Source: Ralstonia pickettii DTP0602 (lineage in GTDB: Bacteria; Pseudomonadota; Gammaproteobacteria; Burkholderiales; Burkholderiaceae). From it: a stretch of 64,000 bases of DNA. The first letter of the stretch is position 1, and every line of letters begins with the position of its first letter. Under the pieces are notes generated by a model. It worked only from the letters and a program-made list of their open reading frames with translations. It had not been told where the DNA came from and did no database searches. The position numbers and the translations under genes were made by a program. Positions 1 to 64,000 of this stretch are shown in pieces. The stretch lies in the NCBI GenBank assembly GCA_000471925.1, contig CP006668.1, positions 620,001 through 684,000 on the forward strand, read 5' to 3'.

Positions 1-90
1 GGAGACGTTCAACTGCCGCGCCGCCGCCGTGGTGCTGCCCGATTCCGCGGTGGCGACGAAGTAGCGCAACAGCCGCAGCGAGGTGCGCAT
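1..90 (-). CDS. LysR-family transcriptional regulator, N-terminal fragment (cut by window edge)
   Basis: The reverse complement from an ATG at 90 reads an open frame for 30 residues that has the start of a LysR winged helix: leucine-rich helix 1 (SLRLLRYFVATAESGS), then TTAAARQLNVS, the beginning of the recognition helix-turn-helix. The family reads the same way (helix 1, then AAxxLxxSQ). The rest lies beyond the left edge. It is divergent from the CoA-transferase/acyl-CoA dehydrogenase operon starting at 234, the classical LysR arrangement, so it is inferred to control that operon. The ATG is the first in frame and is preceded by an AT-rich stretch. Assignment rests on 30 residues only, but the pattern is distinctive. 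Confidence 0.75.
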   Translation of the reverse strand, partial: MRTSLRLLRYFVATAESGSTTAAARQLNVS

Positions 91-118
91 TAGAAAATCC
101 TATAGGTGCTAGTTGATT

Positions 119-134
119 TCAATATTTTACTTGA
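119..134. promoter_or_regulatory. Candidate LysR operator in the divergent intergenic region
   Basis: TCAA-N8-TTGA, an interrupted inverted repeat of LysR-box type (T-N11-A), lies in an AT-rich patch between the divergent LysR gene (start 90) and the CoA-transferase gene (start 234). LysR proteins usually bind such sites in shared promoters. The assignment is inferred from position and symmetry only. Confidence 0.35.
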
Positions 135-233
135 TAGCCTCCGCCGCACAGAATCGTGTCACCGCAACGCAAGCCGGCCGCCCCCCTGCAGGGCAGGGCG
201 CCGCCAGGCCTGCAAGCTTTGGAGGAGCAAGAG

Positions 234-1481
234 GTGACCCAATCCGACCTGCCGCTGGCCGGCATTCGCATCATCGATTTCTCGCGCGTGCTGGCTGGCC
301 CTTACTGCACGGCGCTGCTCGGCGATCTCGGCGCCGAGGTGATCAAGATCGAGCCGCCGGGTGGCGATGACTACCGCGCGGTCGGCCCCTTTGTCGACGG
401 CAAGAGCGGTCTGTTCGCCGCGATGAACCGCAACAAGCAAAGCATCGTGATCGACCTGAAGGCGCAAGCGGGGCTGGAACTGGCGCGCTCGCTCTGCGCC
501 CGGGCCGACGTGGTGGTGGAGAACTTCCGCCCGGGCGTGGCGGACAAGCTCGGCATCGGCTACCAGGCGCTGCACGCACTGAATCCGTCGCTGGTCTACG
601 CCAGCGTTTCGGGCTTCGGCCAGACCGGCCCGGAATCGCACCGGCCGGCCTACGACATCATCCTGCAGGCGATGTGCGGGCTGATGGACGCCACCGGCGC
701 GCCGGACGGCACGCCTACCTTGCTTGGTGAAGCGGTCTCCGATGCCGTCAGTGGCCTGTTTGCCTCCTGGGGCGTGCTGGCCGCGCTGCTGGCGCGGCAG
801 AAGAGCGGCCGGGGCACCCATGTCGACGTCTCGATGTTCGACGCCACGCTGAGCCTCAGCGCCACCCTGGTCGCGCGCTATGCCGCGACCGGCCTGGCGC
901 CGCAGCGGGTCGGCAACCGCCATCCGTCGTCCGCGCCGTTCGGCGCGTACCGCGCGGCGGATGGTTTCTACGTGGTGGCGGTGCTGAACAACAAGCTGTT
1001 CGAGGCGCTCGCCACGGCGATCGGCCGGCCCGAGATGGCGCAGGACCCGCGCTTTGCCGACGACCAGACGCGCTGCCGCTTCGAGGCCGAGCTGCGCGCC
1101 GGTCTCGAAGCCTGGTCGGCCACCCGTTCGGTGGCCGAGGTGAACCGGCTGCTGGGCGCGGCGGGCATTCCGGTTGCGCCCATCCGCAATGTGAAGGAGG
1201 CACTGGAAAGCGAGCATGCCGCCCATCGCGGCCTGCTGACCGAAGTGCCCGAGCCGGACGGCGGCACCGTGCGGCTGCCATCGCAGCCGGTGAAGTTCTC
1301 AGGCTATGGCGCCAACCGCGTGACGCCTGCGCCGACGCTGGGGCAGCACACCGAGGCCATCCTGGGCGGGCTGGGCATCGCCTCTGCCAGGTTGTGGGCC
1401 AGCGGCGCGCTGGGTGCCGCGGCGATGTCCGCCGATAGCGGGGAAACGCATATGTTCAACACGGAGAAGCAACATGCATAA
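234..1481 (+). CDS. CaiB/BaiF-type (class III) CoA-transferase
   Basis: Predicted to move CoA between acyl groups in the cytoplasm by the class III mechanism. The N-terminus carries the family's opening pattern (LAGIRIIDFSRVLAGPYCTALLGDLGAEVIKIEPP), followed about 100 residues on by the VENFRPG and GIGYxxL segments; the usual catalytic Asp region (residues about 155-170, RPAYDIILQA) is present. The GTG at 234 is chosen because GGAGG sits eight bases upstream (221-225) and homology begins right after it; an in-frame ATG at 156 has no such site. Product is 415 residues, normal for the family. The stop overlaps the ATG of the acyl-CoA dehydrogenase (ATGCATAA), so the two are translationally coupled and probably act on one acyl-CoA. 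Substrate unknown. Confidence 0.9.
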   Translation: MTQSDLPLAGIRIIDFSRVLAGPYCTALLGDLGAEVIKIEPPGGDDYRAVGPFVDGKSGLFAAMNRNKQSIVIDLKAQAGLELARSLCARADVVVENFRPGVADKLGIGYQALHALNPSLVYASVSGFGQTGPESHRPAYDIILQAMCGLMDATGAPDGTPTLLGEAVSDAVSGLFASWGVLAALLARQKSGRGTHVDVSMFDATLSLSATLVARYAATGLAPQRVGNRHPSSAPFGAYRAADGFYVVAVLNNKLFEALATAIGRPEMAQDPRFADDQTRCRFEAELRAGLEAWSATRSVAEVNRLLGAAGIPVAPIRNVKEALESEHAAHRGLLTEVPEPDGGTVRLPSQPVKFSGYGANRVTPAPTLGQHTEAILGGLGIASARLWASGALGAAAMSADSGETHMFNTEKQHA

Positions 1482-2613
1482 GCGCTTGGGTGTCGAGCCG
1501 GGCGATCTGGAAATCGCGGACGCGATCAGCCGCTTCACGCAGAGCGAACTGGCGCCGAAGGCGGCCGAAGTGGATCGCGACGAAACCTCCACCACCCGCT
1601 ATGTTCCCCAGCTAGCCGAACTCGGCCTGATGGGCATGAACCTGCCTGAGCGTTGGGGCGGCACCGAAACCTCGCCGGTCGCCCTGATCCTGTCGCTGGC
1701 CGAGGTCGCCAGGGCCTGCGCCTCGACCTCTTCGATGATTGGCGCGCACTACCTGGCCACCGATTCCATCCTGATCGGCGGCGACGACAGCCTGCGCGAG
1801 CGCTACCTGCCGGATGCGGCGGCGGGCACGAAGCTGGGCGCCTTCGCGCTGACCGAGCCGCGCGCAGGGTCCAACCCGGCCGACATGGCCACGCGCGCCA
1901 CGCCGGAGGGCGACGGCTACCGCCTGCGCGGCGTCAAGCACTTTATCTCCAACGCGGACGCGGCGGACTTCATCGTGGTCTACGCCAAGACCGATCCGGG
2001 CGCCGGCACGCGCGGCATCAGCGCCTTCGTGGTCGATCGCCGCAGCGCCGGCGTCGAGGTCGCGCCCGCCGAGAAGCTGATGGGCATCCGCGGCGCGCCG
2101 GCCCACGAGGTGGCGCTGGACTGCTTCGTGCCGGCCGCCAACCGGCTGGGGCCAGAAGGCAGCGGCTTCCGCACGGCAATGAAGGTGCTCGACAACAGCC
2201 GCCTGGACGTGGCCGCGACCAGCCTGGGCATCGCCGAGGCGGCGCTGGCCTGCGCGGTGGACTGGGCCCGGCAGCGCCAGGTCGGCGGCGAGCCGCTGGC
2301 GCGCAAGCAAGGCCTGCAATGGATGTTCGCCGACATGCGCACGCGGCTGGAGGCGGCATGGCTGCTGACGCTGCAGGCAACGGTCCGGCGCCGGGACGGC
2401 GAGCCCTTTACCGAGCACGCCTCGATGGCCAAGCTCTATGCCTCGGAGACCGTCGCCTTCGTCACCGATACCGCGCTGCAGATCCACGGCGGCTACGGCT
2501 TTACGCGCGAGATGCCGCTGGAGCGGCTGGTGCGCGATGCCCGCATCCTGCGCATCTACGAGGGCTCGTCCGAGATCCAGCGCACCGTGATCGCGCGCGC
2601 CGTGCTGGGCTGA
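1474..2613 (+). CDS. Acyl-CoA dehydrogenase
   Basis: FAD-dependent alpha,beta-dehydrogenation of an acyl-CoA thioester. The 379-residue protein has the usual short-chain dehydrogenase length. Visible motifs are FALTEPRAGSNPAD (signature 1, flavin/substrate loop), QIHGGYGFTRE and RDARILRIYEGSSEIQ near the C-terminus; the Glu of IYEG matches the catalytic base of medium- and short-chain family members. The ATG at 1474 has GGAG at 1463-1466 and overlaps the stop of the upstream CoA-transferase by eight bases, so both are one operon. The pair suggests activation of a small organic acid by CoA transfer followed by oxidation; the actual acid cannot be read from sequence. Confidence 0.92.
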   Translation: MHKRLGVEPGDLEIADAISRFTQSELAPKAAEVDRDETSTTRYVPQLAELGLMGMNLPERWGGTETSPVALILSLAEVARACASTSSMIGAHYLATDSILIGGDDSLRERYLPDAAAGTKLGAFALTEPRAGSNPADMATRATPEGDGYRLRGVKHFISNADAADFIVVYAKTDPGAGTRGISAFVVDRRSAGVEVAPAEKLMGIRGAPAHEVALDCFVPAANRLGPEGSGFRTAMKVLDNSRLDVAATSLGIAEAALACAVDWARQRQVGGEPLARKQGLQWMFADMRTRLEAAWLLTLQATVRRRDGEPFTEHASMAKLYASETVAFVTDTALQIHGGYGFTREMPLERLVRDARILRIYEGSSEIQRTVIARAVLG

Positions 2614-2622
2614 GCGCCGCGC

Positions 2623-3951
2623 TCAGCGCAGGGAGCGGAACGCGGCGCGCACCTCGGCGCTGAACAGCGCCGGCTCTTCCCAGGCCGCGAAGTGGCCGCC
2701 CTTGTCTACGCGGTTGTAGTAGACCAGGTTCCGATAGGTCCGTGCCGCCCAGTGCTTCGGCGGCCTGTAGACCTCTCCGGGGAAGATCGTCACTGCCGCC
2801 GGGATCGAGATGCCGGTCCCGCTGGCCGCGCCCGGATTGCTCTCCGCGTAGATGCGCCCGCTCGACGGCCCGGTGTTGGTCAGCCAGTAGAGCGTGATGT
2901 TGTCGAGCAGCTCGTCGCGGGTCAGCGCGCGCTCCGGGTCGCCGCGGGTGTAGACCCAGTCGGCGATCTTGTCATAGATCCACGCCGCCAGTCCCACGGG
3001 CGAGTCGGCGAGGCTGTAGCCCAGCGTTTGCGGACGCGTTCCCATGATCGCGGCGTAGCCCAAGCCCTTGTTGAGGAACTCCCTGGCCTGGTCGAATACC
3101 GCCTGCTCCTCGGCAGTCAGGCCCTCCGGGGCAGGGTCGCCGCTCTTCAGTGCCCTGGCAATTTCCGGCGGGAGCGTCGTCGCGCGCTCGATCCGGTTGA
3201 CGTGGATGCCGAGCAGACCGGCAGGCGCCTGGCGGCCCATCGCATCGGAAATGATGGCGCCCCAGTCGCCGCCTTGCGAGACGTAGCGCGTGTATCCCAG
3301 GCGCTTCATCAGGACGTCCCAGGCGCGGCCGATGCGGTCCGGATTCCAGCCGGTGCCCTTGGGCTTCTCCGAAAAGCCGAAGCCAGGCAGGGACGGCAGC
3401 ACCAGGTGGAAGGCATCGTCGGCAGAGCCGCCGTGCGCCGTGGGATCGGTCAGCGGACCGATCACCTTCAGCAACTCGAAGACCGACCCGGGCCAGCCGT
3501 GGGTCATGATCAGCGGCAATGCGTTCGGATGGCGGGAGCGGACGTGGATGAAATGAGTGTCCAGACCGTCGATATTGGTCAGGAACTGCGGCAAGGCATT
3601 GAGTTTCGCCTCGGCCTTGCGCCAGTCGTAGCCGGTCTGCCAGTAGCGCACCAGCGGCTGAAGCTTGTTGAGCTGCACGCCCTGCGCGCGGTCACTGACC
3701 GGCTCGGCGTCGGGCCACCGCGTCGCGGCCAGGCGGCGGCGCAGGTCGGTGAGCGCCGCTTGCGGAACGTTGACGCGAAAAGGGCGGATGGCGTCTGTGG
3801 CTGCGGCCCGCGCCCCGGCGGCCTGTGCCGTATCGGACGGGGTGGCGGCCGTTACCGGACGAAATGCCGCAAGGGCTGCCGCCGCCGCGCCGCTCAGCAA
3901 CAGAGCCCGGCGGGACAGGACGGTAGCGTTGGGAGATTCCGATGCATTCAT
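2623..3951 (-). CDS. Secreted epoxide hydrolase-like alpha/beta hydrolase (EHN domain), Tat-type leader
   Basis: Microsomal-type epoxide hydrolase fold: an N-terminal EHN segment (IRPFRVNVPQAALTDLRRRL, then WP) followed by an alpha/beta-hydrolase domain. Seen motifs are HGWPGS (oxyanion hole), GGDWG with the nucleophilic Asp near residue 229, and GGHFAAWEEP near residue 420 carrying the charge-relay His. The leader has SRRALLLSG then an Ala-rich hydrophobic stretch, a twin-arginine signal, so export in folded form is inferred. The ATG at 3951 is preferred over one 42 bases upstream because AGGAAG stands seven bases before it. It follows the secreted cupin gene by 53 bases on the same strand, probably one operon. 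442 residues. Substrate unknown. Confidence 0.85.
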   Translation of the reverse strand: MNASESPNATVLSRRALLLSGAAAAALAAFRPVTAATPSDTAQAAGARAAATDAIRPFRVNVPQAALTDLRRRLAATRWPDAEPVSDRAQGVQLNKLQPLVRYWQTGYDWRKAEAKLNALPQFLTNIDGLDTHFIHVRSRHPNALPLIMTHGWPGSVFELLKVIGPLTDPTAHGGSADDAFHLVLPSLPGFGFSEKPKGTGWNPDRIGRAWDVLMKRLGYTRYVSQGGDWGAIISDAMGRQAPAGLLGIHVNRIERATTLPPEIARALKSGDPAPEGLTAEEQAVFDQAREFLNKGLGYAAIMGTRPQTLGYSLADSPVGLAAWIYDKIADWVYTRGDPERALTRDELLDNITLYWLTNTGPSSGRIYAESNPGAASGTGISIPAAVTIFPGEVYRPPKHWAARTYRNLVYYNRVDKGGHFAAWEEPALFSAEVRAAFRSLR

Positions 3952-4004
3952 GGTCGCACTTCCTGGACTCTGGTCTTCAGTATCGCGGTGCATTCAGGTC
4001 ACGC

Positions 4005-4406
4005 TCACTTGCCCGGTACGGCCAGCGGAGCGCCTTTCTTGACAATGTAGGTAGCGAGCTCCGCCGCCTTGCCGGTGCCGACATTCCGTGCCGAGTGGGC
4101 CGTTCCCGAGGGGATGAACAAGCTCTCGCCGGCCTTGAGCGTGACCGGCGGCTGGTCCCCGAGCTGGTACTCCAGCGTGCCTTCGAGGACAAAGGCGACT
4201 TCTTCGCCCGGATGAGAATGCTTCGGGGCAAACGCGCCCGGGTCGAAATCGACTCGCACCTGGACGGCCTCGCGTCCGGGCACGCTGATATCCTGCTTCA
4301 GCAGGTCCGTGCGATGGATGCCCACGGCCTGCGCCTGGGCCGCTTGCATCGCCATGCTGCTACCGACGACCAGCAACGCAGTCGCAATGAGTCGAGTCGT
4401 TTTCAT
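4005..4406 (-). CDS. Small secreted cupin-domain protein
   Basis: A 133-residue protein with a cleavable Sec-type leader (hydrophobic core followed by AQAQA) and a single cupin barrel. The two cupin motifs are visible: KHSHPGEEVAFVLEG (G-x5-HxH-x3,4-E-x6-G) with His/His/Glu metal ligands, and the downstream FIPSGTAHSARN (G-x5-PxG-x2-H) with the fourth His. A metal-dependent binding or oxygenase/isomerase role in the periplasm is possible; no specific reaction can be assigned. It is the first gene of a probable operon with the epoxide hydrolase, and a copy of the 18-bp TTGTAY-N5-TGTRTCA motif lies about 200 bases upstream in the same orientation. Confidence 0.85.
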   Translation of the reverse strand: MKTTRLIATALLVVGSSMAMQAAQAQAVGIHRTDLLKQDISVPGREAVQVRVDFDPGAFAPKHSHPGEEVAFVLEGTLEYQLGDQPPVTLKAGESLFIPSGTAHSARNVGTGKAAELATYIVKKGAPLAVPGK

Positions 4407-4604
4407 TTGGAGGTCCTTTCATGCCCGGGGCATGCGTGTTAAGTGAACTGATGCGTGAGATGGCGATGACCGCCATCCGGTATCCGGAAAGCGCGGTGTC
4501 AACGCCGCGTTTCGAAGCCAGTGACACCATTTGAGCAGCGTGACGTATTGGGGATGTATCGGCCGGGCGGGGTTTTCGTAAGCGCGTGTGTTCGCGGTAA
4601 CGGC

Positions 4605-4622
4605 TGACACACTGCGATACAA
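4605..4622 (-). promoter_or_regulatory. Candidate response-regulator box, copy A
   Basis: On the minus strand this reads TTGTATCGCAGTGTGTCA. It matches copy B (6569-6586) at 15 of 18 positions and conforms to TTGTAY-N5-TGTRTCA. The two TGTA/TGTG half-sites are spaced ten bases apart as direct repeats, as is usual for OmpR/PhoB-family regulators. It is co-oriented with, and upstream of, the cupin/epoxide hydrolase operon. Binding by the regulator encoded at 6685 is inferred. Confidence 0.55.
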
Positions 4623-4623
4623 A

Positions 4624-4661
4624 GCGGGCACCGCGAAGGCAGTGCCCGCCTCATTTTTTTT
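4624..4661. terminator. Hairpin with T-tract just downstream of the DipZ-like gene
   Basis: GCGGGCAC (4624-4631) pairs with GTGCCCGC (4642-4649) across a ten-base loop, followed on the plus strand by TCA and nine T residues. It starts 13 bases beyond the stop of the minus-strand DipZ gene. On the minus strand the stem is followed only by TTTG, so leftward termination would be weaker. The strong T-tract faces rightward, where no plus-strand gene precedes it. Confidence 0.6.
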
Positions 4662-4662
4662 C

Positions 4663-6456
4663 CTAGCCGAAGGTGAAGGCATAAGCCTGGGCACCGGGAT
4701 CCAGGAAGCGGATCTCGAAAGTGTGTTCTCCGACCTCGCCGGCCTGGCGTACCAGCTGGTAGAGCCGCGTCTGCGTGACCGCGCCGTTGCCGGCCGCATC
4801 GATGTCGGCGCCGTGGCTGGCGCCCGGGGGCTTGCCGTCGATGGTGACCACGAAGCGCACCGCCCGGCCGTCGGCCGCCGGTCCCAGCACCAGGTGCAGG
4901 TCGCGCGCGTGGAAGCGATAGGCGATGCTGCCATCGGCACGATTGAGCGTGGCCTGCTCGACGCCGACCGTCCACTGCCCGGACAGGCCCCACTGGTTGA
5001 GGCGAAGCCTGGCAACGGTGTACTGGCTCGGCGCGTCCTGCCGAATGCCGCCCGGCGAGGCGAAATTGGACGCCTGCGTATAGCCGAGATAGGTCTCGTT
5101 CGAGCGCAGGTTCGACAGGTCCGGTGCCGCTAGCGCGCCACCCGCCTCGGGAACGACCACATCGCGCGCCACCGACCGGTTGCCCGCTTCCGCCAGCAGC
5201 GACTGGATCACGCGCTCGGACTTGGCATAGTCGCCCTCGCCGAACTGGTGGTGGCGGATATTGCCGCTGGCGTCGACAAAGTAGGCGGCCGGCCAGTAGC
5301 TGTTATGGAACGCGCGCCAGATGCGGTAATCGCTGTCCACGGCCACCGGGAAGCCGATGCGGAAGTTGGCGATCGCGCGGCGCACGTTTTCCGGGCTCTT
5401 CTCGAAGGCGAACTCGGGCGTGTGCACGCCAACCACCGTCAGGCCCTGATCCTTGTACTTCTCCGCCCAGGCGCGCAGGTAGGGCAGGGTGCGGATGCAG
5501 TTGATGCAGGAGTAGGTCCAGAAGTAGACCAGCGTGACCTTGCCGTGCAGCTGCTCGCGCGACAGCGGCGGGGAGTTGAACCATTGCACGGCTCCGTCGA
5601 GCGCAGGCAGGCGGCCTTCCACGGGCAACGGGCCCGGGAAACCCGCCTGGGTGTCATTGGCGGCCAGCAAGATGCCGCCGCCACCGCTGGCGGCGTTGGT
5701 GGCTTGCGGCGCGGGCTGTTGTTCCTTGCGCAGCCCGTCGACCAGCGCCTGCTCGATGCCGGTCGGCCCGCTGAACGGAAAGTGCACCAGCAGGCTGGTG
5801 TCGGCACCACTGCCGATGAGGACCACGCCGCCCAGCACGCCCGCCCCCAAGCCGCGGCGCAGCCATTCGCTTGCACCCATCGACCGCTTCATCGCCGCAA
5901 AGACGCGGTTGCCCAGGCCCAGCGCCGCCGCCAGCGAGGTGGCCGCGCCGGCCGCATAGGCCGCCAGCGCCACCGATGTCGACACGCTGGCACCTTCAAG
6001 GGCGGTGCCCGTCAGGACCAGACCGAGGATCGGGCCGGCGCAGGGCGCCCACAGCATGCCGGTGGCGATGCCAAGCACCAGCGAACCCCACGGCGAAGCC
6101 TGGGCTGACGCAGCGGCGTTGGCCGGACCGTTGTTGGCCAGCCGGTTGCCCAGCGCCACCACAGGCCGTGCGAGGATATCCGCCAGTTTCGGCCAGAGCA
6201 GGGACAGCCCGAACACGCCCAGCAGCACCAGGGCAGCAAGGCGCCCGGCTTCGTTGGCACGCACGGCCCACGCGCCGCCAGCGGACGCCAGCGTGGCCAC
6301 CCCGGCAAAGGTCAGGGCCATGCCGGCCAGCATCGGCAGCCTGCCGCGCAGGAACGGCTGGCCGGTGCGGCTCAGCACAAAAGGCAGGACGGGCAGGATG
6401 CACGGGCTCAGGATAGTCAGTACACCCCCGAGGTAGGCGAGGATCAGCAGGGCCAT
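4663..6456 (-). CDS. DipZ-like membrane thiol-disulfide protein (CcdA/DsbD domain + TlpA-like redoxin + C-terminal jelly-roll)
   Basis: Predicted to carry reducing equivalents across the inner membrane to a periplasmic thioredoxin-like domain. Residues 1-240 form a CcdA/DsbD-type bundle opening with YLGGVLTILSPCILPVLP and containing a second Cys motif, GMLWAPCAGPILGL; these paired Pro-Cys motifs are the membrane redox centre. A periplasmic TlpA/redoxin domain follows (about 290-425) with WTYSCINCIRT, whose CxxC is near residues 317-320. The last 165 residues resemble the carbohydrate-binding-like C-terminal domain of mycobacterial DipZ. The ATG at 6456 begins at the first transmembrane segment and has AAAGGA upstream; the longer frame lacks support. 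597 residues. It is divergent from the response regulator and shares motif copy B with it. Confidence 0.88.
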   Translation of the reverse strand: MALLILAYLGGVLTILSPCILPVLPFVLSRTGQPFLRGRLPMLAGMALTFAGVATLASAGGAWAVRANEAGRLAALVLLGVFGLSLLWPKLADILARPVVALGNRLANNGPANAAASAQASPWGSLVLGIATGMLWAPCAGPILGLVLTGTALEGASVSTSVALAAYAAGAATSLAAALGLGNRVFAAMKRSMGASEWLRRGLGAGVLGGVVLIGSGADTSLLVHFPFSGPTGIEQALVDGLRKEQQPAPQATNAASGGGGILLAANDTQAGFPGPLPVEGRLPALDGAVQWFNSPPLSREQLHGKVTLVYFWTYSCINCIRTLPYLRAWAEKYKDQGLTVVGVHTPEFAFEKSPENVRRAIANFRIGFPVAVDSDYRIWRAFHNSYWPAAYFVDASGNIRHHQFGEGDYAKSERVIQSLLAEAGNRSVARDVVVPEAGGALAAPDLSNLRSNETYLGYTQASNFASPGGIRQDAPSQYTVARLRLNQWGLSGQWTVGVEQATLNRADGSIAYRFHARDLHLVLGPAADGRAVRFVVTIDGKPPGASHGADIDAAGNGAVTQTRLYQLVRQAGEVGEHTFEIRFLDPGAQAYAFTFG

Positions 6457-6568
6457 GATCGAGGTCCTTTCGCAATGGTTTGGCTTGCCATCGATCAGAC
6501 ACCGCCGGCGTCGCTGCAATGTGTCGCCATCGGCGGATAATGTGTACGATTGTTGAGGCGCCGCCGCC

Positions 6569-6586
6569 TGATACATTGCGGTACAA
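6569..6586 (-). promoter_or_regulatory. Candidate response-regulator box, copy B (divergent dipZ/regulator promoter)
   Basis: Minus-strand sequence TTGTACCGCAATGTATCA, 113 bases upstream of the DipZ-like start and about 100 bases upstream of the response-regulator start. TGTAC and TGTAT are direct half-sites ten bases apart. The outer 13 positions are identical to copy C (8816-8833); all five differences fall in the spacer. Autoregulation plus control of dipZ is inferred. Confidence 0.6.
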
Positions 6587-6684
6587 GAAAAATCGCGCCT
6601 GTTGCGCCTCATCGCCTCCCCCCATGCGCCCCACCGCATGGCGATGCGGACGGGCCGTTCCTATTCAGCGCAAAGAGGACATCG

Positions 6685-7428
6685 ATGGATTCCCATGTCG
6701 ACCATATCCTGATCGTCGATGACGACCGGGAGATCCGTGAACTGGTTTCGGCCTACCTCACCAGGAACGGCCTGCGCACGACCGTCGTGCCGGATGGCCG
6801 GCACATGCGCGCGTTCCTGGAGACCAATGCCGTCGACCTGATCGTGCTCGACCTGATGCTGCCCGGCGATGACGGCCTGGTGCTGTGCCGGGAACTGCGC
6901 GCCGGCAAGCACAAGGCCACCCCAGTGCTGATGCTGACCGCGCGCGACGACGAGACGGATCGCATCGTTGGCCTGGAAATGGGCGCCGACGATTACCTGG
7001 CCAAGCCGTTCGCGGCGCGCGAGCTGCTGGCCCGCATCAAGGCCGTGCTGCGCCGCACCAGGATGCTGCCGCCCAACCTGCAGATCAGCGTGGCCGGGCA
7101 GGTGCTCGCGTTCGGCGACTGGCAACTGGATACCACCGCGCGCCAGCTGGTCGACCGCGAAGGCACCATCGTCGCGCTCAGCGGCGCGGAGTACCGGCTG
7201 CTGCGCGTCTTTGTCGACCATCCCCAGCGCGTGCTCAACCGCGACCAGCTGCTCAGCCTGACGCAGGGCCGCGAGGCGGAGATGTTCGAGCGCTCGGTTG
7301 ACCTGCTGGTCAGCCGCCTGCGCCAGCGCCTCAATGACGATGCGCGCGAGCCCAGTTATATCAAGACCGTGCGCAGCGAGGGCTATGTGTTCGCCATGCC
7401 CGTGGAGATCAAGGAGGCACGGGAGTGA
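6685..7428 (+). CDS. OmpR-family response regulator
   Basis: Two-domain transcription factor. The receiver (about 1-125) has the acidic pocket VDDD near residue 11, the phosphoacceptor Asp56 in LIVLDLMLPGDDG, Thr in LMLTARD and Lys in YLAKPF. The C-terminal winged helix (about 150-240) ends in the usual VDLLVSRLRQRL...IKTVRSEGYVF pattern. Length 247 residues is standard. The ATG at 6685 follows AGAGGA by five bases. Its stop overlaps the GTG of the histidine kinase (GTGA), so the pair is translationally coupled. It is divergent from the DipZ-like gene; the three TTGTAY-N5-TGTRTCA copies nearby are proposed as its targets. Confidence 0.95.
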   Translation: MDSHVDHILIVDDDREIRELVSAYLTRNGLRTTVVPDGRHMRAFLETNAVDLIVLDLMLPGDDGLVLCRELRAGKHKATPVLMLTARDDETDRIVGLEMGADDYLAKPFAARELLARIKAVLRRTRMLPPNLQISVAGQVLAFGDWQLDTTARQLVDREGTIVALSGAEYRLLRVFVDHPQRVLNRDQLLSLTQGREAEMFERSVDLLVSRLRQRLNDDAREPSYIKTVRSEGYVFAMPVEIKEARE

Positions 7429-8726
7429 GTGCGCGGCACTGGCCCTGGCCGCGCACGCTGGGATCGCGCCTGTTCCTGATCCTGCTGGCAGGCCTGATCG
7501 TCGCCCATGGGCTGTCCTTCGGGGTGCTGTTCGCGGAACGCTACATCACTGCGCGCAGGGTGATGCTCGGCACGCTGGAAAACGACGTGTCCACCTCGCT
7601 CGCGATCCTGGACCGCGTGCCTGCCGCCGAGCGCCCGCAGTGGTTGCCGCGCGTGAACCGTGGCGCTTATCAGTACATGCTGGGTCCGGGTATGCCGGGC
7701 GTGCCCCAGATGACGCCGCAGGCCAAGGAGATTGCCGACCGGATCATGGAGGCGAGCGGCGGCCGCTTTGCGGTCCGGGTGGAATCGATCCCCGGTCAGG
7801 GCAAGCGCATGCAGGCACACCTGACGCTCAGCGACGGCAGCCCGCTGACCATCGACGTGCACCCGCGCCCGACGCCGATCGCGCAGTGGCTGCCTTATGT
7901 GCTGGTGCTCCAGTTGCTGCTGCTGGTGCTGTGCTGCTGGTTCGCTGTGCGGCTGTCGATCCGCCCGCTGGTGGCGCTGGCCGATGCCGCCGACGCGCTC
8001 AACCCGAATGCGAAGACGGCGCCGCTTGCCGAGACCGGTCCCACCGAACTGGTGCGCGCGGCACACGCATTCAATGCCATGCGTGAGCGCATCGCCGGGT
8101 TTGTCGAGGAACGCGTACGGCTGCTGGCGGCGATCTCCCACGACCTGCAGACGCCGATCACGCGCATGAAGCTGCGCGCCGAGATGGCGGAAGACTCCGA
8201 CGACAAGCGCAAGATGGCGCAAGACCTGGCCGAGATCGAAGCGCTGGTGCGGGAAGGGCTGGCGTATGCGCGCACCACCCATGGCGATGGCGAAAAGGCG
8301 TCGCGGCTCGACCTCGGCTCGTTTGTCGAAAGCCTGGCATTTGACTACCAGGACACCGGCAAGGCGGTGACGGTGCTGCAGAACATCGGCGGAACCGTCG
8401 TGACGCGCCCCAATGCCTTGCGGCGGATCCTGACCAACCTGGTCGACAACGCCATCAAGTTCGGCGGGGCGGCGGAGCTGAGCGTGCGCCGCGAGGGCGA
8501 TGCCGTGGTCATCGAGGTACTCGACCGCGGCGCCGGCATCCCGGAAGACCAGCTCGAAGCCGTGCTGCAGCCGTTTGTGCGGCTGGAGGGTTCGCGCAAC
8601 CGGGAAACCGGTGGTACCGGGCTCGGGCTGGCGATCGCCCAGCAGCTTGCGGTGGCCATCGGCGGCTCGCTCAGGCTGCGCAATCGTGAAGGCGGCGGCC
8701 TGGTGGCGGAAGTCAGGCTGGGCTGA
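7425..8726 (+). CDS. Two-component sensor histidine kinase
   Basis: Inner-membrane sensor, 433 residues. One transmembrane helix near residues 10-35, a periplasmic sensing region of about 125 residues, a second helix near 155-175, and HAMP. The HisKA box is AAISHDLQTPITR with phospho-acceptor His239. ATP-binding boxes follow: RILTNLVDNAIKFG (N), DRGAGIPED (G1) and GGTGLGLAI (G2). The periplasmic part contains PEWLPRVNRGAYQY-like sequence without a recognised ligand domain, so the signal is unknown. The GTG start at 7425 overlaps the regulator stop. With DipZ, a secreted cupin and a repeat protein around it, a cell-envelope or redox cue is likely, but this is inference. Confidence 0.94.
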   Translation: MSARHWPWPRTLGSRLFLILLAGLIVAHGLSFGVLFAERYITARRVMLGTLENDVSTSLAILDRVPAAERPQWLPRVNRGAYQYMLGPGMPGVPQMTPQAKEIADRIMEASGGRFAVRVESIPGQGKRMQAHLTLSDGSPLTIDVHPRPTPIAQWLPYVLVLQLLLLVLCCWFAVRLSIRPLVALADAADALNPNAKTAPLAETGPTELVRAAHAFNAMRERIAGFVEERVRLLAAISHDLQTPITRMKLRAEMAEDSDDKRKMAQDLAEIEALVREGLAYARTTHGDGEKASRLDLGSFVESLAFDYQDTGKAVTVLQNIGGTVVTRPNALRRILTNLVDNAIKFGGAAELSVRREGDAVVIEVLDRGAGIPEDQLEAVLQPFVRLEGSRNRETGGTGLGLAIAQQLAVAIGGSLRLRNREGGGLVAEVRLG

Positions 8727-8815
8727 CTGGCCATCCCGCAGCCGCTTCCGAGGGGGAAGGGAAGTGCATCATGCGCGTCACCTGCGCACTCGCTGGCCGC
8801 CCGTCCTCCGCAGAT

Positions 8816-8833
8816 TTGTACGCTTCTGTATCA
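8816..8833 (+). promoter_or_regulatory. Candidate response-regulator box, copy C (upstream of the repeat protein)
   Basis: Plus-strand TTGTACGCTTCTGTATCA, 157 bases before the start of the DPFTDGAR repeat protein and co-oriented with it. The conserved outer blocks TTGTAC and TGTATCA equal those of copy B exactly. It lies in a 263-base gene-free stretch between the kinase and the repeat gene. Confidence 0.55.
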
Positions 8834-8989
8834 AGACCCCACAACGATACGCACATGCACAGTAACGGCCATAACTCGCTACTGGCGCGATACATCGGTC
8901 TCCTTAAATACGTTCCGTAGCCAGCCGGCGCATCGCAAACCAGCGATCCGGGGCTGCACCAGCCACCGCAAACTTTAAGGAAGCCGATC

Positions 8990-9325
8990 ATGACCACCAC
9001 CAACATCGCCAAGCGTTTTGTGTTCGCCGTTGCCCTGGTTGCCGCCGCTGCCGGCGCGCAGGCCGCCGGAATCTCCAGCGCCCGCGACCCGTTCACCGAC
9101 GGTGCCCGTTCGGTCCACTCGGAGCGCAGCACATTTACCGATGGCGCGCGGGCTGTCGATCCCTACACCGACGGTGCGCGCAACGTGGACCCGTTCACCG
9201 ACGGCGCACGCAACGTGGATCCGTTCACCGACGGCGCCCGCACGCTGGCCGGCATGGATCGCACGGGGGTCTCGGCGGATCCGGCGCGCCATGTCGATCC
9301 CTATCTCGACGGCGCCTACGCCTGA
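8990..9325 (+). CDS. Small secreted protein of ten-residue DPFTDGARNV-type repeats
   Basis: A 111-residue protein with a Sec leader (hydrophobic VFAVALVAAAAGAQAA, likely cleaved near residue 26). The mature part is almost entirely repeats of the pattern (D/S)(P/T)(F/Y)TDGAR(N/S/A/T)V: units at residues 33-42, 47-56, 57-66, 67-76 and 77-86, plus a degenerate last unit DPYLDGAY at 103-110. There is no Cys and no membrane segment. The acidic-aromatic-Gly-Arg pattern resembles no enzyme; structural or ligand-binding roles are possible. It lies directly downstream of the two-component genes and carries motif copy C upstream, so it is a likely member of their regulon. Function unknown. Confidence 0.85.
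   Translation: MTTTNIAKRFVFAVALVAAAAGAQAAGISSARDPFTDGARSVHSERSTFTDGARAVDPYTDGARNVDPFTDGARNVDPFTDGARTLAGMDRTGVSADPARHVDPYLDGAYA
9086..9247 (+). repeat. 30-bp tandem coding repeats in the secreted repeat protein
   Basis: Units begin at 9128, 9158, 9188 and 9218 at exact 30-base spacing, with an earlier offset unit at 9086. The third and fourth (ACGGCGCACGCAACGTGGA and neighbours) are nearly identical at DNA level, which points to recent slippage duplication and possible copy-number variation between strains. Confidence 0.8.
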
Positions 9326-9415
9326 TGCACCGGACTGCGGAACACAAGGAGCGTGACCAGCATCTCGTCCGGGCCCGGGACATGCGCGCGCTTCTTCACA
9401 CCGCAGATTTTTTTG

Positions 9416-11176
9416 CTAGCTCAGCCCTCGCCCCGCGGGTGCGTCCACCAGACCCCGGGCAATAAAGCGGTGAATCTGCGCCACCACGGCCGCGCCTTCG
9501 CCCACCGCCGACGCGACACGCTTGGTGGATCCGGAGCGAACGTCGCCGATGGCGAAGACACCCTCCACGCTCGTCTGCAAGGGCAGTGTCTGCAAGGGCG
9601 CATCGGCCACGTCGGTGCCGGTCAGGACGAAGCCCTTGCTGTCCAGCGACACGCCGCAGTTCCTGAGCCAGTTGGTATTCGGCTCGGCGCCGATGAATAC
9701 GAACAGGTGATGTGTCGTCAGGCTGCCTTCCATGCCGCCGGCACCGCGATAGCGCACGCGTTCGAGACGCGCATCCCCCTCCAGCGCGGTCAGTTCCACC
9801 CGTGTATGCAGCGTCACGTTCGGCAGCGCGCCGATCCGTTCGATCAGGTAGTGCGACATGCTGTGCGCCAGGCTCGCCCCGCGGATAAACATGTGCACAT
9901 GCTCGGCATGCGCGGCCAGGAAGACCACCGCCTGCCCCGCCGAGTTGCCGCCGCCGACCAGCAGCACCGGTTCCTTGCGGCATAGCCGCGCCTCGATCGG
10001 CGTCGCCCAGTAATAGACGCCGCAGCGTTCGAAACGCGCCAGCCCGTCCACGGCAGGACGCCGGTACTCGGCGCCGCTGGCGACGACCACGGTGCGCGCA
10101 AGGATGCGGCGGGCATCGGCAAGCTCCACCACCAGCGGCTGCCTGTCGCAATACATCGCCTTGACTTCGCACGGGATGCCGATATGCGCACCGAACTTCT
10201 GCGCCTGCACGAACGCGCGGCCCGCCAGTGCCTGCCCCGTGATGCCCGTGGGAAAGCCCAGGTAGTTCTCGATGCGCGCACTGGTGCCGGCCTGGCCGCC
10301 GGGCGCGCGGCAGTCGAATACCACGACCGACAGCCCTTCGGACGCCGCGTAGACGGCCGTCGCCAGCCCCGCCGGGCCGGCGCCGACGATCGCCACATCG
10401 TAGACGTGCGTCGGATCAAACTCCGGGATCAGTCCCAGGCACGACGCGAGCTGTCCCACATCGGGGTTGCGCAGCACGGTGCCGTTCGGGCAAATAACGA
10501 GCGGGAAGTCATCGGGCTGTGGCGTCACGCGTTCGAGGAAGGCGATGGCTTCCGCGTCCTGCTCCGCATCGAGCACCATGTTTGGAAATGCATTGCGGCG
10601 CAGGAAGTCCTGCAACGCGACCAGTCGCCCATCGCCGGGGGCGCCGACCAGGACGGCACCCCGGCCGCGTTCGATGGCCAGCACACGCCTGAGGATCAGG
10701 GCGCGCATGATCTTCTCGCCAAGATCGGCTTCGCTGATCACCAGGGCGCTGAGCGCATCCGGCCGCAGCAGCACCGCCTCGACGTCTTCGACGACGTGCG
10801 CGTCGACGATCGCTGGCTTGTTCGACAGCTGGGTGATATCCGAGGTGAACTCGCCGCGCTGGGTATAGGTGTGGACAATGTGGTGACCCATGCCCTCGCG
10901 AATGACGATCCGCACTTTGCCCGACAGCAGCAGGAACATGCCCGGGCAGAGGCTGCCGGATTGATAGAGGAATTCACCCCTGGTGTAGTGGCACTGGCTG
11001 CCGAAGCGGCGCACGCGGTCGATTTCGGTCTCGGTGAGGACCGGGAACATCTGGAAGTAGCGCGGATGTTCGCGCACGCTCGGGTCTTCGACCAGCGCGC
11101 TGTCGTCGATACCGCTCGCATCCACGGCTGGCTCAGGGGTGAGCTTGCCGCCGCCCGGGCTTGACTCGTTGCTCAT
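9416..11176 (-). CDS. Cyclic-nucleotide-domain/thioredoxin-reductase-like FAD oxidoreductase
   Basis: Three-part cytoplasmic protein, 586 residues. Residues about 40-160 form a Crp-type cyclic-nucleotide-binding beta-roll (LSGKVRIVIREG... then GEFTSDITQLS). Residues about 175-255 resemble a thioredoxin-fold linker. From about 265 a thioredoxin-reductase-like domain has DVAIVGAGPAGLATAVYAA (FAD), VVASGAEYRRP, VLLVGGGNSAGQAVVFLA (NAD(P)) and GVFAIGDVRSGSTKRVA. The redox-active CxxC of thioredoxin reductase is missing: the position reads GVYYWATPIEA. The family with this fusion is known, without a firmly assigned substrate. The ATG at 11176 follows AGGAGA by seven bases. An adenylate cyclase is encoded 1.7 kb away; a cAMP link is inference. 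Confidence 0.88.
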   Translation of the reverse strand: MSNESSPGGGKLTPEPAVDASGIDDSALVEDPSVREHPRYFQMFPVLTETEIDRVRRFGSQCHYTRGEFLYQSGSLCPGMFLLLSGKVRIVIREGMGHHIVHTYTQRGEFTSDITQLSNKPAIVDAHVVEDVEAVLLRPDALSALVISEADLGEKIMRALILRRVLAIERGRGAVLVGAPGDGRLVALQDFLRRNAFPNMVLDAEQDAEAIAFLERVTPQPDDFPLVICPNGTVLRNPDVGQLASCLGLIPEFDPTHVYDVAIVGAGPAGLATAVYAASEGLSVVVFDCRAPGGQAGTSARIENYLGFPTGITGQALAGRAFVQAQKFGAHIGIPCEVKAMYCDRQPLVVELADARRILARTVVVASGAEYRRPAVDGLARFERCGVYYWATPIEARLCRKEPVLLVGGGNSAGQAVVFLAAHAEHVHMFIRGASLAHSMSHYLIERIGALPNVTLHTRVELTALEGDARLERVRYRGAGGMEGSLTTHHLFVFIGAEPNTNWLRNCGVSLDSKGFVLTGTDVADAPLQTLPLQTSVEGVFAIGDVRSGSTKRVASAVGEGAAVVAQIHRFIARGLVDAPAGRGLS

Positions 11177-11338
11177 CGCCGATTCTCCTCGGCGCCAATT
11201 GGGGTGAATCGGCGCCGCTATCGCGTAGTCACCGGTGTCCACGGAAATGACTGTGCGCTGTGGCCGCCTGATAAAACGAGAGTATTCAAGTTGAGGCGGC
11301 CAGCCAAGTAGTCTTGCATTCGCGCTTTGGCGTCGCCG

Positions 11339-12541
11339 CTAGCCCGAACGTGCCTGCTGGCGCAGGTCGTGGGTCCGCCCGGACAGGTAGGGCAGGTTCG
11401 CCGACACGAAGACCGCCAGCAGCAACGCCCCGGCACTCCATGCCACGGCAGGAAGCCACGGCAGCAGGCTCGCCAGCATGGCGGTCTTGATGGCGCCTGA
11501 CGACACCATGGCAATGCGCATGAAAGCGGCGACCGCCAGCACGGCAAATACGAGTCCGGTGAACATCCCTTCGCGGCCGACGTAGCCGGCGTCGAGCGCC
11601 GCATTGGCCGCCGAGGCGAACATGATGCCCCACAGGCCGCCGGCGAGACATTGCACCGCGAGGACGGCCTCGAGCGAGGTGGCCGCGGCGAAACCGAACA
11701 ACGAAAGCGCGCCGAGGCTCGCGGCGGCCAGCAGCAGCACATAGGCCGGATAGCGCCGCAGCACCGGCGCCCCGGGCAGCAGCACGCACAGCGCAAAGCC
11801 GATCCAGAACGCCGGCATCACGCGCACGAGCCCGGCAGCGGGAACGAAGCGCAGGTAGGCCGGTGCGGAGTTGACGGTGGTGTGGACCTGGAATCCGAGG
11901 GCGAGCAGCCAGACCGCGGCAAAGAGCAGCCAGATGCGCTTGAGCGCCACGCCGGCTGCCGGGGCGGGCGCCGCGTCGGCGTCATGGCGCGCCGCGGCGG
12001 GCTCGCTCCATTGCAGCGCGACCACGGCCAGCACCAGCGCCGCGCTGGCTGCGATGAACGGCAGCAGGGGTGAGACCTCCCGCAGTCGCGCTGTCAGCAG
12101 CGGCGCCACGGCCCCGGCAAGGCCGATGCCGAGCAGCGAAGATCCCACCAGGAACGACGACGCGGTCGCTTGCATGCGCCGGGCAATGATCACCATGGGC
12201 GGCGCGCGCAATGCGGACGAGGTGGCCGCCCAGACCGCGGTCAGGCCCAGCAGCAGCCAGGGCGACGTGACCCGGGGCAGCAGCACGAAGGCCAGGGCAG
12301 AAACCACGGACAGCGCCAGGATCCAGCCTCCCAGCCTGCGCATGGCGTTGGCGACACGGTCGGCCGCGATGCCCAGCGCGCAGTCCATGGCGACAAAGAT
12401 CACCTGGTCCATCAGCAGGATCCAGGCGACGTGCGCGCGCGCGATGCCTGCCTGCGCGGCCAGCTGCGGCAGGAAGGCCACGTAGAGGGTCCACGTCACC
12501 GCCAGCAGGAACTGCACGGAGCAGAAGATCAATGCGCGCAT
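11339..12541 (-). CDS. MFS transporter
   Basis: Inner-membrane major facilitator protein, 400 residues, about twelve hydrophobic segments. Homology begins at MRALIFCSVQFLLAVTWTLYVAFLPQL, where the first helix starts, so ATG 12541 is preferred; the longer upstream frame is Arg/Ala-rich and unsupported. Between helices 2 and 3 lies GIAADRVANAMRRLG, a variant of the G-x3-D-R-x-G-R-R/K loop typical of MFS exporters. A Pro/Ala-rich loop splits the two halves. Substrate unknown. It sits between the cyclic-nucleotide-domain oxidoreductase and the adenylate cyclase on the same strand, but with gaps of about 160 and 290 bases, so cotranscription is uncertain. Confidence 0.85.
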   Translation of the reverse strand: MRALIFCSVQFLLAVTWTLYVAFLPQLAAQAGIARAHVAWILLMDQVIFVAMDCALGIAADRVANAMRRLGGWILALSVVSALAFVLLPRVTSPWLLLGLTAVWAATSSALRAPPMVIIARRMQATASSFLVGSSLLGIGLAGAVAPLLTARLREVSPLLPFIAASAALVLAVVALQWSEPAAARHDADAAPAPAAGVALKRIWLLFAAVWLLALGFQVHTTVNSAPAYLRFVPAAGLVRVMPAFWIGFALCVLLPGAPVLRRYPAYVLLLAAASLGALSLFGFAAATSLEAVLAVQCLAGGLWGIMFASAANAALDAGYVGREGMFTGLVFAVLAVAAFMRIAMVSSGAIKTAMLASLLPWLPAVAWSAGALLLAVFVSANLPYLSGRTHDLRQQARSG

Positions 12542-12835
12542 GCCGCCCACCCTGCCTGGAATAGCCAACTGGTTTGTTCTTATGCCCGGCGCAGGCGTGC
12601 CGCGCGCCGGAGCTTCCAGTTGCAAGGATAGGGCAGCGCCTGCAGTGTGGGTGACGCGCCGCGCGGGGCGCGCAGTCGCGGCGCTGCGGCACGGCGTCAA
12701 AGGCAAGCGGCACGGGCTACGGACCAGCCGTGGGGCTGGATCGATCTGGCTGCTGCTTCCCTGGCTTGCAAACGTCGCCTGGATCGTAGGATGCGGCGTC
12801 GGGCACGGCACTCCTGGCGGCGCCGCCGGCGGGCA

Positions 12836-13741
12836 TCAGCCCACAAAGAACTCAATTCCCTCCTGCGCGTATTCGTTCGGCTGGCCAAACGTTATCCAGC
12901 CATGGCCCCTGAGCGTGATTTCGTCACGACGCAGGATCAGCGCCTCTTCGCCATCGATCCTGACGTGGGTGCCATTGGAACTCCTGTCGATCAGCACGAA
13001 GCGGCCGCCGCGAGGCTCGACCGTGGCCTGGAATCTCGATACCTGCCGATCCGTGACCACGACGCTCATGGTGGTGTCGCGGCCGATGGTCAGCGGCGCC
13101 GAGGCGGAGTCCATTTCGAAGTGGGCGCCCCGATACCGCAGCGAAAGCAACACGGAGCGGCGCAATGCCTGATCCAGCGGGGCCACCACGGTCATATCGA
13201 TGTTCTGCTGCCAGAGCGCCTCGTACAGTTCGATCATCTGGTTCTTGCCCCGCACTTGGATCGGATACAAGTGGCGTGTCATCTGGCGCAGGCTGGCGGA
13301 CAGCTGCTCCACGGCGTTCTTGCTGGTGATGATCTGGCCGCGCGACGCGAGTTTGACCAGGCGGGCGGCAAGGTTGACCGTGTCGCCGAACACATCGCCG
13401 GATTCGTCCGACAGGATCGGCCCATGGTGGAAGCCGATATGGATCGCCAGGGGCGTTCCGGCGACCGGAGGAAGCCCGGCGACACCCTCCTGCATGCCGA
13501 GTGCGGCCTGCATCGCGTTCTCCGCGGCAGGGAACAGCACCATGATCTCGTCGCCGATCGTCTTGACGACCCGGCCTTGCACGTCCGCGGAGCGCGCTTT
13601 CATCAGCGCGAGGCACTGGCGGATTGCGCCGAGCGCAACCGTATCCCCGGCTGTCTCATAGAGCCTCGTGCTGTCGCAGATATCCGCGAACATCACCGAT
13701 CCGTCAGACGCGTCTCGTAGGGATTCTGGGTCCTTGTGCAT
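12836..13741 (-). CDS. Class III adenylate/guanylate cyclase with C-terminal FHA domain
   Basis: Soluble signalling protein, about 301 residues. The cyclase domain (about 12-180) keeps both metal Asp sites, FADICDSTRL and KTIGDEIMVLF, and the GDVFGDTVNLAARL segment with the Asn and Arg of the transition-state loop, so it looks catalytically intact. A short linker leads to a forkhead-associated domain (about 215-300): LTIGRD, VSRFQATVE and DRSSNGTHV, the phosphothreonine-binding strands. Cyclase-FHA fusions are a known class, thought to be recruited by phosphoproteins. The ATG at 13741 is chosen because cyclase homology starts shortly after it; an in-frame ATG at 13837 is possible and neither has a strong ribosome site. 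No transmembrane helix. Confidence 0.88.
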   Translation of the reverse strand: MHKDPESLRDASDGSVMFADICDSTRLYETAGDTVALGAIRQCLALMKARSADVQGRVVKTIGDEIMVLFPAAENAMQAALGMQEGVAGLPPVAGTPLAIHIGFHHGPILSDESGDVFGDTVNLAARLVKLASRGQIITSKNAVEQLSASLRQMTRHLYPIQVRGKNQMIELYEALWQQNIDMTVVAPLDQALRRSVLLSLRYRGAHFEMDSASAPLTIGRDTTMSVVVTDRQVSRFQATVEPRGGRFVLIDRSSNGTHVRIDGEEALILRRDEITLRGHGWITFGQPNEYAQEGIEFFVG

Positions 13742-14000
13742 CACCGGCCGTTCCGTCTGTACCCGGCGGGCCGATCCCGCCTGCTGGAAGCGTGGTCCCC
13801 CTGGTGCCGTGACGAATGATGCTCGCACACCATGCACTCGCGTCGGTTGGGGGCCATGTCGGGCGCGCCCGGCAAACTCGGGGGCGCTCCGTTTGCATGA
13901 TAGAACCTCGTTCCACTAGCGGCGGTCCGCGCTCGACGCTGCAGGAGCGAGCGTGTGAATGAAACGCTGGAGCTGGTCGCGTACCGCGTCGAATGACGGC

Positions 14001-14366
14001 TTAATCCGGGGCGAGCTCGCAAAAGCGCAGTCGATTTCCGAAGGGATCCGCCACTTGCAGCTGCCGCCCCCAGCCGAGCGCCTCAACGCCAGGCCTGGCG
14101 TACGGATATGGCTTGGCGGCCAGCTCGCGATGCAGCGCATCGATATCCTGCACTGGCACGAACACCGTCGACCCCGGCGTGGCATCGCCATGGTGTTCGC
14201 TCAGGTGCAGCGTCAGGCCGCTGCGCCTGACCTGCGCATACAACGGAAACCCCTCTTCAAACCGGTGCTCCCAGTCGAGGGTGAAACCGAGGTAGTCGAG
14301 ATAGAACTCCTTGGCCTTGTCAACGGAGAAGATCCGGAGGATGGGGATGGCGGCGGAGAGGTGCAT
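14001..14366 (-). CDS. Glyoxalase/bleomycin-resistance-fold (VOC) protein
   Basis: A 121-residue single VOC-fold protein. It opens with AAIPILRIFSVDKAKEFYLDYLGFTLDWEHRF, the typical first beta-alpha-beta unit in which a short-chain peptide is followed by the FY-x2-LGF element, and ends with QLQVADPFGNRLRFCE, the second unit with the DPxGN turn. The HLSEHHGD segment fits bleomycin-binding-protein relatives. Such proteins either sequester glycopeptide-type drugs or catalyse metal-dependent reactions; which applies is unknown. ATG 14366 is preceded by GGAA and begins the fold exactly; a longer frame to 14474 is not supported. Stands alone between cyclase and SsuA-like genes. Confidence 0.82.
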   Translation of the reverse strand: MHLSAAIPILRIFSVDKAKEFYLDYLGFTLDWEHRFEEGFPLYAQVRRSGLTLHLSEHHGDATPGSTVFVPVQDIDALHRELAAKPYPYARPGVEALGWGRQLQVADPFGNRLRFCELAPD

Positions 14367-14528
14367 GGTGTTCCGTGCGAAGGCGGGGGAGCGGATGTCG
14401 CGATGATACCCGCGGATTTGTCGCGAGGTGACGCCGCGCGCATAAGCATCCGCGACAATCTTCGTTGGCTTCATCGCCGCGCCTGACTATGCTGGCGCTC
14501 CGTCCCAGATTTCCCGGAGCCCAGTGCC

Positions 14529-15491
14529 ATGACCCCGACCCACAACCCGCGCCGCCGCCTGTTGCTGCAAGCCGCCGCCGCAGCCTGCGCGTTGCCCGGC
14601 GTGTCCTGGGGACAAGGCCAGCCCGTGCTGCGCATCGGCTTCCAGAAGTCTTCCACGCTGATGATCCTGCTGAAGTCGCGGCAGACGCTGGAGAAGCCGC
14701 TCGCGCCCAAAGGGGTTGCGGTGCAGTGGTATGAGTTCACCTCGGGGCTGCCGCTGCTGGAAGCGCTGAACCTGGGCAACCTCGACCTGAGCGCCGACGT
14801 GGCCGATGCCGTGCCGCCGTTCGCGCTGGCCGCGGGTGCCGAGCTTACCTATTACGCCAGCGAGACACCGTCGCCGCAGGCGCAGGCCATTGTCGTGCGC
14901 GGCGATTCCCGCATCCGCGAGGTAGCGCAGCTCAAGGGCCAGCGGGTGGCCTTTGCCAAGGGTGCCGGCGCGCACTACCTCATGCTGGAGGCACTGGCGC
15001 GCGCGGGTTTGTCGATCCGCGATATCGAGCCGGTGTACCTGAGCCCGGCCGATGCGCGCGCCGCCTTCGAGCGCGGCAGCGTGGCCGCGTGGGCGATCTG
15101 GGATCCGTTCCTGGCCGCGGTGCAGCGCCAGGCCAATGCGCGCGTGCTGCGCGACGGCGAGGGGCTGGCCAGCTATCGCCGCTTCTACCTCGCCGCCACG
15201 CCCTTTGCACGCGCACACGCGGAGGTGCTCAACGTGGCCTTCGACGCGCTGCGCGAGGCCGGCGAGTGGGTCAAGCAGAATCCCGCCGAGGCGGCACGCT
15301 GGCATGCGCCGCTGATCGGGCTGGACGCGGCCACGGTCGAGGCCGCGAACGCGCGGCGCAGCTATGCGGTGCGCACGGTCGACGCCGCTGCGCTGGCCGA
15401 ACAGCAGCGCATTGCCGATGCCTTCACCGCGCAGCAGATCCTGCCGCGCAAGGTGGCGATCCCGGCGTCGCCGGTGTGGCGCAAGGCGTGA
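14529..15491 (+). CDS. SsuA-like aliphatic sulfonate/ABC transporter substrate-binding protein
   Basis: Periplasmic binding protein, 320 residues. The leader has RRRLLLQAAAAACALPG, a Tat/Sec-type signal. The mature part follows the NitT/TauT/SsuA fold: VLRIGFQKSSTLMILLKSRQTLEKPL, then VQWYEFTSGLPLLEALNLGNLDLSADVADAVPPFALAAG, and AAFERGSVAAWAIWDPFLAAVQ, the hinge and ligand-pocket segments characteristic of sulfonate-binding SsuA proteins. There is no adjacent permease or ATPase gene, so it would have to work with a transporter encoded elsewhere. It converges with the LysR gene that ends at 15502. Sulfonate specificity is by family; not demonstrable here. Confidence 0.87.
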   Translation: MTPTHNPRRRLLLQAAAAACALPGVSWGQGQPVLRIGFQKSSTLMILLKSRQTLEKPLAPKGVAVQWYEFTSGLPLLEALNLGNLDLSADVADAVPPFALAAGAELTYYASETPSPQAQAIVVRGDSRIREVAQLKGQRVAFAKGAGAHYLMLEALARAGLSIRDIEPVYLSPADARAAFERGSVAAWAIWDPFLAAVQRQANARVLRDGEGLASYRRFYLAATPFARAHAEVLNVAFDALREAGEWVKQNPAEAARWHAPLIGLDAATVEAANARRSYAVRTVDAAALAEQQRIADAFTAQQILPRKVAIPASPVWRKA

Positions 15492-15501
15492 GGGAAGCCG
15501 G

Positions 15502-16431
15502 CTAGGTCGCCGCATCCCCCTGTGCCAGTGCCGCGATCAGGTCCATCAGCCACATCAGGCCGGCATCGCTGTCCCGCGCAGCCGTCCAGACCGACATCAC
15601 GGTGAAGTCCGGCATCGGCACCGGGGAGGGCGCATCGCGCAGGCCCGCGCTGTTGCACCATTGGTCGGCGAGCACCGCCGGCACCGTCGCCAGCGCGGGG
15701 GCTCCCCTGAGGATGGCCGGCACGCTGGCGAAGCGTGCGCTGCTGTAGCGAACGTCCCGTGCCTGGCCCCGTTCCGCCAGCCAGGCGTCGGCCGCGCTGT
15801 CGAAGGCGCCGCGATAGGACACCAGCACATGGGGAAACCGCAGGTAGTCGCGCAGCGACAGGCCCTGGCCGGCGCGTAGCGGCGCCGCGCCATAGACACA
15901 GCGAAAGCCCATGGTCCGCAGTGCGCGCTCGCGCCGCCATGCCGGCCCCTTGGCGAAGGGGCCGATGCCGAGGTCCATCTCGTTGCGCTCCAGCATGTCC
16001 GTGCCACGGAACGGGTCGGTCGGCACGATGGCCAGCCGCACGCGCGGGGCCAGCGCATCGAGCCGCGTCAGTAATGCTGGCGCAAGCCACAGTTCCACCC
16101 AATCGGGCATGCCCACGACAAAAGTCCGGTCGGACGTCGGCGGGTCGAATTCACGCCGTTCGAGGAGGGCGGCCTCGATGTCCCCGAGTGCCGGCATCAG
16201 CCGCCGCTCGAGTTCCAGGGCGCGTTCGGTCGGCTCCATGCCGCGCGCGGTCCTGACCAGCAGTGGATCGTCGAACAGCTCCCGCAGCCGCGCCAGCGCG
16301 CCGCTGACGGCCGGCTGCCCCAGGTGCAGGTGCGCCGCCGCGCGCGAGACGCTGCGCTCGCGCAGCAGCACGGCCAGCGTGACCAGCAGGTTCAGGTCGA
16401 CGCCGCGAAAATGGCTTTCCTTGATGCTCAC
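15502..16431 (-). CDS. LysR-family transcriptional regulator (NahR/NodD-like subgroup)
   Basis: DNA-binding regulator of 309 residues. The N-terminal winged helix starts GVDLNLLVTLAVLLRERSVSRAAAHLHLGQPAVSGALARLRELFDDPLLVRT, with the FDDPLLVRT ending typical of the NodD/NahR subgroup. The ligand-binding half has the usual two-lobe pattern. The GTG at 16431 is chosen because GGAAGG lies ten bases upstream; an ATG further up (16494) has an unusual Arg/Cys-rich lead. It lies 73 bases downstream of the amidase gene on the same strand and could be cotranscribed with it. Ligand unknown. Confidence 0.88.
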   Translation of the reverse strand: MSIKESHFRGVDLNLLVTLAVLLRERSVSRAAAHLHLGQPAVSGALARLRELFDDPLLVRTARGMEPTERALELERRLMPALGDIEAALLERREFDPPTSDRTFVVGMPDWVELWLAPALLTRLDALAPRVRLAIVPTDPFRGTDMLERNEMDLGIGPFAKGPAWRRERALRTMGFRCVYGAAPLRAGQGLSLRDYLRFPHVLVSYRGAFDSAADAWLAERGQARDVRYSSARFASVPAILRGAPALATVPAVLADQWCNSAGLRDAPSPVPMPDFTVMSVWTAARDSDAGLMWLMDLIAALAQGDAAT

Positions 16432-16504
16432 CTTGGCTACCTTCCGTCGGATTTTGCGGCACTGAACTATCGCGCGATGCCTGCGGCAAGGCAAGCCGTC
16501 CTCG

Positions 16505-17986
16505 TCATCGCAGCGCCGGCGTACTGGCGGGCGGGCGGCGGTGCCGGGTCAGTTGCTCGAAGGCCGACGCCAGGGGCAGCAGCACGGCATCGCTGCCTGC
16601 CCGGCCCAGCCACGACACGCCAGCGGGAACGCCGGCCGACGTGAATCCCATCGGCACGCTGACCTCGGGAAAGCCGGCAGCGCTTGCCATATGCATCGCC
16701 GCCAGGGGCTGCTCGGCGCGGCAGTGGTAGGTGGCATCGGCCATGTCGAAGCGCGGCGATCCAGGGCATGCCAGCGTGGGGAACAGCAGCGCCTCCACGC
16801 CGTCGGCACGGAAGATATCGTCGAGCAGGGCGCCGAAGTGGCTTGCCGCCACACCATCGCCTTGCGGCGGCAGGTCTTGCGTCTCGTACGCTTGCCTTAG
16901 CGCGGCAAGGGTAAGCGGGTTCACAGGATGGCAGCCATCCGTTGCGGCCATGCGCGCAAGCAACGCAGACGTATTGGCCGGCACGCCGGCAGGCAACTGC
17001 CCCAGCCAGGCGTCGAGCCCGCGCACCCATTCAGCGCGGGCGATATCGCCCAGCAGGTCGGCGTAGAGCGTGCGCGCGCCGGCCGGCAGGCGCACGGGTA
17101 TGGTCTCGGCGCCCGCCGCACGCATGGTCTCGGTCGCCGCCAGGAAGAGCTGATCGATCTCGTCGTTGCCGCCCGCGAAGTTGGCCACGATGCCCAGCCT
17201 GCGGCCGCGCAACGACGCTGCCATCTCGCTGAAACCTGCGCCGGGCACCAGCGCGTCCAAAACGATGGCCGCATCGGCCGCACTGCGCGCCACCGGACCC
17301 ACGGTATCGAACGATGCCGCCAGCGGCAGCACGCCTTCCGCCTCCAGCAACCCATGGGTCGGCCGCATGCCGGCCAACGCATGCACGCAGGCCGGACCGC
17401 GCACGGAACCGAATGAGTCGGTGCCGAGTCCGAAGGCCGCGAAGTTGGCCGCCACCGCCGCGCCGGTGCCGCTGCTGGAACCGCTGGCATTACGCGACAG
17501 GCGATAGGGATTGCGCGTCAGGCCGTTGGCGGAGCTGTAGCCGAAGCGGCCGTTGGAGGCGGCCAGCTCCGACATATTGGCCTTGGCCAGCACGATGGCG
17601 CCGGCTTCGCGCAGGCGCGCCACGCACGGCGCGTCCGCGTTCGGATAAGCCTCGCGCAACGCCGCACACCCGGCAGTGGTCGGCATGCCGACGGTATCGA
17701 TATTGTCCTTGACCACCATGGGAATGCCATGCAGCGGCCCGCGCGGACCGCTTGCGCGCAGTTCCTGGTCCAGCGCACGCGCCTCGTGCAAGGCGGCGGG
17801 ATTGACGCAACTGATCGCGTTGATCAGCGGGCCGGACTTGTCGAAGGCGGCGATACGGGCGAGGTAGCAGTCGACCAGGCCGGCCGCGGAAATGGTGCCG
17901 GCGCGCATGGCATCGGCGAGTTCCCGGAGGGAGGCTTCGAACGGGTCGAAGCCGTCAGTCGGGGCAGCAGAAGAATTGGATGTCAT
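16505..17986 (-). CDS. Amidase-signature family hydrolase
   Basis: Hydrolyses an amide or ester bond with the Ser-cisSer-Lys triad. From the ATG at 17986 the protein has 493 residues. Lys93 is in GIPMVVKDNIDT, the cis-Ser about 170 in ASGSSSGTGAAVA, and the nucleophile Ser194 in GTDSFGSVRGPA; the 24-residue distance between the two Ser matches other members. The oxyanion loop reads TDSFGS where most members have TDTGGS. The rest follows the family to the C-terminal PxGVSWLG. A second possible start lies seven codons upstream. A LysR gene is divergent, and the shared promoter region contains the conserved TTCC-N5-GGAA element. Substrate unknown; it may act on N-acyl compounds. Confidence 0.9.
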   Translation of the reverse strand: MTSNSSAAPTDGFDPFEASLRELADAMRAGTISAAGLVDCYLARIAAFDKSGPLINAISCVNPAALHEARALDQELRASGPRGPLHGIPMVVKDNIDTVGMPTTAGCAALREAYPNADAPCVARLREAGAIVLAKANMSELAASNGRFGYSSANGLTRNPYRLSRNASGSSSGTGAAVAANFAAFGLGTDSFGSVRGPACVHALAGMRPTHGLLEAEGVLPLAASFDTVGPVARSAADAAIVLDALVPGAGFSEMAASLRGRRLGIVANFAGGNDEIDQLFLAATETMRAAGAETIPVRLPAGARTLYADLLGDIARAEWVRGLDAWLGQLPAGVPANTSALLARMAATDGCHPVNPLTLAALRQAYETQDLPPQGDGVAASHFGALLDDIFRADGVEALLFPTLACPGSPRFDMADATYHCRAEQPLAAMHMASAAGFPEVSVPMGFTSAGVPAGVSWLGRAGSDAVLLPLASAFEQLTRHRRPPASTPALR

Positions 17987-18043
17987 CGGCGATCGTTCGG
18001 TATGCATGCAGTATTGGCCCGCCGGTGCGCGCAGGCAATGGAT

Positions 18044-18080
18044 GTTTTATCCGTCCAGCTTTCCATCCCGGAATGAATGC
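18044..18080. promoter_or_regulatory. Conserved LysR-type promoter element, copy 1 (amidase/LysR intergenic)
   Basis: Contains GTTTTAT, TTTCC and CGGAATGAATGC, including the inverted repeat TTCC (18061-18064)-N5-GGAA (18070-18073). The same blocks in the same order and nearly the same spacing recur upstream of tctC at 21563-21600. Relative to the minus-strand amidase gene, the ATAAAAC block lies on the downstream side, where a -10 region would be. It is about 80 bases from the amidase start and 67 bases before the divergent LysR gene. Confidence 0.6.
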
Positions 18081-18139
18081 ACGACAATGCCGGCACGCGC
18101 CCCCGCAACCGGAGTCGGCTTCCCGCCACGCCTACCGAC

Positions 18140-19048
18140 ATGAAAAGTACCAACGGCCGCCACCTGCCCGCGCTGGCAAACCTGATTGCATTCGAGACCA
18201 CGGCGCGCACGGGCAGCGTCACCGGCGCGGCCGAGGAGCTGTGCCTGACGCAAAGCGCGGTCAGCAAACAGATCACCGAGCTGGAATCCTTCCTCGGTGA
18301 GCGCATGCTGAACCGCCGCAAAGGCGCCGTGGCGACGACGCCTGCCGGCGAGGAATACCTCAAGAGCGTGCGCAAGGCCCTGGCCATGCTGGAGGAAGCC
18401 ACGATGGAGGTGCAGTCGGGGCGCGCCTCGGGCGGGCGCCTGAACGTGTCGGTGCCTGTGTCGCTGGGCAATATCTGGCTGTTGCCGCGCATGCTCAGGT
18501 TCGCGCGCGAACAGCCGCATATCCAGCTCAACGTCACCACCAAGGTAGGCCCCGTCGACCTCGAAAGCACCGGGCTCGATGCGGCCATCATGTATTGCGC
18601 GGGGCCGCCGCCGCGCCATTTCAGCCTGAAGGTCATGCCGCTGGTACTGTATCCGGTGTGCGCCCCTGAGCTGCTGCCGGCCGGCGCTACGCTGGCCAGG
18701 GCGGTGAAGCGTCTGCCCTTGCTGCACCAGAACGCCGCGCTGGAAGCGTGGCCCGCCTATCTCGGGCAGACCGGCATCAAGCTCGCGCACCCGGATGACG
18801 GCTCGCGCTATGGCCTGCTGACCATGGGTTTGCAGGCTGCCCTCGGCGGCATGGGCCTGGCGCTGCTGCCGGAGTACGTTGCCGGCGACGACATCAGGGC
18901 GGGCCGGCTGCTGCGCCTGTCCGACGAGCCCTACGTCTCGCCCAAGGCCTACTACTTCATCTGCCGCGAGGACAAGCGCGACAGCCCCGCGATGCAGACC
19001 TTCATCGCGTGGCTGCTGGAGCAGAGCGCCGACGCAAACCGGCGCTAG
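18140..19048 (+). CDS. LysR-family transcriptional regulator (GcvA-like)
   Basis: Regulator of 302 residues. The winged helix reads ALANLIAFETTARTGSVTGAAEELCLTQSAVSKQITELESFLGERMLNRR, typical of GcvA-like LysR proteins, followed by the ligand-binding lobes (RLNVSVPVSLGNIWLLPRMLRFAREQPHIQLNV; GLLTMGLQAALGGMGLALLPEYV). ATG 18140 is chosen where homology begins; an upstream ATG at 18077 lacks support. Divergent from the amidase gene; the next gene downstream, the D-aminoacylase-type hydrolase, converges on it with a gap of three bases. Two copies of a 37-38 bp element, one in its own promoter region and one upstream of tctC, suggest it controls both catabolic units. Confidence 0.9.
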   Translation: MKSTNGRHLPALANLIAFETTARTGSVTGAAEELCLTQSAVSKQITELESFLGERMLNRRKGAVATTPAGEEYLKSVRKALAMLEEATMEVQSGRASGGRLNVSVPVSLGNIWLLPRMLRFAREQPHIQLNVTTKVGPVDLESTGLDAAIMYCAGPPPRHFSLKVMPLVLYPVCAPELLPAGATLARAVKRLPLLHQNAALEAWPAYLGQTGIKLAHPDDGSRYGLLTMGLQAALGGMGLALLPEYVAGDDIRAGRLLRLSDEPYVSPKAYYFICREDKRDSPAMQTFIAWLLEQSADANRR

Positions 19049-19051
19049 GCG

Positions 19052-20503
19052 CTACGGCTGTGCCTTCACCAGGGTGGAGGTGACGAAGCGTCCGGGACGG
19101 CTGCTGGCCGGTTGCCCGTCGCGAAGGGTCGCCTGCCCGGCGACGAACACATGCCGCACACCGACGGAGGGCTGCTGCGGATCGTCGAAGGTGGCGCGAT
19201 CCTGGATCGTCGCCGGATCGAAGACGGTGATGTCCGCGACATGGCCCGTCCTGAGCTCCCCGCGCCGCTCCAGCCCGAAGCGCTGTGCCGGCAAGCCGGT
19301 CATCTTGTGGACCGCGCGCTCCAGCGGGAACAGCCCCAGGTCGCGCGAGTACAAGCCGAGCACGCGCGGGAACGTTCCCCACAGCCGCGGGTGCGGCGTT
19401 TCGTCGGAAGGGATGCCGTCGGAGCCGACCATCGTGTCGGGATAGGACAGGATGTCGCGCACGTCGGTCTCGTCCATGATGAAGTACACGGCACCGCCCG
19501 GCACCAGCGCCTGTGCGACTTCATGGCGTGAGCGGCCCCATTCCCGCGCGAGGTCTTCGAGGTAGCGCCCGGCGGCTTCAGGGTGCGGGGCCGACCAGGT
19601 GATCAGGATGCGGTCGCACTGATGCACGCGCTCGGGCCGCAGCATGGTCGACGACGCCGCATACGGATAGCAGTCCAGGCACAGCGGCATGGTTTCGGCC
19701 AGCCCGCGCACCTGCGCCAGCGTGTGGCGGCTGCGGCCGTGGTTCTGCTTGCCCACCAGCTTGTGGTGCGAGATCACCGTCGATACCCCCAGTGCCTTGC
19801 CGATGCGCGCGGTCTCGTCGATCGACGCGCCGATGTTGTCGCTTTCATCGCGCATATGGGAGACCAGCACGCCGCCGAGCCGCTTCATCGGCTCGCACAT
19901 GCGCACGATCTCATCCTCGGGCGCCGCGGCCGATGGCGGATAGAACGTGCCGGTGGACACTCCGATTGCCCCCTGGCGCAGCGCTTCCTCGACGTCTTGC
20001 CGCATGCCTTCGATCTCCGCATCGCTGGCGGGCAGGCCAAGCTGGCGCATATGCCTGGCGCGCAGCGTGGACTGGCCTACCAGCACCGCGACATTGACCG
20101 CGGCCGGCTGCGCCACGAACGATTCACGGTAGGCCCGCACGGAATCGAAGCGGTAGCCGCCGCGCATGATGTCGAGCGGGGCGGGCGGGATGCTGTCGGT
20201 CACCAGCGGAAACAGGCTGATGCCGCAGTTGCCGGCGATGATGGTGGTGACGCCCTGCGTGACCTTGGGCAGCATCTCCGGGGACTGGAACACCATCCAG
20301 TCGTCATGCGTGTGGGTGTCGATAAAGCCCGGCGCCACGATCAGGCCGGCGGCATCGACTTCGGTGTCCGCCCGCGCTGCCGCGAGGTTGCCGATCGCGG
20401 CGATCTCGCCGTCCACCACACCAATGTCGGCGGCGCGACGCGGCGCGCCGGTGCCGTCGATGAGGTCGCCGTTGCGGATGATCAGGTCATAGTGCATTTG
20501 CAT
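19052..20503 (-). CDS. N-acyl-D-amino-acid deacylase-type amidohydrolase
   Basis: Zinc-dependent hydrolase of 483 residues in the amidohydrolase superfamily, D-aminoacylase branch. It has the small beta-sandwich start YDLIIRNGDLIDGTGAPRRAADIGVVDGEIAAIG, the metal-binding PGFIDTHTHDD, GNCGISLFP (Cys ligand of the D-aminoacylase branch), SHMRDESDNI, STVISHHKLVG, and VGSDGIPSDETPHPRLWGTFPRVL with the catalytic Asp. It releases an N-acyl group from a D-amino acid or a relative. ATG 20503 has GAGGGAG upstream. The minus-strand tctC gene lies 11 bases upstream and is probably cotranscribed, which links uptake to hydrolysis. A frame extending past 20503 through tctC exists but is a shadow. Confidence 0.9.
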   Translation of the reverse strand: MQMHYDLIIRNGDLIDGTGAPRRAADIGVVDGEIAAIGNLAAARADTEVDAAGLIVAPGFIDTHTHDDWMVFQSPEMLPKVTQGVTTIIAGNCGISLFPLVTDSIPPAPLDIMRGGYRFDSVRAYRESFVAQPAAVNVAVLVGQSTLRARHMRQLGLPASDAEIEGMRQDVEEALRQGAIGVSTGTFYPPSAAAPEDEIVRMCEPMKRLGGVLVSHMRDESDNIGASIDETARIGKALGVSTVISHHKLVGKQNHGRSRHTLAQVRGLAETMPLCLDCYPYAASSTMLRPERVHQCDRILITWSAPHPEAAGRYLEDLAREWGRSRHEVAQALVPGGAVYFIMDETDVRDILSYPDTMVGSDGIPSDETPHPRLWGTFPRVLGLYSRDLGLFPLERAVHKMTGLPAQRFGLERRGELRTGHVADITVFDPATIQDRATFDDPQQPSVGVRHVFVAGQATLRDGQPASSRPGRFVTSTLVKAQP

Positions 20504-20514
20504 GGCGTGCTCCC

Positions 20515-21489
20515 TCAATCGACCCTGGCGCCGCTCTTGCGCACCAGCTCGCCGAACTTGACGGTCTCCGTCGCGATCAGTTGCTGGAAGTCGTGGGCAG
20601 TGCCGCCCAGCGGATCGAACGAGAGCTTGTCCAGGTGCGCCCGGAAAGCCGGATCCTTGATGACGGCGTTGACTTCGCGGTTCAGGCGCTCGATGACCTC
20701 GGCAGGCGTGCCCGGCGCGGCCACCAGTCCCGCCCACGCGGTCAGCTCGTAGCCCTTCAGGCCGGCCTCCGCCATGGTCGGCAGGTCCGGGAAGTGCGGC
20801 GAGCGCTTGCTCGACGTCACCGCCAGCGCGCGCACGCGGTTGGAAACCACGTAGGGCCCGATCGACGGCACGTTGTCGAACATCAACTGCACGTTGTTGC
20901 CGACGAGATCCTGCAGCGCCGGAATGCTGCCCTTGTAGGGCACGTGGGCGATGTTCAGGTTGGCCATGACCTTGAACAGCTCGCCGCCCAGGTGGCTGGT
21001 GGTGCCGTTGCCGGCCGAGCCCATCGACAGCTTGCCCGGGTTGGCGCGCGCGTAGGCCACCAGTTCCTGCGTGGTCCTGACCGGCAGCGATGGGTTGACG
21101 GCAAGGATATTGAAGGTCGTGACCAGGCCGACGATGGGCACCAGCTTGTCGGGGTCGTAGGGCAGCTTGCTGTAAAGGAAACGGTTGGTCGACAGCGTCG
21201 CGTTGTTGCCGTAGCCGATGGTGTAGCCGTCCGCCGGCGCGGCCAGCAGCGCCTGCATGCCGATATTGCCGCCCGCGCCGGGCCGGTTTTCGACGATCAC
21301 GGCCTGGCCTAGCCGCTTCGACAACGCGTCGCCGAACAGGCGCGCAACGATGTCCGGTGCGCCGCCCGGCGCGGTGGGTACGATCAGGCGCACCGGCTTC
21401 TCCGGCCACGCTGCCTGCGCCGTCGCCGGCGCCCACAGCAGCGCGCCGAAGATCCCCGCGGCCAGGACTTGTATTGCTGACTTCCTCAT
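20515..21489 (-). CDS. Bug/TctC-family periplasmic substrate-binding protein
   Basis: Binding protein of a tripartite tricarboxylate-type transporter, 324 residues. A Sec leader (IQVLAAGIFGALLWAPATAQA) precedes the fold: WPEKPVRLIVPTAPGGAPDIVARL, VIVENRPGAGGNIGMQALLAAPADGYTI, VPYKGSIPALQDLVGNNVQLMFDN and SKRSPHFPDLPTMAEAGLKGYEL, all hallmarks of Bug proteins. ATG 21489 has GGGGAG six bases upstream. First gene of a probable operon with the N-acyl amino-acid deacylase 11 bases on. The membrane genes tctB and tctA lie 1.5 kb away on the other strand and are possible partners. A LysR-type element is about 75-110 bases upstream. Confidence 0.93.
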   Translation of the reverse strand: MRKSAIQVLAAGIFGALLWAPATAQAAWPEKPVRLIVPTAPGGAPDIVARLFGDALSKRLGQAVIVENRPGAGGNIGMQALLAAPADGYTIGYGNNATLSTNRFLYSKLPYDPDKLVPIVGLVTTFNILAVNPSLPVRTTQELVAYARANPGKLSMGSAGNGTTSHLGGELFKVMANLNIAHVPYKGSIPALQDLVGNNVQLMFDNVPSIGPYVVSNRVRALAVTSSKRSPHFPDLPTMAEAGLKGYELTAWAGLVAAPGTPAEVIERLNREVNAVIKDPAFRAHLDKLSFDPLGGTAHDFQQLIATETVKFGELVRKSGARVD

Positions 21490-21562
21490 GCTGACTCCCC
21501 TCGTCATCGTGGTGTAACTGTGGAATTGAGTATCAGCGACGGCCCGGCGCCGGCCTAGTGAA

Positions 21563-21600
21563 GTTTTATGCTCGGATAGTTTCCGTGGCGGAATGAATGC
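21563..21600. promoter_or_regulatory. Conserved LysR-type promoter element, copy 2 (upstream of tctC)
   Basis: Contains GTTTTAT, TTTCC and CGGAATGAATGC with the inverted repeat TTCC (21581-21584)-N5-GGAA (21590-21593). Reading toward tctC, the same CATTCATTCCG...GGAAA...ATAAAAC order appears as before the amidase gene. The spacer between GTTTTAT and TTTCC is one base longer than in copy 1. Confidence 0.6.
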
Positions 21601-21754
21601 CGCGCGGGCCACACGCCGCGCGGTCCCGGAGTGCGGTATCGCCGGCGGCGATGCCGGCGATCATTCCAATCGATTTGTGCGAGTCCGCTTCGGCCACCAG
21701 AATCCTCACAACACGCGACAGCCTGTCGTTCGCGGTTCTTTCGAGGCAAGCACA

Positions 21755-22768
21755 ATGAACACTCACCATTCCCCGTTAAAGCCTTCCCTGTGGCGACGTG
21801 CACTGCTGGTTGGTACCTTGCTCTGGTCGGTGATTGCCATGCCGGTCCATGCCGCGGCGCCGCAGGTCGGGACCCAGGCGCCCGGCTACTACCGGATGAA
21901 GCTCGGCAAGTTCGAGATCACGGCGCTGTCAGACGGTACCGTCAACGTGCCGATCGGCAAGCTGCTCAAGCATGCGTCGCACGAGCACATTGCGTCGCTG
22001 CAGGCGCGCAGCTACCAGTCCACCGAGCCCGAGACCTCGATCAACGCTTTCCTGATCAACACCGGCCAGCAGCTGGTGCTGGTCGATACCGGCGCGGGCA
22101 GCCTGTTCGGTCCCGGCGTCGGCGGCAAGCTGCCGGACAATATCCGCGCGGCCGGCTACCAGCCGCAGCAGATCGATGCGGTGCTGCTGACGCATATACA
22201 CGTCGACCACTCCGGTGGGTTGGCCGTCGACGGCAATGCCGTGTTCCCGAACGCCGTGGTCTACGTCGACCGCCGCGATGCCGATTTCTGGCTGAACCCC
22301 GTCAATGCCGCGAAGGCGGCATCAGGCCAGCGGCATAACTTCGCGCAATCGGAGGCGGTATTCGCGCCCTACCTGAAGGCCGGCAAGGTCCGGCCCTTCG
22401 ACGGCGAGCAGGAGCTGTTCCCCGGCATCCGTCCGGTGCGCATGCCGGGCCATACCCCGGGTCACGCGTTCTATGAGATCAGCAGCGAGGGACAGCGCCT
22501 GCAACTGTGGGGCGACACCATCCATGCGCAGCAGGTGCAGTTTCCGGAGCCGGGCGTCGCGATCGATTTCGATGTCGATGCCACCGCCGCGGTGAAGATG
22601 CGCAAGCGGGCCATGGCTGACGCCGCGGCCAAGGGCTATTGGGTGGGCGCGGCGCATATCTCGTTCCCGGGCCTCGGGCATGTTCGGCGCCAGGGCAAGG
22701 GCTACGCATGGGTGCCGGCCGAGTACAGCATGGGACGAGAAAAGGCGGCGGCGGGCGCGTCGCACTGA
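21755..22768 (+). CDS. Secreted metallo-beta-lactamase-fold hydrolase
   Basis: Zinc-type MBL-fold protein with a Sec leader (SLWRRALLVGTLLWSVIAMPVHAAA). The canonical zinc motif THIHVDHSGG lies near residues 146-155, followed later by MPGHTPGHAFYE and WGDTIHAQ with the third and fourth His/Asp ligands. The sequence places it with the SdsA/quorum-quenching-like group of secreted MBL-fold enzymes rather than with beta-lactamases, where GTQAPGYYRMKLGKFEITALSDGT is a common opening; substrate unknown. ATG 21755 has GAGG eight bases upstream; a frame reaching 21593 is unsupported. 337 residues. It is divergent from tctC; the tctBA genes follow after a 273-base gap. Confidence 0.86.
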   Translation: MNTHHSPLKPSLWRRALLVGTLLWSVIAMPVHAAAPQVGTQAPGYYRMKLGKFEITALSDGTVNVPIGKLLKHASHEHIASLQARSYQSTEPETSINAFLINTGQQLVLVDTGAGSLFGPGVGGKLPDNIRAAGYQPQQIDAVLLTHIHVDHSGGLAVDGNAVFPNAVVYVDRRDADFWLNPVNAAKAASGQRHNFAQSEAVFAPYLKAGKVRPFDGEQELFPGIRPVRMPGHTPGHAFYEISSEGQRLQLWGDTIHAQQVQFPEPGVAIDFDVDATAAVKMRKRAMADAAAKGYWVGAAHISFPGLGHVRRQGKGYAWVPAEYSMGREKAAAGASH

Positions 22769-22955
22769 CACCCGAGCCTGGCGCAGCGAATCGAGTGGAC
22801 GGCGACGATGACTGCAGGATGACAGCGCAGGCCTTCATGTATGCATACAACTGCCAAGTCTCGCCGCTCACGTGACGCAAGGATCCTGACGCACCGGCGA
22901 ATTTGTAGGGAATAACCCTTGCCTTCATAAAAATATATCACAACATGATGTATTG

Positions 22956-22970
22956 TTCGGGACTCCCGAA
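22956..22970. promoter_or_regulatory. 15-bp perfect palindrome upstream of tctB
   Basis: TTCGGGACTCCCGAA lies 71 bases before the tctB start, just after an AT-rich patch (22925-22955) that could hold the promoter. Operator function is inferred from symmetry and location; the hairpin lacks a T-tract, so it is not a terminator. Confidence 0.35.
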
Positions 22971-23041
22971 ACAGACGCGACAGCGCTGGCGACTGCCCCA
23001 CGCCGGCAGCGCCCGCTGCGCGCGCCACAAGGAGCCCCCGC

Positions 23042-23503
23042 ATGCGCATACGCAAGCAAACCGATCTTCTCTCCGGCCTGATGTTCGTCATGGTCGGCCT
23101 CAGCTTTTCATTCGTCGCCCGTGGCTATTCCATGGGCACCGCCGCAAAGATGGGCCCGGGCTATTTCCCATTCTGGCTCGGCATCGTGCTGGCGCTGCTT
23201 GGCGCCGTGGTGGCGCTGGGTTCGATGTCGCGTGAAGGCGATGCGGACCGGATGGCCCGCTGGGACATCAAGACACTCTTGTGGATCCTCGGATCGGTGG
23301 TGCTGTTCGGCCTGCTGCTCAAGCCGCTCGGCATGGTGTTGTCGGTGCTGGCGCTGGTGCTGGTGTCGTCGATGGCCAGCCATGAGTTCACCTGGAAGGG
23401 CGCCATGCTCAATGCCGCGATCCTGGTGCTGATCAGCACGGTGGCGTTCGTGTACGGCATCAACCTGCAGATGCCGGTCTGGCCTGCGATCCTCACCAAC
23501 TAG
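23042..23503 (+). CDS. tctB: Tripartite tricarboxylate transporter small membrane subunit TctB
   Basis: Small subunit of a secondary transporter that works with a periplasmic TctC-type protein. 153 residues, four transmembrane helices (about 14-30, 42-62, 78-100, 112-145), with the family's GxGYFPFWLGIVLALLG motif after helix 1 and a short charged loop before helix 3. AAGGAG precedes the ATG. The gene is followed by tctA after ten bases, the standard tctB-tctA order. The substrate is set mainly by the binding protein, so it cannot be stated; the nearest TctC gene (20515) is the obvious candidate partner. Confidence 0.93.
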   Translation: MRIRKQTDLLSGLMFVMVGLSFSFVARGYSMGTAAKMGPGYFPFWLGIVLALLGAVVALGSMSREGDADRMARWDIKTLLWILGSVVLFGLLLKPLGMVLSVLALVLVSSMASHEFTWKGAMLNAAILVLISTVAFVYGINLQMPVWPAILTN

Positions 23504-23513
23504 GAGACATCGG

Positions 23514-25016
23514 ATGGAGCTGCTAAGTCATCTTGCGCTGGGGTTTTCTACCGCGCTTTCGCTGCAGAACCTGGCTTATGCCTTCCTTGGCTGCGTGCTG
23601 GGGACGCTGATCGGCGTGCTGCCGGGCCTCGGCCCGTTGGCCACCATCGCCATGCTGCTGCCGATCACCTACACGCTGCCGCCGGTGGCGGCGCTGATCA
23701 TGCTGGCCGGCATCTACTACGGCGCCCAGTACGGCGGGTCCACCACCGCGATCTTGGTCAACCTGCCCGGCGAGTCGTCGGCGGTGGTGACCACGCTCGA
23801 CGGCTACCAGATGGCGCGCCGCGGGCGGGCGGGCGTGGCGCTGGCCACCGCTGGCCTGGGTTCGTTCTTTGCGGGCAGCGTGGCCACGCTGATCCTGGCC
23901 GCGTTTGCCACGCCGCTGTCGGAGCTGGCGTTCAAGTTTGGTCCCGCCGAATACTTCTCGCTGATGGTGCTGGGACTGATCGGCGCCGTGGTGCTGGCTT
24001 CGGGATCGCTGGTCAAGGCGGTGGCGATGATCGTGCTGGGGCTGCTGCTCGGGCTGGTCGGCACCGATGTGAACTCGGGCGCGGCGCGCTTCTCGTTCGA
24101 CGTGCCGGAGCTGACCGACGGCATCAGCATCACCGCGCTCGCCATGGGGCTGTTTGGCTTCGCGGAGATCATTGCCAACCTGGAGCAGAAGGAACATCGC
24201 GAGACCTTCACCGACCGCGTCACCAACCTGTTCCCCACCCGCGAAGACTTCCGGCGCATGATCCCCGCCGTGCTGCGCGGGACGCTGCTGGGTTCGTCGC
24301 TGGGCATCCTGCCGGGCGGCGGGGCTTCGCTGGCGTCGTTCGCCGCGTATTCGCTGGAGAAGAAGGCCTCAAAGTATCCGGAGGAGTTCGGCAAGGGCGC
24401 GATCGAAGGCGTGGCGGGGCCGGAGTCGGCCAACAATGCCGCGGCACAGACCTCGTTCATCCCGCTGCTGACGCTGGGCATCCCGCCCAATGCCGTGATG
24501 GCGCTGATGGTTGGCGCCATGACCATCCACAATATCCAGCCCGGCCCGCAGGTGATGACCAGCAACCCGGCGCTGTTCTGGGGGCTGATCGCGTCGATGT
24601 GGATCGGCAACCTGGTGCTGGTGGTGCTGAACCTGCCGCTGATCGGCGTGTGGGTGAAGCTGCTGACCGTGCCTTACCGCTTCCTGTACCCGGCCATCCT
24701 GGTGTTCTGCAGCATCGGCGTCTACTCGGTCAACAACACGGTGTTCGACGTGTTCGCGGCGGCCAGTTGCGGCCTGATCGGCTACGTGTTCCTCAAGCTC
24801 CGCTGCGAGCCGGCGCCGCTGCTGCTGGGCTTTGTGCTGGGGCCGATGATGGAAGAGAACTTCCGCCGCACCTTGTTGCTGTCGCGCGGGGATTTCTCGG
24901 TCTTCACCTCCCGTCCGCTATCGCTGGGCCTGCTGGTGGCTGCCGCGGCGCTGGTGGCGGTGGTGGCGTTGCCGTCGATCAAGGCCAAGCGTGAGGAGGC
25001 GTTCCAGGAGGAATAA
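23514..25016 (+). CDS. tctA: Tripartite tricarboxylate transporter large membrane subunit TctA
   Basis: Large permease subunit, 500 residues, about twelve transmembrane helices. Family motifs are visible: GVLPGLGPLATIAMLLPITY near residue 40, YYGAQYGGSTTAILVNLPGESSAVVT near 76, and GILPGGGASLASFAAYSLEKK with GAIEGVAGPESANNAAAQTSFIPLLTLGIPPNAV in the second half. The two halves are inverted repeats, as in the family. AGGAG precedes the ATG. It is ten bases from tctB. After the stop comes a 640-base stretch without a convincing gene, then a GntR regulator. Confidence 0.96.
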   Translation: MELLSHLALGFSTALSLQNLAYAFLGCVLGTLIGVLPGLGPLATIAMLLPITYTLPPVAALIMLAGIYYGAQYGGSTTAILVNLPGESSAVVTTLDGYQMARRGRAGVALATAGLGSFFAGSVATLILAAFATPLSELAFKFGPAEYFSLMVLGLIGAVVLASGSLVKAVAMIVLGLLLGLVGTDVNSGAARFSFDVPELTDGISITALAMGLFGFAEIIANLEQKEHRETFTDRVTNLFPTREDFRRMIPAVLRGTLLGSSLGILPGGGASLASFAAYSLEKKASKYPEEFGKGAIEGVAGPESANNAAAQTSFIPLLTLGIPPNAVMALMVGAMTIHNIQPGPQVMTSNPALFWGLIASMWIGNLVLVVLNLPLIGVWVKLLTVPYRFLYPAILVFCSIGVYSVNNTVFDVFAAASCGLIGYVFLKLRCEPAPLLLGFVLGPMMEENFRRTLLLSRGDFSVFTSRPLSLGLLVAAAALVAVVALPSIKAKREEAFQEE

Positions 25017-25569
25017 CGCCGCAGTCGCACGCAGCAGTCGCGCAGCGGCGCAATGCCGCGCGCCTGGGTTGTTTCGCCCGCCATGGACGAAACAGCCCGA
25101 CTTCACGCAGGACGACCAGCCTGCGCGCAAGCCATCGCATCACTCCTGTCGCCGGACCGCTGACCGCATCCTTGCCGGTCTCCATGCGTCCCGCAAACCC
25201 CCCCGAATGCCGCAGAACGGTCTTCCAGACGAGCAGGCCCGGCAATTGCTGTCAGTGGTGTGTCCTTGTTATCGTCAAAAAACCCGTCCGCAGGCAGTTT
25301 CGAGCCATCGGCCAGCGTCGCCCCGCCCGCCACAACGGGGTGGTGCCGGCCAGCGATACCAAGCGCTTTATCGCGGCGGCGAAGACGCGGCAGTGGGAGC
25401 GGGAGCCGCAGGTGCGGATGCTGGCGTAGGAAACGGATGGCGGTGTCACGGCGGTCCGGCACATGCTGCTGCGGGGCCGCCGCCCGATGACGCTGCGCGC
25501 TGTCGGGGGTGGGCTAGTCTGCACATGACCCTGCGCAATCTCCCCTGACTTAACGAATCCGAACGCGTC
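25017..25569. other. Gene-free or decayed stretch after tctA
   Basis: No frame here has a clear start, ribosome site and recognisable protein. At 25345-25429 a plus-strand frame ending ASDTKRFIAAAKTRQWEREPQVRMLA has convincing codon usage and a stop, but its upstream part is Arg/Pro-rich noise, so it may be the tail of a decayed gene. A weak hairpin GTTTCG/CGAAAC lies at about 25070-25092, right after tctA, without a T-tract. Confidence 0.4.
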
Positions 25570-25590
25570 ATTCTCGTTTGCCCCGAGAAT
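25570..25590. promoter_or_regulatory. Inverted repeat ATTCTCG-N7-CGAGAAT upstream of the GntR gene
   Basis: A seven-base perfect inverted repeat with seven-base spacer, about 70 bases before the GntR start, in an otherwise unannotated stretch. Candidate operator; symmetry only. Confidence 0.3.
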
Positions 25591-25606
25591 GGCGGCGCTT
25601 GCAGCC

Positions 25607-25620
25607 TGTGAAATATCACA
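25607..25620. promoter_or_regulatory. TGTGA-N4-TCACA inverted repeat upstream of the GntR gene
   Basis: Perfect five-base inverted repeat with four-base spacer 41 bases before the GTG start of the GntR regulator. The spacing excludes a standard Crp site (N6). GntR proteins of the FCD class often bind short inverted repeats in their own promoters, so autoregulation is inferred. Confidence 0.35.
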
Positions 25621-25660
25621 CTACTATCACTACTACTTCAGATGCTTTTCGGAATGACCC

Positions 25661-26359
25661 GTGGCTAAATCCATTCGGCTGGTAGAAACAGATGGCATGC
25701 GTAGCCCCGCGCAGACCGCAACCCAGAGCGGGGCGGCCATGCGCGACCTCGCCTATGTCGAGATCAAGCGCCGCATCATCTCGTGCGAGTTCCGCCCCGG
25801 CGAGCCGCTGAACGAAGCCCAGGTGGCGAACATGCTTGGCCTGGGCCGCACGCCGGTACACCAGGCGCTGCACCGGCTGGAAGTGGAGGGCCTGGTGTCG
25901 ATCCTGCCGCGCAAGGGCGTGCTGGTGACGCCGCTGTCGCTCAACGAGGTGCTCGACATGATCGAGGTGCGCGCGACCAACGAGGTCCTGTGCGCCACGC
26001 TCGCCTGCGAGCGCGGCCACGAGAGCGATTTCAAGGCCATGCGCGAAATCGTCGACCGCTCGCCCCCGCTGATCGCGCGGCGCGACATCCCCGCACTGGC
26101 GTCGCTGGACCTGAAGTTCCATACGGCGATGTCGGCCGCCTCGCGCAACCGCGTGCTGGCCGAGCTGCTGCGCGGCCTGCATGAGAAGCAGGCGCGCTTC
26201 TGGTTCCTGTCGCTGTCCGACCCGCAGCATCTCGAGAACGTGTACCAGGAACACCTCGAGATCGTCGACGCGCTGGAACGCCGCGACGTGCCGGCCGTGA
26301 GCAAGGCCGTGCGCCAGCATATCGACGAGTTCCGCAAGAACATCATCAGGACGCTCTGA
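25661..26359 (+). CDS. GntR-family transcriptional regulator (FadR/FCD subfamily)
   Basis: Metabolite-responsive DNA-binding protein, 232 residues. The winged helix lies at about 30-95 (AYVEIKRRIISCEFRPGEPLNEAQVANMLGLGRTPVHQALHRLEVEGLVSILPRKGVLVTP), followed by an all-helical FCD effector domain with LDLKFHTAM and HLEIVDALERRD, holding the Asp/His metal-binding residues usual in that domain. The GTG at 25661 has GGAA upstream. It precedes the DUF2848/amidase pair on the same strand by 51 bases and follows tctBA, so it probably controls the amide-catabolic genes downstream. Ligand unknown. Confidence 0.9.
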   Translation: MAKSIRLVETDGMRSPAQTATQSGAAMRDLAYVEIKRRIISCEFRPGEPLNEAQVANMLGLGRTPVHQALHRLEVEGLVSILPRKGVLVTPLSLNEVLDMIEVRATNEVLCATLACERGHESDFKAMREIVDRSPPLIARRDIPALASLDLKFHTAMSAASRNRVLAELLRGLHEKQARFWFLSLSDPQHLENVYQEHLEIVDALERRDVPAVSKAVRQHIDEFRKNIIRTL

Positions 26360-26410
26360 CCTTCTGCATCCGGCCTGACCCGCTTTTTCCCTGTAACAAG
26401 GTAGTACGCA

Positions 26411-27088
26411 ATGCCGACACTGCATTTCCAGGTCGCCGGCGGGGGTGAACTCGCCCTCGATATCCAGCGCCTCATCATTGCCGGATGGACCGGCCGCGAC
26501 AAGGACGCCGTCCAGCACCATATCGACGAGCTCCAGGCGATCGGCGTGAAGCCGCCCGCCACGGTGCCGTGCTTCTATCCGCTGGCCGCGTCGCTGCTGA
26601 CCACGGCCGACGAGCTGGAGGTGCCACGCGCCGATTCTTCCGGCGAAACAGAGTTTGTCCTGCTGCAGGCAGAGGACGCGCTGTATATCGGCATCGGCTC
26701 GGACCATACCGACCGCAAGGTCGAGGCCTACGACGTCACCGTGTCCAAGCAGATGTGCGGCAAGCCTCTCGGTCGCCAGGTGTGGCGCTTCGACGAGGTG
26801 GCCGATCACTGGGACAGCCTGGAGATGCGCTGCTGGCGCGTGCGCGACGGCCAGCGCGCGCTGTACCAGGAAGGCAAGGTCACGCGCCTGCTCGATCCGC
26901 GCGACCTGGTCGAGCGGCTGACCGGCGAAGCCACGCTGCCGCCCGGCACCGCGATGTTCTGCGGCACGCAGGCGGTGATTGGCGAGCTGGGCCACGGCGA
27001 TGCCTTTGAAGTGGAGCTGCACGACCCCGTGCGCAATCGCACGCTGCGCCATGCGTACCGCGTGCAGAGCCTGGCGGTGGCCGAATGA
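26411..27088 (+). CDS. DUF2848-family protein
   Basis: A 225-residue cytoplasmic protein of the DUF2848 family, which commonly accompanies amidase-signature genes. Recognisable stretches are LIIAGWTGRDKDAVQHHIDEL near residue 20, PPATVPCFYPLAASLLTTADEL near 50, IGIGSDHTDRKVEAYDVTVSKQMCGKPLGRQVWRFDEV near 95, and LPPGTAMFCGTQAVIGEL near 180. The fold recalls fumarylacetoacetase-type hydrolases/decarboxylases, so an enzymatic role next to the amidase is plausible but unproven. Its stop overlaps the amidase ATG (ATGA), showing translational coupling. Confidence 0.82.
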   Translation: MPTLHFQVAGGGELALDIQRLIIAGWTGRDKDAVQHHIDELQAIGVKPPATVPCFYPLAASLLTTADELEVPRADSSGETEFVLLQAEDALYIGIGSDHTDRKVEAYDVTVSKQMCGKPLGRQVWRFDEVADHWDSLEMRCWRVRDGQRALYQEGKVTRLLDPRDLVERLTGEATLPPGTAMFCGTQAVIGELGHGDAFEVELHDPVRNRTLRHAYRVQSLAVAE

Positions 27089-28407
27089 GCGCGCCGACCA
27101 TTGCCGCGCTGGCGGCATCCCTGGCGGCGGGCCGCACCACCAGCGTGGCGCTGACCGAGCAGGCACTGGCCCGCATCGACAGCCATGCCCGCACCGGCGG
27201 CACCGCCTTCATGGAAGTCGACGCGGCCGGCGCGCTGGCCGCGGCGCGCGCGGCCGACCAGGCGCGTGCCGCGGGCCTGGTGGCGTCGCCGCTGGCGGGG
27301 CTGCCGATCTCGGTCAAGGACCTGTTCGACGTACGCGGCCAGGTGACCCGCGCCGGCTCGAAGGCGCTCGATGGCGCCGCGCCAGCGCAGGCCGATGCAC
27401 CCGCGGTCGCGCGCCTGCGCGCGGCCGGCGCAGTGCTGCTGGGACGCACCAATATGAGCGAGTTTGCGTTCTCGGGCCTCGGCCTGAATCCGCACTATGG
27501 CACGCCGCGCACGCCCTTCGACGCGGACCGGATCGCGGGCGGCTCGACCTCCGGCGGCGCGGTCAGCGTGGCCGAAGACATGGCAGTGGCCGCGCTGGGT
27601 ACCGACACTGGCGGCTCCATCCGCATCCCCTCGGCCTTCTGCGGGCTGACCGGCTTCAAGCCGACGGCGCGCCGCGTGCCGCTGGCCGGCGCGGTGCCGC
27701 TGTCGACCTCGCTCGACTCCGCCGGGCCGCTGGCACGCTCGGTCGCGTGCTGCGCGGCGATGGACGCCGTGCTGAGTGGCGAGACCCTCGATACGCGCCC
27801 CGCCGAGCTGGCGGGCATGCGGTTCTACGTGACCCGCGATTTCGTCTGCGACGGGCTCGACGCCGAGGTCGCGCAAGCGTTTGAGGACACCCTGTCGCGG
27901 CTGTCGGAACGCGGCGCGCGCATCGTGCCGTTCGATTTCCCGGAACTGCGCCGGCTGCCCGAGATCAACGGCGGCGGCGGCCTCACCGCTGCCGAAGCCT
28001 GGGCCTGGCACCGCCAACTGCTGGCGGAGCAGGGCGAGCGCTACGACCAGCGCGTGGCCCAGCGTATCCGGCGCGGCCAGCAGCAGAGCGCGGCCGACTA
28101 TATCGACCTGCTGGCCCAGCGCCGCGCGATGCAGCACCGCGCCGGCGAGCGCCTGCGCGACGCCGATGCCTGGCTGATGCCGACCGTGGCCGTGCGGCCC
28201 CCGCGCCTGGACGCGCTGGCGCGCGACGAAGATTTCTTCGCCCTCAACGGGCTGGTGCTGCGCAATCCGAGCGTAATCAATTTCCTGGACGGATGCGCGG
28301 TCACGCTGCCCGTTGCACAGGGAATCGGCCTGGGCGTCTGCGCGCTGCACGGCCAGGACGCGCGCGTGCTGCAGGTGGCTGGTGCGATCGAGCGCAGCCT
28401 GATGTAA
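27085..28407 (+). CDS. Amidase-signature family hydrolase (second copy, unlike the first)
   Basis: Ser-cisSer-Lys amidase of 440 residues. Lys78 lies in GLPISVKDLFDV, the cis-Ser154 in AGGSTSGGAVSVAEDM and the nucleophile Ser178 in GTDTGGSIRIPSAFCG, with the standard 24-residue spacing. The C-terminal half contains LNGLVLRNPSVINFLDGCAVTLPVAQGIGLGV, as in allophanate- and aryl-amidase relatives. The start overlaps the DUF2848 stop by four bases. It probably cleaves an amide brought in by the nearby permease or TctABC system. The exact substrate is not readable. Confidence 0.9.
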   Translation: MSAPTIAALAASLAAGRTTSVALTEQALARIDSHARTGGTAFMEVDAAGALAAARAADQARAAGLVASPLAGLPISVKDLFDVRGQVTRAGSKALDGAAPAQADAPAVARLRAAGAVLLGRTNMSEFAFSGLGLNPHYGTPRTPFDADRIAGGSTSGGAVSVAEDMAVAALGTDTGGSIRIPSAFCGLTGFKPTARRVPLAGAVPLSTSLDSAGPLARSVACCAAMDAVLSGETLDTRPAELAGMRFYVTRDFVCDGLDAEVAQAFEDTLSRLSERGARIVPFDFPELRRLPEINGGGGLTAAEAWAWHRQLLAEQGERYDQRVAQRIRRGQQQSAADYIDLLAQRRAMQHRAGERLRDADAWLMPTVAVRPPRLDALARDEDFFALNGLVLRNPSVINFLDGCAVTLPVAQGIGLGVCALHGQDARVLQVAGAIERSLM

Positions 28408-28530
28408 AGGCCATGCGGTCGCGCGGGCGTTAGCGAACGGCCTGCCCCGGGGCAGGCTGCGCCGGTCCCGTATCGGTCCAAGCGCAGCGGCCTCGCTCAA
28501 CCATCCCACTCCGGCACAGCGCAAGCCAGA

Positions 28531-28555
28531 GGGCCCCGCCAATGCAGCGGGGCCC
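28531..28555 (+). other. Strong GC hairpin in the leader of the ACS permease gene
   Basis: GGGCCCCGC (28531-28539) and GCGGGGCCC (28547-28555) flank a seven-base loop, 29 bases before the permease start and just ahead of its AAGGAG. No T-tract follows, so a terminator is unlikely; translational or processing control is possible. A second palindrome, GCCTGCCCCGGGGCAGGC, lies at 28440-28457. Confidence 0.4.
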
Positions 28556-28583
28556 CGCCCAACCTACCCAAGGAGAATCACCG

Positions 28584-29909
28584 ATGTCTTCCGTGATGAC
28601 TGGCGCCTCCGGCGCCCTGGAGAACCTGCCACCGGCAGAAGTTGCCCAGCAATGCAACGTGGCGTACCGAAAGATCACCGTGCGCCTGATCCCGTTCCTG
28701 GTCCTGTTGTTCATCCTCGCCTGGATCGACCGCGTCAACGTGGGCTTCGCCAAGCTGCAGATGCTGCAGGACCTGCAGTTCAGCGAGGCCGTCTACGGCC
28801 TGGGCGCGGGCATCTTCTTCCTCGGCTACTTCCTGTTTGAGGTGCCGAGCAACCTGCTGCTGGAGAAGATCGGCGCGCGCAAGACGCTGGCGCGGATCAC
28901 CATCCTGTGGGGCCTGGCGTCGATGGCGATGATCTTCGTCAAGACCCCTACGCAGTTCTACGCGCTGCGTTTCCTGCTGGGTATCTTCGAGGCCGGCTTC
29001 TTTCCCGGCGTGGTGCTCTACCTGACGTACTGGTTCCCGGCGGCGCGCCGCGCGCGCATCAACGGATTGTTCATGACCTCGTTCGCCATTGCCGGCGTGA
29101 TCGGCGGCCCGCTCGCGGGCTTGATCATGACCACCATGGACGGCGTGGACGGGCTCGCCAACTGGCAATGGCTGTTCGTGCTGGAGGGCATTCCGTCGGT
29201 GCTGGCCGGCATTGCCGTGCTGATGTACCTGCCCGAGCGGCCGGCCAGCGCGCGCTGGCTCACGGCTGAAGAGCAGCAGCTGGTGACGCAGGCCGTGGAA
29301 GCCGAGGCACGCGACCCGGCCAAGCATTCGGCGCTGCGTGACGCCTTTACCAATGCGCGCGTCTGGATCTGCGCCGCGATCTACTTCTGCGTGGTCAGCG
29401 GCAACGCCACCATCGCGTTCTGGTCGCCGTCGATCATCAAGGAGCTGGGCGTGCAGGGCAACCTGCGGATCGGCCTGGTATCGGCGATCCCGTTTATCGC
29501 CGGCACCATCGCCATGGTGCTCAACGGTATCCACTCGGACCGCTCGGGCGAGCGCCGCATGCACTGCGCGATGGCGACGCTGCTGGCCGCCGTGGGGCTG
29601 ACATTGACCGGCTTGTGGCTGCACAGCGCGCTGCTGGCGCTGGCCGCGCTGACTGTGGCCTCGGTCGGCATCCTGGCCGCGTTCCCGGTGTTCTGGTCGC
29701 TGCCGTCGGCATTCCTGGCCGGCACCGCCGCCGCGGGCGGCATCGCGCTGATCAATTCAGTCGGCAACCTGGCGGGCTTCGTCGCGCCCTATGTGATCGG
29801 CTGGTTCAAGACCAACACCGGGCAGCTGTCCTCGGGCCTGTACTTCGTGGCCTTCCTCGAAGCCTGCGCCACGGTCCTGATCCTGGCCGGCGTGCGCCGC
29901 AACCGCTGA
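28584..29909 (+). CDS. MFS transporter, anion:cation symporter (ACS) family
   Basis: Inner-membrane permease, 441 residues, twelve predicted helices. It shows ACS-family motifs: RLIPFLVLLFILAWIDRVNVGFAK in helix 1, GAGIFFLGYFLFEVPSNLLLEKIGARKT after helix 2, and FEAGFFPGVVLYLTYWFPAARRARI near residue 135. Members import organic anions such as tartrate, phthalate, galactonate or glucarate. The ATG at 28584 has AAGGAGAA upstream; a 14-codon longer frame is less likely. It follows the second amidase by 176 bases with two GC hairpins between, so it may be separately transcribed. Confidence 0.9.
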   Translation: MSSVMTGASGALENLPPAEVAQQCNVAYRKITVRLIPFLVLLFILAWIDRVNVGFAKLQMLQDLQFSEAVYGLGAGIFFLGYFLFEVPSNLLLEKIGARKTLARITILWGLASMAMIFVKTPTQFYALRFLLGIFEAGFFPGVVLYLTYWFPAARRARINGLFMTSFAIAGVIGGPLAGLIMTTMDGVDGLANWQWLFVLEGIPSVLAGIAVLMYLPERPASARWLTAEEQQLVTQAVEAEARDPAKHSALRDAFTNARVWICAAIYFCVVSGNATIAFWSPSIIKELGVQGNLRIGLVSAIPFIAGTIAMVLNGIHSDRSGERRMHCAMATLLAAVGLTLTGLWLHSALLALAALTVASVGILAAFPVFWSLPSAFLAGTAAAGGIALINSVGNLAGFVAPYVIGWFKTNTGQLSSGLYFVAFLEACATVLILAGVRRNR

Positions 29910-30142
29910 GCGCGGCCGGGCGCGGCGCGGCGTACCCGGCACGCGCGCCGCGCTTAATGCTGCTCGATCGCGAACTGCGCAATGCGGCCATCCCGCGGCA
30001 TGAAGTCACAGGTGGGAAGACCTCCGGCGGGCGACGGGTGCGAAGCAGCCAGATGCGGTGTGAAGTCTTGGGCACGCCGTGGCCCTTGCATGCGGCTTCG
30101 CCGTCCCTTGCAGCCGTCCTGCGTCGGGATGCTGACGTTTCG

Positions 30143-30158
30143 ATTACGGTTTTGTCAT
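30143..30158. promoter_or_regulatory. ATTAC-N6-GTCAT box upstream of the heavy-metal-type response regulator
   Basis: ATTACGGTTTTGTCAT lies 79 bases before the response-regulator start, in a 327-base gene-free stretch (29910-30236) that otherwise shows no gene. It matches the site at 32312-32327 at 12 of 16 positions, and both have ATTAC facing GTMAT across six bases. Autoregulation by the adjacent regulator is inferred. Confidence 0.5.
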
Positions 30159-30236
30159 TCCTGGCCCGGAGGTCAGGGGTTATGCTTTTCGGGGCCATGC
30201 GCGACGCGGGCCGGACAGAACCGAACCCGAAAGACA

Positions 30237-30911
30237 ATGAAGATCCTGGTAATCGAAGACGAGCCCAAGACTGCCGAATACCTGCGCAAAGGCCTGACCG
30301 AATCCGCGTTCGTGGTGGACCTGGCCGTCACCGGCGCGGACGGCCTGCATTGCGCCACGGAGCATCAGTATGACCTCATCATCCTCGACGTGATGCTGCC
30401 CGGCATGGACGGGTGGGAGGTGCTGCGCCAGTTGCGCGAGCGCAAGCAGACCCCGGTGCTGTTCCTGACCGCCCGCGACGAGGTCGAGGACCGCGTCCGC
30501 GGCCTGGAACTGGGCGCCGATGACTACCTCGCCAAGCCGTTCGCCTTTGTCGAGCTGCTGGCGCGAGTGCGTACGCTGTTGCGCCGCGGTCCGCCGCGCG
30601 AGGCCGAGCGCATCGAGGTCGACGACCTGGAAATCGACCTGATCCGGCATCGCGTCGCGCGCGCCGGGCAGCGTATCGACCTGACCCCGCGCGAGTTTGC
30701 GCTGTTGCACTTCCTGGCGCGGCGCAATGGCGAGGTGCTCAGCCGCACACAGATCGCCTCGCATGTGTGGGACATGAACTTCGACAGCGATACCAATGTC
30801 GTCGACGTGGCGGTGCGCCGGCTGCGCGCCAAGATGGACGACAGCTTCGGCAACAAGCTGATCCACAGTGTGCGCGGTATCGGCTACGTGCTCGAGAGCC
30901 GGCGTCCGTGA
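30237..30911 (+). CDS. OmpR-family response regulator, heavy-metal (CusR/IrlR/CopR-like) type
   Basis: Response regulator of 224 residues. The receiver has [15 protein letters not shown], the phosphoacceptor Asp51 in [23 protein letters not shown] and [22 protein letters not shown]. The winged helix ends [31 protein letters not shown]. The wording [14 protein letters not shown] is typical of the CusR/IrlR group that answers to copper, silver or other metals. Its stop overlaps the GTG of the histidine kinase. The catalase-like and cytochrome b genes downstream suggest an oxidant-linked output; the metal or oxidant sensed is unknown. Confidence 0.93.
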
Positions 30912-32311
30912 GATCGCGCCTGTCCCTGACCGTCCAGCTGGCGCTGGCCTTTGCGCTGGTGGCCGGCGTGGCGTTTGCCGGCGTCGGCACCTACCTCTAC
31001 AAGGCGCTGACCATGCAGGTGGTGGCGCGCGACGATGCCGAACTGCTGCGCAAGGCCGCGCGCGTGCGCGACGAGCTCGCCGAGCGCTTTGACAGCGATG
31101 CCGACCGCTGGCGCGAGATCGGCCGCGTGGTGTCGGGCAATGAGGAGTATGCGCTGAGGGTGCAGTCCGCCAGCGGCAGCCTGCTTACCGAGGCGAACTT
31201 CCATGGCGAGTCTGTGCCGGATGGCCCGCCGCTGGCCGAAGGCGCCGCGCTGGGGCCGGAATCGATCCGCGCCTGGCGCACGCCCGCGGGCTATCAGATC
31301 CGCGGCGTGGTGCTGCTGGCGCGGCCGCAGGACAACGGCGCGCCGGTGAAGGTGACGGTGTCGCAGGTGGCGCGCTCGCGCTTTGCGCTGATGCGCGAGT
31401 ACCGCTGGAAGCTGGTGTGGGCGACGCTGCTGGGCTCGCTGTCGGTCGGCTTGCTCGGCTACGCCGCGGTGCGGGCGGGCATGTCGCCGCTGCGCCGCAT
31501 CGCCACCGGCACGCGCACGGTCACGTTCTCCAGCGTGGCGCTGCCGATCGATCCGGCGCGGCTGCCGGTCGAGCTCAAGGAGCTGGCGCATGCGCTGCAG
31601 CAGATGATCGAGCGGCTGCACGAGAGCTATCACCGGCTGTCGCAGTTCTCCGCCGACCTGGCCCATGACTTCCGCACGCCGCTGGGCAACCTGCTGGGGC
31701 AGACCCAGGTGGCGCTGTCCGCCGAGCGCGGCACCGAGGAGTACCAGGCGCTGCTGGCCTCGAACGTGGAGGAGTATGAGCGCCTGTCGCGCATGATCGA
31801 GAACATGCTGTTCCTGGCGCGTGCCGACAATGCGCGCGTGGCCATGCGTGTGGCCGAGCTGGACCTGGAATCGGAACTGCATCGGGTGGCGGACTACTTC
31901 GGCCTGCTGGCCGACGCCAAGCAGGTATCGATCCGCGTGCAGGCCGCGGGCAGGGTGTTTGCCGATGCCGGCCTGCTGCGGCGCGCGCTCAGCAATCTGG
32001 TTTCCAATGCGGTGCGCTATACGCCGGCAGGCGAGCAGATCGTGCTGACGGCGCGGCAGGCGGACGGCTACACCCATATCGAGGTCAGCAACCCAGGGCC
32101 CGGTATCGCCGCCGAGCACCTGCCCAAGCTGTTCGACCGCTTCTTCCGCTGCGATCCGGCGCGCGCCAACTCGGGCGCGTCTTCCGGCATCGGGCTGGCG
32201 ATCGTCAAGACCATCATGGACCTGCACCAGGGCACGGTGGGGGCGGAGTCGGTGCCGGCGGCGATGACGCGTTTCCGGCTCAGCTTTCCATTGCGCGGCG
32301 GCGCGGCCTGA
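30908..32311 (+). CDS. Two-component sensor histidine kinase, heavy-metal type
   Basis: Inner-membrane kinase of 467 residues. A first helix at about 7-28, a periplasmic domain of about 140 residues, a second helix near 165-185 and HAMP. The HisKA box [15 protein letters not shown] has phospho-acceptor His253, typical of the CusS/IrlS family; the ATP lid has [13 protein letters not shown] (N), VSNPGPGI (G1) and [18 protein letters not shown] (G2). The GTG at 30908 overlaps the stop of the regulator gene (GTGA). It is the last gene before the ATTAC-N6-GTAAT site and the catalase-like gene. Confidence 0.93.
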
Positions 32312-32327
32312 ATTACGGATCGGTAAT
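32312..32327. promoter_or_regulatory. ATTAC-N6-GTAAT inverted repeat upstream of the catalase-like gene
   Basis: ATTACGGATCGGTAAT begins one base after the kinase stop and lies 92 bases before the catalase-like start. It is a clean inverted repeat and resembles the site at 30143-30158, so the upstream two-component system probably regulates the catalase/cytochrome b pair. Confidence 0.5.
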
Positions 32328-32418
32328 CAAGCCGTCATCGTTTGCGGCCCCGCTAGCGGGCTACATTGGGCTCAGCGCGCCCGGACGAGGCGCGCGCAAC
32401 CAGTAATGGAAAAAGCCC

Positions 32419-33492
32419 ATGACACGACACCAAGCAGCGCCGCCCGGCCGTCCAGCCTGCCTGCCATGCAGGCTGGCCGCCATTGCCGCGGTAGTGGGGA
32501 CGATCGGCGCCGGCTTTGCCTGGGCGGCTGGCTGGGTGACGCCGGCGCGCCTGTCGGCATTCAGGATCATCGATGCCTTCGAGGCCAACGCCGGCATCCA
32601 CGCCGGATATCGCCGCAACCATGCCAAGGGTGTCTGCGTCGAAGGGTACTTCGAAGGCAATGGCAAGGCGTTGGCGGTATCGCGCGCGGTGGTGTTCGGA
32701 ACGGTGCGCACGCCGGTGACCGGCCGCCTTGCCATCCCCGGCGGCAACCCGGCCGCGCCCGATGCCGGCGCCCCGGTGCGCAGCCTGGCACTGGAATTCC
32801 GGCTGGCAGACGGCGAGCAATGGCGCACCGCCATGAACTCAACGCCGGTGTTCGGCGTGCGCACGCCGCAGCAGTTCTATGAGCAACTGGTGGCAGCGCG
32901 GCCCGATCCCGCTACCGGCAAGCCGGATCCGAGGCGGCTGGCAGCGTTCTTCGGCAAGTACCCGGAGACGCAACCGTTCCGGCAATGGGTCAAGGACCAT
33001 CCGCTGAGCGGCAGTTTCGCCACCACCGCGTACTACGGCATCAACGCCTTCGTCGCCACCGATGGCGCGGGCTTGCAGCGGGCTGTCCGATGGCGGCTCG
33101 ATCCCGAGACCCCGGCCAGCGCCGCATCCGCTACCGGCGCATCGGCCGATTTCCTCGCGCGCGACCTCGCCAGCCGGCTCGCACAAGGACCGTTGCGATG
33201 GCACCTGGTCGTGACCGTGGCGCAGCCCGGCGATCCCACCGCCGATGCCACGCAGGCGTGGCCCGCGGAGCGGCAGCAGATCGATGCCGGCACGCTGGTG
33301 CTGGAGCGGAAAAGTGCGCAGCAGGACGGCAGCTGCCGCGATATCAACTATGACCCCACCATCCTGCCGCGTGGCCTGAGGCCCTCCGACGATCCGCTGC
33401 TGGCCGCACGTTCATCGGCCTATGCCGAGTCATACCGCCGCCGCAGCATGGAAAACGCGCAACAGGAACTTCACGCGGGAGCCGGACAATGA
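32419..33492 (+). CDS. Catalase-family periplasmic peroxidase (SrpA-like)
   Basis: Short catalase-fold heme protein, 357 residues, with an N-terminal hydrophobic anchor or signal (AAIAAVVGTIGAGFAWAAG). The distal His68 lies in RRNHAKGVCVEGYFEGNG, corresponding to the V-H-A-K-G motif of catalases, and the proximal heme Tyr is in RSSAYAESYRRR near residue 335. FGKYPETQPFRQWVKDHPLSGSFATTAYYGINAF is a stretch typical of the SrpA subgroup, which lacks the full-length catalase flavodoxin-like end. It probably removes organic or hydrogen peroxide in the periplasm with a b-type cytochrome as electron donor: the cytochrome b561 gene follows with an overlapping ATGA. Confidence 0.88.
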   Translation: MTRHQAAPPGRPACLPCRLAAIAAVVGTIGAGFAWAAGWVTPARLSAFRIIDAFEANAGIHAGYRRNHAKGVCVEGYFEGNGKALAVSRAVVFGTVRTPVTGRLAIPGGNPAAPDAGAPVRSLALEFRLADGEQWRTAMNSTPVFGVRTPQQFYEQLVAARPDPATGKPDPRRLAAFFGKYPETQPFRQWVKDHPLSGSFATTAYYGINAFVATDGAGLQRAVRWRLDPETPASAASATGASADFLARDLASRLAQGPLRWHLVVTVAQPGDPTADATQAWPAERQQIDAGTLVLERKSAQQDGSCRDINYDPTILPRGLRPSDDPLLAARSSAYAESYRRRSMENAQQELHAGAGQ

Positions 33493-34022
33493 CAAGCACA
33501 TCCCCGAACCGGTACAGCGGCCTGGCGCGATGGCTGCACTGGACCATGGCCGCCGGCATCTTCGCCATGCTGTTCATCGGCATCGGCATGGTGGCCACCG
33601 TATCAAACCTGCACCTGACGCTGGTCGCGATCCACCGGCCGCTGGGCGCGTTGCTGCTGGCGCTGTGGGCGGTGCGGCTGGTCACGCGCCTGGTGCGCGG
33701 CGCGCCGCCGCCGCCGGCCGACCTGCCCGGCTGGCAGCGCGGCGCCGCGCACGCCAGCCACCTGGCGCTCTATGCCCTGATGGGCCTGCAGCCGCTGGTC
33801 GGCTGGGCGATGCTGTCGGCGGGCGGGTATCCGGTGACGATGTCCGGCGCATGGGCGCTGCCCCCGCTAATGAATCCCGATGTCGTGGCGTTTGCGTTCC
33901 TGCGCAGCGCGCATACGTGGCTGGCCTATGCTTTTCTGGCAGTGGTATTGCTGCATGTGGCGGCCGCGCTGTTCCACTGGTGGGTGCGGCGGGATCGGGT
34001 GTTTGCCAGTATGGCGCCGTGA
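33489..34022 (+). CDS. Cytochrome b561 family protein
   Basis: Four-helix membrane di-heme cytochrome, 177 residues. Conserved helices carry RWLHWTMAAGIFAMLF (His of heme ligand), HRPLGALLLALWAVRLVTRL, HASHLALYALMGLQPLVGWAMLSAGGYPV and SAHTWLAYAFLAVVLLHVAAALFHWWV. It would pass electrons from quinol to the periplasmic peroxidase encoded just upstream, whose stop it overlaps. The pairing of SrpA-like catalase and b561 cytochrome is a known arrangement. Confidence 0.9.
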   Translation: MTSTSPNRYSGLARWLHWTMAAGIFAMLFIGIGMVATVSNLHLTLVAIHRPLGALLLALWAVRLVTRLVRGAPPPPADLPGWQRGAAHASHLALYALMGLQPLVGWAMLSAGGYPVTMSGAWALPPLMNPDVVAFAFLRSAHTWLAYAFLAVVLLHVAAALFHWWVRRDRVFASMAP

Positions 34023-34078
34023 GCGGGCGGGGGGCGTGCGCCAGATAGCCCTTGCCTTCTGCCTCGCGTGTTCACAAC

Positions 34079-35590
34079 TCAAGGCTCTTGATCAGTCCGG
34101 CATACGTCGGCACCGTCGAGGTTTTTCCGGCGACGTGCGCGGAAGGCGGCGTTGGTTGCCTCGTCCGCCGCCATGCGATGGAAGACGATGTCGTCGACAA
34201 GCGGTTCCAGCGGCGCGGCAATGCGGTCGATGGTGCCGTCGCGGTCGTAGAGGAAGGTGAGGGCGAGGTTGTCCGGATGGATCTCGGCGGGCTTTTCCGC
34301 CGTGGTAAAGACGTCGTAGTGGCGGTGCTCGAGCCGCCCGCACATGCCGCGCCAGTGCCACGACAGCGCATCGCCATCGGTTTCGATGGTGATGTCGCCG
34401 TAGGCGGGATGCGAGTACGTGCCCGAGTAATCGTGCAGCGCGTGGCTGGGATTAGTGCCGGCGTGCTGCCGTGCCAGCCGTGCAGCCTTGTCGATCTGCA
34501 GCTGCGCCAGCATCTCGTGCCGCCTGGCGCGCAGGCGGCTGAACCAGTCGATGGGGGAGTGCCCGCAGAGCTGGTCCAGCGCGGCGTAGGTCAGCAAGGC
34601 GGTCACCGCGCCGGGAGCCCGGTTGGTCAGTACGGCGATGCCCAGGCGCCGTGCCGGCATCATCGTCATCAGGGTTGCCCAACCCAGCCAGCTGCCCTAG
34701 TGCGAGACCGTCCGCTCGCCGCGGTAGTGCTCGGCCGTGAGTCCCAGTCCGTAGTGCACATCGCCGACCTCCGGGAATTCTGCACGGAAAACGTGGACGC
34801 GCGGCGTCATCATGTCGCGCACGATGCCAGGCGCAAGCAGCGCATGTCCGTCCACCTTGCCTTCGTCCAGCAGGCAACGCATCCATCGGGCCAGGTCTTC
34901 CACCGATGCGTTGAGGCCGCCGGCCGGCGTCGCGCGGATCGGCGACCAACTGGCGCGCAGGCGCTCGTCGCCGTCCATCGCGTGCGGGTGTGCATGGTCG
35001 GGATCGGCCGCCAGCGCTTCGACCGAAAAGCCGAAGCGCGTAAAACCCAGCGGCTGCAGCAGCCGTTGCGTGGTGAAGTCCTCCCAGCGCTGCCCGCTGA
35101 TGCGCTCGGCCAAGTGGCCGGCGATCACGTAGCCAAGGTTCTGGTACTGCCAGCTTTCGCGCAGCTCGCGGCTTGGCGCGAGGTGCGGCAGCCGTTCGAG
35201 CATCTGGCTGGTGTCGAGATCGCCCGGCGTGTGGATCCAGTCATGGCGCGGCAGGCCGCTGTGATGGCTGAGCAGGTCGCGCACCGTGATGCGTTGCGTG
35301 GCGACGGCATCATGCAGCCGGAAGCCGGGAATGATGTCGCGCACCTGCGTGGTCCAGTCGAGCTTGCGCTCGTCGACCAGCAGGCCAAGTCCGGCGGCGG
35401 TAAATGACTTGGTGATCGAGCACAGCAGGAACTGCGTGGTGGTGGTCACGGGCGCCGGCGCGGCGCTGTCGCGCACGCCGTAGCCCCGCAGCAGGATGGG
35501 TTCGCCGTCGCGGATCACGGCCAGGGCAAGTCCGGGGATCTTCCATTCGGCCATCGACTTCTCGACCAGCGCATCGAATCCGCTCAGCAT
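34079..35590 (-). pseudogene. Class C beta-lactamase-like serine hydrolase, interrupted by an amber codon
   Basis: Reads as a single frame of 503 residues from ATG 35590 (GGGAGG four bases upstream) to a TGA at 34079, with one in-frame TAG at 34697-34699. Motifs before the stop are LLCSITKSFTAAG (SxxK, nucleophile Ser) and SWQYQNLGYVIAG (YxN). The stop falls in the third motif: TVSH-stop-GSWLGWATLMTMMP, where the family has HxG. A CAG-to-TAG change would explain it, restoring HQG. The sequence after the stop continues without frameshift and keeps the C-terminal lipocalin-like domain (YSGTYSHPAYGDITIETDG). So a truncated, probably inactive 297-residue product is expected unless the stop is read through or is a sequencing error. 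Confidence 0.8.
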
Positions 35591-35802
35591 GGTGCCTCCC
35601 TGGCAGGTCACGGGCACGTATGCTGCCACGTCCTGGCGGCGCAGTCGTCCCCCTTGTGGGGGTGGCCGGTGCGATGGCCATGGCGATCGCACTGGTCATG
35701 GGGCTGTGACCGCTACCGCACTCATCCTCGCCCCCCCCACCGGCTTTGTCTACCTATGTCCCCCCTCTCGTGGGGAACAGTTCACCGCAGCGAGGCCGTT
35801 AG

Positions 35803-35814
35803 CCCGAACTTTGA
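35803..35814. repeat. Left terminal inverted repeat of the IS element
   Basis: CCCGAACTTTGA, complementary to 37740-37751. Preceded by TTAG. Confidence 0.8.
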
Positions 35815-35872
35815 GCTGGCGGCGCGCATAATGCTTTGATTTCTCACGGTTATGTGCGCGCGAGCGAGTCGA

Positions 35873-37615
35873 TTACTGGGTACAGGCGACGGGGCTGACG
35901 TTGAGCAGGCGGAAGGCCTTTTCTTGAACTGGGGTCGGCCGCGTGATCATGACGATCTTTGCTTGCGGGTTGAGGGGTGTGTGACAGACGTTGTACGCGA
36001 GCGTGGCCAGATCATCGAGCAACGTGCGGAAGCTGTGCACCGGCAAGCCGTCCTCGCCAAGCCTGGTGGCGTCCTTGGCTTTCGCCTGGTCCGAGCGTCG
36101 TGCCTTGGCCACTGGCGAGGGCCGGGCCGTACGCGCGAGCTCGACGTATTCATCGTCGAACAGCATCGGCTTTAACTTCTCGCGCATGTGCCACTCGATG
36201 TAGTAGGCAAGCATGCACAGAAAGACGTGAGCGCGCACGCGCGCTGCGTTCCAATGGAATACGGGACGCACCTGCAGATCGACCGTCTTGAGCGAACGGA
36301 AGGCCCGCTCCACCACCGCCAGACCCTTGTAGGCCGTCACGGCCGCCTCAGCCGGCAAGTCCGTTGCCGGCAGGCTCGTACGCACCACGTAAAGGCCATC
36401 GAGTGCGGCCTCCTGCTGAATCTGTTCGGCCTTGCGTTCCCACGTGAAGCTCGAGTCGGTGATGTTCAACTCGAAGTGCTTGCCCATCCTGAAGTGATCG
36501 ATGACGCGGCCTACGCGCAGGGCAATCTCCTCGGTGCCCTTGAGGCGATTGCGGGCACGCGTGGTCGCGTCGGTGATCTTCATCAACTCGGCTTCGGTGG
36601 CCTGCAGCAGCGCCTCGCGTTTGCGGCTGCGCTCCTCGGCCAGTAGCGGATTGCGACACACGATGAGCCGCTCGCCGGGGAACGCCTCGCTGGTCACCTC
36701 TAGCAGGTTGCGCTCATCGAATAGCGAGGGCTGGAAGGGGCCCTTCTCCCGGGCAAGTGCGGCCATCTGCGGCGCGCGCAGGCTGCTCACCCAGTCCAGG
36801 CCAGCCGGGCGCAATACCGTGTCGATGCGCGCCTGCGTGAGCATGCCCCGGTCGCCCACCCACGCGAGCTTCTCGATGCCATAGCGGTTCTTGAGCTTGT
36901 CCACCTGCGAGGCCACGGTAGCCGGATCGGCGGTGTTGCCGGCGAAGACTTCGACCGCCACCGGACAGCCCTCACGAGTGCAAACCAGACCGAACACGAT
37001 CTGCGGGTCGTCGCGCTTGCCATCGCGACTGTAGCCGTGGGCGGCAAGCTCGCAGCAGCGTCCCGTCACCCACGTGGAAGTGAGGTCATAGAGCACCAGC
37101 GTACTGCCGCTCAGATGCTGCCTGGCAAGGCGCTTCTCGATGCCTTCCTGAGCTTCTCCCAGCCAGTCGAGCGCGGCATAGACCTGTTCGAGTTCGACGT
37201 CGCCCAACTTCAGCAGCCGAGACACCGAGTGGGTCGCGGTCTCGTCGCGCAACATGCGATGCGTGGCGAGCTTGGAAGCGGGTGACACCACCCGCGTCAC
37301 CAGCAGTGCCATCACCACCGAGCGCAGCGCGGCCGGTGCCGATGCAAACCACTGCTCGGCGCCGCAGGCGCGCGCCGCGCCAAGCACGGCGGCCACGTGT
37401 CCGTGTGGCAGGCTGCGCTCGATCACGAAGGCCTCATCGGCGCACGACACCGCGACGCCACCGCGTAGCAGCACCTTCAAGCCTTCGATGACCTCGGCGG
37501 GCAGCGACGAGAGATTGGCGAGGGTGCGCTTCTTGACCGTGTTGCCGTCGCGATAGGACTCGCGCAGCAGGATGGCGGGGGGCGAGTTGCGGTTCGGGAC
37601 GTGTTCGATATACAT
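35873..37615 (-). CDS. IS1634-family transposase
   Basis: DDE transposase of 580 residues with IS1634/IS4-type architecture: an N-terminal ILLRESYRDGNTVKKRTLANLS segment, then LVLYDLTSTWVTGRCCELAAHGYSRDGKRDDPQIVFGLVCTREGCPVAVEVFAGNTADPATV carrying the first Asp, VGDRGMLTQARIDTV the second, and the C-terminal DLQVRPVFHWNAARVRAHVFLCMLAYYIEWHM with the YREK-like region (AVVERAFRSLKTVDLQVRPV) and Glu. ATG 37615 is the start of homology; a GTG six bases upstream is possible. The frame is complete, so the element could be active. It runs in the opposite direction to the chemoreceptor next to it. Confidence 0.92.
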   Translation of the reverse strand: MYIEHVPNRNSPPAILLRESYRDGNTVKKRTLANLSSLPAEVIEGLKVLLRGGVAVSCADEAFVIERSLPHGHVAAVLGAARACGAEQWFASAPAALRSVVMALLVTRVVSPASKLATHRMLRDETATHSVSRLLKLGDVELEQVYAALDWLGEAQEGIEKRLARQHLSGSTLVLYDLTSTWVTGRCCELAAHGYSRDGKRDDPQIVFGLVCTREGCPVAVEVFAGNTADPATVASQVDKLKNRYGIEKLAWVGDRGMLTQARIDTVLRPAGLDWVSSLRAPQMAALAREKGPFQPSLFDERNLLEVTSEAFPGERLIVCRNPLLAEERSRKREALLQATEAELMKITDATTRARNRLKGTEEIALRVGRVIDHFRMGKHFELNITDSSFTWERKAEQIQQEAALDGLYVVRTSLPATDLPAEAAVTAYKGLAVVERAFRSLKTVDLQVRPVFHWNAARVRAHVFLCMLAYYIEWHMREKLKPMLFDDEYVELARTARPSPVAKARRSDQAKAKDATRLGEDGLPVHSFRTLLDDLATLAYNVCHTPLNPQAKIVMITRPTPVQEKAFRLLNVSPVACTQ

Positions 37616-37739
37616 GAACACTTATTCAAGCATAAAACTGCTGAACCGCAATAGATAAATACTAATTTACATGGCTACATAATAGTCTCAAAAAATGGCC
37701 GAAACCCAGCACCGATGCGGGCTCCGGCTATTTGGGAAG

Positions 37740-37751
37740 TCAAAGTTCGGG
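37740..37751. repeat. Right terminal inverted repeat of the IS element
   Basis: TCAAAGTTCGGG, complementary to 35803-35814. Followed by TTAG. Confidence 0.8.
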
Positions 37752-37940
37752 TTAGCCACCGCAACACAGAGCACGGATACGCGCAAGTCGCCGGGGCAAC
37801 GCACCCCTGCCGGAAGCGCGGACGCCGAGCCGACCAGCAGGGAACGGGCGCGCAGTGTGGCAGGCCGCGATTCGGCATGCAGCGGGTAATTTCAAGCAGT
37901 CATGCGCAAACGTCCGACCGGACGGCAAGGGGGAGGGATC

Positions 37941-39575
37941 ATGGATTTCAAGAATCTGTCTATTCGCACGCGGATGCTGGCCGGGTTCGGGACGCTGGCG
38001 GGTGTGGTGCTGGTGGTGTCGGGGTATTCGCTGCATGCGCTGGGCGATGCCACCGACGGTTTCAACGACTATCTCAACGGGCTGAACGCACGCGCGGATA
38101 TGGCCGCGCAGGTGCGCAGCGCCGTGGACCGGCGCGCGATCGCGGCGCGCAACCTGGTGCTGGTGACCGATGCGGCCGAACTCGAGCGCGAGAAGGCCGA
38201 GGCCCTGAGCGCGCACCAGGATGTGCAGACTCGGCTGGCGCGGCTCAATGAAATGGTGCGCCAGCCCGGCGTCGGCGAAGAGGCACGCAAGCTGGTGGAA
38301 GCGGTGGCGAAGATTGAGGCGGAATACGGCCCGGTGGCCACCGGCATCGTCGGCCTGGCGGTGGAGCGCAAGCTCGAGGAAGCCGTGTCCCGCATCGACA
38401 AGCAGTGCCGCCCGCTGCTGGCCGCGCTGATCAAGGCGACCGACGCCTATGCCGACTTCACCAAGGCGCGGCAGAAGGAGATGGAGAAGAAGCTGGAGGC
38501 GGACTACCAGCAACAGCGCAACCTGCTGATCCTGGTTTCCCTGGTGGCCGCGGTGGTGGCGGCGGCCGGCGGGGTGCTGATCACACGTGCGATCACGCGG
38601 CCGATCCAGCGGGCCGTGGAGGTGGCCGATACCGTGGCCGGCGGCGACCTGGGCGCGCGCATCGAAGTGGACCGGCATGACGAGACCGGCCGCCTGCTGG
38701 GGGCGCTGCGTGAGATGAACGAGCGGCTCACCGCCACCGTCACGCAGGTGCGCGCCAGCAGCGGCAACATCGCCCTGAGCACCAGCGAGATCGCGCGCGG
38801 CAATGCTGATCTGAGCAGCCGCACCGAGGAGCAGGCGGCGTCGCTGGAACAAACCGCGGCCAGCATGGAAGAACTGACCGAGACCGTGCGCCAGAACACC
38901 GAGAACGCGCGCCAGGCCAGCGAGCTGGCGCGCACCGCGGCCGACGTGGCGCAACGCGGCAGCACCACGGTGCAGCGCGTGGTGGGCACCATGCAGGACA
39001 TCAGCGCCAGTTCGTCCAAGATCGCCGACATTACCGGCATCATCGAGGGCATTGCCTTCCAGACCAATATCCTGGCGCTGAACGCGGCGGTCGAGGCGGC
39101 GCGCGCCGGCGAGCAGGGGCGCGGCTTTGCGGTGGTGGCCAGCGAGGTGCGCGGGTTGGCGCAACGTTCGTCCAGCGCGGCCAAGGAGATCAAGGAGCTG
39201 ATCGAAGCCTCCGGGCGCCAGGTGCAGGACGGCTCGGCGCTGGCGAGCGAAGCGGGGCAGACCATGGCCGAGGTGACGCAGGCGGTGGCGCGCGTGACCG
39301 GCATCGTCGAAGAGATCGCCACGGCGTCGGCCGAGCAGAGCCGCGGCATCGAGCAGGTCAACCAGGCCATCGTGCAGATCGACGAGGTTACGCAGCAGAA
39401 CGCCTCGCTGGTGAACGAGGCCGCGATGGCGTCGCGTGCGCTGGAAGAGCAGGGGCGCGAGCTGAGTGAAGTGGTGGCGTTCTTCCGCCTGCCAGGCGAG
39501 AACGGCGCAGCCCGCCCGGCAATGGTGGCAGGGGGTGCACCGGTCCGCACGGCCGGAAAGCTGGCCGCGGCCTAG
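37941..39575 (+). CDS. Methyl-accepting chemotaxis protein
   Basis: Transmembrane chemoreceptor, 544 residues. A first helix (about 9-30), a periplasmic four-helix-bundle-like ligand domain of about 150 residues, a second helix near 190-213, HAMP, then a long cytoplasmic coiled coil. The conserved hairpin tip is [56 protein letters not shown], identical in pattern to Tsr-type receptors. Methylation-type Glu/Gln pairs flank it. No NWETF tail is visible. ATG 37941 follows GGGAGGG. The region upstream (37752-37940) is intergenic right of the IS element; a sigma-28-like promoter was not clearly seen. Ligand unknown. Confidence 0.95.
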
Positions 39576-39648
39576 TGTTGGGTGGCTGCGCGCCGGGCGC
39601 GGGACAGGTAAACTGGCCTGTCCCCGCTTCCCTGCCAACGCCACTGCC

Positions 39649-40614
39649 ATGACCGCCCTGCCTATTTCCTTCGACGACGTAGCCGCCGCCCACGAACGCA
39701 TCCGCGCAGCGGCCCACCGCACCCCGGTGCTGACTTCCTCGACCGCCGACGCGGCCACCGGGGCGCAGCTGTTCTTCAAGTGCGAGAACTTCCAGCGCAT
39801 CGGGGCCTTCAAGTTTCGCGGCGCCTACAACGCCATCGCGCAGTTCACGCCGCAGCAAAAGGCGGGTGGCGTGCTGGCGTTCTCGTCAGGCAACCATGCA
39901 CAGGCGATCGCGCTGTCGGCGCGGCTGCTGGGCGTACAGGCGGTGATCGTGATGCCGCAGGACGCACCCGCGATCAAGATCGAAGCCACGCGCGGCTACG
40001 GCGCCGAGGTGGTGCTGTATGACCGCTACCAGGACGACCGCGAGGCGTTGGGACGGCGCATCGCCGCCGAGCGCGGCATGACGCTGATCCCGCCGTACGA
40101 CCATCCGCACGTGATGGCCGGGCAGGGCACGGCGGCCAAGGAGCTACTGGAGGAAACCGGGCCGCTGGACATGCTGGTGGTGTGCCTGGGCGGCGGCGGG
40201 CTGCTGTCAGGCTGCGCCGTGGCCGCACAGGCCATGTCGCCCGGCTGCGCGGTCTACGGGGTGGAGCCCGAGGCAGGCAACGACGGCCAGCAAAGCCTGC
40301 GCAGCGGCGAGATCGTCCGCATCGACACGCCCCGCACCATTGCCGACGGCGCGCAGACGCCGTTCCTGGGCCAGCACACCTTTGCGGTGATCCGCGAACT
40401 GGTGACGGATATCGTCACGGTGTCGGATGCGGAGCTGGTCGAAACCATGAAGTTCTTCGCCGGCCGCATGAAGATCGTGGCCGAGCCCACTGGCTGCCTG
40501 GCTGCCGCCGCGGTGCTGCATGGCAAGCTCGATGTGAAGGGCAAGCGCGTGGGCATCATCGTGTCCGGGGGCAATGTCGACCTGGGCGCCTTTGCCAGCT
40601 TCTTGCTGGCATAA
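39649..40614 (+). CDS. PLP-dependent threonine/serine (or hydroxyaspartate) dehydratase
   Basis: Fold-type II PLP enzyme, 321 residues. Lys55 of FKFRGAYNAI forms the Schiff base, SSGNHAQAIAL binds the substrate carboxylate, and VVCLGGGGLLSGCAV (about 170-184) is the phosphate-binding glycine loop; the C-terminal IIVSGGNVD completes the pattern. Without a C-terminal ACT regulatory domain it resembles catabolic threonine dehydratase, serine racemase and threo-3-hydroxyaspartate ammonia-lyase; which one cannot be decided. The ATG at 39649 is the point where homology starts. Follows the chemoreceptor after 73 bases. Confidence 0.9.
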   Translation: MTALPISFDDVAAAHERIRAAAHRTPVLTSSTADAATGAQLFFKCENFQRIGAFKFRGAYNAIAQFTPQQKAGGVLAFSSGNHAQAIALSARLLGVQAVIVMPQDAPAIKIEATRGYGAEVVLYDRYQDDREALGRRIAAERGMTLIPPYDHPHVMAGQGTAAKELLEETGPLDMLVVCLGGGGLLSGCAVAAQAMSPGCAVYGVEPEAGNDGQQSLRSGEIVRIDTPRTIADGAQTPFLGQHTFAVIRELVTDIVTVSDAELVETMKFFAGRMKIVAEPTGCLAAAAVLHGKLDVKGKRVGIIVSGGNVDLGAFASFLLA

Positions 40615-40705
40615 GACATCCGGGCATCCGGGCATCCGGCCGGGGAATCCCGGGCCGGCCCTGGCCGTCTAACCTGCATCCGCGACGACAAGGCCAGGGG
40701 CGACC

Positions 40706-41935
<1,230 letters not shown>

Positions 41936-42014
41936 GGGGGGGATTGTCGTCAGCGCCCCTGGCAGGACATCCGGCCCGGAACCTTCCTGCGCAGGGGCGT
42001 TGAAGCCGGCTGCT

Positions 42015-42737
42015 CTATTGGAAGATCAGCGTGCCCAGCGCTTGTCCGCTTGCATTGAATGCAGTGGACTTGGACGAGACGAAGCTGATGTTTCCGCTTG
42101 TGTCGATGCGGAACGTTGTTTCCTCCTCCCCAACCCTGGCATTGCCGTTATCGAACGCCTTGTCGAGGAAGGTCACAAGGAGGCTGCTCCCGGTATCGGC
42201 AATCACGGCATATGACTGGGTGAGCGAACCCAGCTTCGTGGCCTGCGTGCTGTCCGAGAAAATCGTGGCCGTTGCCAACGGTCCCGAGTCGCCCGCCTTG
42301 ACGGTGAGCGGGAATGTGTAGTCTGCAAACACCGCAAAGGCAGTTCCCTCATCGATCGCGACCAGGACATAGGTGGATGCGTTGCGGAAGATGGTCCTGG
42401 TGCCCGAGAACGGCGTGGAGTTCCCGTTCGCCATGAGTGTGCCGGTGACGGTCTCGGTGGTCTTGAGCACGGTGGCGCCATTCAGCATGGCGGCAACGAA
42501 AGGCGTGGCTTGCAGGGTGCCGGAGCCTGTTACCGGCACATTCTCTGCCGTGCCGGAAATCGAGAAATCGGCGGTCAGGCCATTGGCCGCCAGGCTTGCC
42601 ATGGCCGTGGGGAGGGGCACGGCCAGCGTTTGTGCAGGCGCGCTGGCCTGGCCGCCGTTGCCGCCGTCATCGTCACCGCCGCCGCAGCTACCAAGGATGA
42701 ATGCACAAGCAAGCAACAATAGGAATCTCTTGGACAT
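42015..42737 (-). CDS. Putative lipoprotein of unknown function
   Basis: Lipoprotein of 240 residues: signal MSKRFLLLLACAFILGSC with a lipobox LGSC at about 15-18, then a Gly/Asp-rich linker (GGGDDDGGNGG) and a beta-rich body with repeated TGSGTLQATPF-, TVTGTLMANGN- and SGTRTIFRNAS-like strands. No enzyme motif recognised; a surface or periplasmic structural role is possible. CAGGAG precedes the ATG at 42737. It converges with rtcB. Between it and fliR lies a 316-base gap (42738-43053). Confidence 0.75.
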   Translation of the reverse strand: MSKRFLLLLACAFILGSCGGGDDDGGNGGQASAPAQTLAVPLPTAMASLAANGLTADFSISGTAENVPVTGSGTLQATPFVAAMLNGATVLKTTETVTGTLMANGNSTPFSGTRTIFRNASTYVLVAIDEGTAFAVFADYTFPLTVKAGDSGPLATATIFSDSTQATKLGSLTQSYAVIADTGSSLLVTFLDKAFDNGNARVGEEETTFRIDTSGNISFVSSKSTAFNASGQALGTLIFQ

Positions 42738-43053
42738 CGCCGGCTCCTGGCGGAAGTGCCCCGGATTCGAAACATGTATTTGGATGCGACTCTGAGAAAG
42801 AGGAAATCCTGGCGTAAGGCGCAAGCTTCCCATCCCCGCTACCCTTCAAATTACCCTCCTGTCGGGCAGGTCTGGCTCGCGAGGGCGTCGCGGGAGCCGA
42901 TGCGCAAAAAATATGCCACCGGCGCCATTGGGCTTGTTTTCTCTACGATTTTGCGAACCCGTATGTTCGGCATACCGGTGAAACGGAGCCTTCGGTTCCG
43001 TTCCTGATACATGTGCCAGAGGCAACCGGTCGAATGACCGTAGCCACCCGCCT
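42738..43053. other. Intergenic stretch with two hairpins, no gene seen
   Basis: Lies between the lipoprotein and fliR. GTATG-TTCGG-CATAC at 42961-42975 and an 11-bp imperfect stem GAAACGGAGCC/GGTTCCGTTCC at 42980-43004 sit next to each other. Neither has a T-tract, although for the leftward direction the second stem is followed by TTTC. They lie 50-90 bases beyond the fliR stop and may be the end of the flagellar operon. Confidence 0.35.
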
Positions 43054-43839
43054 TCAGCGCGCAAACTGCCCAAGCACCGTAGTCACCGCCTCAAGCCCGG
43101 CTTCGATCATATGCTGCATATAGGTGCCCATCTGCGGCATCACCAGCATCAGCACCAGCAGGCCGCCGGACAGCGTCACCGGGAAGCCCACCGCGAAGAT
43201 CGACAGTTGCGGCGAGGCACGGTTCAGGATGCCCATCGCCAGGTTCAGCGTCAGCAGCGCGGCGATCATCGGCAGCGCCAGCAGCAGCCCGGAGGCGAAC
43301 ACCATGCCGCCGGCGCGGGCCACGGCCATGGCGCCGCCGGCGGACAGCGGCGTGCCGCCGATTGGCAAGCCATTGAAGCTGTCGACCAACGCGCCCAGCA
43401 TCAGCAGGTGGCCGTCCAGCGACAGGAACAGCAGCATCGCGATGATGTTCAGGAAGCGCGACAGCACCATGGTCTGGCCGCCGGCGGCGCGATCGAAGAA
43501 CGAGGCGAACGACAGGCCCATCTGCAGGCCGATGATCTCGCCGGCCTGCTGCACGGTGGCAAAGACCAGCCGCATGACAAAGCCCGTGGCCAGGCCGATG
43601 CCGACCTCATTGAGGATGACCACCAGCCCGCCATAGGAGTACACCGACACCACCGGCACCTGCGCGATGGTGGGGGACACCACCATCGCGATCATGGCGG
43701 ACAGCGCGATCTTGGCGCGCCGCGGGATGGTGGATTCACCGAACAGCGGTGCGGTGCCGACCAGCGCCAGGATGCGGAAGAATGGCCACAGGAACGCCGC
43801 GAGCCAGCTGTAGAGCTGGGCTGAGGTGACTTCGATCAC
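43054..43839 (-). CDS. fliR: Flagellar biosynthesis protein FliR
   Basis: Membrane component of the flagellar type III export gate. 261 residues with the FliR helix pattern: ILALVGTAPLFGESTIPRRAKIALSAMIAMV near residue 25, LVFATVQQAGEIIGLQMGLSFASFFDRAAGGQTMVLSRF near 92 and LNLAMGILNRASPQLSIFAVGFPVTLSGGLLVLMLVMP near 200. Last gene of the minus-strand fliLMNOPQR operon; 45 bases after fliQ. Confidence 0.95.
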   Translation of the reverse strand: MIEVTSAQLYSWLAAFLWPFFRILALVGTAPLFGESTIPRRAKIALSAMIAMVVSPTIAQVPVVSVYSYGGLVVILNEVGIGLATGFVMRLVFATVQQAGEIIGLQMGLSFASFFDRAAGGQTMVLSRFLNIIAMLLFLSLDGHLLMLGALVDSFNGLPIGGTPLSAGGAMAVARAGGMVFASGLLLALPMIAALLTLNLAMGILNRASPQLSIFAVGFPVTLSGGLLVLMLVMPQMGTYMQHMIEAGLEAVTTVLGQFAR

Positions 43840-43884
43840 GGCGGGCAGTCGGGGAGCCGGAAATGGAAAGGCGCGCGGCGGGCG

Positions 43885-44154
43885 TCAGTGCGCCAGCGCG
43901 GGAATGCTCTGGAACACCTCGCGCATATAGTCGACCATGGTGTTGATCATCCACGGGCCGGCCAGCACCATGGTGACGAATAGCGCGATCAGCTTGGGGA
44001 TGAAGGTCAGCGTCATTTCGTTGATCTGGGTCGCGGCCTGGAACAGGCTCACCACCAGGCCGGCGGCCAGTGCCACCAGCAGCAGCGGGGCGGCCAGCAG
44101 CAGCGTCATCTTCATCGCCTGGGTGGCGATGGTCATTACGGTTTCCGGGGTCAT
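43885..44154 (-). CDS. fliQ: Flagellar biosynthesis protein FliQ
   Basis: Small export-gate protein of 89 residues with two helices, AMKMTLLLAAPLLLVALAAGLVVSLFQAATQINEMTLTFIPKLIALFVTMVLAGPWMI. This is the standard FliQ length and sequence pattern. Between fliP and fliR in the export gate group; 35 bases after fliP. Confidence 0.96.
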   Translation of the reverse strand: MTPETVMTIATQAMKMTLLLAAPLLLVALAAGLVVSLFQAATQINEMTLTFIPKLIALFVTMVLAGPWMINTMVDYMREVFQSIPALAH

Positions 44155-44189
44155 GGCTCGGGTTCTGGAGAGGTGAGGCGGGGCGCCTC

Positions 44190-45011
44190 TCAGTTCATGA
44201 AGCTCTGCGCCAGCGATCCCAGCAGCAGCTGCCAGCCATCCACCAGCACGAACAGCATCAGCTTGAACGGCAGCGAGATGGTGGCCGGCGGCACCATCAT
44301 CATGCCCATCGCCATCAGCACGCTGGCAACCACCAGGTCGATGATCAGGAACGGGATAAAGATGGTGAAGCCGATCTGGAACGCGGTCTTCAGTTCGCTG
44401 GTGACGAAGGCCGGCACCAGGATACTGAGGGGGACTTCTTCCGGGCCCTGCATCTCGGGCGCCTTGGCCATCTGCGCGAACATCGCCAGGTCCTTCTCGC
44501 GGGTCTGGCGCAGCATGAAGGCCTTGAGCGGCTCGGCGGCCTTGGCGGCGGCCGCCTCCAGGCTGATCTTGTTCTCCGACAGCGGCTTGTAGGCGTCGTT
44601 GTAGACGCGGTCCAGCACTGGTGCCATCACGAAGAAGGTCAGGAACAGCGACAGGCCCACCAGCACCTGGTTGGGCGGCGAGGTGGCCGTGCCCAGCGCG
44701 CTGCGCAGCAGGCCCAGCACGATGATGATGCGGGTGAAGCCGGTCATCATCAGCATCGCCGCCGGCAGGAACGACAGCGAGGTCAGCAGCACCAGCGTCT
44801 GTATCGGCAACGACCAGATCTGGCCGCCGCCCGGCGCGGGCTTGCTGATCACGCCCGGCAGGGACTGCGCCCAGGCCGGCAGCGGAGCGAAAGCCAGCAC
44901 GGCGGTGGCCAGCATCAGCGCCAGCAGGGACAGCATCGGGAGACAGCGCGCGGCCACGGCTGCGCGCACGGGCCGGGAGCGGCGCCGCAGCGCGGCACGC
45001 GGGAAATTCAT
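44190..45011 (-). CDS. fliP: Flagellar biosynthesis protein FliP
   Basis: Export-gate core protein, 273 residues. A long cleaved leader ends near [11 protein letters not shown]. Diagnostic segments follow: [62 protein letters not shown], and [57 protein letters not shown]. The ATG at 45011 overlaps the fliO stop (ATGA), indicating translational coupling. Confidence 0.96.
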
Positions 45012-45517
45012 GACTTGAACTGGTTTTGCATCGAGCGCAGCAACCTTTCGGAAAAGCTGCCGCCGGTCGGCTGTTGCGACGCTACCGTGGCGCCGGGTGC
45101 GGTGATCGTGTTGGCGCCGGTGCTGCCGGCCGGCATGCTGTGCAGTGGTCGGATTTCGCCCGGGCTCACGCCCAGTACCAGCCAGGTATCGCCCACCTCC
45201 ACCAGCACCAGCCGCTGGCGCGCGCCGAGCATGGTGCTGCCGACCACCTTCATCACGCCGCCGGTGGCCTGGCGCACCAGCCCGGCACGCCGGGCCACCC
45301 ACGCCATGCCGAGAATCAGCGCGATCACGGCAAACAGCCCCAGCCCGGCCTGCGCCAGGCTGGCCGCGCCGCTGACCGCCGGCGCGTGGGTGCTTTCCGC
45401 GGCCGGGGCGGCCGTGGCGGCGGCAGGCAAGGCCGCAGGCACGGCCAGGCTCGCGCATGCCGCACGCTGACGGACAGTCAGGGCGGCGCCGCGCACGGGG
45501 CGCTTCAGGACGGTCAT
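45008..45517 (-). CDS. fliO: Flagellar protein FliO
   Basis: Single-helix assembly factor for the FliP ring, 169 residues. Ala/Pro-rich N-terminus, helix [22 protein letters not shown] near residue 60, then the conserved cytoplasmic strand pattern [38 protein letters not shown]. The FliO family is variable but context and this pattern make the call secure. Start overlaps the fliN stop, and stop overlaps fliP start. Confidence 0.93.
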
Positions 45518-45963
45518 TTGTTCAGCTTGCGGATGCGTTCGGACGGCGTGATGATGTCCGTCAGGCGGATGCCGAACTTGTCGTTCACCACCACCACCTC
45601 GCCCTGAGCGATCAGGTAGCCGTTGACCAGCACGTCCATCGGCTCGCCGGCCAGCCCGTCCAGTTCCACCACCGAACCCTGCGCCAGTTGCAGCAGGTTC
45701 TTGATGGGCACCTTGGTGCGGCCCAGTTCCACCGTCAGTTGCACCGGGATATCGAGGATCATCTCGATATCGTTGTGGAAGCCGCTCGGCGCTTCCTTAG
45801 CCAGGGGCTGGAAGACGGTGGCGGCGGCCGGGGTGGCCGCGGGCGCGGCAGCGGGTGCGGCTGCTGCGGGCACCTCGGCAGTTGTGGCGCTGGTCTGTTC
45901 GGCCAGCGCGCTGGCCCAGTCGTCCATCGGATCGACCGGCTTGTCCTCGATGCCGTCACTCAT
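45514..45963 (-). CDS. fliN: Flagellar motor switch protein FliN
   Basis: C-ring subunit, 149 residues. Acidic and Ala/Pro-rich N-terminal half; C-terminal SpoA domain (about 75-145) with [70 protein letters not shown], the classic FliN sequence. Its start lies eight bases before the end of fliM. Confidence 0.96.
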
Positions 45964-46975
45964 AATCGGTGTCCTTAATGTCCAGGTGGGAATCGCTGTC
46001 CTGGTGATTGATCATTCGTTCTACCCGCAGCGCGTACTGGCCATTCATGGTGCCGAAGCCGCATTGCATCACGGGCACGCCATCCACCTTGCCGAAGACC
46101 TTCTCCGGCAGCTCGATCGGCAGCACGTCGCCGGCGCGCATCGCCAGGACTTCAGCCACGGTGCTCTGCAGGTGGGCGAACTCGGCCACCAGTTCCACTT
46201 CGGCGGCGCGCAACTGCGTGGAGAGCTGGTCGACCCAGCCCTTGTCGACTTCCTTCTCGTCCTGCAGCGGATTCATCAGCAGGTCTTTGAGCGGCTCGAT
46301 CATCGCGTAGGGCAGGCAGACATGAAGCTGCCCGCCGACGGCGCCCAGTTCGATATGGAAGGCGGTAGTCACCACGGCCTCGTTGTGCGTGGCGACGTTG
46401 GCAAACTTGGGATGCATCTCCGAGCGGATGTACTCGGTCTCGATCGGGTGCACGGTGCGCCAGGCGTTGCCGTAGCTGGTCAGCGTCAGCTCCAGCATGC
46501 GCTGGATGATGCGCTGCTCGGTCTGGGTGAAGTCGCGGCCTTCCACGCGGGTGTGGAAGCGGCCATCGCCGCCGAACAGGTTGTCCACGACCAGGAACAC
46601 CAGGTTCGGGTCGTACACGAACAGCGCCGTGCCGCGCAGCGGCTTCAGGTGGACCAGGTTCAGGTTGGTCGGCATCGGCAGGTTGCGCGCGAAGTCGCCG
46701 AACTTCTCGATCCTGATGCTGCCCACGGTGATGTCCGCGCCGCGGCGGATGAAATTGAACAGCGCCGTGCGCATCGAGCGCGCAAAGCGCTCGTTGATGA
46801 TTTCCAGCGTATGCAGGCGGCCGCGGATGATGCGTTCCTGCGTCGCCAGGTTGTAGGGGCGCACCCCGCTGTCATCGAGCGCAGGCTCGCTGGCCTTGGG
46901 TGTATCGGCCTCGCCGGATACGCCCTTGAGCAGCTCGTCGACCTCGTCTTGCGAGAGGAACTTGTCGTAGGCCAT
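45956..46975 (-). CDS. fliM: Flagellar motor switch protein FliM
   Basis: C-ring switch protein that binds phosphorylated CheY. 339 residues. The N-terminal CheY-binding stretch is FLSQDEVDELLKGV, followed by the middle domain and a SpoA C-terminal domain (PEKVFGKVDGVPVMQCGFGTMNGQYALRVERMI). The product of 45956 ends in the start of fliN. Separated by 59 bases from fliL. Confidence 0.96.
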   Translation of the reverse strand: MAYDKFLSQDEVDELLKGVSGEADTPKASEPALDDSGVRPYNLATQERIIRGRLHTLEIINERFARSMRTALFNFIRRGADITVGSIRIEKFGDFARNLPMPTNLNLVHLKPLRGTALFVYDPNLVFLVVDNLFGGDGRFHTRVEGRDFTQTEQRIIQRMLELTLTSYGNAWRTVHPIETEYIRSEMHPKFANVATHNEAVVTTAFHIELGAVGGQLHVCLPYAMIEPLKDLLMNPLQDEKEVDKGWVDQLSTQLRAAEVELVAEFAHLQSTVAEVLAMRAGDVLPIELPEKVFGKVDGVPVMQCGFGTMNGQYALRVERMINHQDSDSHLDIKDTDYE

Positions 46976-47034
46976 CTAGTGTCCTGCCCCTTGTGCGGCG
47001 TTATGGATGAAACCGGTGCTGCCCTGGCTTGCGC

Positions 47035-47529
47035 TTACTGCACCACGAAAGAGGTGAACAACACATCCAGCACGCGCTGGGCCGGCAGGCCGTTGGCGAA
47101 TGGCTTGCTGATGGTGTCGCGGATATCGGCGGCGAGCTTGCGCTTGCCTTCGAGCGTGGCCAGCTCGGCCGGCTGCCTGGCGGACAGCAGCAGCAGGATG
47201 CGGCTGCGGGCCTCGGGCAGGTACTGGGCCAGGCGGGCCTGGGTCTCGGTATCGGCCACCTTCAGCGACAGGCCGGTGTGCAGGAAGCGGTCGCCGTCCT
47301 CGCTTTTGAGGTTGACGGTGAATGCATCCAGCGGCACGAAGATCGGCGGCGGGATCACCGGGGCGGCCGGCGCTGCGGCTGCGGCCGGCTGGCGGTTGCT
47401 CAGCACGCTGCCAAGCACGAATCCTCCGGCGCCCAGTGCCACGACAAGCACGCCGCCGCCGATCAGCAGCAGCCGACCGCGCTTGCCTGAGTTGCTGCCA
47501 GTCCGGGAAGGGGAAGCCGTGTTCGCCAT
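47035..47529 (-). CDS. fliL: Flagellar basal-body-associated protein FliL
   Basis: Inner-membrane protein around the stator, 164 residues. One N-terminal helix (GRLLLIGGGVLVVALGAGGFVLGSVL) then a periplasmic domain: FVPLDAFTVNLKSEDGDRFLHTGLSLKVADTETQARLAQYLPEARSRILLLLSARQPAELATLEGKRKLAADIRDTISK. First gene of the operon fliLMNOPQR on the minus strand. Its upstream region (47530-47993) is 464 bases long and shared with the divergent acnB gene. Confidence 0.94.
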   Translation of the reverse strand: MANTASPSRTGSNSGKRGRLLLIGGGVLVVALGAGGFVLGSVLSNRQPAAAAAPAAPVIPPPIFVPLDAFTVNLKSEDGDRFLHTGLSLKVADTETQARLAQYLPEARSRILLLLSARQPAELATLEGKRKLAADIRDTISKPFANGLPAQRVLDVLFTSFVVQ

Positions 47530-47645
47530 GAGAAGCCTGTGTCGGAATGCCTGCCATTCTTCCGGAATCGCAGGCCAGCAAAGGGCCGAAAAAAAGGGGG
47601 AAACCCTTTCAGCTTGGCCGTTTGAGCGGAAAGGGGGCGGGCATG

Positions 47646-47727
47646 GCTACGCCAGCGGGCGCTTCGTGGTGCGCGCCTGCAGGCTGGTTAACGCTTCGCG
47701 CGGGGCGAACTTGAGTGCTGGCGTAGC
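47646..47727. repeat. 11-bp inverted repeat with 60-base loop upstream of fliL
   Basis: GCTACGCCAGC (47646-47656) is perfectly complementary to GCTGGCGTAGC (47717-47727). It lies about 120-200 bases upstream of fliL, in the non-coding gap toward acnB. A long-range RNA stem or protein-binding pair is possible; no known element was recognised. Otherwise the gap 47530-47990 has no gene. Confidence 0.5.
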
Positions 47728-47896
47728 TTTCCGGGCGATTCGGGGATTTTCGGGGCCTGATGTTGAGGCCTATCCTTGCAGCGGGATCGTGATGCCCGCC
47801 GGCATTCCCTACTAGCTACTCGGGTAGGCTTTTATGTGGTCTTGCATGACTTCTGCGATGCAAACCGTTGATCTGTCGCGCTTTTCTGATTTTCAC

Positions 47897-47908
47897 TCTT
47901 ATATAAGA
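47897..47908. promoter_or_regulatory. 12-bp perfect palindrome upstream of the acnB promoter
   Basis: TCTTATATAAGA, directly followed by a half copy TATAAGAC, lies 10 bases before the -35 box of acnB. The position suits a repressor or activator of a TCA-cycle gene, for example a GntR-type regulator; which protein binds is not shown here. Confidence 0.45.
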
Positions 47909-47918
47909 TATAAGACAT

Positions 47919-47947
47919 TTGACCTTAGGTCGGCTTCGGACTACAAT
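47919..47947 (+). promoter_or_regulatory. Sigma-70 type promoter of acnB
   Basis: TTGACC (47919-47924), a 17-base spacer and TACAAT (47942-47947) match the consensus at five of six positions each with ideal spacing. About 40 bases of leader separate it from the acnB ATG at 47994. Confidence 0.75.
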
Positions 47948-47993
47948 CGCGACGTAACGAGACTTTCTAAACCTAATTACTCAGCAGGTTCCC

Positions 47994-50585
47994 ATGCTTG
48001 AAAACTATCGCGCACATGTGGCCGAGCGCGCCGCGCTTGGCATCCCCCCTCTGCCCCTGACCGCCAAGCAGACGGCCGAGCTGATCGAACTGCTGAAGAA
48101 CCCGCCCGCCGGTGAAGAGCAGACCCTGGTCGAACTGATCGCCCACCGCGTTCCCGCCGGCGTGGACGACGCCGCCAAGGTCAAGGCGTCGTACCTGGCC
48201 GCCGTCGCCCTGGGCAAGGAAAAGTGCGCCCTGATCACCCGCGCCAAGGCGACCGAGCTGCTGGGTACCATGCTGGGTGGCTACAACATCTCGCCGCTGA
48301 TCGAGCTGCTGGACGACGCCGAAGTCGGCACCGTCGCCGCCGACGCGCTGAAGAAGACCCTGCTGATGTTCGACGCCTTCCACGACGTGAAGGAAAAGGC
48401 CGACAAGGGCAACGCCAACGCCAAGTCCGTGCTGCAAAGCTGGGCCGACGCCGAGTGGTTCACCAGCCGCCCGGAAGTGCCGCAAAGCCTGACCATCACC
48501 GTGTTCAAGGTGCCGGGCGAAACCAACACCGACGACCTGTCGCCGGCCCCGGACGCCACCACCCGCCCGGACATCCCGATGCACGCGCTGGCCATGCTGA
48601 AGAACAAGCGCGACGGCGCTGCCTTCCAGCCGGAAGAAGACGGCAAGCGCGGCCCGGTCAAGTTCATTGAATCGCTGAAGGAAAAGGGTCACCTGGTTGC
48701 CTACGTGGGCGACGTGGTCGGTACCGGCTCCAGCCGCAAGTCCGCCACCAACTCGGTGCTGTGGTTCACCGGCGAAGACATCCCGTTCATCCCGAACAAG
48801 CGCTTCGGCGGCGTGTGCCTGGGCAACAAGATCGCCCCGATCTTCTACAACACCATGGAAGACGCCGGCGCGCTGCCGATCGAGCTGGACGTGTCGAAGA
48901 TGGAAATGGGCGACGTGGTCGAGCTGCGCCCCTACGACGGCAAGGCCCTGAAGAACGGCGAAGTGATCGCCGAGTTCAAGGTCAAGTCCGACGTGCTGTT
49001 CGATGAAGTCCGCGCCGGCGGCCGTATTCCGCTGATCGTTGGCCGTGGCCTGACCGCCAAGGCGCGCGAGGCGCTGGGCCTGGCCCCGTCGACGCTGTTC
49101 CGCCTGCCGCAGAACCCGGCCGATACCGGCAAGGGCTACACGCTGGCACAGAAGATGGTTGGCCGCGCCTGCGGCCTGGCCGAAGGCACGGGCATCCGCC
49201 CGGGCACCTACTGCGAACCGAAGATGACCTCGGTGGGCTCGCAGGACACCACCGGCCCGATGACCCGTGACGAGCTGAAGGACCTGGCTTGCCTGGGCTT
49301 CTCGGCCGACCTGGTGATGCAGTCGTTCTGCCACACCGCCGCTTACCCGAAGCCGGTCGACGTCAAGACCCACCACACCCTGCCTGAGTTCATCAGCACC
49401 CGCGGCGGCATCTCGCTGCGCCCGGGCGATGGCGTGATCCACTCGTGGCTGAACCGCATGCTGCTGCCCGACACCGTCGGCACCGGCGGCGACTCGCACA
49501 CCCGCTTCCCGATCGGCATCAGCTTCCCGGCAGGTTCGGGCCTGGTGGCCTTTGCCGCCGCCACCGGCGTGATGCCGCTGGACATGCCGGAATCGGTGCT
49601 GGTCCGCTTCAAGGGCCAGATGCAGCCGGGCGTGACCCTGCGCGACCTGGTCAACGCGATCCCGCTGTACGCGATCAAGCAAGGCCTGCTGACCGTGGCC
49701 AAGCAAGGCAAGCAGAACATCTTCTCGGGCCGTATCCTGGAAATCGAAGGCCTGCCCGACCTGAAGGTCGAGCAAGCGTTTGAACTGTCGGACGCGTCGG
49801 CAGAGCGTTCGGCCGCCGGTTGCACGGTGCGCCTGAACAAGGACCCGATCATCGAATACATCAACAGCAACATCACGCTGCTGAAGTGGATGATCGCCCA
49901 GGGCTATCAAGACCCGCGCAGCCTGCAGCGCCGTATCAAGGCCATGGAAGCGTGGCTGGCCAAGCCGGAGCTGCTGGAGCCGGACGCCGACGCCGAGTAC
50001 GCCGCCGTGATCGAGATCGACCTGGCCGACGTGCACGAGCCGATCGTAGCCTGCCCGAACGACCCGGACGACGTGAAGACCCTGTCGGACGTGGCCGGCG
50101 CCAAGATCGACGAAGTGTTCATCGGTTCGTGCATGACCAACATCGGCCACTTCCGCGCAGCCTCCAAGCTGCTGGAAGGCAAGCGCGACATCCCGGTCAA
50201 GCTGTGGGTCGCTCCGCCGACCAAGATGGACCAGAAGCAACTGACCGAGGAAGGCCACTACGGCGTGTTCGGCACCGCCGGTGCCCGCACCGAGATGCCG
50301 GGCTGCTCGCTGTGCATGGGCAACCAGGCACAGGTGCGCGAAGGCGCCACGGTGATGTCGACCAGCACCCGTAACTTCCCGAACCGCCTGGGCAAGAACA
50401 CCAACGTGTACCTAGGTTCCGCCGAACTGGCGGCGATCTGCTCGCGCCTGGGCCGCATCCCGACCAAGGACGAGTACATGGCCGACATGGGCGTGCTCAC
50501 CGCCAACGGCGACAAGATCTACAAGTACATGAACTTCGACCAGATCGAGGACTTCAAGGAAGTGGCTGATGGCGTGACGGTTTAA
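47994..50585 (+). CDS. acnB: Aconitate hydratase B (bifunctional aconitase/2-methylisocitrate dehydratase)
   Basis: Fe-S enzyme of the TCA cycle, citrate/isocitrate interconversion via cis-aconitate, and usually active on 2-methylisocitrate. 863 residues, close to the E. coli 865. The AcnB-type order is visible: HEAT-like start, the swivel domain, then the core. Cluster ligands Cys713 in [14 protein letters not shown] and Cys771/Cys774 in CSLCMG match E. coli Cys710/769/772. Gene has promoter, palindrome and a strong terminator, so it forms its own unit, divergent from fliL. Codon bias is notably stronger for GGC/CTG/GAC/AAG than neighbours, consistent with high expression. Confidence 0.98.
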
Positions 50586-50634
50586 GGACTGTCGCACTGC
50601 CGGGCCGGCGCCGCGATGCGGTGGCCGGCATTGG

Positions 50635-50669
50635 AAAGGCCCCGCCTCTTCGCAGAGGCGGGGCCTTTT
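50635..50669. terminator. Bidirectional rho-independent terminator between acnB and the usher fragment
   Basis: AAAGGCCCCGCCTCT-TCGC-AGAGGCGGGGCCTTTT: a 15-bp stem with a TCGC tetraloop, A residues before and T residues after, so it works for both acnB (+) and the fimbrial operon (-). Confidence 0.9.
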
Positions 50670-50687
50670 CCATTGGGGGTGGCGCTG

Positions 50688-51818
50688 CTAGCGCTGGTCC
50701 CGTCCTGCCTTGACCACCGGATCCTGGCACCACACGTCGATCTGCGGCAGCGGCTTGCCGCGCTGCAGCTTCGCCTCGGGTAGATCATAGTGGAAGCGGC
50801 ATTGGGCCGAGGGCACTTCGCCCCAGCGCACTACCAGTTCGCCGCTGTCCGCCTTCAGTCCCTGGGCGACGATGCGGCCGCCCTGACCGACGGTGCCGAC
50901 GGTGTTGCCCTCGCTGTCCAGCACATCGCTGCCGAACGGCAGCCGCCTGCCGTCGCGCGTCAGTGCGCGCAGCACGGCGGCACGCCCGGCGCTGGTGGTG
51001 TCGAAGCGCGCCACCACGACCGCGCCGGCGGTCGGCACCACGGCCTGTGTAGTCGATTTGAATTCAACGTCCAGCGGCAGGCCGCGCGGATCGATCTCGA
51101 TTTCATTGCGGGCAAACGGCATCAGGCCGGACACCATCGCATGGCCCCAGGGGTCGACGCGCGCGCCGTTGTTGTTGACCACGCGCGCGCCGGTGGCATT
51201 GTCGGCCTCGATCACAGCCACGGTATCGCTGTGGGTCGGGGTAAAGGCGACACCGCCGGGATAGGCCACGATGCCGCCGGAGATGCCGGCGCTGGCCTGC
51301 GTGTAGTTGCGGCTGGTGCTGGCGCTGCCGGTTAGCGTCGCGAACGGGGCCACGTAGCCGGCGCTGGCGCCAACGCTGGCGGACTCGCCCTGGCGGTCAT
51401 TGTTGTAGCCGGTATTCAGGCCGTAGGTGAAGGCATTGTCCACGCCCAGTGAGCCGGTGACCGATTCCTGCAGGCTGGTGGCGCCGTGGAAGTCGGTCTG
51501 CGCGCTGGTCATCGAGTACGGTGCATGCGCGCCTTTGCCAAGCGGCACGCCGAGGTTGAGCATCACGCGGTTTTCCCAGCGCGCGCTGCTGACATTGGAC
51601 TGGCGCGATGCGGTCACGCCCAGGTTGATGCGTCCGAAGCTGTTGTTGTAGCCGAGCACGAACTGCGTATCGGAGCCTTTGCGGTTCCAGTAGTTCTGGG
51701 TCGAGCCGGACAGGTAGAACGAACCCCAGCGCCTCGTTGTCAGGGCGCCGGCGTCTGCGCGCGGGCGCTCCGGGTAGGTGCCGGCGGCCTCGCAAAGGAG
51801 GCGCCGGCGATGCGGCAC
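50688..51818 (-). pseudogene. Outer-membrane fimbrial usher, C-terminal fragment (N-terminal half missing)
   Basis: Only the second half of a FimD/PapC-type usher remains, about 350 residues of recognisable sequence versus about 800 in the family. It enters homology at RWGSFYLSGSTQNYWNRKGSDTQFVLGYNNSFGRINLGVTASRQ, mid-barrel, and runs through the C-terminal plate domains to KPLPQIDVWCQ. The N-terminal chaperone-binding domain, the plug and the first barrel half are absent; the deletion junction is near 51747, just after the chaperone stop at 51849. The remaining frame starts with an Arg-rich lead without leader peptide. The product cannot export fimbriae, so the cluster is decayed. Confidence 0.8.
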
Positions 51819-51848
51819 CGCGGCCGCGCCCGAATCAGGGCAGTGCTG

Positions 51849-52682
51849 CTACGGCTCCCGCGCTGCCCCCGCCTCTTGCTTCGGGGCTGGAGCCGGCGAG
51901 GGGGCTGGCGAGCCGGGCTCGCCAGCGGCTTCCACGCTGGCCTGTCCTTCCACGTCGCCGCCGTAGTCGTTGATCGCGCGGTAGCGCATCTGCGCGCCCG
52001 CCGTGACCTGCATGCCCGCTGGCAGCGGGAAGCGGCGCGCTTCGCCCGGGGCCACCATGCCGGCGGTGATCGGTGCCGCTGGGGTGTTTCCGGCGGCCTT
52101 GCCGTCCAGCAGGTCCAGCACCGTGAACGAGACGTGGTAGGGCGTGGGGTTATGCGCCTCGATGACGGGCTTGCCGTCAGCGGTGGCCAGGCGCCCGCGG
52201 ACTTGCGCCGGCGCGTCCGCCGGCGCGCCCGCCAGTCCGCGCGGGCGGTAGAACAGCTTGATGCGGGACCGGAATGCGAGCTGCAGCAAGTTGTCGGTGC
52301 CGCCCGCGGACTTGGGCTTGGGCGGGACTTCCAGCACGTTCAGCCAGAACAGCGATTCATTGCCCTCCGGCATCGCTGCGCCGGTATGGATGATGCGCAG
52401 CGTCTGCGCCCGGCCGGCGTCGATCCGTGCCAGCGGCGGCACGATGTCGAATGGCGTGCTGATCAGCGAGGGATCGTCATTCGGGTTGCCGGTATCGAGC
52501 CATACCTGCGTCAGCGCCGGGTTCTTGCCCTCGTTGGTCAGCTTGATCGTGACTTCGGTGTCCCGCGCATCGTAGATGACGCGCGTGCCGCCGATCACGA
52601 CCGATGCGTGCACGGCGGCGCAGAAGGCCATGCCGATCGAGAACACGGCCGCAAGCATCGGCCGCAGGGGAATGGAGATCAT
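51849..52682 (-). CDS. Periplasmic pilus chaperone (PapD/FimC family)
   Basis: Immunoglobulin-like pilus chaperone, 277 residues. Signal peptide (LAAVFSIGMAFCAAVHA), then VVIGGTRVIYDARDTEVTIKLTNEGKNPALTQVWLD (with the conserved RVIY and chaperone-binding Arg), PPLARIDAGRAQTLRI and NESLFWLNVLEVPP, the classic signature. Lys of RSRIKLFYRP completes the subunit C-terminus anchor. A Pro/Ala-rich tail at the C-terminus is unusual for the family. Lies between subunit and usher genes on the minus strand. Intact, but the adjacent usher is truncated. Confidence 0.9.
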   Translation of the reverse strand: MISIPLRPMLAAVFSIGMAFCAAVHASVVIGGTRVIYDARDTEVTIKLTNEGKNPALTQVWLDTGNPNDDPSLISTPFDIVPPLARIDAGRAQTLRIIHTGAAMPEGNESLFWLNVLEVPPKPKSAGGTDNLLQLAFRSRIKLFYRPRGLAGAPADAPAQVRGRLATADGKPVIEAHNPTPYHVSFTVLDLLDGKAAGNTPAAPITAGMVAPGEARRFPLPAGMQVTAGAQMRYRAINDYGGDVEGQASVEAAGEPGSPAPSPAPAPKQEAGAAREP

Positions 52683-52754
52683 GTTTCTGTGAGTCGAGGC
52701 AAGGCAAACGGGACGCGCGTGGGCCCGTCCCGGCGTGGCGGCGCAGTGGCCGGC

Positions 52755-53291
52755 TTACTCGTAGGCGATGGTGGAGAGCACGCTGGCTTCAGCCACGCCC
52801 GGGGTGGCTGCGCCGGTGGCGACGTACTCGGCGTAGTAGCTCAGCGTGCCGTTGCCGTCGACCAGCGTCACGGCCTTGGAGTTCTGCGCGGCATCGGGGG
52901 CGTCCAGGCGGATTTCCGAGGCGTCGATGCCGTTCCGCAGGCCGATCTGCACGTTGGTCGCGCCGCCCGCATTCAGCTTCAGATGGCCGGTGGTGGTGTC
53001 CACGTTCGGTCCGGCTTCAAAGAAGGTATGCACCGGACCCGTGCCCGGGGTGCACCTGAGGCCGATGGTAAAGCCGGTGCGGCCGGCGGTCCTGCCGGCG
53101 GTGTCCAGCGACGAGACCGACACGTCGGGCAGCACGACGGTGAAGTCCTTCGAGGTGGAGCCGTTGCCCGAGATGGTGCAGCTCACCGGGGTGATTTTGC
53201 CGTTGAAGGTAATGGTGCCGTCAGCCGCATTGGCGAATTGCGGGACCGCGGCGGTCAACGCCGCGATGGCGGCGAAAAGCTTAGCGTTCAT
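52755..53291 (-). CDS. Fimbrial major subunit (type 1 pilin-like)
   Basis: Secreted pilin, 178 residues from ATG 53291 (a TTG six codons upstream is less likely). Leader LFAAIAALTAAVPQFANA; mature start ADGTITFNGKITPVSCTISG with the first disulfide Cys, partner in TIGLRCTPGTG. The C-terminal strand GVAEASVLSTIAYE ends with the family's penultimate Tyr and alternating hydrophobic residues that bind the chaperone. First gene of the minus-strand subunit-chaperone-usher set. Confidence 0.88.
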   Translation of the reverse strand: MNAKLFAAIAALTAAVPQFANAADGTITFNGKITPVSCTISGNGSTSKDFTVVLPDVSVSSLDTAGRTAGRTGFTIGLRCTPGTGPVHTFFEAGPNVDTTTGHLKLNAGGATNVQIGLRNGIDASEIRLDAPDAAQNSKAVTLVDGNGTLSYYAEYVATGAATPGVAEASVLSTIAYE

Positions 53292-53607
53292 GTTTGCGAA
53301 AGAGATCAATGGGGTTGGTTAAGCCCTGGCGGGACGACCTTGCGGTCATCGCCTGGTTCCTTGCTAGAAGGAGACGCGACTATATGAGCGGGCCAAAAAC
53401 CAAAAAATCGTAGTTCGGCGAAACTCCGGACAATGGCGGGCTTGCGACGCCATGCGCTGGGAAGCGCCCGATATCAAGGCAGGGGAGGGAGGCGTGCCGA
53501 CGGCGCCCGCGGCGGCTTCGGCACGCTTCCGGCACCCGGGCTATCATCCGGTTTTCCCGCAAACCGGTGGGCCCGCCCGCGGCGGCCATCGCGCAACTGG
53601 AGGCCAC

Positions 53608-54312
53608 GTGCCAGATCTTTCCGCCTTTCCGATTACCCGCAAATGGCCGGCGCAGCATCCCGACCGGATCCAGCTCTACTCGCTGCCGACGCCCAATGGC
53701 GTCAAGGTGTCGACCATGCTGGAAGAGACCGGCCTGCCGTACGAGCCGCATCTGGTGCGCTTCGACACCAATGACCAGATGTCGCCGGAATTCCTGTCGC
53801 TGAACCCGAACAACAAGATCCCGGCCATCCTTGATCCCGACGGGCCCGGCGGCAAGCCGCTGGCGCTGTTCGAATCGGGGGCGATCCTGCTGTACCTGGC
53901 CGACAAGTCCGGCAAGCTGATCCCGGCCGACCCGGCGGGCCGCTACGAGACCATCCAGTGGGTGATGTTCCAGATGGGCGGCATCGGGCCGATGTTCGGG
54001 CAGCTGGGCTTCTTCAACAAGTTCGCCGGCAAGGACTACGAGGACAAGCGCCCGCGCGACCGCTACGTGGCCGAAAGCCGCCGCCTGCTGAACGTGCTGA
54101 ACCAGCGCCTGGACGGCCGCGCGTGGATCATGGGCGACGCGTACACCATTGCCGATATCGCCACCTTCCCGTGGGTGCGCAACCTGGTCGGCTTCTACGA
54201 GGCGGGCGAGCTTGTCGGCATCCAGGACTTCCCGCACGTCACGCGCGCGCTGGAAGCCTTCGTGACGCGTCCGGCCGTGATCAAGGGGCTCGATACGCCG
54301 CACCGCGGCTGA
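53608..54312 (+). CDS. Glutathione S-transferase family protein (YfcG/YghU-like)
   Basis: Cytosolic GST of 234 residues. Thioredoxin-like N-terminal domain IQLYSLPTPNGVKVSTMLEETGLPYEPHLVRFDTNDQMSPEFLSLNPNNKIPAILDPDG with the ESGAILLYLADKSGKL glutathione-binding turn, then an all-helical C-terminal domain with DAYTIADIATFPWVRN. The TPNG segment after the first strand is typical of the nu-class disulfide-bond oxidoreductase relatives YfcG/YghU. The GTG at 53608 is preferred because GGAGG sits before it and homology starts nearby; upstream frame from 53452 is Ala/Pro-rich noise. Confidence 0.9.
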   Translation: MPDLSAFPITRKWPAQHPDRIQLYSLPTPNGVKVSTMLEETGLPYEPHLVRFDTNDQMSPEFLSLNPNNKIPAILDPDGPGGKPLALFESGAILLYLADKSGKLIPADPAGRYETIQWVMFQMGGIGPMFGQLGFFNKFAGKDYEDKRPRDRYVAESRRLLNVLNQRLDGRAWIMGDAYTIADIATFPWVRNLVGFYEAGELVGIQDFPHVTRALEAFVTRPAVIKGLDTPHRG

Positions 54313-54479
54313 GGCTGGCGGCGGCGCGGCGCTGGCGGCGCACCTGTGCGTGTTTGTCCTACACGACGGCTGCGCCGGCGCCCTACAGAGGGCCGGCGGG
54401 CCTGCGTCCTATAGTCCAAGAGCAGGCGCGCCGGGCTGCGCACCCGGCGTGGCCATGCCTTGCCTGAGGAGCCCGGACC

Positions 54480-55823
54480 ATGCCGATGCCCACCCCGTCC
54501 CGATCGAGCCCGCCCCTGTTGCGAGCCGCCCTGCTGGCGGTTGCTGTCACAGCCCTGGCCGCCTGCGGCGAATCGGCCAAGCTGCCCTCCGAAGCCGGCT
54601 TCGGTCCCACCCCGCAGCTGCCGCCCCCGAACAAGACCGCCATCCCCACCGTCAAGATCGCACCGGCCATCGGCTGGGCCGAGGGCCAGCGCCCGGTGCC
54701 TGCCGAGGGCATGGCCGTGACGGCCTTTGCCGACAGGCTCGACCATCCGCGCTGGGTCTACGTGCTGCCCAACGGCGACGTGCTGGTGGCGGAGAGCAAT
54801 GCCCCGCCCAAGCCCGACGATGGCAAGGGCATCAAGGGCTGGATCATGAAGAAGGTGATGACGCGCGCCGGCGCCGGCACGCCCAGCGCCAACCGCATCA
54901 CGCTCTTGCGCGACGCCGACGGCGATGGTGTGGCCGACCAGCGCTCGGTGTTCCTGGAGGACCTGAACTCGCCGTTCGGCATGGTGCTGGTCGGCAATGA
55001 TTTCTACGTGGCCGCCACCGACGCGGTGCTGCGCTTCCCCTACCAGCCCGGCCAGACCCAGATCAGCGCGGCGCCGCAGAAGGTGGTGGATTTGCCCGGC
55101 GGGCCGCTCAACCACCACTGGACCAAGAACATCATCGCCAGCCGCGACGGCAGCAAGCTCTATGTGACGGTGGGTTCCAACAGCAATGTGGGCGAGAACG
55201 GCATGGACAAGGAAGCCGGGCGCGCGGCCATCTGGGAGGTCGACCCGAAGACCGGCACGCACCGTATCTTCGCCAGCGGCCTGCGCAACCCGAACGGCAT
55301 GGCGTGGGAGCCGGCCACCGGCGTGCTGTGGACCGCCGTCAACGAGCGCGACGAGATCGGCAGCGACCTGGTTCCGGACTACATCACCTCGGTGCGCGAC
55401 GGCGGCTTCTACGGCTGGCCGTACAGCTACTACGGCCAGCACGTCGACGTGCGCGCCAAGCCGCCGGCGCCGGAGCTGGTCGCGCGGGCCATCGTGCCCG
55501 ACTACGCGGTTGGCTCCCATACCGCGCCGCTGGGACTGGCCGCCGCCAGCGGCAACAGCCTGCCGGCGCGCTTCAGCGATGGCATGTTCATCGGCCAGCA
55601 CGGTTCGTGGAACCGCAGGCCATTGGCCGGCTACAAGGTCATCTTCGTGCCGTTCAGCCAGGGTCGGCCCAACGGTGCGCCGTTCGACGTGCTGACCGGC
55701 TTTCTCGACGAAACTGGCAAGGCGCGCGGGCGGCCGGTGGGCGTGGCGATCGACACGCGCGGCGGGCTGCTGGTGGCCGACGACGTGGGCAACATGGTGT
55801 GGCGGGTGAGCGGGGCGAAGTAG
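54480..55823 (+). CDS. PQQ-dependent sugar dehydrogenase-like lipoprotein (L-sorbosone dehydrogenase family)
   Basis: Lipoprotein of 447 residues, leader with LTALAAC-type lipobox (VTALAAC near residue 23-29). The rest is a six-bladed propeller of the soluble glucose/sorbosone dehydrogenase type: [90 protein letters not shown] and [25 protein letters not shown]. These are the cofactor- and calcium-binding loops of the family. GAGGAG precedes the ATG. It would oxidise an aldose or similar substrate in the periplasm. Confidence 0.88.
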
Positions 55824-55910
55824 GGCAGCGAAGCGGGTGGCGGTCGGCGGGCACGCGCGTGGCGCCATCAGAGTGACCGCGTTCCCCGAGCCGATCCGCG
55901 CCGCCCTTCC

Positions 55911-56156
55911 ATGTCCCTGACCGTCTTCGCCGTCGTCCTGCTTGCCGCCTTCCTGCATGCCGCATGGAACGCGGTGGTCAAGGGCGGCGGCGACAAGATG
56001 CTCTCGACCGTGATGGTGGCGGTCACCGCAGGCCTGATCGCCGCCGTGGCGCTGCCCGCGCTGCCGCAGCCGGCGCCCAGCTGGCGGTTCATCGTCGCTT
56101 CCGTGGCCGTGCAAGTGGTGTATTTCGCGCCGGTGGCGCCGCTGCGCTTTGCCTGA
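55911..56156 (+). pseudogene. EamA-family transporter, N-terminal remnant
   Basis: 81 residues with the family opening FAVVLLAAFLHAAWNAVVKGGGDKMLSTVMVAVTAGLIAAVALP and the second helix ending VQVVYFAPVAPLRFA. A complete EamA/DMT protein has ten helices and nearly 300 residues; here the frame ends after about two to three helices, and the downstream sequence holds no continuation in any frame before the methyltransferase at 56288. So this is a 5' fragment left by deletion. Confidence 0.65.
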
Positions 56157-56287
56157 GCGAGCGGGCCCTGCGGGCAGCCGGCGCTGTCTATACTTCGCGT
56201 GACTGGGTCGCGCGGCGCGGCTTCATCGCGCCTGCGCAGTTCCCCCGGGCAACCGGCAGCCTGGATACCGATGCCGAGGAGGGGGTC

Positions 56288-57112
56288 ATGAATCACACCG
56301 AAGATTCGTTTCGCGCCTTTGAACTGGCTGGCTGGGAGGATCCGGAGGTCGTCAGCCAGTACCAGGAACACCTGTCGCACGTAACCAAGCAATCGATCGA
56401 GGCCTTGCTGGACGAAGCCCATACCGCCGGCGGCCAGCGCGTGCTCGACGTGGCGAGCGGCTCCGGCCATGTCGCCGCGGCGGCTGCGCGGCGCGGGACC
56501 GAGGCCATCGGCATCGACTTTTCGCTGGCGCAGGTGCAGCTGGCCCGCAAGCTCTATCCCGATGTGCAATACGAACAGGCCGACGCGCAGGCGCTGCCGT
56601 TTGAAGATGCCAGCTTCGACGTGGTCGTCAACGGCTTCGGCATGTGCCACCTGTCCGATCCCGACGCCGCGCTGAACGAAGCCTTCCGCGTGCTGCGCCC
56701 GGGCGGGCACATTGCCTTCACGGTCTGGGACGCGCCCGAACGGGCGGTGGGTTTCGGCGCCGTCTATGCCGCGATCCGCGCCTATGGCTCGATGGAGGTC
56801 GATATCCCGGCCGGCCCGAATTTCTTCCTGTTCAGCGATCCGGGGGAATGCCGCAGCGCGCTGCAGAAGGCCGGCTTTGTCTCGCCCACCTGCCGGCATG
56901 TGCACCAGGTGTGGCGCTTCTCCACGCCCGACCAGCTGTTTGACGCGCTGGCGCAAGGCACCGTGCGCGCCGCGGCCACGCTGCGCGCGCAGACACCGAA
57001 GGCCCGCGACGAGATCCGCGCCGTGCTGCGCGGTACGGTCGCGGCCTATATGCGCGGCAGCGGCTTCGAGGTGCCGATGCCGGCCGTGCTGGCCGCGGCG
57101 GTAAAACCCTGA
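56288..57112 (+). CDS. Class I SAM-dependent methyltransferase (UbiE/COQ5-like)
   Basis: SAM methyltransferase of 274 residues. Motif I is RVLDVASGSGHVAAAAARRG near residues 50-70, motif II IGIDFSLAQVQLARKLYP, then ADAQALPFEDASFDVVVNGFGMCHL and EAFRVLRPGGHIAFTVWD: the standard UbiE-type order. The ATG at 56288 follows GAGGAGG. The gene stands alone next to an AraC regulator on the opposite strand; substrate unknown. Confidence 0.87.
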   Translation: MNHTEDSFRAFELAGWEDPEVVSQYQEHLSHVTKQSIEALLDEAHTAGGQRVLDVASGSGHVAAAAARRGTEAIGIDFSLAQVQLARKLYPDVQYEQADAQALPFEDASFDVVVNGFGMCHLSDPDAALNEAFRVLRPGGHIAFTVWDAPERAVGFGAVYAAIRAYGSMEVDIPAGPNFFLFSDPGECRSALQKAGFVSPTCRHVHQVWRFSTPDQLFDALAQGTVRAAATLRAQTPKARDEIRAVLRGTVAAYMRGSGFEVPMPAVLAAAVKP

Positions 57113-57149
57113 GCGCCGCGGCGCTCCCCCAGCCCGAACGCCGCGGCGT

Positions 57150-58007
57150 TCAGTCGCCGGCGCCGGCGCGCCGGCGCGCCATGAAGTCGCGCGGAGTCTG
57201 CCCGAGCGCGCGCCGGAACATGGTCGAGAACGCGCCGGCGTGGGCATAGCCGGTCTCGGCCGCCACGTGCGCCAGCGGTTTGCCGCGGCACATCAGGTCG
57301 ACCGCATGCGCCAGCCGCAGTTGCTGGCGCCAGTGGCCGAAACTTGTCTTCAGCTCGCTTTCGAACAGGCGCGCCAGCGTGCGCTCGCTGGCGCCGGTGC
57401 GCGCGGCCCATTCGGACAGCGTCAGCGTCGAACCGGGGTCTTCCATCAGCGCGTGGCACAGCGCCTGCAGGCGGCGGTCTGACGGCAGCGCCAGGCCGAG
57501 CGAAAGCGTGCGCGCGGCTGCCAGTTCTTCCACCAGCAGGCTGGCGCACAGCTGCCGGCGGCGCTCGCCCAGGGTGTCGTCGTGGGCCAGTGCCTCCATC
57601 AGTTCGCGCAGCAGCGGCGATACCTCCAGCACCACGCAGGAACTCGCCGACAGCGTGCAGGCCTGCGGCGCGATATAGCAGGCGTAGAAGCGCACCGCGC
57701 CCAGCACCACGGTGTCGTGCTCCACGTCCGGCGGAATCCAGACTGCGCGCATTGCCGGCACCAGCCAGGTGGTGCCGGCCGCCGTGATGCGCAGGCTGCC
57801 GCTGATAGGGAACGACAGCTGGCCCCACGGGTGGCGGTGCGGATGGATCACGGCGTTGGGGGGCGGGCGGCGCAGGTGCGCGATCACCGGCTGCTCAGCG
57901 CTGGGCCGGGCGCGCGGCACTGGCGAGTAGACCGGGCGCCGGCGTGCAGGCTTGGCAGACGTGGCAGTCGCGAGAAGCGCAGGAGAGGCTGGGGCGGCGC
58001 GTGGCAT
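57150..58007 (-). CDS. AraC-family transcriptional regulator
   Basis: Regulator of 285 residues with an N-terminal cupin-like sensing domain (HPHRHPWGQLSFPISGSLRITAAGTTWLVPAMRAVWIPPDVEHD) and a C-terminal double helix-turn-helix (LSEWAARTGASERTLARLFESELKTSFGHWRQQLRLAHAVDLMCRGKPLAHVAAETGYAHAGAFSTMFRRALGQTPRDFMARR). The first 40 residues are Arg/Pro-rich and the true start may be further in. Divergent from the SLC13 permease at 58155, which it may control. Confidence 0.9.
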   Translation of the reverse strand: MPRAAPASPALLATATSAKPARRRPVYSPVPRARPSAEQPVIAHLRRPPPNAVIHPHRHPWGQLSFPISGSLRITAAGTTWLVPAMRAVWIPPDVEHDTVVLGAVRFYACYIAPQACTLSASSCVVLEVSPLLRELMEALAHDDTLGERRRQLCASLLVEELAAARTLSLGLALPSDRRLQALCHALMEDPGSTLTLSEWAARTGASERTLARLFESELKTSFGHWRQQLRLAHAVDLMCRGKPLAHVAAETGYAHAGAFSTMFRRALGQTPRDFMARRRAGAGD

Positions 58008-58154
58008 AAATTCGCAAGAAGTTGCCCGATAAGTGTAACCCGGCCAATCGGGCCCAGCCTACGATGCAGGCAGAAGAGGCCCGGCACCTACCGGTCCCCC
58101 TAAAACAGGCACCGGCCCACACTACGCGCGCGCAGCGCGGGACCGGCGCCACCG

Positions 58155-59681
58155 ATGAGACGTTTCTCCATGCCCCCATTCGTTCGCCGCGCCGTGGCGC
58201 GCTTCGGCCTGCACGCGCCCGACACCGCGCAGGCCACCGTGGCGGCGGCGCCGGCCGCTGCTCCCGCTCCTGCTCCCGCTGCTGTTCCCATTTCGCAGCC
58301 AGGCCTGCAGCAGTCCACCAGGGCGGCGCTGGCCATCGGCCTGTGCATCGCGCTGGTCTGGATCACCGGGCAGGCCGTGGGCGCGCCCCCGGCGCTGGTC
58401 TGGGCCGCGGCGCTGGTGCTGTCGACCGTATGCTGCTGGGCGGTCGGCGCCTTGCCCGAGCCGACCGCCACGCTGCTGTTCTTCCTGTGCGCCGTGGTAT
58501 TCCACATCGCGCCGCCCAAGGTGGTGTTCTCCGGGTTTGCCTCGCCGGCGTGGTGGCTGATGTTCGGTGGCGCGGTCACCGGCGTGGCGCTGCGCAACAG
58601 CGGGCTGGCGCTACGGCTGGCCGATGCCGTCTTCAAGCACCGCATGCGCACCTATCCGCAGCTGATCGCGATGGTGGCGGCCAGCACCGTGGGGCTGGCG
58701 TTCCTGATGCCGTCCACCACCGGACGCGTCTTGCTGCTGATCCCGATCGTGCTGGCGCTGGCGGATCGCGTGGGCCTGGCGCCCGGCTCCAACGGGCGCA
58801 TCGGCATCGTGCTGACGGTGGCCGCCGCCAGCTATATGCCGCCGACCACGATCCTGCCCGCCAACATTCCCAACAGCGTGCTGCTGGGAGCGGCCAGTTC
58901 GCTGTACGGCATCAACCTGAGCTACGGCAGCTACCTGCTGCTGCACTTTCCGATCCTGGGCCTGCTCAAGACCGTGGTGCTGGTGTGGCTGGTGTGCCGG
59001 CTGTTCCCGCACGACGCGCCACTGGCGCCGCAGGCCGCGGCCGCGCGCACGCCGATGGCGCGGCAGGAGCGGCTGCTGGCGGTGATCCTCGCCATCGCCG
59101 TGCTGGGGTTTGCCACCGATGCGCTGCACGGCATCTCGCCCGCGTGGATCGCGCTGGCGGCCAGCATCATCTGCCTGCTGCCGGGCGTGGGGCTGGTGTC
59201 GTCCAGGGCGCTGACCGAACAGGTCCACCTGGTGCCGCTGCTCTATGTGGCGGGTTTCCTCGGGCTGGGGGCGGTGGTGGAATCGACCGGACTGGGCACC
59301 GCGATCAGCCAGGCGCTGCTGCACTGGCTGCAGCTGACACCGGGGCATACCGCGGCCAACGTCGGCGCGCTGGGCGCGGTCGGTGCCAGCCTGGGGCTGA
59401 TGACCACGCTGCCCGGCTTGCCTGCAGTGCTGTCACCGCTGGCCCGGGAGTTCGCCGCGGCCACCGGCCTGCCGCTGGAAACGGTGCTGATGCTGCAGGT
59501 GCCGGTGTTCTCCACGGTGTTCTTCCCCTACCAGTCGCCGCCGATCGTGATCGCGATGCAACTGGGCGGCGTGGGGCTGCGCTACGGCACGCGGCTGTGC
59601 CTGGCGCTGGCGGCGATCACGGTGCTGGTGTTGCTGCCGCTGGACTATTTCTGGTGGCGCTTGCTTGGATACCTGCCCTGA
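58155..59681 (+). CDS. SLC13/DASS-family permease
   Basis: Membrane permease, 508 residues, about twelve helices. An Ala/Pro-rich tail of about 45 residues precedes the membrane part. Typical segments: LLFFLCAVVFHIAPPKVVFSGFASPAWWLMFGGAVTGVALRNSGLALRLA near residue 115, STVGLAFLMPSTTGRVLLLIPIVLALADRVGL near 177, and AASYMPPTTILPANIPNSVLLG near 225; the second half repeats them (LGLMTTLPGLPAVLSPLAREFAA, SPPIVIAMQLGG). Members use sodium to import di- or tricarboxylates, or sulfate. Divergent AraC gene on the left. Confidence 0.87.
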   Translation: MRRFSMPPFVRRAVARFGLHAPDTAQATVAAAPAAAPAPAPAAVPISQPGLQQSTRAALAIGLCIALVWITGQAVGAPPALVWAAALVLSTVCCWAVGALPEPTATLLFFLCAVVFHIAPPKVVFSGFASPAWWLMFGGAVTGVALRNSGLALRLADAVFKHRMRTYPQLIAMVAASTVGLAFLMPSTTGRVLLLIPIVLALADRVGLAPGSNGRIGIVLTVAAASYMPPTTILPANIPNSVLLGAASSLYGINLSYGSYLLLHFPILGLLKTVVLVWLVCRLFPHDAPLAPQAAAARTPMARQERLLAVILAIAVLGFATDALHGISPAWIALAASIICLLPGVGLVSSRALTEQVHLVPLLYVAGFLGLGAVVESTGLGTAISQALLHWLQLTPGHTAANVGALGAVGASLGLMTTLPGLPAVLSPLAREFAAATGLPLETVLMLQVPVFSTVFFPYQSPPIVIAMQLGGVGLRYGTRLCLALAAITVLVLLPLDYFWWRLLGYLP

Positions 59682-59899
59682 CGGGAACTCCAGTGCGAAG
59701 CGGGCTGACGGTGTTGGGCGCGGCCCGACACCCTGACCGCCGACGTCGGCCCGGCCCCACCAATCAACCTCCGGAAAGTGCCGTAATCCGCGCCGCAACG
59801 GGCGCTGTGACGGTGGCACGGTCATTGCGCAATGAACAGCGAGCGCGGCGCCGCAGCTCGTAGTTCCACCCGCCAGCAATGGCTCCCCGGAGAATCCCG

Positions 59900-60283
59900 A
59901 TGAATACCCAACCCCAATGCCAGGGCGGGCAGGGCGCGCTGCGCCCGCACCCCAAACTCCACCGTACGCGCCGCGCCATAGTGCTGCTGCGTGTGCTTGG
60001 CTTATGCCTCAACAGCGTGGCCTGTGCAAAGGCCGAGGCCCCACAGGCGGCTGCGCCTGCCGTGCAGGCCGTGACGCCGGAACAGAAATTTGCCCCCGGA
60101 TACCTCGAGGCCGTTGCCACGGGCTATGACAACGGCGTGGCCTTGCAGGCGCCGGAAGGTGTCGCGCCGCTGAGGCAGCCGCGCGAGGCGCGCAGCGAGC
60201 CGGCGGCGCCGATGGCGGGCGCCGTGCCGGTTGCCATGCCAGCGGCAGGGCGGCCGGTGGGGCGGGAGCAGCCGGCGCACTGA
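59900..60283 (+). CDS. Hypothetical secreted or anchored protein
   Basis: 127 residues, ATG at 59900 with CGGAG upstream (GGAGAATCCCGATG). A basic N-terminus leads into a hydrophobic stretch (RRAIVLLRVLGLCLNSVACA) that may be a signal or anchor; then an Ala/Pro-rich, low-complexity tail with QAVTPEQKFAPGYLEAVATGYDNGVALQAPEG. No family recognised. Codon use is like that of neighbouring genes, and the ribosome site is good, so it is probably real. Confidence 0.5.
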   Translation: MNTQPQCQGGQGALRPHPKLHRTRRAIVLLRVLGLCLNSVACAKAEAPQAAAPAVQAVTPEQKFAPGYLEAVATGYDNGVALQAPEGVAPLRQPREARSEPAAPMAGAVPVAMPAAGRPVGREQPAH

Positions 60284-60302
60284 CACTCCGCAGGCGGGGA
60301 AT

Positions 60303-60426
60303 TCAACCCGCCGGCGGCTGCGTCCGGTCTTCGATGCGCAGGCCTGGATAGGCCGCAAAATCGCGCACGTTGCGCGTGACTATCGTCAGGTCTTCGGCTA
60401 TTCGTGTCGAGCATATACCTGGCCAT
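60303..60426 (-). pseudogene. VapC-like PIN-domain toxin remnant
   Basis: Reading from ATG 60426 on the minus strand: MARYMLDTN, the invariant VapC start with the first catalytic Asp, and then, in another frame, IAEDLTIVTRNVRDFAAYPGLRIEDRTQPPAG-stop (60305-60303), the invariant VapC end (LTLVTRNVRDF...PGLxxE). About 80-90 internal residues are missing and the two parts are out of frame. So this is a deletion remnant of a toxin gene. No antitoxin gene is adjacent; the upstream sequence holds the start of the divergent LysR gene. Identification rests on two short but specific motifs. Confidence 0.6.
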
Positions 60427-60511
60427 CAGAAGTACATCCATGTGTGGCCGTTTCGCGATTTTTGGCGCCCATTGCTTACAATTCGTCACACCGCCCAATC
60501 ATCGGGACACC

Positions 60512-61372
60512 ATGGACATCGAACTCGCCCGCACCTTCCTGCAGGTGGTGCGTAGTGGCAGCCTGCTCGCGGCGGCCGACAAGCTCCACGTCACCCAGAC
60601 CGCGGTAACCGCCCGCCTCAAGAGCCTGGAGTCGCAGCTCAACTGCCGTCTGTTCGAGCGCAACAAGGCCGGCGCACGCCTGACGCCCGACGGGCAGCGC
60701 TTCCTCGGCTACGCCAGCCAGCTGGTACAGACCTGGGAAGCGGCCTGCCGCGAGCTGCCCCTGCCGGCCGGGCTGGGCAGCCTGTTCCGCTTCGGTGCCG
60801 AGATCAGCCTGGGCAACCCGCTGGTGCTGCTGTGGACCACGCGCCTGCTCCAGCAGATGCCGGCGCAGGCGGTGCGGGCGGAGGTGGGGGAAGGGGACGC
60901 GCTGCAGCGCAAGCTGCAGTCGGGCACGCTCGACGCGGCACTGGTCTACCAGCCGGAGTACGCGCCGGGCATGCACGTCGAGGCCCTGATGGAAGAGAAA
61001 CTGATCCTGATCCGCTCGACGCAGCGCGACGGCGGCTATGTCTATGTCGACTGGGGGCCGGAGTTCCGCCGCCAGCATGACAGCGCGCTGCCGGAGCATG
61101 CGCGCGCGTCGCTGTACTTCAACCTGGGGCCGCTGGCGCTGCAATACATCCTGCAGTTCGGCGGCAGCGGCTACTTCCGGACGCGCGTGGTGCAGAGCTA
61201 CCTGGACAGCGGGGTGCTGGCGCGCGTGGAGGAGGCGTCCGAATTCTCCTACCCGGTATTCCTGGTCTGCGCGAAGACCCCTGCCGGCACGGTGCAGGAT
61301 GCGGTGCGCATCCTGCACGATATCGTGCGCGAGGAATCCGACTGGTCGCAGCGCTGGGATTTCCTGCAATAG
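60512..61372 (+). CDS. LysR-family transcriptional regulator
   Basis: Regulator of 286 residues. HTH: DIELARTFLQVVRSGSLLAAADKLHVTQTAVTARLKSLESQLNCRLFERNKAGARLTPDG; the effector domain follows from about 95 (GSLFRFGAEISLGNPLVLLWTTRLLQQMP). ATG 60512 is where homology starts; an ATG at 60404 would add 36 unrelated residues over the VapC remnant. Followed after 15 bases by the converging small membrane protein gene. Target unknown; the acyl-CoA dehydrogenase at 61860 is on the same strand. Confidence 0.9.
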   Translation: MDIELARTFLQVVRSGSLLAAADKLHVTQTAVTARLKSLESQLNCRLFERNKAGARLTPDGQRFLGYASQLVQTWEAACRELPLPAGLGSLFRFGAEISLGNPLVLLWTTRLLQQMPAQAVRAEVGEGDALQRKLQSGTLDAALVYQPEYAPGMHVEALMEEKLILIRSTQRDGGYVYVDWGPEFRRQHDSALPEHARASLYFNLGPLALQYILQFGGSGYFRTRVVQSYLDSGVLARVEEASEFSYPVFLVCAKTPAGTVQDAVRILHDIVREESDWSQRWDFLQ

Positions 61373-61387
61373 GCCTTGCCGACAGCT

Positions 61388-61627
61388 TCAGATCCGCACC
61401 GGCACCAATTGCCCCATGGGTCCGGGCACGGCCACCAATCGCCATTGCCGCACGCGCCGGCCACCGCCGCCACGGCGGGGCGGGCGCGGCTCGAGCCCGG
61501 CGAAACGCCCATGCTTCTGCGCATGCTCGAAGACCGGTTCCGGCACCAGCGTCCCGATCAGCCATGTGACGGTGCCACCCAGCGCGACCAGGGCCAGCGC
61601 CAGTGCAATCCAGAGAATGACTTCCAT
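61388..61627 (-). CDS. Small single-pass membrane protein of unknown function
   Basis: 79 residues from ATG 61627 with GGGAGC upstream. One helix at about 3-27 (VILWIALALALVALGGTVTWLIGTLV), then PEPVFEHAQKHGRFAGLEPRPPRRGGGGRRVRQW, a basic Gly/Arg-rich tail. No known domain. An upstream ATG at 61672 is possible but lacks a site. Converges with the LysR gene. Confidence 0.55.
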   Translation of the reverse strand: MEVILWIALALALVALGGTVTWLIGTLVPEPVFEHAQKHGRFAGLEPRPPRRGGGGRRVRQWRLVAVPGPMGQLVPVRI

Positions 61628-61859
61628 TGCCCGCTCCCTCGAATCGTGTGTCTGTGGATTCAGTATGCGCACGAAGCGTGCCCGGCGGTAAATGAAAGTT
61701 ATCGCTAATTCATATCAATAAGATTGCACTGAACGGGCCTTCCCGGCAGCCCCGCCCATTCGGGTGTTGTAGAAAAAATCATCCTTTCCGACGAATCTGA
61801 TGGACGCGGCCCGGCGGACACTCATCCGACCTGAACACCAGATCCAAGGAGACCCCGCC

Positions 61860-63017
61860 ATGCAACGCCTGATCTTCGAAGCCGAACACGACGCCTTCCG
61901 CGAATCCGCCCGTCGCTTCTACCAGCGCGAGGTCGGGCCGCACGGGGAGCGCTGGCGCGAGCAGGGCTGCGTGGACCGCGAGGTGTTCCGCAAGGCGGGC
62001 GAGCAGGGGTACCTGCTGATGTGGGCCGACGAAAAATACGGCGGCGCCGGGGTCGAGGACTTCCGCTACGAGCAGATCCTGATCGAGGAGAACGCGCGCC
62101 ATGGCGATTCGGGCTTCTTCGGCACGCTGCACTCGCGGCTGGTGGCGCCCTATGTCGGGCGCATCGGCAACGAGGAGCAGCGCCTGCGCCTCCTGCCGGC
62201 GGCCGCGCGCGGCGAGGCGATCTTTGCCATCGCCATGACCGAGCCGCAGACCGGCTCGGACCTGTCCGGCATCCGCACGCGCGCCGAGGAGCATGGCGAC
62301 CACTGGGTGCTCAACGGCGCCAAGACCTATATCTCCAACGGCCAGCTGGCCGACTACGTGGTGGTGGTCGCCCGCACCGACCCGGAGCGCAGCCACGGCC
62401 TGGGCCTCTTTATCGTCGAGCGCGGGATGCCGGGCTTCGAGCGCGGGGGCAAGCTGCGCAAGATGGGCCTGCATTCGCAGGACACGTCGGAACTTTTCTT
62501 CGACAACGTCAAGGTGCCCAAGGCCAACGTGCTGGGCGAGCCGGGCCAGGGCTTCCGCTACCTGACGCGCCACCTGGCCGAGGAGCGGCTGATCGGCGCC
62601 TGCGGCTACATGGCGTCGGCGCAGGTGGCCTTCGATATCACGCTGGATTATGTGAAGGAACGCAAGGCCTTCGGCCGTGCCATCGGCACGTTCCAGAACT
62701 CGCGCTTCAAGCTGGCGGAGCTGCGCGCGCAGCTCGATGCGTTGCAGACCTTTGTCGACCAGTGCGTGCTCCAGCACAACGCCGGCACGCTGACGGTGGA
62801 GACCGCGGCCTCGGCCAAGCTGCTGACTTCTGAACTACAGGGGCGGGTCGTGGACGAGGGCGTGCAGATGCACGGCGGCGCGGGCTATATGGAGGAATAC
62901 CGGATCTGCCGCATGTACACCGATGCCCGGATCTCGCGCATCTATGCCGGCAGCAGCGAGATCATGAAGGAAATCATCGGCCGCAGCCTCGGGCTGGACG
63001 ACCGCGCCAAGGCGTAA
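61860..63017 (+). CDS. Acyl-CoA dehydrogenase (long/medium-chain type)
   Basis: FAD-dependent acyl-CoA dehydrogenase, 385 residues. FAIAMTEPQTGSDLSGI (signature 1), GVQMHGGAGYMEEYRICRMYTDARISRIYAGSSEIMKEII (signature 2) and TFQNSRFKLAELRAQLDALQTFVDQ. The C-terminal IYAGSSE lacks the Glu of the IYEG motif (Ala instead), so the catalytic base must come from elsewhere, as in long-chain and isovaleryl-type dehydrogenases where it sits in the helix near GACG (GACGYM near residue 253). AAGGAG precedes the ATG. Stand-alone gene. Confidence 0.92.
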   Translation: MQRLIFEAEHDAFRESARRFYQREVGPHGERWREQGCVDREVFRKAGEQGYLLMWADEKYGGAGVEDFRYEQILIEENARHGDSGFFGTLHSRLVAPYVGRIGNEEQRLRLLPAAARGEAIFAIAMTEPQTGSDLSGIRTRAEEHGDHWVLNGAKTYISNGQLADYVVVVARTDPERSHGLGLFIVERGMPGFERGGKLRKMGLHSQDTSELFFDNVKVPKANVLGEPGQGFRYLTRHLAEERLIGACGYMASAQVAFDITLDYVKERKAFGRAIGTFQNSRFKLAELRAQLDALQTFVDQCVLQHNAGTLTVETAASAKLLTSELQGRVVDEGVQMHGGAGYMEEYRICRMYTDARISRIYAGSSEIMKEIIGRSLGLDDRAKA

Positions 63018-63135
63018 GCCGGGGCCGCAGGTGGGCGGCTTAAGGGGATTTGCGAGGGCCACGTAGGGAATCGCCTGGCCGCAGGTAGTCATTTTCCGAA
63101 TTTTTTCGGTTACTTGGGGTTTTCACGCATTTGAA

Positions 63136-63169
63136 GGCTTTTGTCAGCCATATGAAAGCCGTTTGTAAT
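63136..63169 (+). promoter_or_regulatory. Sigma-70 type promoter upstream of the TolC-like gene, with overlapping inverted repeat
   Basis: TTGTCA (63141-63146), 17-base spacer, TGTAAT (63164-63169), 203 bases before the GTG start. GGCTTT (63136-63141) and AAAGCC (63155-63160) form an inverted repeat around the -35 box, a possible operator. The rest of 63018-63371 holds no gene. Confidence 0.55.
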
Positions 63170-63371
63170 GCGATTCGGTTTGAATGCGGGCGGGAGAACG
63201 TGTCCGGGTGGCGTTTTTTGCATCGGGACGGCAGGCGAGGGTTGCACCAGGACAGCCCCGGCTTGCGATGCACTGGCGGGCGGGGACCAATGAAAATTCA
63301 TCGGTCCGGTGCACCGTTGGGCGGGCACGGTCGTTTACCGCAGACCGTAGTCGAACCGAGCCTGACTGATC

Positions 63372-64000
63372 GTGCCTTTTGTCTTCACCCGTGCCGCCCT
63401 GGGGGCCCTGCTTGTGACCGGGGTCCTGGCCAGCCCCGCGGCCGGCGCCGCGGAGGCGCCTCCTTCCACCGCTACCGGTGCTTCCGCGGCTCCTGCTGCT
63501 CCCCCTGCTCCCCCTGCTCCTGTCGTTTACGTTGATTCCGCCGATGCCGCCGGGCCCTGCGTGCCCCCGCCGGCCGGCGCCGCGCTGACGCTGGCACAGG
63601 CGCGCCTGGACGCGCTGCGCTGCAACCGCGACATCATCGCCGCGCGCCGGGGCGTGGAAGCCAGCCAGGCAGATGTGCAGATCGCCTCGCAGCGGCCCAA
63701 CCCGGTGCTGAGCCTGGGCGTGGAGAACATCAACCCGCATGCCGGCGTCGGCTCGGGCAACCTGCGCAGCAAGACGGTCGATTCCAAGCTGCGCGTGGAC
63801 CAGGTGATCGAGACCGCCAACAAGGCCGGCCTGCGCGTGGATACCGCGCGCAAGGCCAGCGCCGCGGCGGGCGAGGTGGTGCAGGCCGTGGTGGCGCAGC
63901 AGACCGGCGCGGTGGAGCAGGCCTTCTTTGAGGCCCTGGTCAGCCAGGAGCGCGTGGCCGTGCTCAGGGAAACGCTGGGGCTCTACGAGCGCACGCGCCA
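63372..64000 (+). CDS. TolC/CzcC-like outer-membrane efflux protein (5' part, cut by window edge)
   Basis: Open from GTG 63372, the first start after an in-frame stop at 63363-63365, to the right edge. A hydrophobic leader (RAALGALLVTGVLASPAAGAA) is followed by a Pro/Ala linker and then the TolC-type start ALTLAQARLDALRCNRDIIAARRGVEASQADVQIASQRPNPVLSLGVENINP, KLRVDQVIETANKAGLRVDTARKASAAAGEVVQAVVAQQTGAVEQAFFEALVSQERVAVLRETLGLYERT: the long alpha-helical coiled-coil repeats of the outer-membrane factor family. CzcC/CnrC subunits of heavy-metal RND pumps look like this, so a pump operon probably continues beyond the edge. 209 residues visible. Confidence 0.85.
   Translation, partial: MPFVFTRAALGALLVTGVLASPAAGAAEAPPSTATGASAAPAAPPAPPAPVVYVDSADAAGPCVPPPAGAALTLAQARLDALRCNRDIIAARRGVEASQADVQIASQRPNPVLSLGVENINPHAGVGSGNLRSKTVDSKLRVDQVIETANKAGLRVDTARKASAAAGEVVQAVVAQQTGAVEQAFFEALVSQERVAVLRETLGLYERTR

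What the first reader, a model, noticed from the sequence alone, without database searches (positions are those of the whole stretch)
4605..8833. Three copies of an 18-bp motif suggest a local regulon of the response regulator at 6685
TTGTAY-N5-TGTRTCA occurs at 4605-4622 (minus), 6569-6586 (minus) and 8816-8833 (plus). Copies A and B match at 15 of 18 positions; B and C match at all 13 non-spacer positions. Each faces its downstream gene: the cupin/epoxide-hydrolase operon, the DipZ-like gene (and the divergent regulator) and the secreted repeat protein. TGTA half-sites ten bases apart fit an OmpR-family dimer. Together with the operon-coupled kinase this outlines an undescribed envelope-redox or stress module.
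Basis: partly seen in the sequence, partly recalled or inferred. Interest (0 to 1): 0.75.

Follow-up and report, generated by a model that had tools for sequence, protein, structure and literature searches.

The report
Conserved operator of an OmpR-like regulator
The three short DNA motifs are halves of a 45-base control site, found again in many related bacteria, through which a two-component regulator most likely controls itself and a set of secreted stress-protection proteins.

Summary
Confirmed and extended. All three 18-mers are where stated. Each is one arm of a 45-bp pseudo-palindrome: TGTAY-N5-TGTATC, 13 bp, then the same element inverted. A 22-position model of it finds only these three sites in the window (17, 18, 20; nothing else reaches 15; none of 16 or more in 40 random sequences). 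In 40 genomes of the genus the full operator matches in 35, its reversed control in 0. The regulator is found in 36; the 4 genomes without it (one only 54% complete) lack the operator. The site lies upstream of 24 of 24 regulator copies in loci taken around the regulator, and operators lie near orthologs in Rhizobium, Pseudomonas and others chosen by protein alone (36 of 43 at >=70% identity, control 0). The regulon is not local. In the genus it covers CopQ-like metal-stress proteins (the 'secreted repeat protein'), OsmC/Ohr, redoxins, secreted alpha/beta hydrolases and the cupin/epoxide-hydrolase operon (operator within 300 bp of 11 of 30 cupin homologs, within 1500 bp of 18). Binding, direction of control and the signal are inferred. 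I judge it a new variant of OmpR-type regulation.

The parts
4577..4621 (-).
   Evidence: operator of >=16 within 300 bp of 11 of 30 cupin homologs, within 1500 bp of 18
4555..4560 (+). Distal half-site of operator A (TGTATC, inverted relative to A, offset 61)
   Evidence: offset peak at 60/61 over 155 sites
6541..6585 (-). Operator B: TGTACCGCAATGTATC-N13-TCAACAATCGTACACA (18 of 22), between the DipZ-like gene and the response regulator
   Evidence: the first arm is upstream of 24 of 24 regulator copies in loci taken around the regulator
6520..6525 (+). Distal half-site of operator B (TGTGTC, offset 60)
8817..8861 (+). Operator C: TGTACGCTTCTGTATC-N13-GATACGCACATGCACA (20 of 22), upstream of the CopQ-like gene
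8878..8894 (+). Third, promoter-proximal inverted pair of half-sites (GCTACT, weak, and GATACA), proposed to overlap the -35 region
   Evidence: conserved in 29 non-redundant CopQ-like promoters
8904..8909 (+). Proposed -10 element TTAAAT (conserved CCTTAAAT block)
   Evidence: no consensus sigma-70 promoter is found by the scan, so this is inference
6685..7428 (+). OmpR-family response regulator (receiver + winged helix), the proposed binder
   Evidence: Pfam Response_reg and Trans_reg_C; closest named family OmpR but below its cut-off
7425..8726 (+). EnvZ-like sensor histidine kinase, start overlaps the regulator's stop by 4 bases
   Evidence: HAMP, HisKA, HATPase_c; conserved Cys170 just before the HAMP domain
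8990..9325 (+). CopQ-like small secreted protein with DPxTDG repeats; target of operator C
4663..6459 (-). DipZ-like protein with CxxC redoxin and C-terminal domain; target of operator B (start at 6459 chosen over the longer reading frame from 6639, which would run through the operator)
   Evidence: AhpC-TSA/Redoxin and Thioredoxin_10
4005..4406 (-). Exported-looking cupin, first gene behind operator A
   Evidence: Cupin_2
2623..3993 (-). Epoxide hydrolase with Tat-like leader (by eye), second gene behind operator A
   Evidence: EHN, Abhydrolase_1; lies behind the cupin in other genomes too

Best explanation
The three motifs are arms of the operator of the OmpR-type response regulator encoded at 6685. 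One regulator dimer sits on each pair of half-sites spaced by 10 bp; two dimers lie head to head, 13 bp apart, on a 45-bp operator, and at CopQ-like promoters a third pair lies over the -35 region. When the EnvZ-like kinase (7425) senses an envelope stress it phosphorylates the regulator, which then raises its own operon and the DipZ-like redoxin from operator B, the CopQ-like protein from operator C and the cupin/epoxide-hydrolase operon from operator A, together with further sites elsewhere in the genome (CopQ-like genes, a second copy of the two-component system, a glyoxalase-like gene). Supported by comparative evidence: regulator-operator pairing, geometry, target set. Inferred: binding, phosphorylation dependence, activation rather than repression, and the signal (oxidant, electrophile or metal in the periplasm).
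For: Second arm at gap 13: mean 7.1 of 11 against at most 4.7 at any other gap from 0 to 40; 98 of 155 sites >=8, 0.13% of shuffles. Inverted half-site peaks at 29, 39, 60/61, 71/72. Site upstream of 24 of 24 regulator copies in genus loci taken around the regulator; these loci (23) all hold an operator >=17/22, control 1 of 23. Operator in 35 of 40 genus genomes, reversed control 0 of 40; regulator in 36 of 40; the 4 without regulator have none (Fisher p = 5e-5; not corrected for relatedness). Loci chosen by the regulator protein only (best 80 of more): operator >=17/22 anywhere in the locus in 36 of 43 (>=70% identity), 14 of 21 (58-69%), 2 of 16 (<58%), control 0 of 80. Half-site letters go with the recognition helix: D-LL TGTATC 55 of 70 half-sites, D-IQ TGTATC 16 of 23, D-VQ TGTAAC 12 of 17, D-NH TGTCGC 4 of 4 (only the 54 of 115 loci with a clear four-site array). 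Targets: CopQ-like gene behind 42, epoxide hydrolase behind 8 of 117 two-armed sites; cupin homologs 18 of 30.
Against: No binding or expression data. 38 of 155 examined sites lack a second arm of >=7 of 11, among them 13 of the 37 sites divergent from a regulator. 39 of 155 had no gene of my query set behind them (21 with, 18 without the second arm), and some are surely chance. 12 of 30 cupin loci lack an operator >=16 within 1500 bp, and in 7 of the 18 with one it lies 961-1422 bp away, probably before another gene. 7 of 43 close regulator loci lack one >=17. The 18-mer of site A recurs identically in G005 and G028 without a second arm at gap 13. A second regulator (76% identical) shares the operator in this genome, so the split of work is unknown. 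Another own regulator (C1:4328898, 53%) has the same helix letters but no such site upstream.
Confidence: 0.85

Rival explanations
1. The operator is read mainly by another OmpR-family regulator of this genome, above all the 76% identical paralogue at C2:1706581, and the regulator at 6685 is a weak or minor user of the sites.
For: The paralogue has the same recognition-helix core and the motif on both sides of its own operon. Four of 40 genus genomes carry only the paralogue type (G001, G014, G015, G053) and still have 1, 1, 1 and 3 operator matches.
Against: 28 of the 36 genus genomes with a regulator carry only the 6685 type, and it has the site directly upstream wherever its locus was fetched; so that type must be able to use it.
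Confidence: 0.12
2. The motif is the site of an unrelated repressor (for example a TetR-type protein) that happens to control the same stress genes.
For: The operator is a pseudo-palindrome; site A's 18-mer occurs identically in two other genomes in other contexts.
Against: Operator and this regulator occur together in the genus and beyond it, in loci that share the two-component system but not always the same neighbours; half-sites 10 bp apart and letter changes that go with the OmpR-type helix.
Confidence: 0.02
3. Site A alone is a by-product of the DipZ transcription terminator, whose T-rich tail it overlaps, and not an operator.
For: By eye, a hairpin after the DipZ stop codon runs into TTTGTATC; site A scores lowest of the three (17 of 22).
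Against: Second arm at gap 13 and distal half-site at offset 61 as elsewhere; cupin loci in which no DipZ gene was seen keep the operator, e.g. L349 and L359. The terminator scan did not report the hairpin, whose loop exceeds its limit.
Confidence: 0.05

Closest known systems
E. coli OmpR/EnvZ
   Same: Best NCBIfam match of both proteins; tandem 10-bp half-sites bound by a dimer (stated in a passage read of PMC7380067); E. coli OmpR's helix core (recalled) is D-VQ, the class that goes with TGTAAC here.
   Different: Below the OmpR and EnvZ curated cut-offs; half-site TGTATC; two dimers head to head with a fixed 13-bp centre; mostly stress genes as targets.
AgrR/AgrS of Cupriavidus metallidurans (PMC7380067)
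   Same: OmpR-family system of the same genus that controls a CopQ-like gene (prsQ2) and itself; inverted plus phased direct half-sites.
   Different: AgrR box ATKACA-N4-TGTMAT, none at the three sites; silver, copper and czc targets; reported active unphosphorylated.
CopQ-like small periplasmic proteins of Cupriavidus (PMC2864759)
   Same: Signal-like leader and repeated (R)DxxTDG motif; confined to the genus in my set (24 of 24 against 0 of 16 other genomes).
   Different: Here tied to a TGTATC operator; the paper reports induction by metals.
HprR/HprS (YedWV) of E. coli
   Same: Works like, if the redox reading holds: two-component system for periplasmic oxidant defence; a membrane cysteine in the kinase (recalled for HprS).
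   Different: Regulator far below the HprR cut-off; its target msrPQ (recalled) was not searched for here.

Membership tests
OmpR/PhoB-family response regulator | Receiver domain plus winged-helix Trans_reg_C domain | tested here: met
   Response_reg 103.6 bits, Trans_reg_C 74.5 bits, both above cut-off
OmpR/PhoB-family response regulator | Binds tandem half-sites about 10 bp apart | tested here: inconclusive
   Pattern met in sequence; binding itself not testable with these tools
OmpR (equivalog) | NCBIfam NF007005 score at least 331 | tested here: not met
   250.9 bits
EnvZ (equivalog) | NCBIfam NF007004 score at least 415 | tested here: not met
   188.1 bits
CopR/CzcR/SilR heavy-metal regulators | TIGR01387 score at least 279.2 | tested here: not met
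   149.3 bits
HprR | NF008567 score at least 353 | tested here: not met
   124.9 bits
AgrR regulon | AgrR box ATKACAN4TGTMAT at the promoters | tested here: not met
   up to 2 mismatches: 2 matches in the window, at 30143 and 32312, none near the three sites, chance level
CopQ-like proteins | Repeated RDxxTDG motif | tested here: met
   strict form only once, DxxTDG four times; 42% identity over 89 columns to the CopQ candidate of pMOL30
CopQ-like proteins | Signal sequence | not tested
   N-terminus looks like a signal peptide; no predictor available
CopQ-like proteins | Induced by metals | not testable with these tools
   Reported for other members in PMC2864759 (passages read)

The most novel reading that the evidence does not exclude
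A widely spread, partly plasmid-borne subfamily of OmpR-type regulators across Proteobacteria shares one operator geometry, two tandem dimer sites head to head with a fixed 13-bp centre, while the half-site letters change in step with residues of the recognition helix; in Cupriavidus this subfamily governs an unnamed periplasmic-stress regulon that includes part of the CopQ family.
Probability: 0.6. Interest if true: 0.7.

Novelty: new variant of a known kind. Interest (0 to 1): 0.6.

Why it matters
It gives a testable operator and regulator for a part of the CopQ-like proteins, whose upstream regions the CH34 genome paper said were still being investigated for regulation (PMC2864759, passages read). 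It links them to redoxins, OsmC and secreted hydrolases in one regulon. The fixed geometry with changing half-site letters offers a natural code for how OmpR-type helices choose DNA, and the spread over rhizobial plasmids, Pseudomonas and enterobacteria suggests that the system moves between lineages.

Tried and rejected
A gene beside the paralogous system was first labelled MsrP from its position; Pfam showed an alpha/beta hydrolase, so an MsrPQ reading was dropped. The simple idea that the 18-mer is the whole site was dropped. I considered a TetR-type site for A because its 18-mer recurs in G005 and G028, and dropped it after cupin homologs showed the same two-armed operator. With 3 mismatches the single-arm pattern is at chance level in the window, and the three-half-site pattern with up to 3 mismatches gave 29 matches against 14 reversed in the own genome. 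The consensus promoter scan found no sigma-70 promoter, so the -10 proposal rests on conservation alone. Site C1:2007222 has no sensible target near and is probably chance. Ten paper searches listed no paper that I recognised as describing this operator or regulator; the library holds open papers only, I opened four papers for outline or passages (PMC7380067, PMC9045368, PMC7563307, PMC2864759), one search listed 20 of 142, and locus names such as SMb20218 were recalled guesses. Mijnendonckx 2019 is not held. The identification of RMET_RS30565 as CopQ rests on recalled gene order and its RDxxTDG repeats; the record says hypothetical protein. Rows dropped: 2 of 157 sites too near a locus end; not fetched: six listed sites of G041 and all sites beyond the cut listing. 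Gene classes take the first hit in a fixed order (regulator-divergent, then CopQ-like, then others), so sites before an operon count once.

Full report
Observation. The three 18-mers are present exactly as described. The window lies at C2:620001-684000 of an 8.1-Mb, three-contig genome; genus Cupriavidus is taken from the finding and from the CopQ-like family, as the genome itself is unnamed. The pattern occurs 14 times in the genome with at most one mismatch, 4 of these exact, against 1 for the reversed pattern. In 40 genomes including the own one it occurs 45 times exactly, in 20 of them, against 1 reversed. So it is far above chance, though in the window alone a count with 3 mismatches would not show it.

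What it is. Reading 39 sites side by side showed a longer conserved arrangement. I fetched most of the sites that one search listed (157 distinct sites, from the 217 counted) and scored, for each distance, an inverted copy of TGTAY-N5-TGTATC. At a gap of exactly 13 bp the mean is 7.1 of 11; at the other gaps from 0 to 40 it is 1.6 to 4.7, and 2.8 in shuffles. 98 of 155 sites reach 8, against 0.13% of shuffles. Inverted half-sites peak at offsets 29, 39, 60/61 and 71/72, and are rare elsewhere in the 117 two-armed sites; the 38 others show the peaks at 60/61 and 71/72 too, with some smaller ones. The operator is thus two tandem dimer sites head to head (16-13-16), often with a further phased inverted pair towards the promoter. 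The second arm is weak (<7 of 11) in 38 of 155 sites, 13 of them among the 37 divergent from a regulator. The model was shaped on these and related sites, so this is a consistency check rather than an independent test.

Link to the regulator. In the genus, 24 of 24 regulator copies in loci taken around the regulator (22 in L153-L173, with two in L160; the window's; its paralogue) have the site upstream in divergent orientation, 74-140 bp from the aligned start, 279 bp in L173. Regulators that one search added later (e.g. in G040, G045, G046, G048, G053, G055) were not all fetched. The full operator with at most one mismatch is found in 35 of 40 genus genomes (129 matches, summed by hand, some palindromes counted on both strands), its reversed control in none. 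The regulator is found at E <= 1e-80 in 36 of 40 (in which 68 candidates per large genome were scored). The four genomes without it (G012, only 54% complete, G016, G023, G047) have no operator; the one genome with regulator but no pattern match, G021, has an operator of 20 of 22 (L165). Fisher's test gives 5e-5, uncorrected for relatedness. Operators of 17 or more of 22 lie somewhere in 36 of 43, 14 of 21 and 2 of 16 of them, by falling identity, with 0 of 80 in the reversed control; in 23 genus loci it is 23, control 1. In the distant ones the geometry stays but the letters change: regulators with D-LL in the recognition helix go with TGTATC (55 of 70 half-sites), D-IQ also (16 of 23), D-VQ with TGTAAC (12 of 17), D-NH with TGTCGC (4 of 4, two loci). 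This rests on the 54 of 115 regulator loci whose array scored at least 13 of 16 by a model blind to those letters, and is not corrected for shared ancestry. The regulator is also common on plasmids, 176 of 72,556 records at E 1e-70, mostly rhizobial.

Targets. Of 117 two-armed sites, 42 precede a CopQ-like gene, 24 are divergent from the regulator, and others precede epoxide hydrolase (8), OsmC/Ohr (6), the DipZ-like gene (5), secreted alpha/beta hydrolases (3, and 5 divergent), TlpA-like redoxin (2) and a glyoxalase-like gene (1); 21 had none of my query genes (first hit in a fixed order). For 14 sites without a query gene I picked a likely downstream reading frame and ran Pfam on 8 of them: aldehyde dehydrogenase, four alpha/beta hydrolases, DoxX, an amidase and a porin. 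For site A the cupin homologs are telling: 18 of 30 (own included) have an operator of 16 or more within 1500 bp upstream, 11 of them within 300 bp, while the best of 30 shuffles of each region was 14-16. In G007:C3 an Ohr-TlpA-cupin-epoxide hydrolase row lies behind one operator, and in Sinorhizobium fredii cupin-epoxide hydrolase-regulator-kinase stand together (L273), though no operator of 16 or more was seen in that locus. The secreted protein of the window is CopQ-like: four DxxTDG repeats, one of them in the strict RDxxTDG form, 42% identity to the CopQ candidate of pMOL30, and confined to the genus in 40 genomes (24 of 24 against 0 of 16). The CH34 genome paper (PMC2864759, passages read) describes this family as metal-induced, with motif RDXXTDG, and restricted to Cupriavidus and Ralstonia.

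How it most likely works. The kinase senses an envelope stress and phosphorylates the regulator, dimers fill the paired half-sites, and the promoter-proximal pair at CopQ-like genes lies where a -35 element would be, upstream of a conserved TTAAAT. Activation and positive autoregulation are inferred from this layout and from the analogy with AgrR (PMC7380067; abstract and passages read), whose box is different and absent at the three sites. The signal is open. The gene content (OsmC/Ohr, CxxC redoxins, secreted hydrolases, cupin, CopQ-like) fits oxidants, electrophiles or metals in the periplasm. The kinase has a cysteine (Cys170, just before the HAMP domain, so probably in the second membrane helix) that is invariant in 33 sequences of at least 60% identity, which would fit redox sensing.

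Compared with the known. It works like OmpR/EnvZ at the level of DNA reading, but the proteins do not reach the OmpR, EnvZ, CopR/CzcR or HprR cut-offs. I found no description of this operator or regulon in ten searches of an open-access library, of which I saw listings and, for four papers, outline or passages; that is no proof of absence. I rate it a new variant of a known kind, well supported by comparison, untested at the bench.

Noticed in passing
G000:C2:109728-111047 (L014:1539-2858), operator at C2:111191-111235: A kinase closely similar to the window's, with the full operator upstream but no response regulator match near it: an apparent orphan.
   Followed up: partly
L160, L235, L243 (G005, G044, G043): Two copies of the two-component system in tandem, each with its own site upstream, one of the 88-89% and one of the 73-74% type.
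   Followed up: no
L173 (G007:C3:269225-276743): A second regulator copy that matches in two frames, beside an Ohr-TlpA-cupin-epoxide hydrolase row behind one operator.
   Followed up: partly
window 7425-8726: Cys170 of the kinase, just before the HAMP domain, is invariant in 33 kinases of >=60% identity, a possible redox sensor.
   Followed up: partly
window 9416-11242: Thioredoxin-reductase-like protein with a cyclic-nucleotide-binding domain, convergent with the CopQ-like gene; no operator of >=15 lies near it.
   Followed up: partly
L025:1501-1518 (G005:C4) and L037:1501-1518 (G028:C16): The 18-mer of site A recurs letter for letter in other contexts, in G028 with what looks like an inverted arm shifted by one base, in G005 without.
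   Followed up: partly
G000:C1:4328898-4329599 (L179): Own regulator at 53% identity with the same recognition-helix letters but no operator upstream: possible cross-talk.
   Followed up: no
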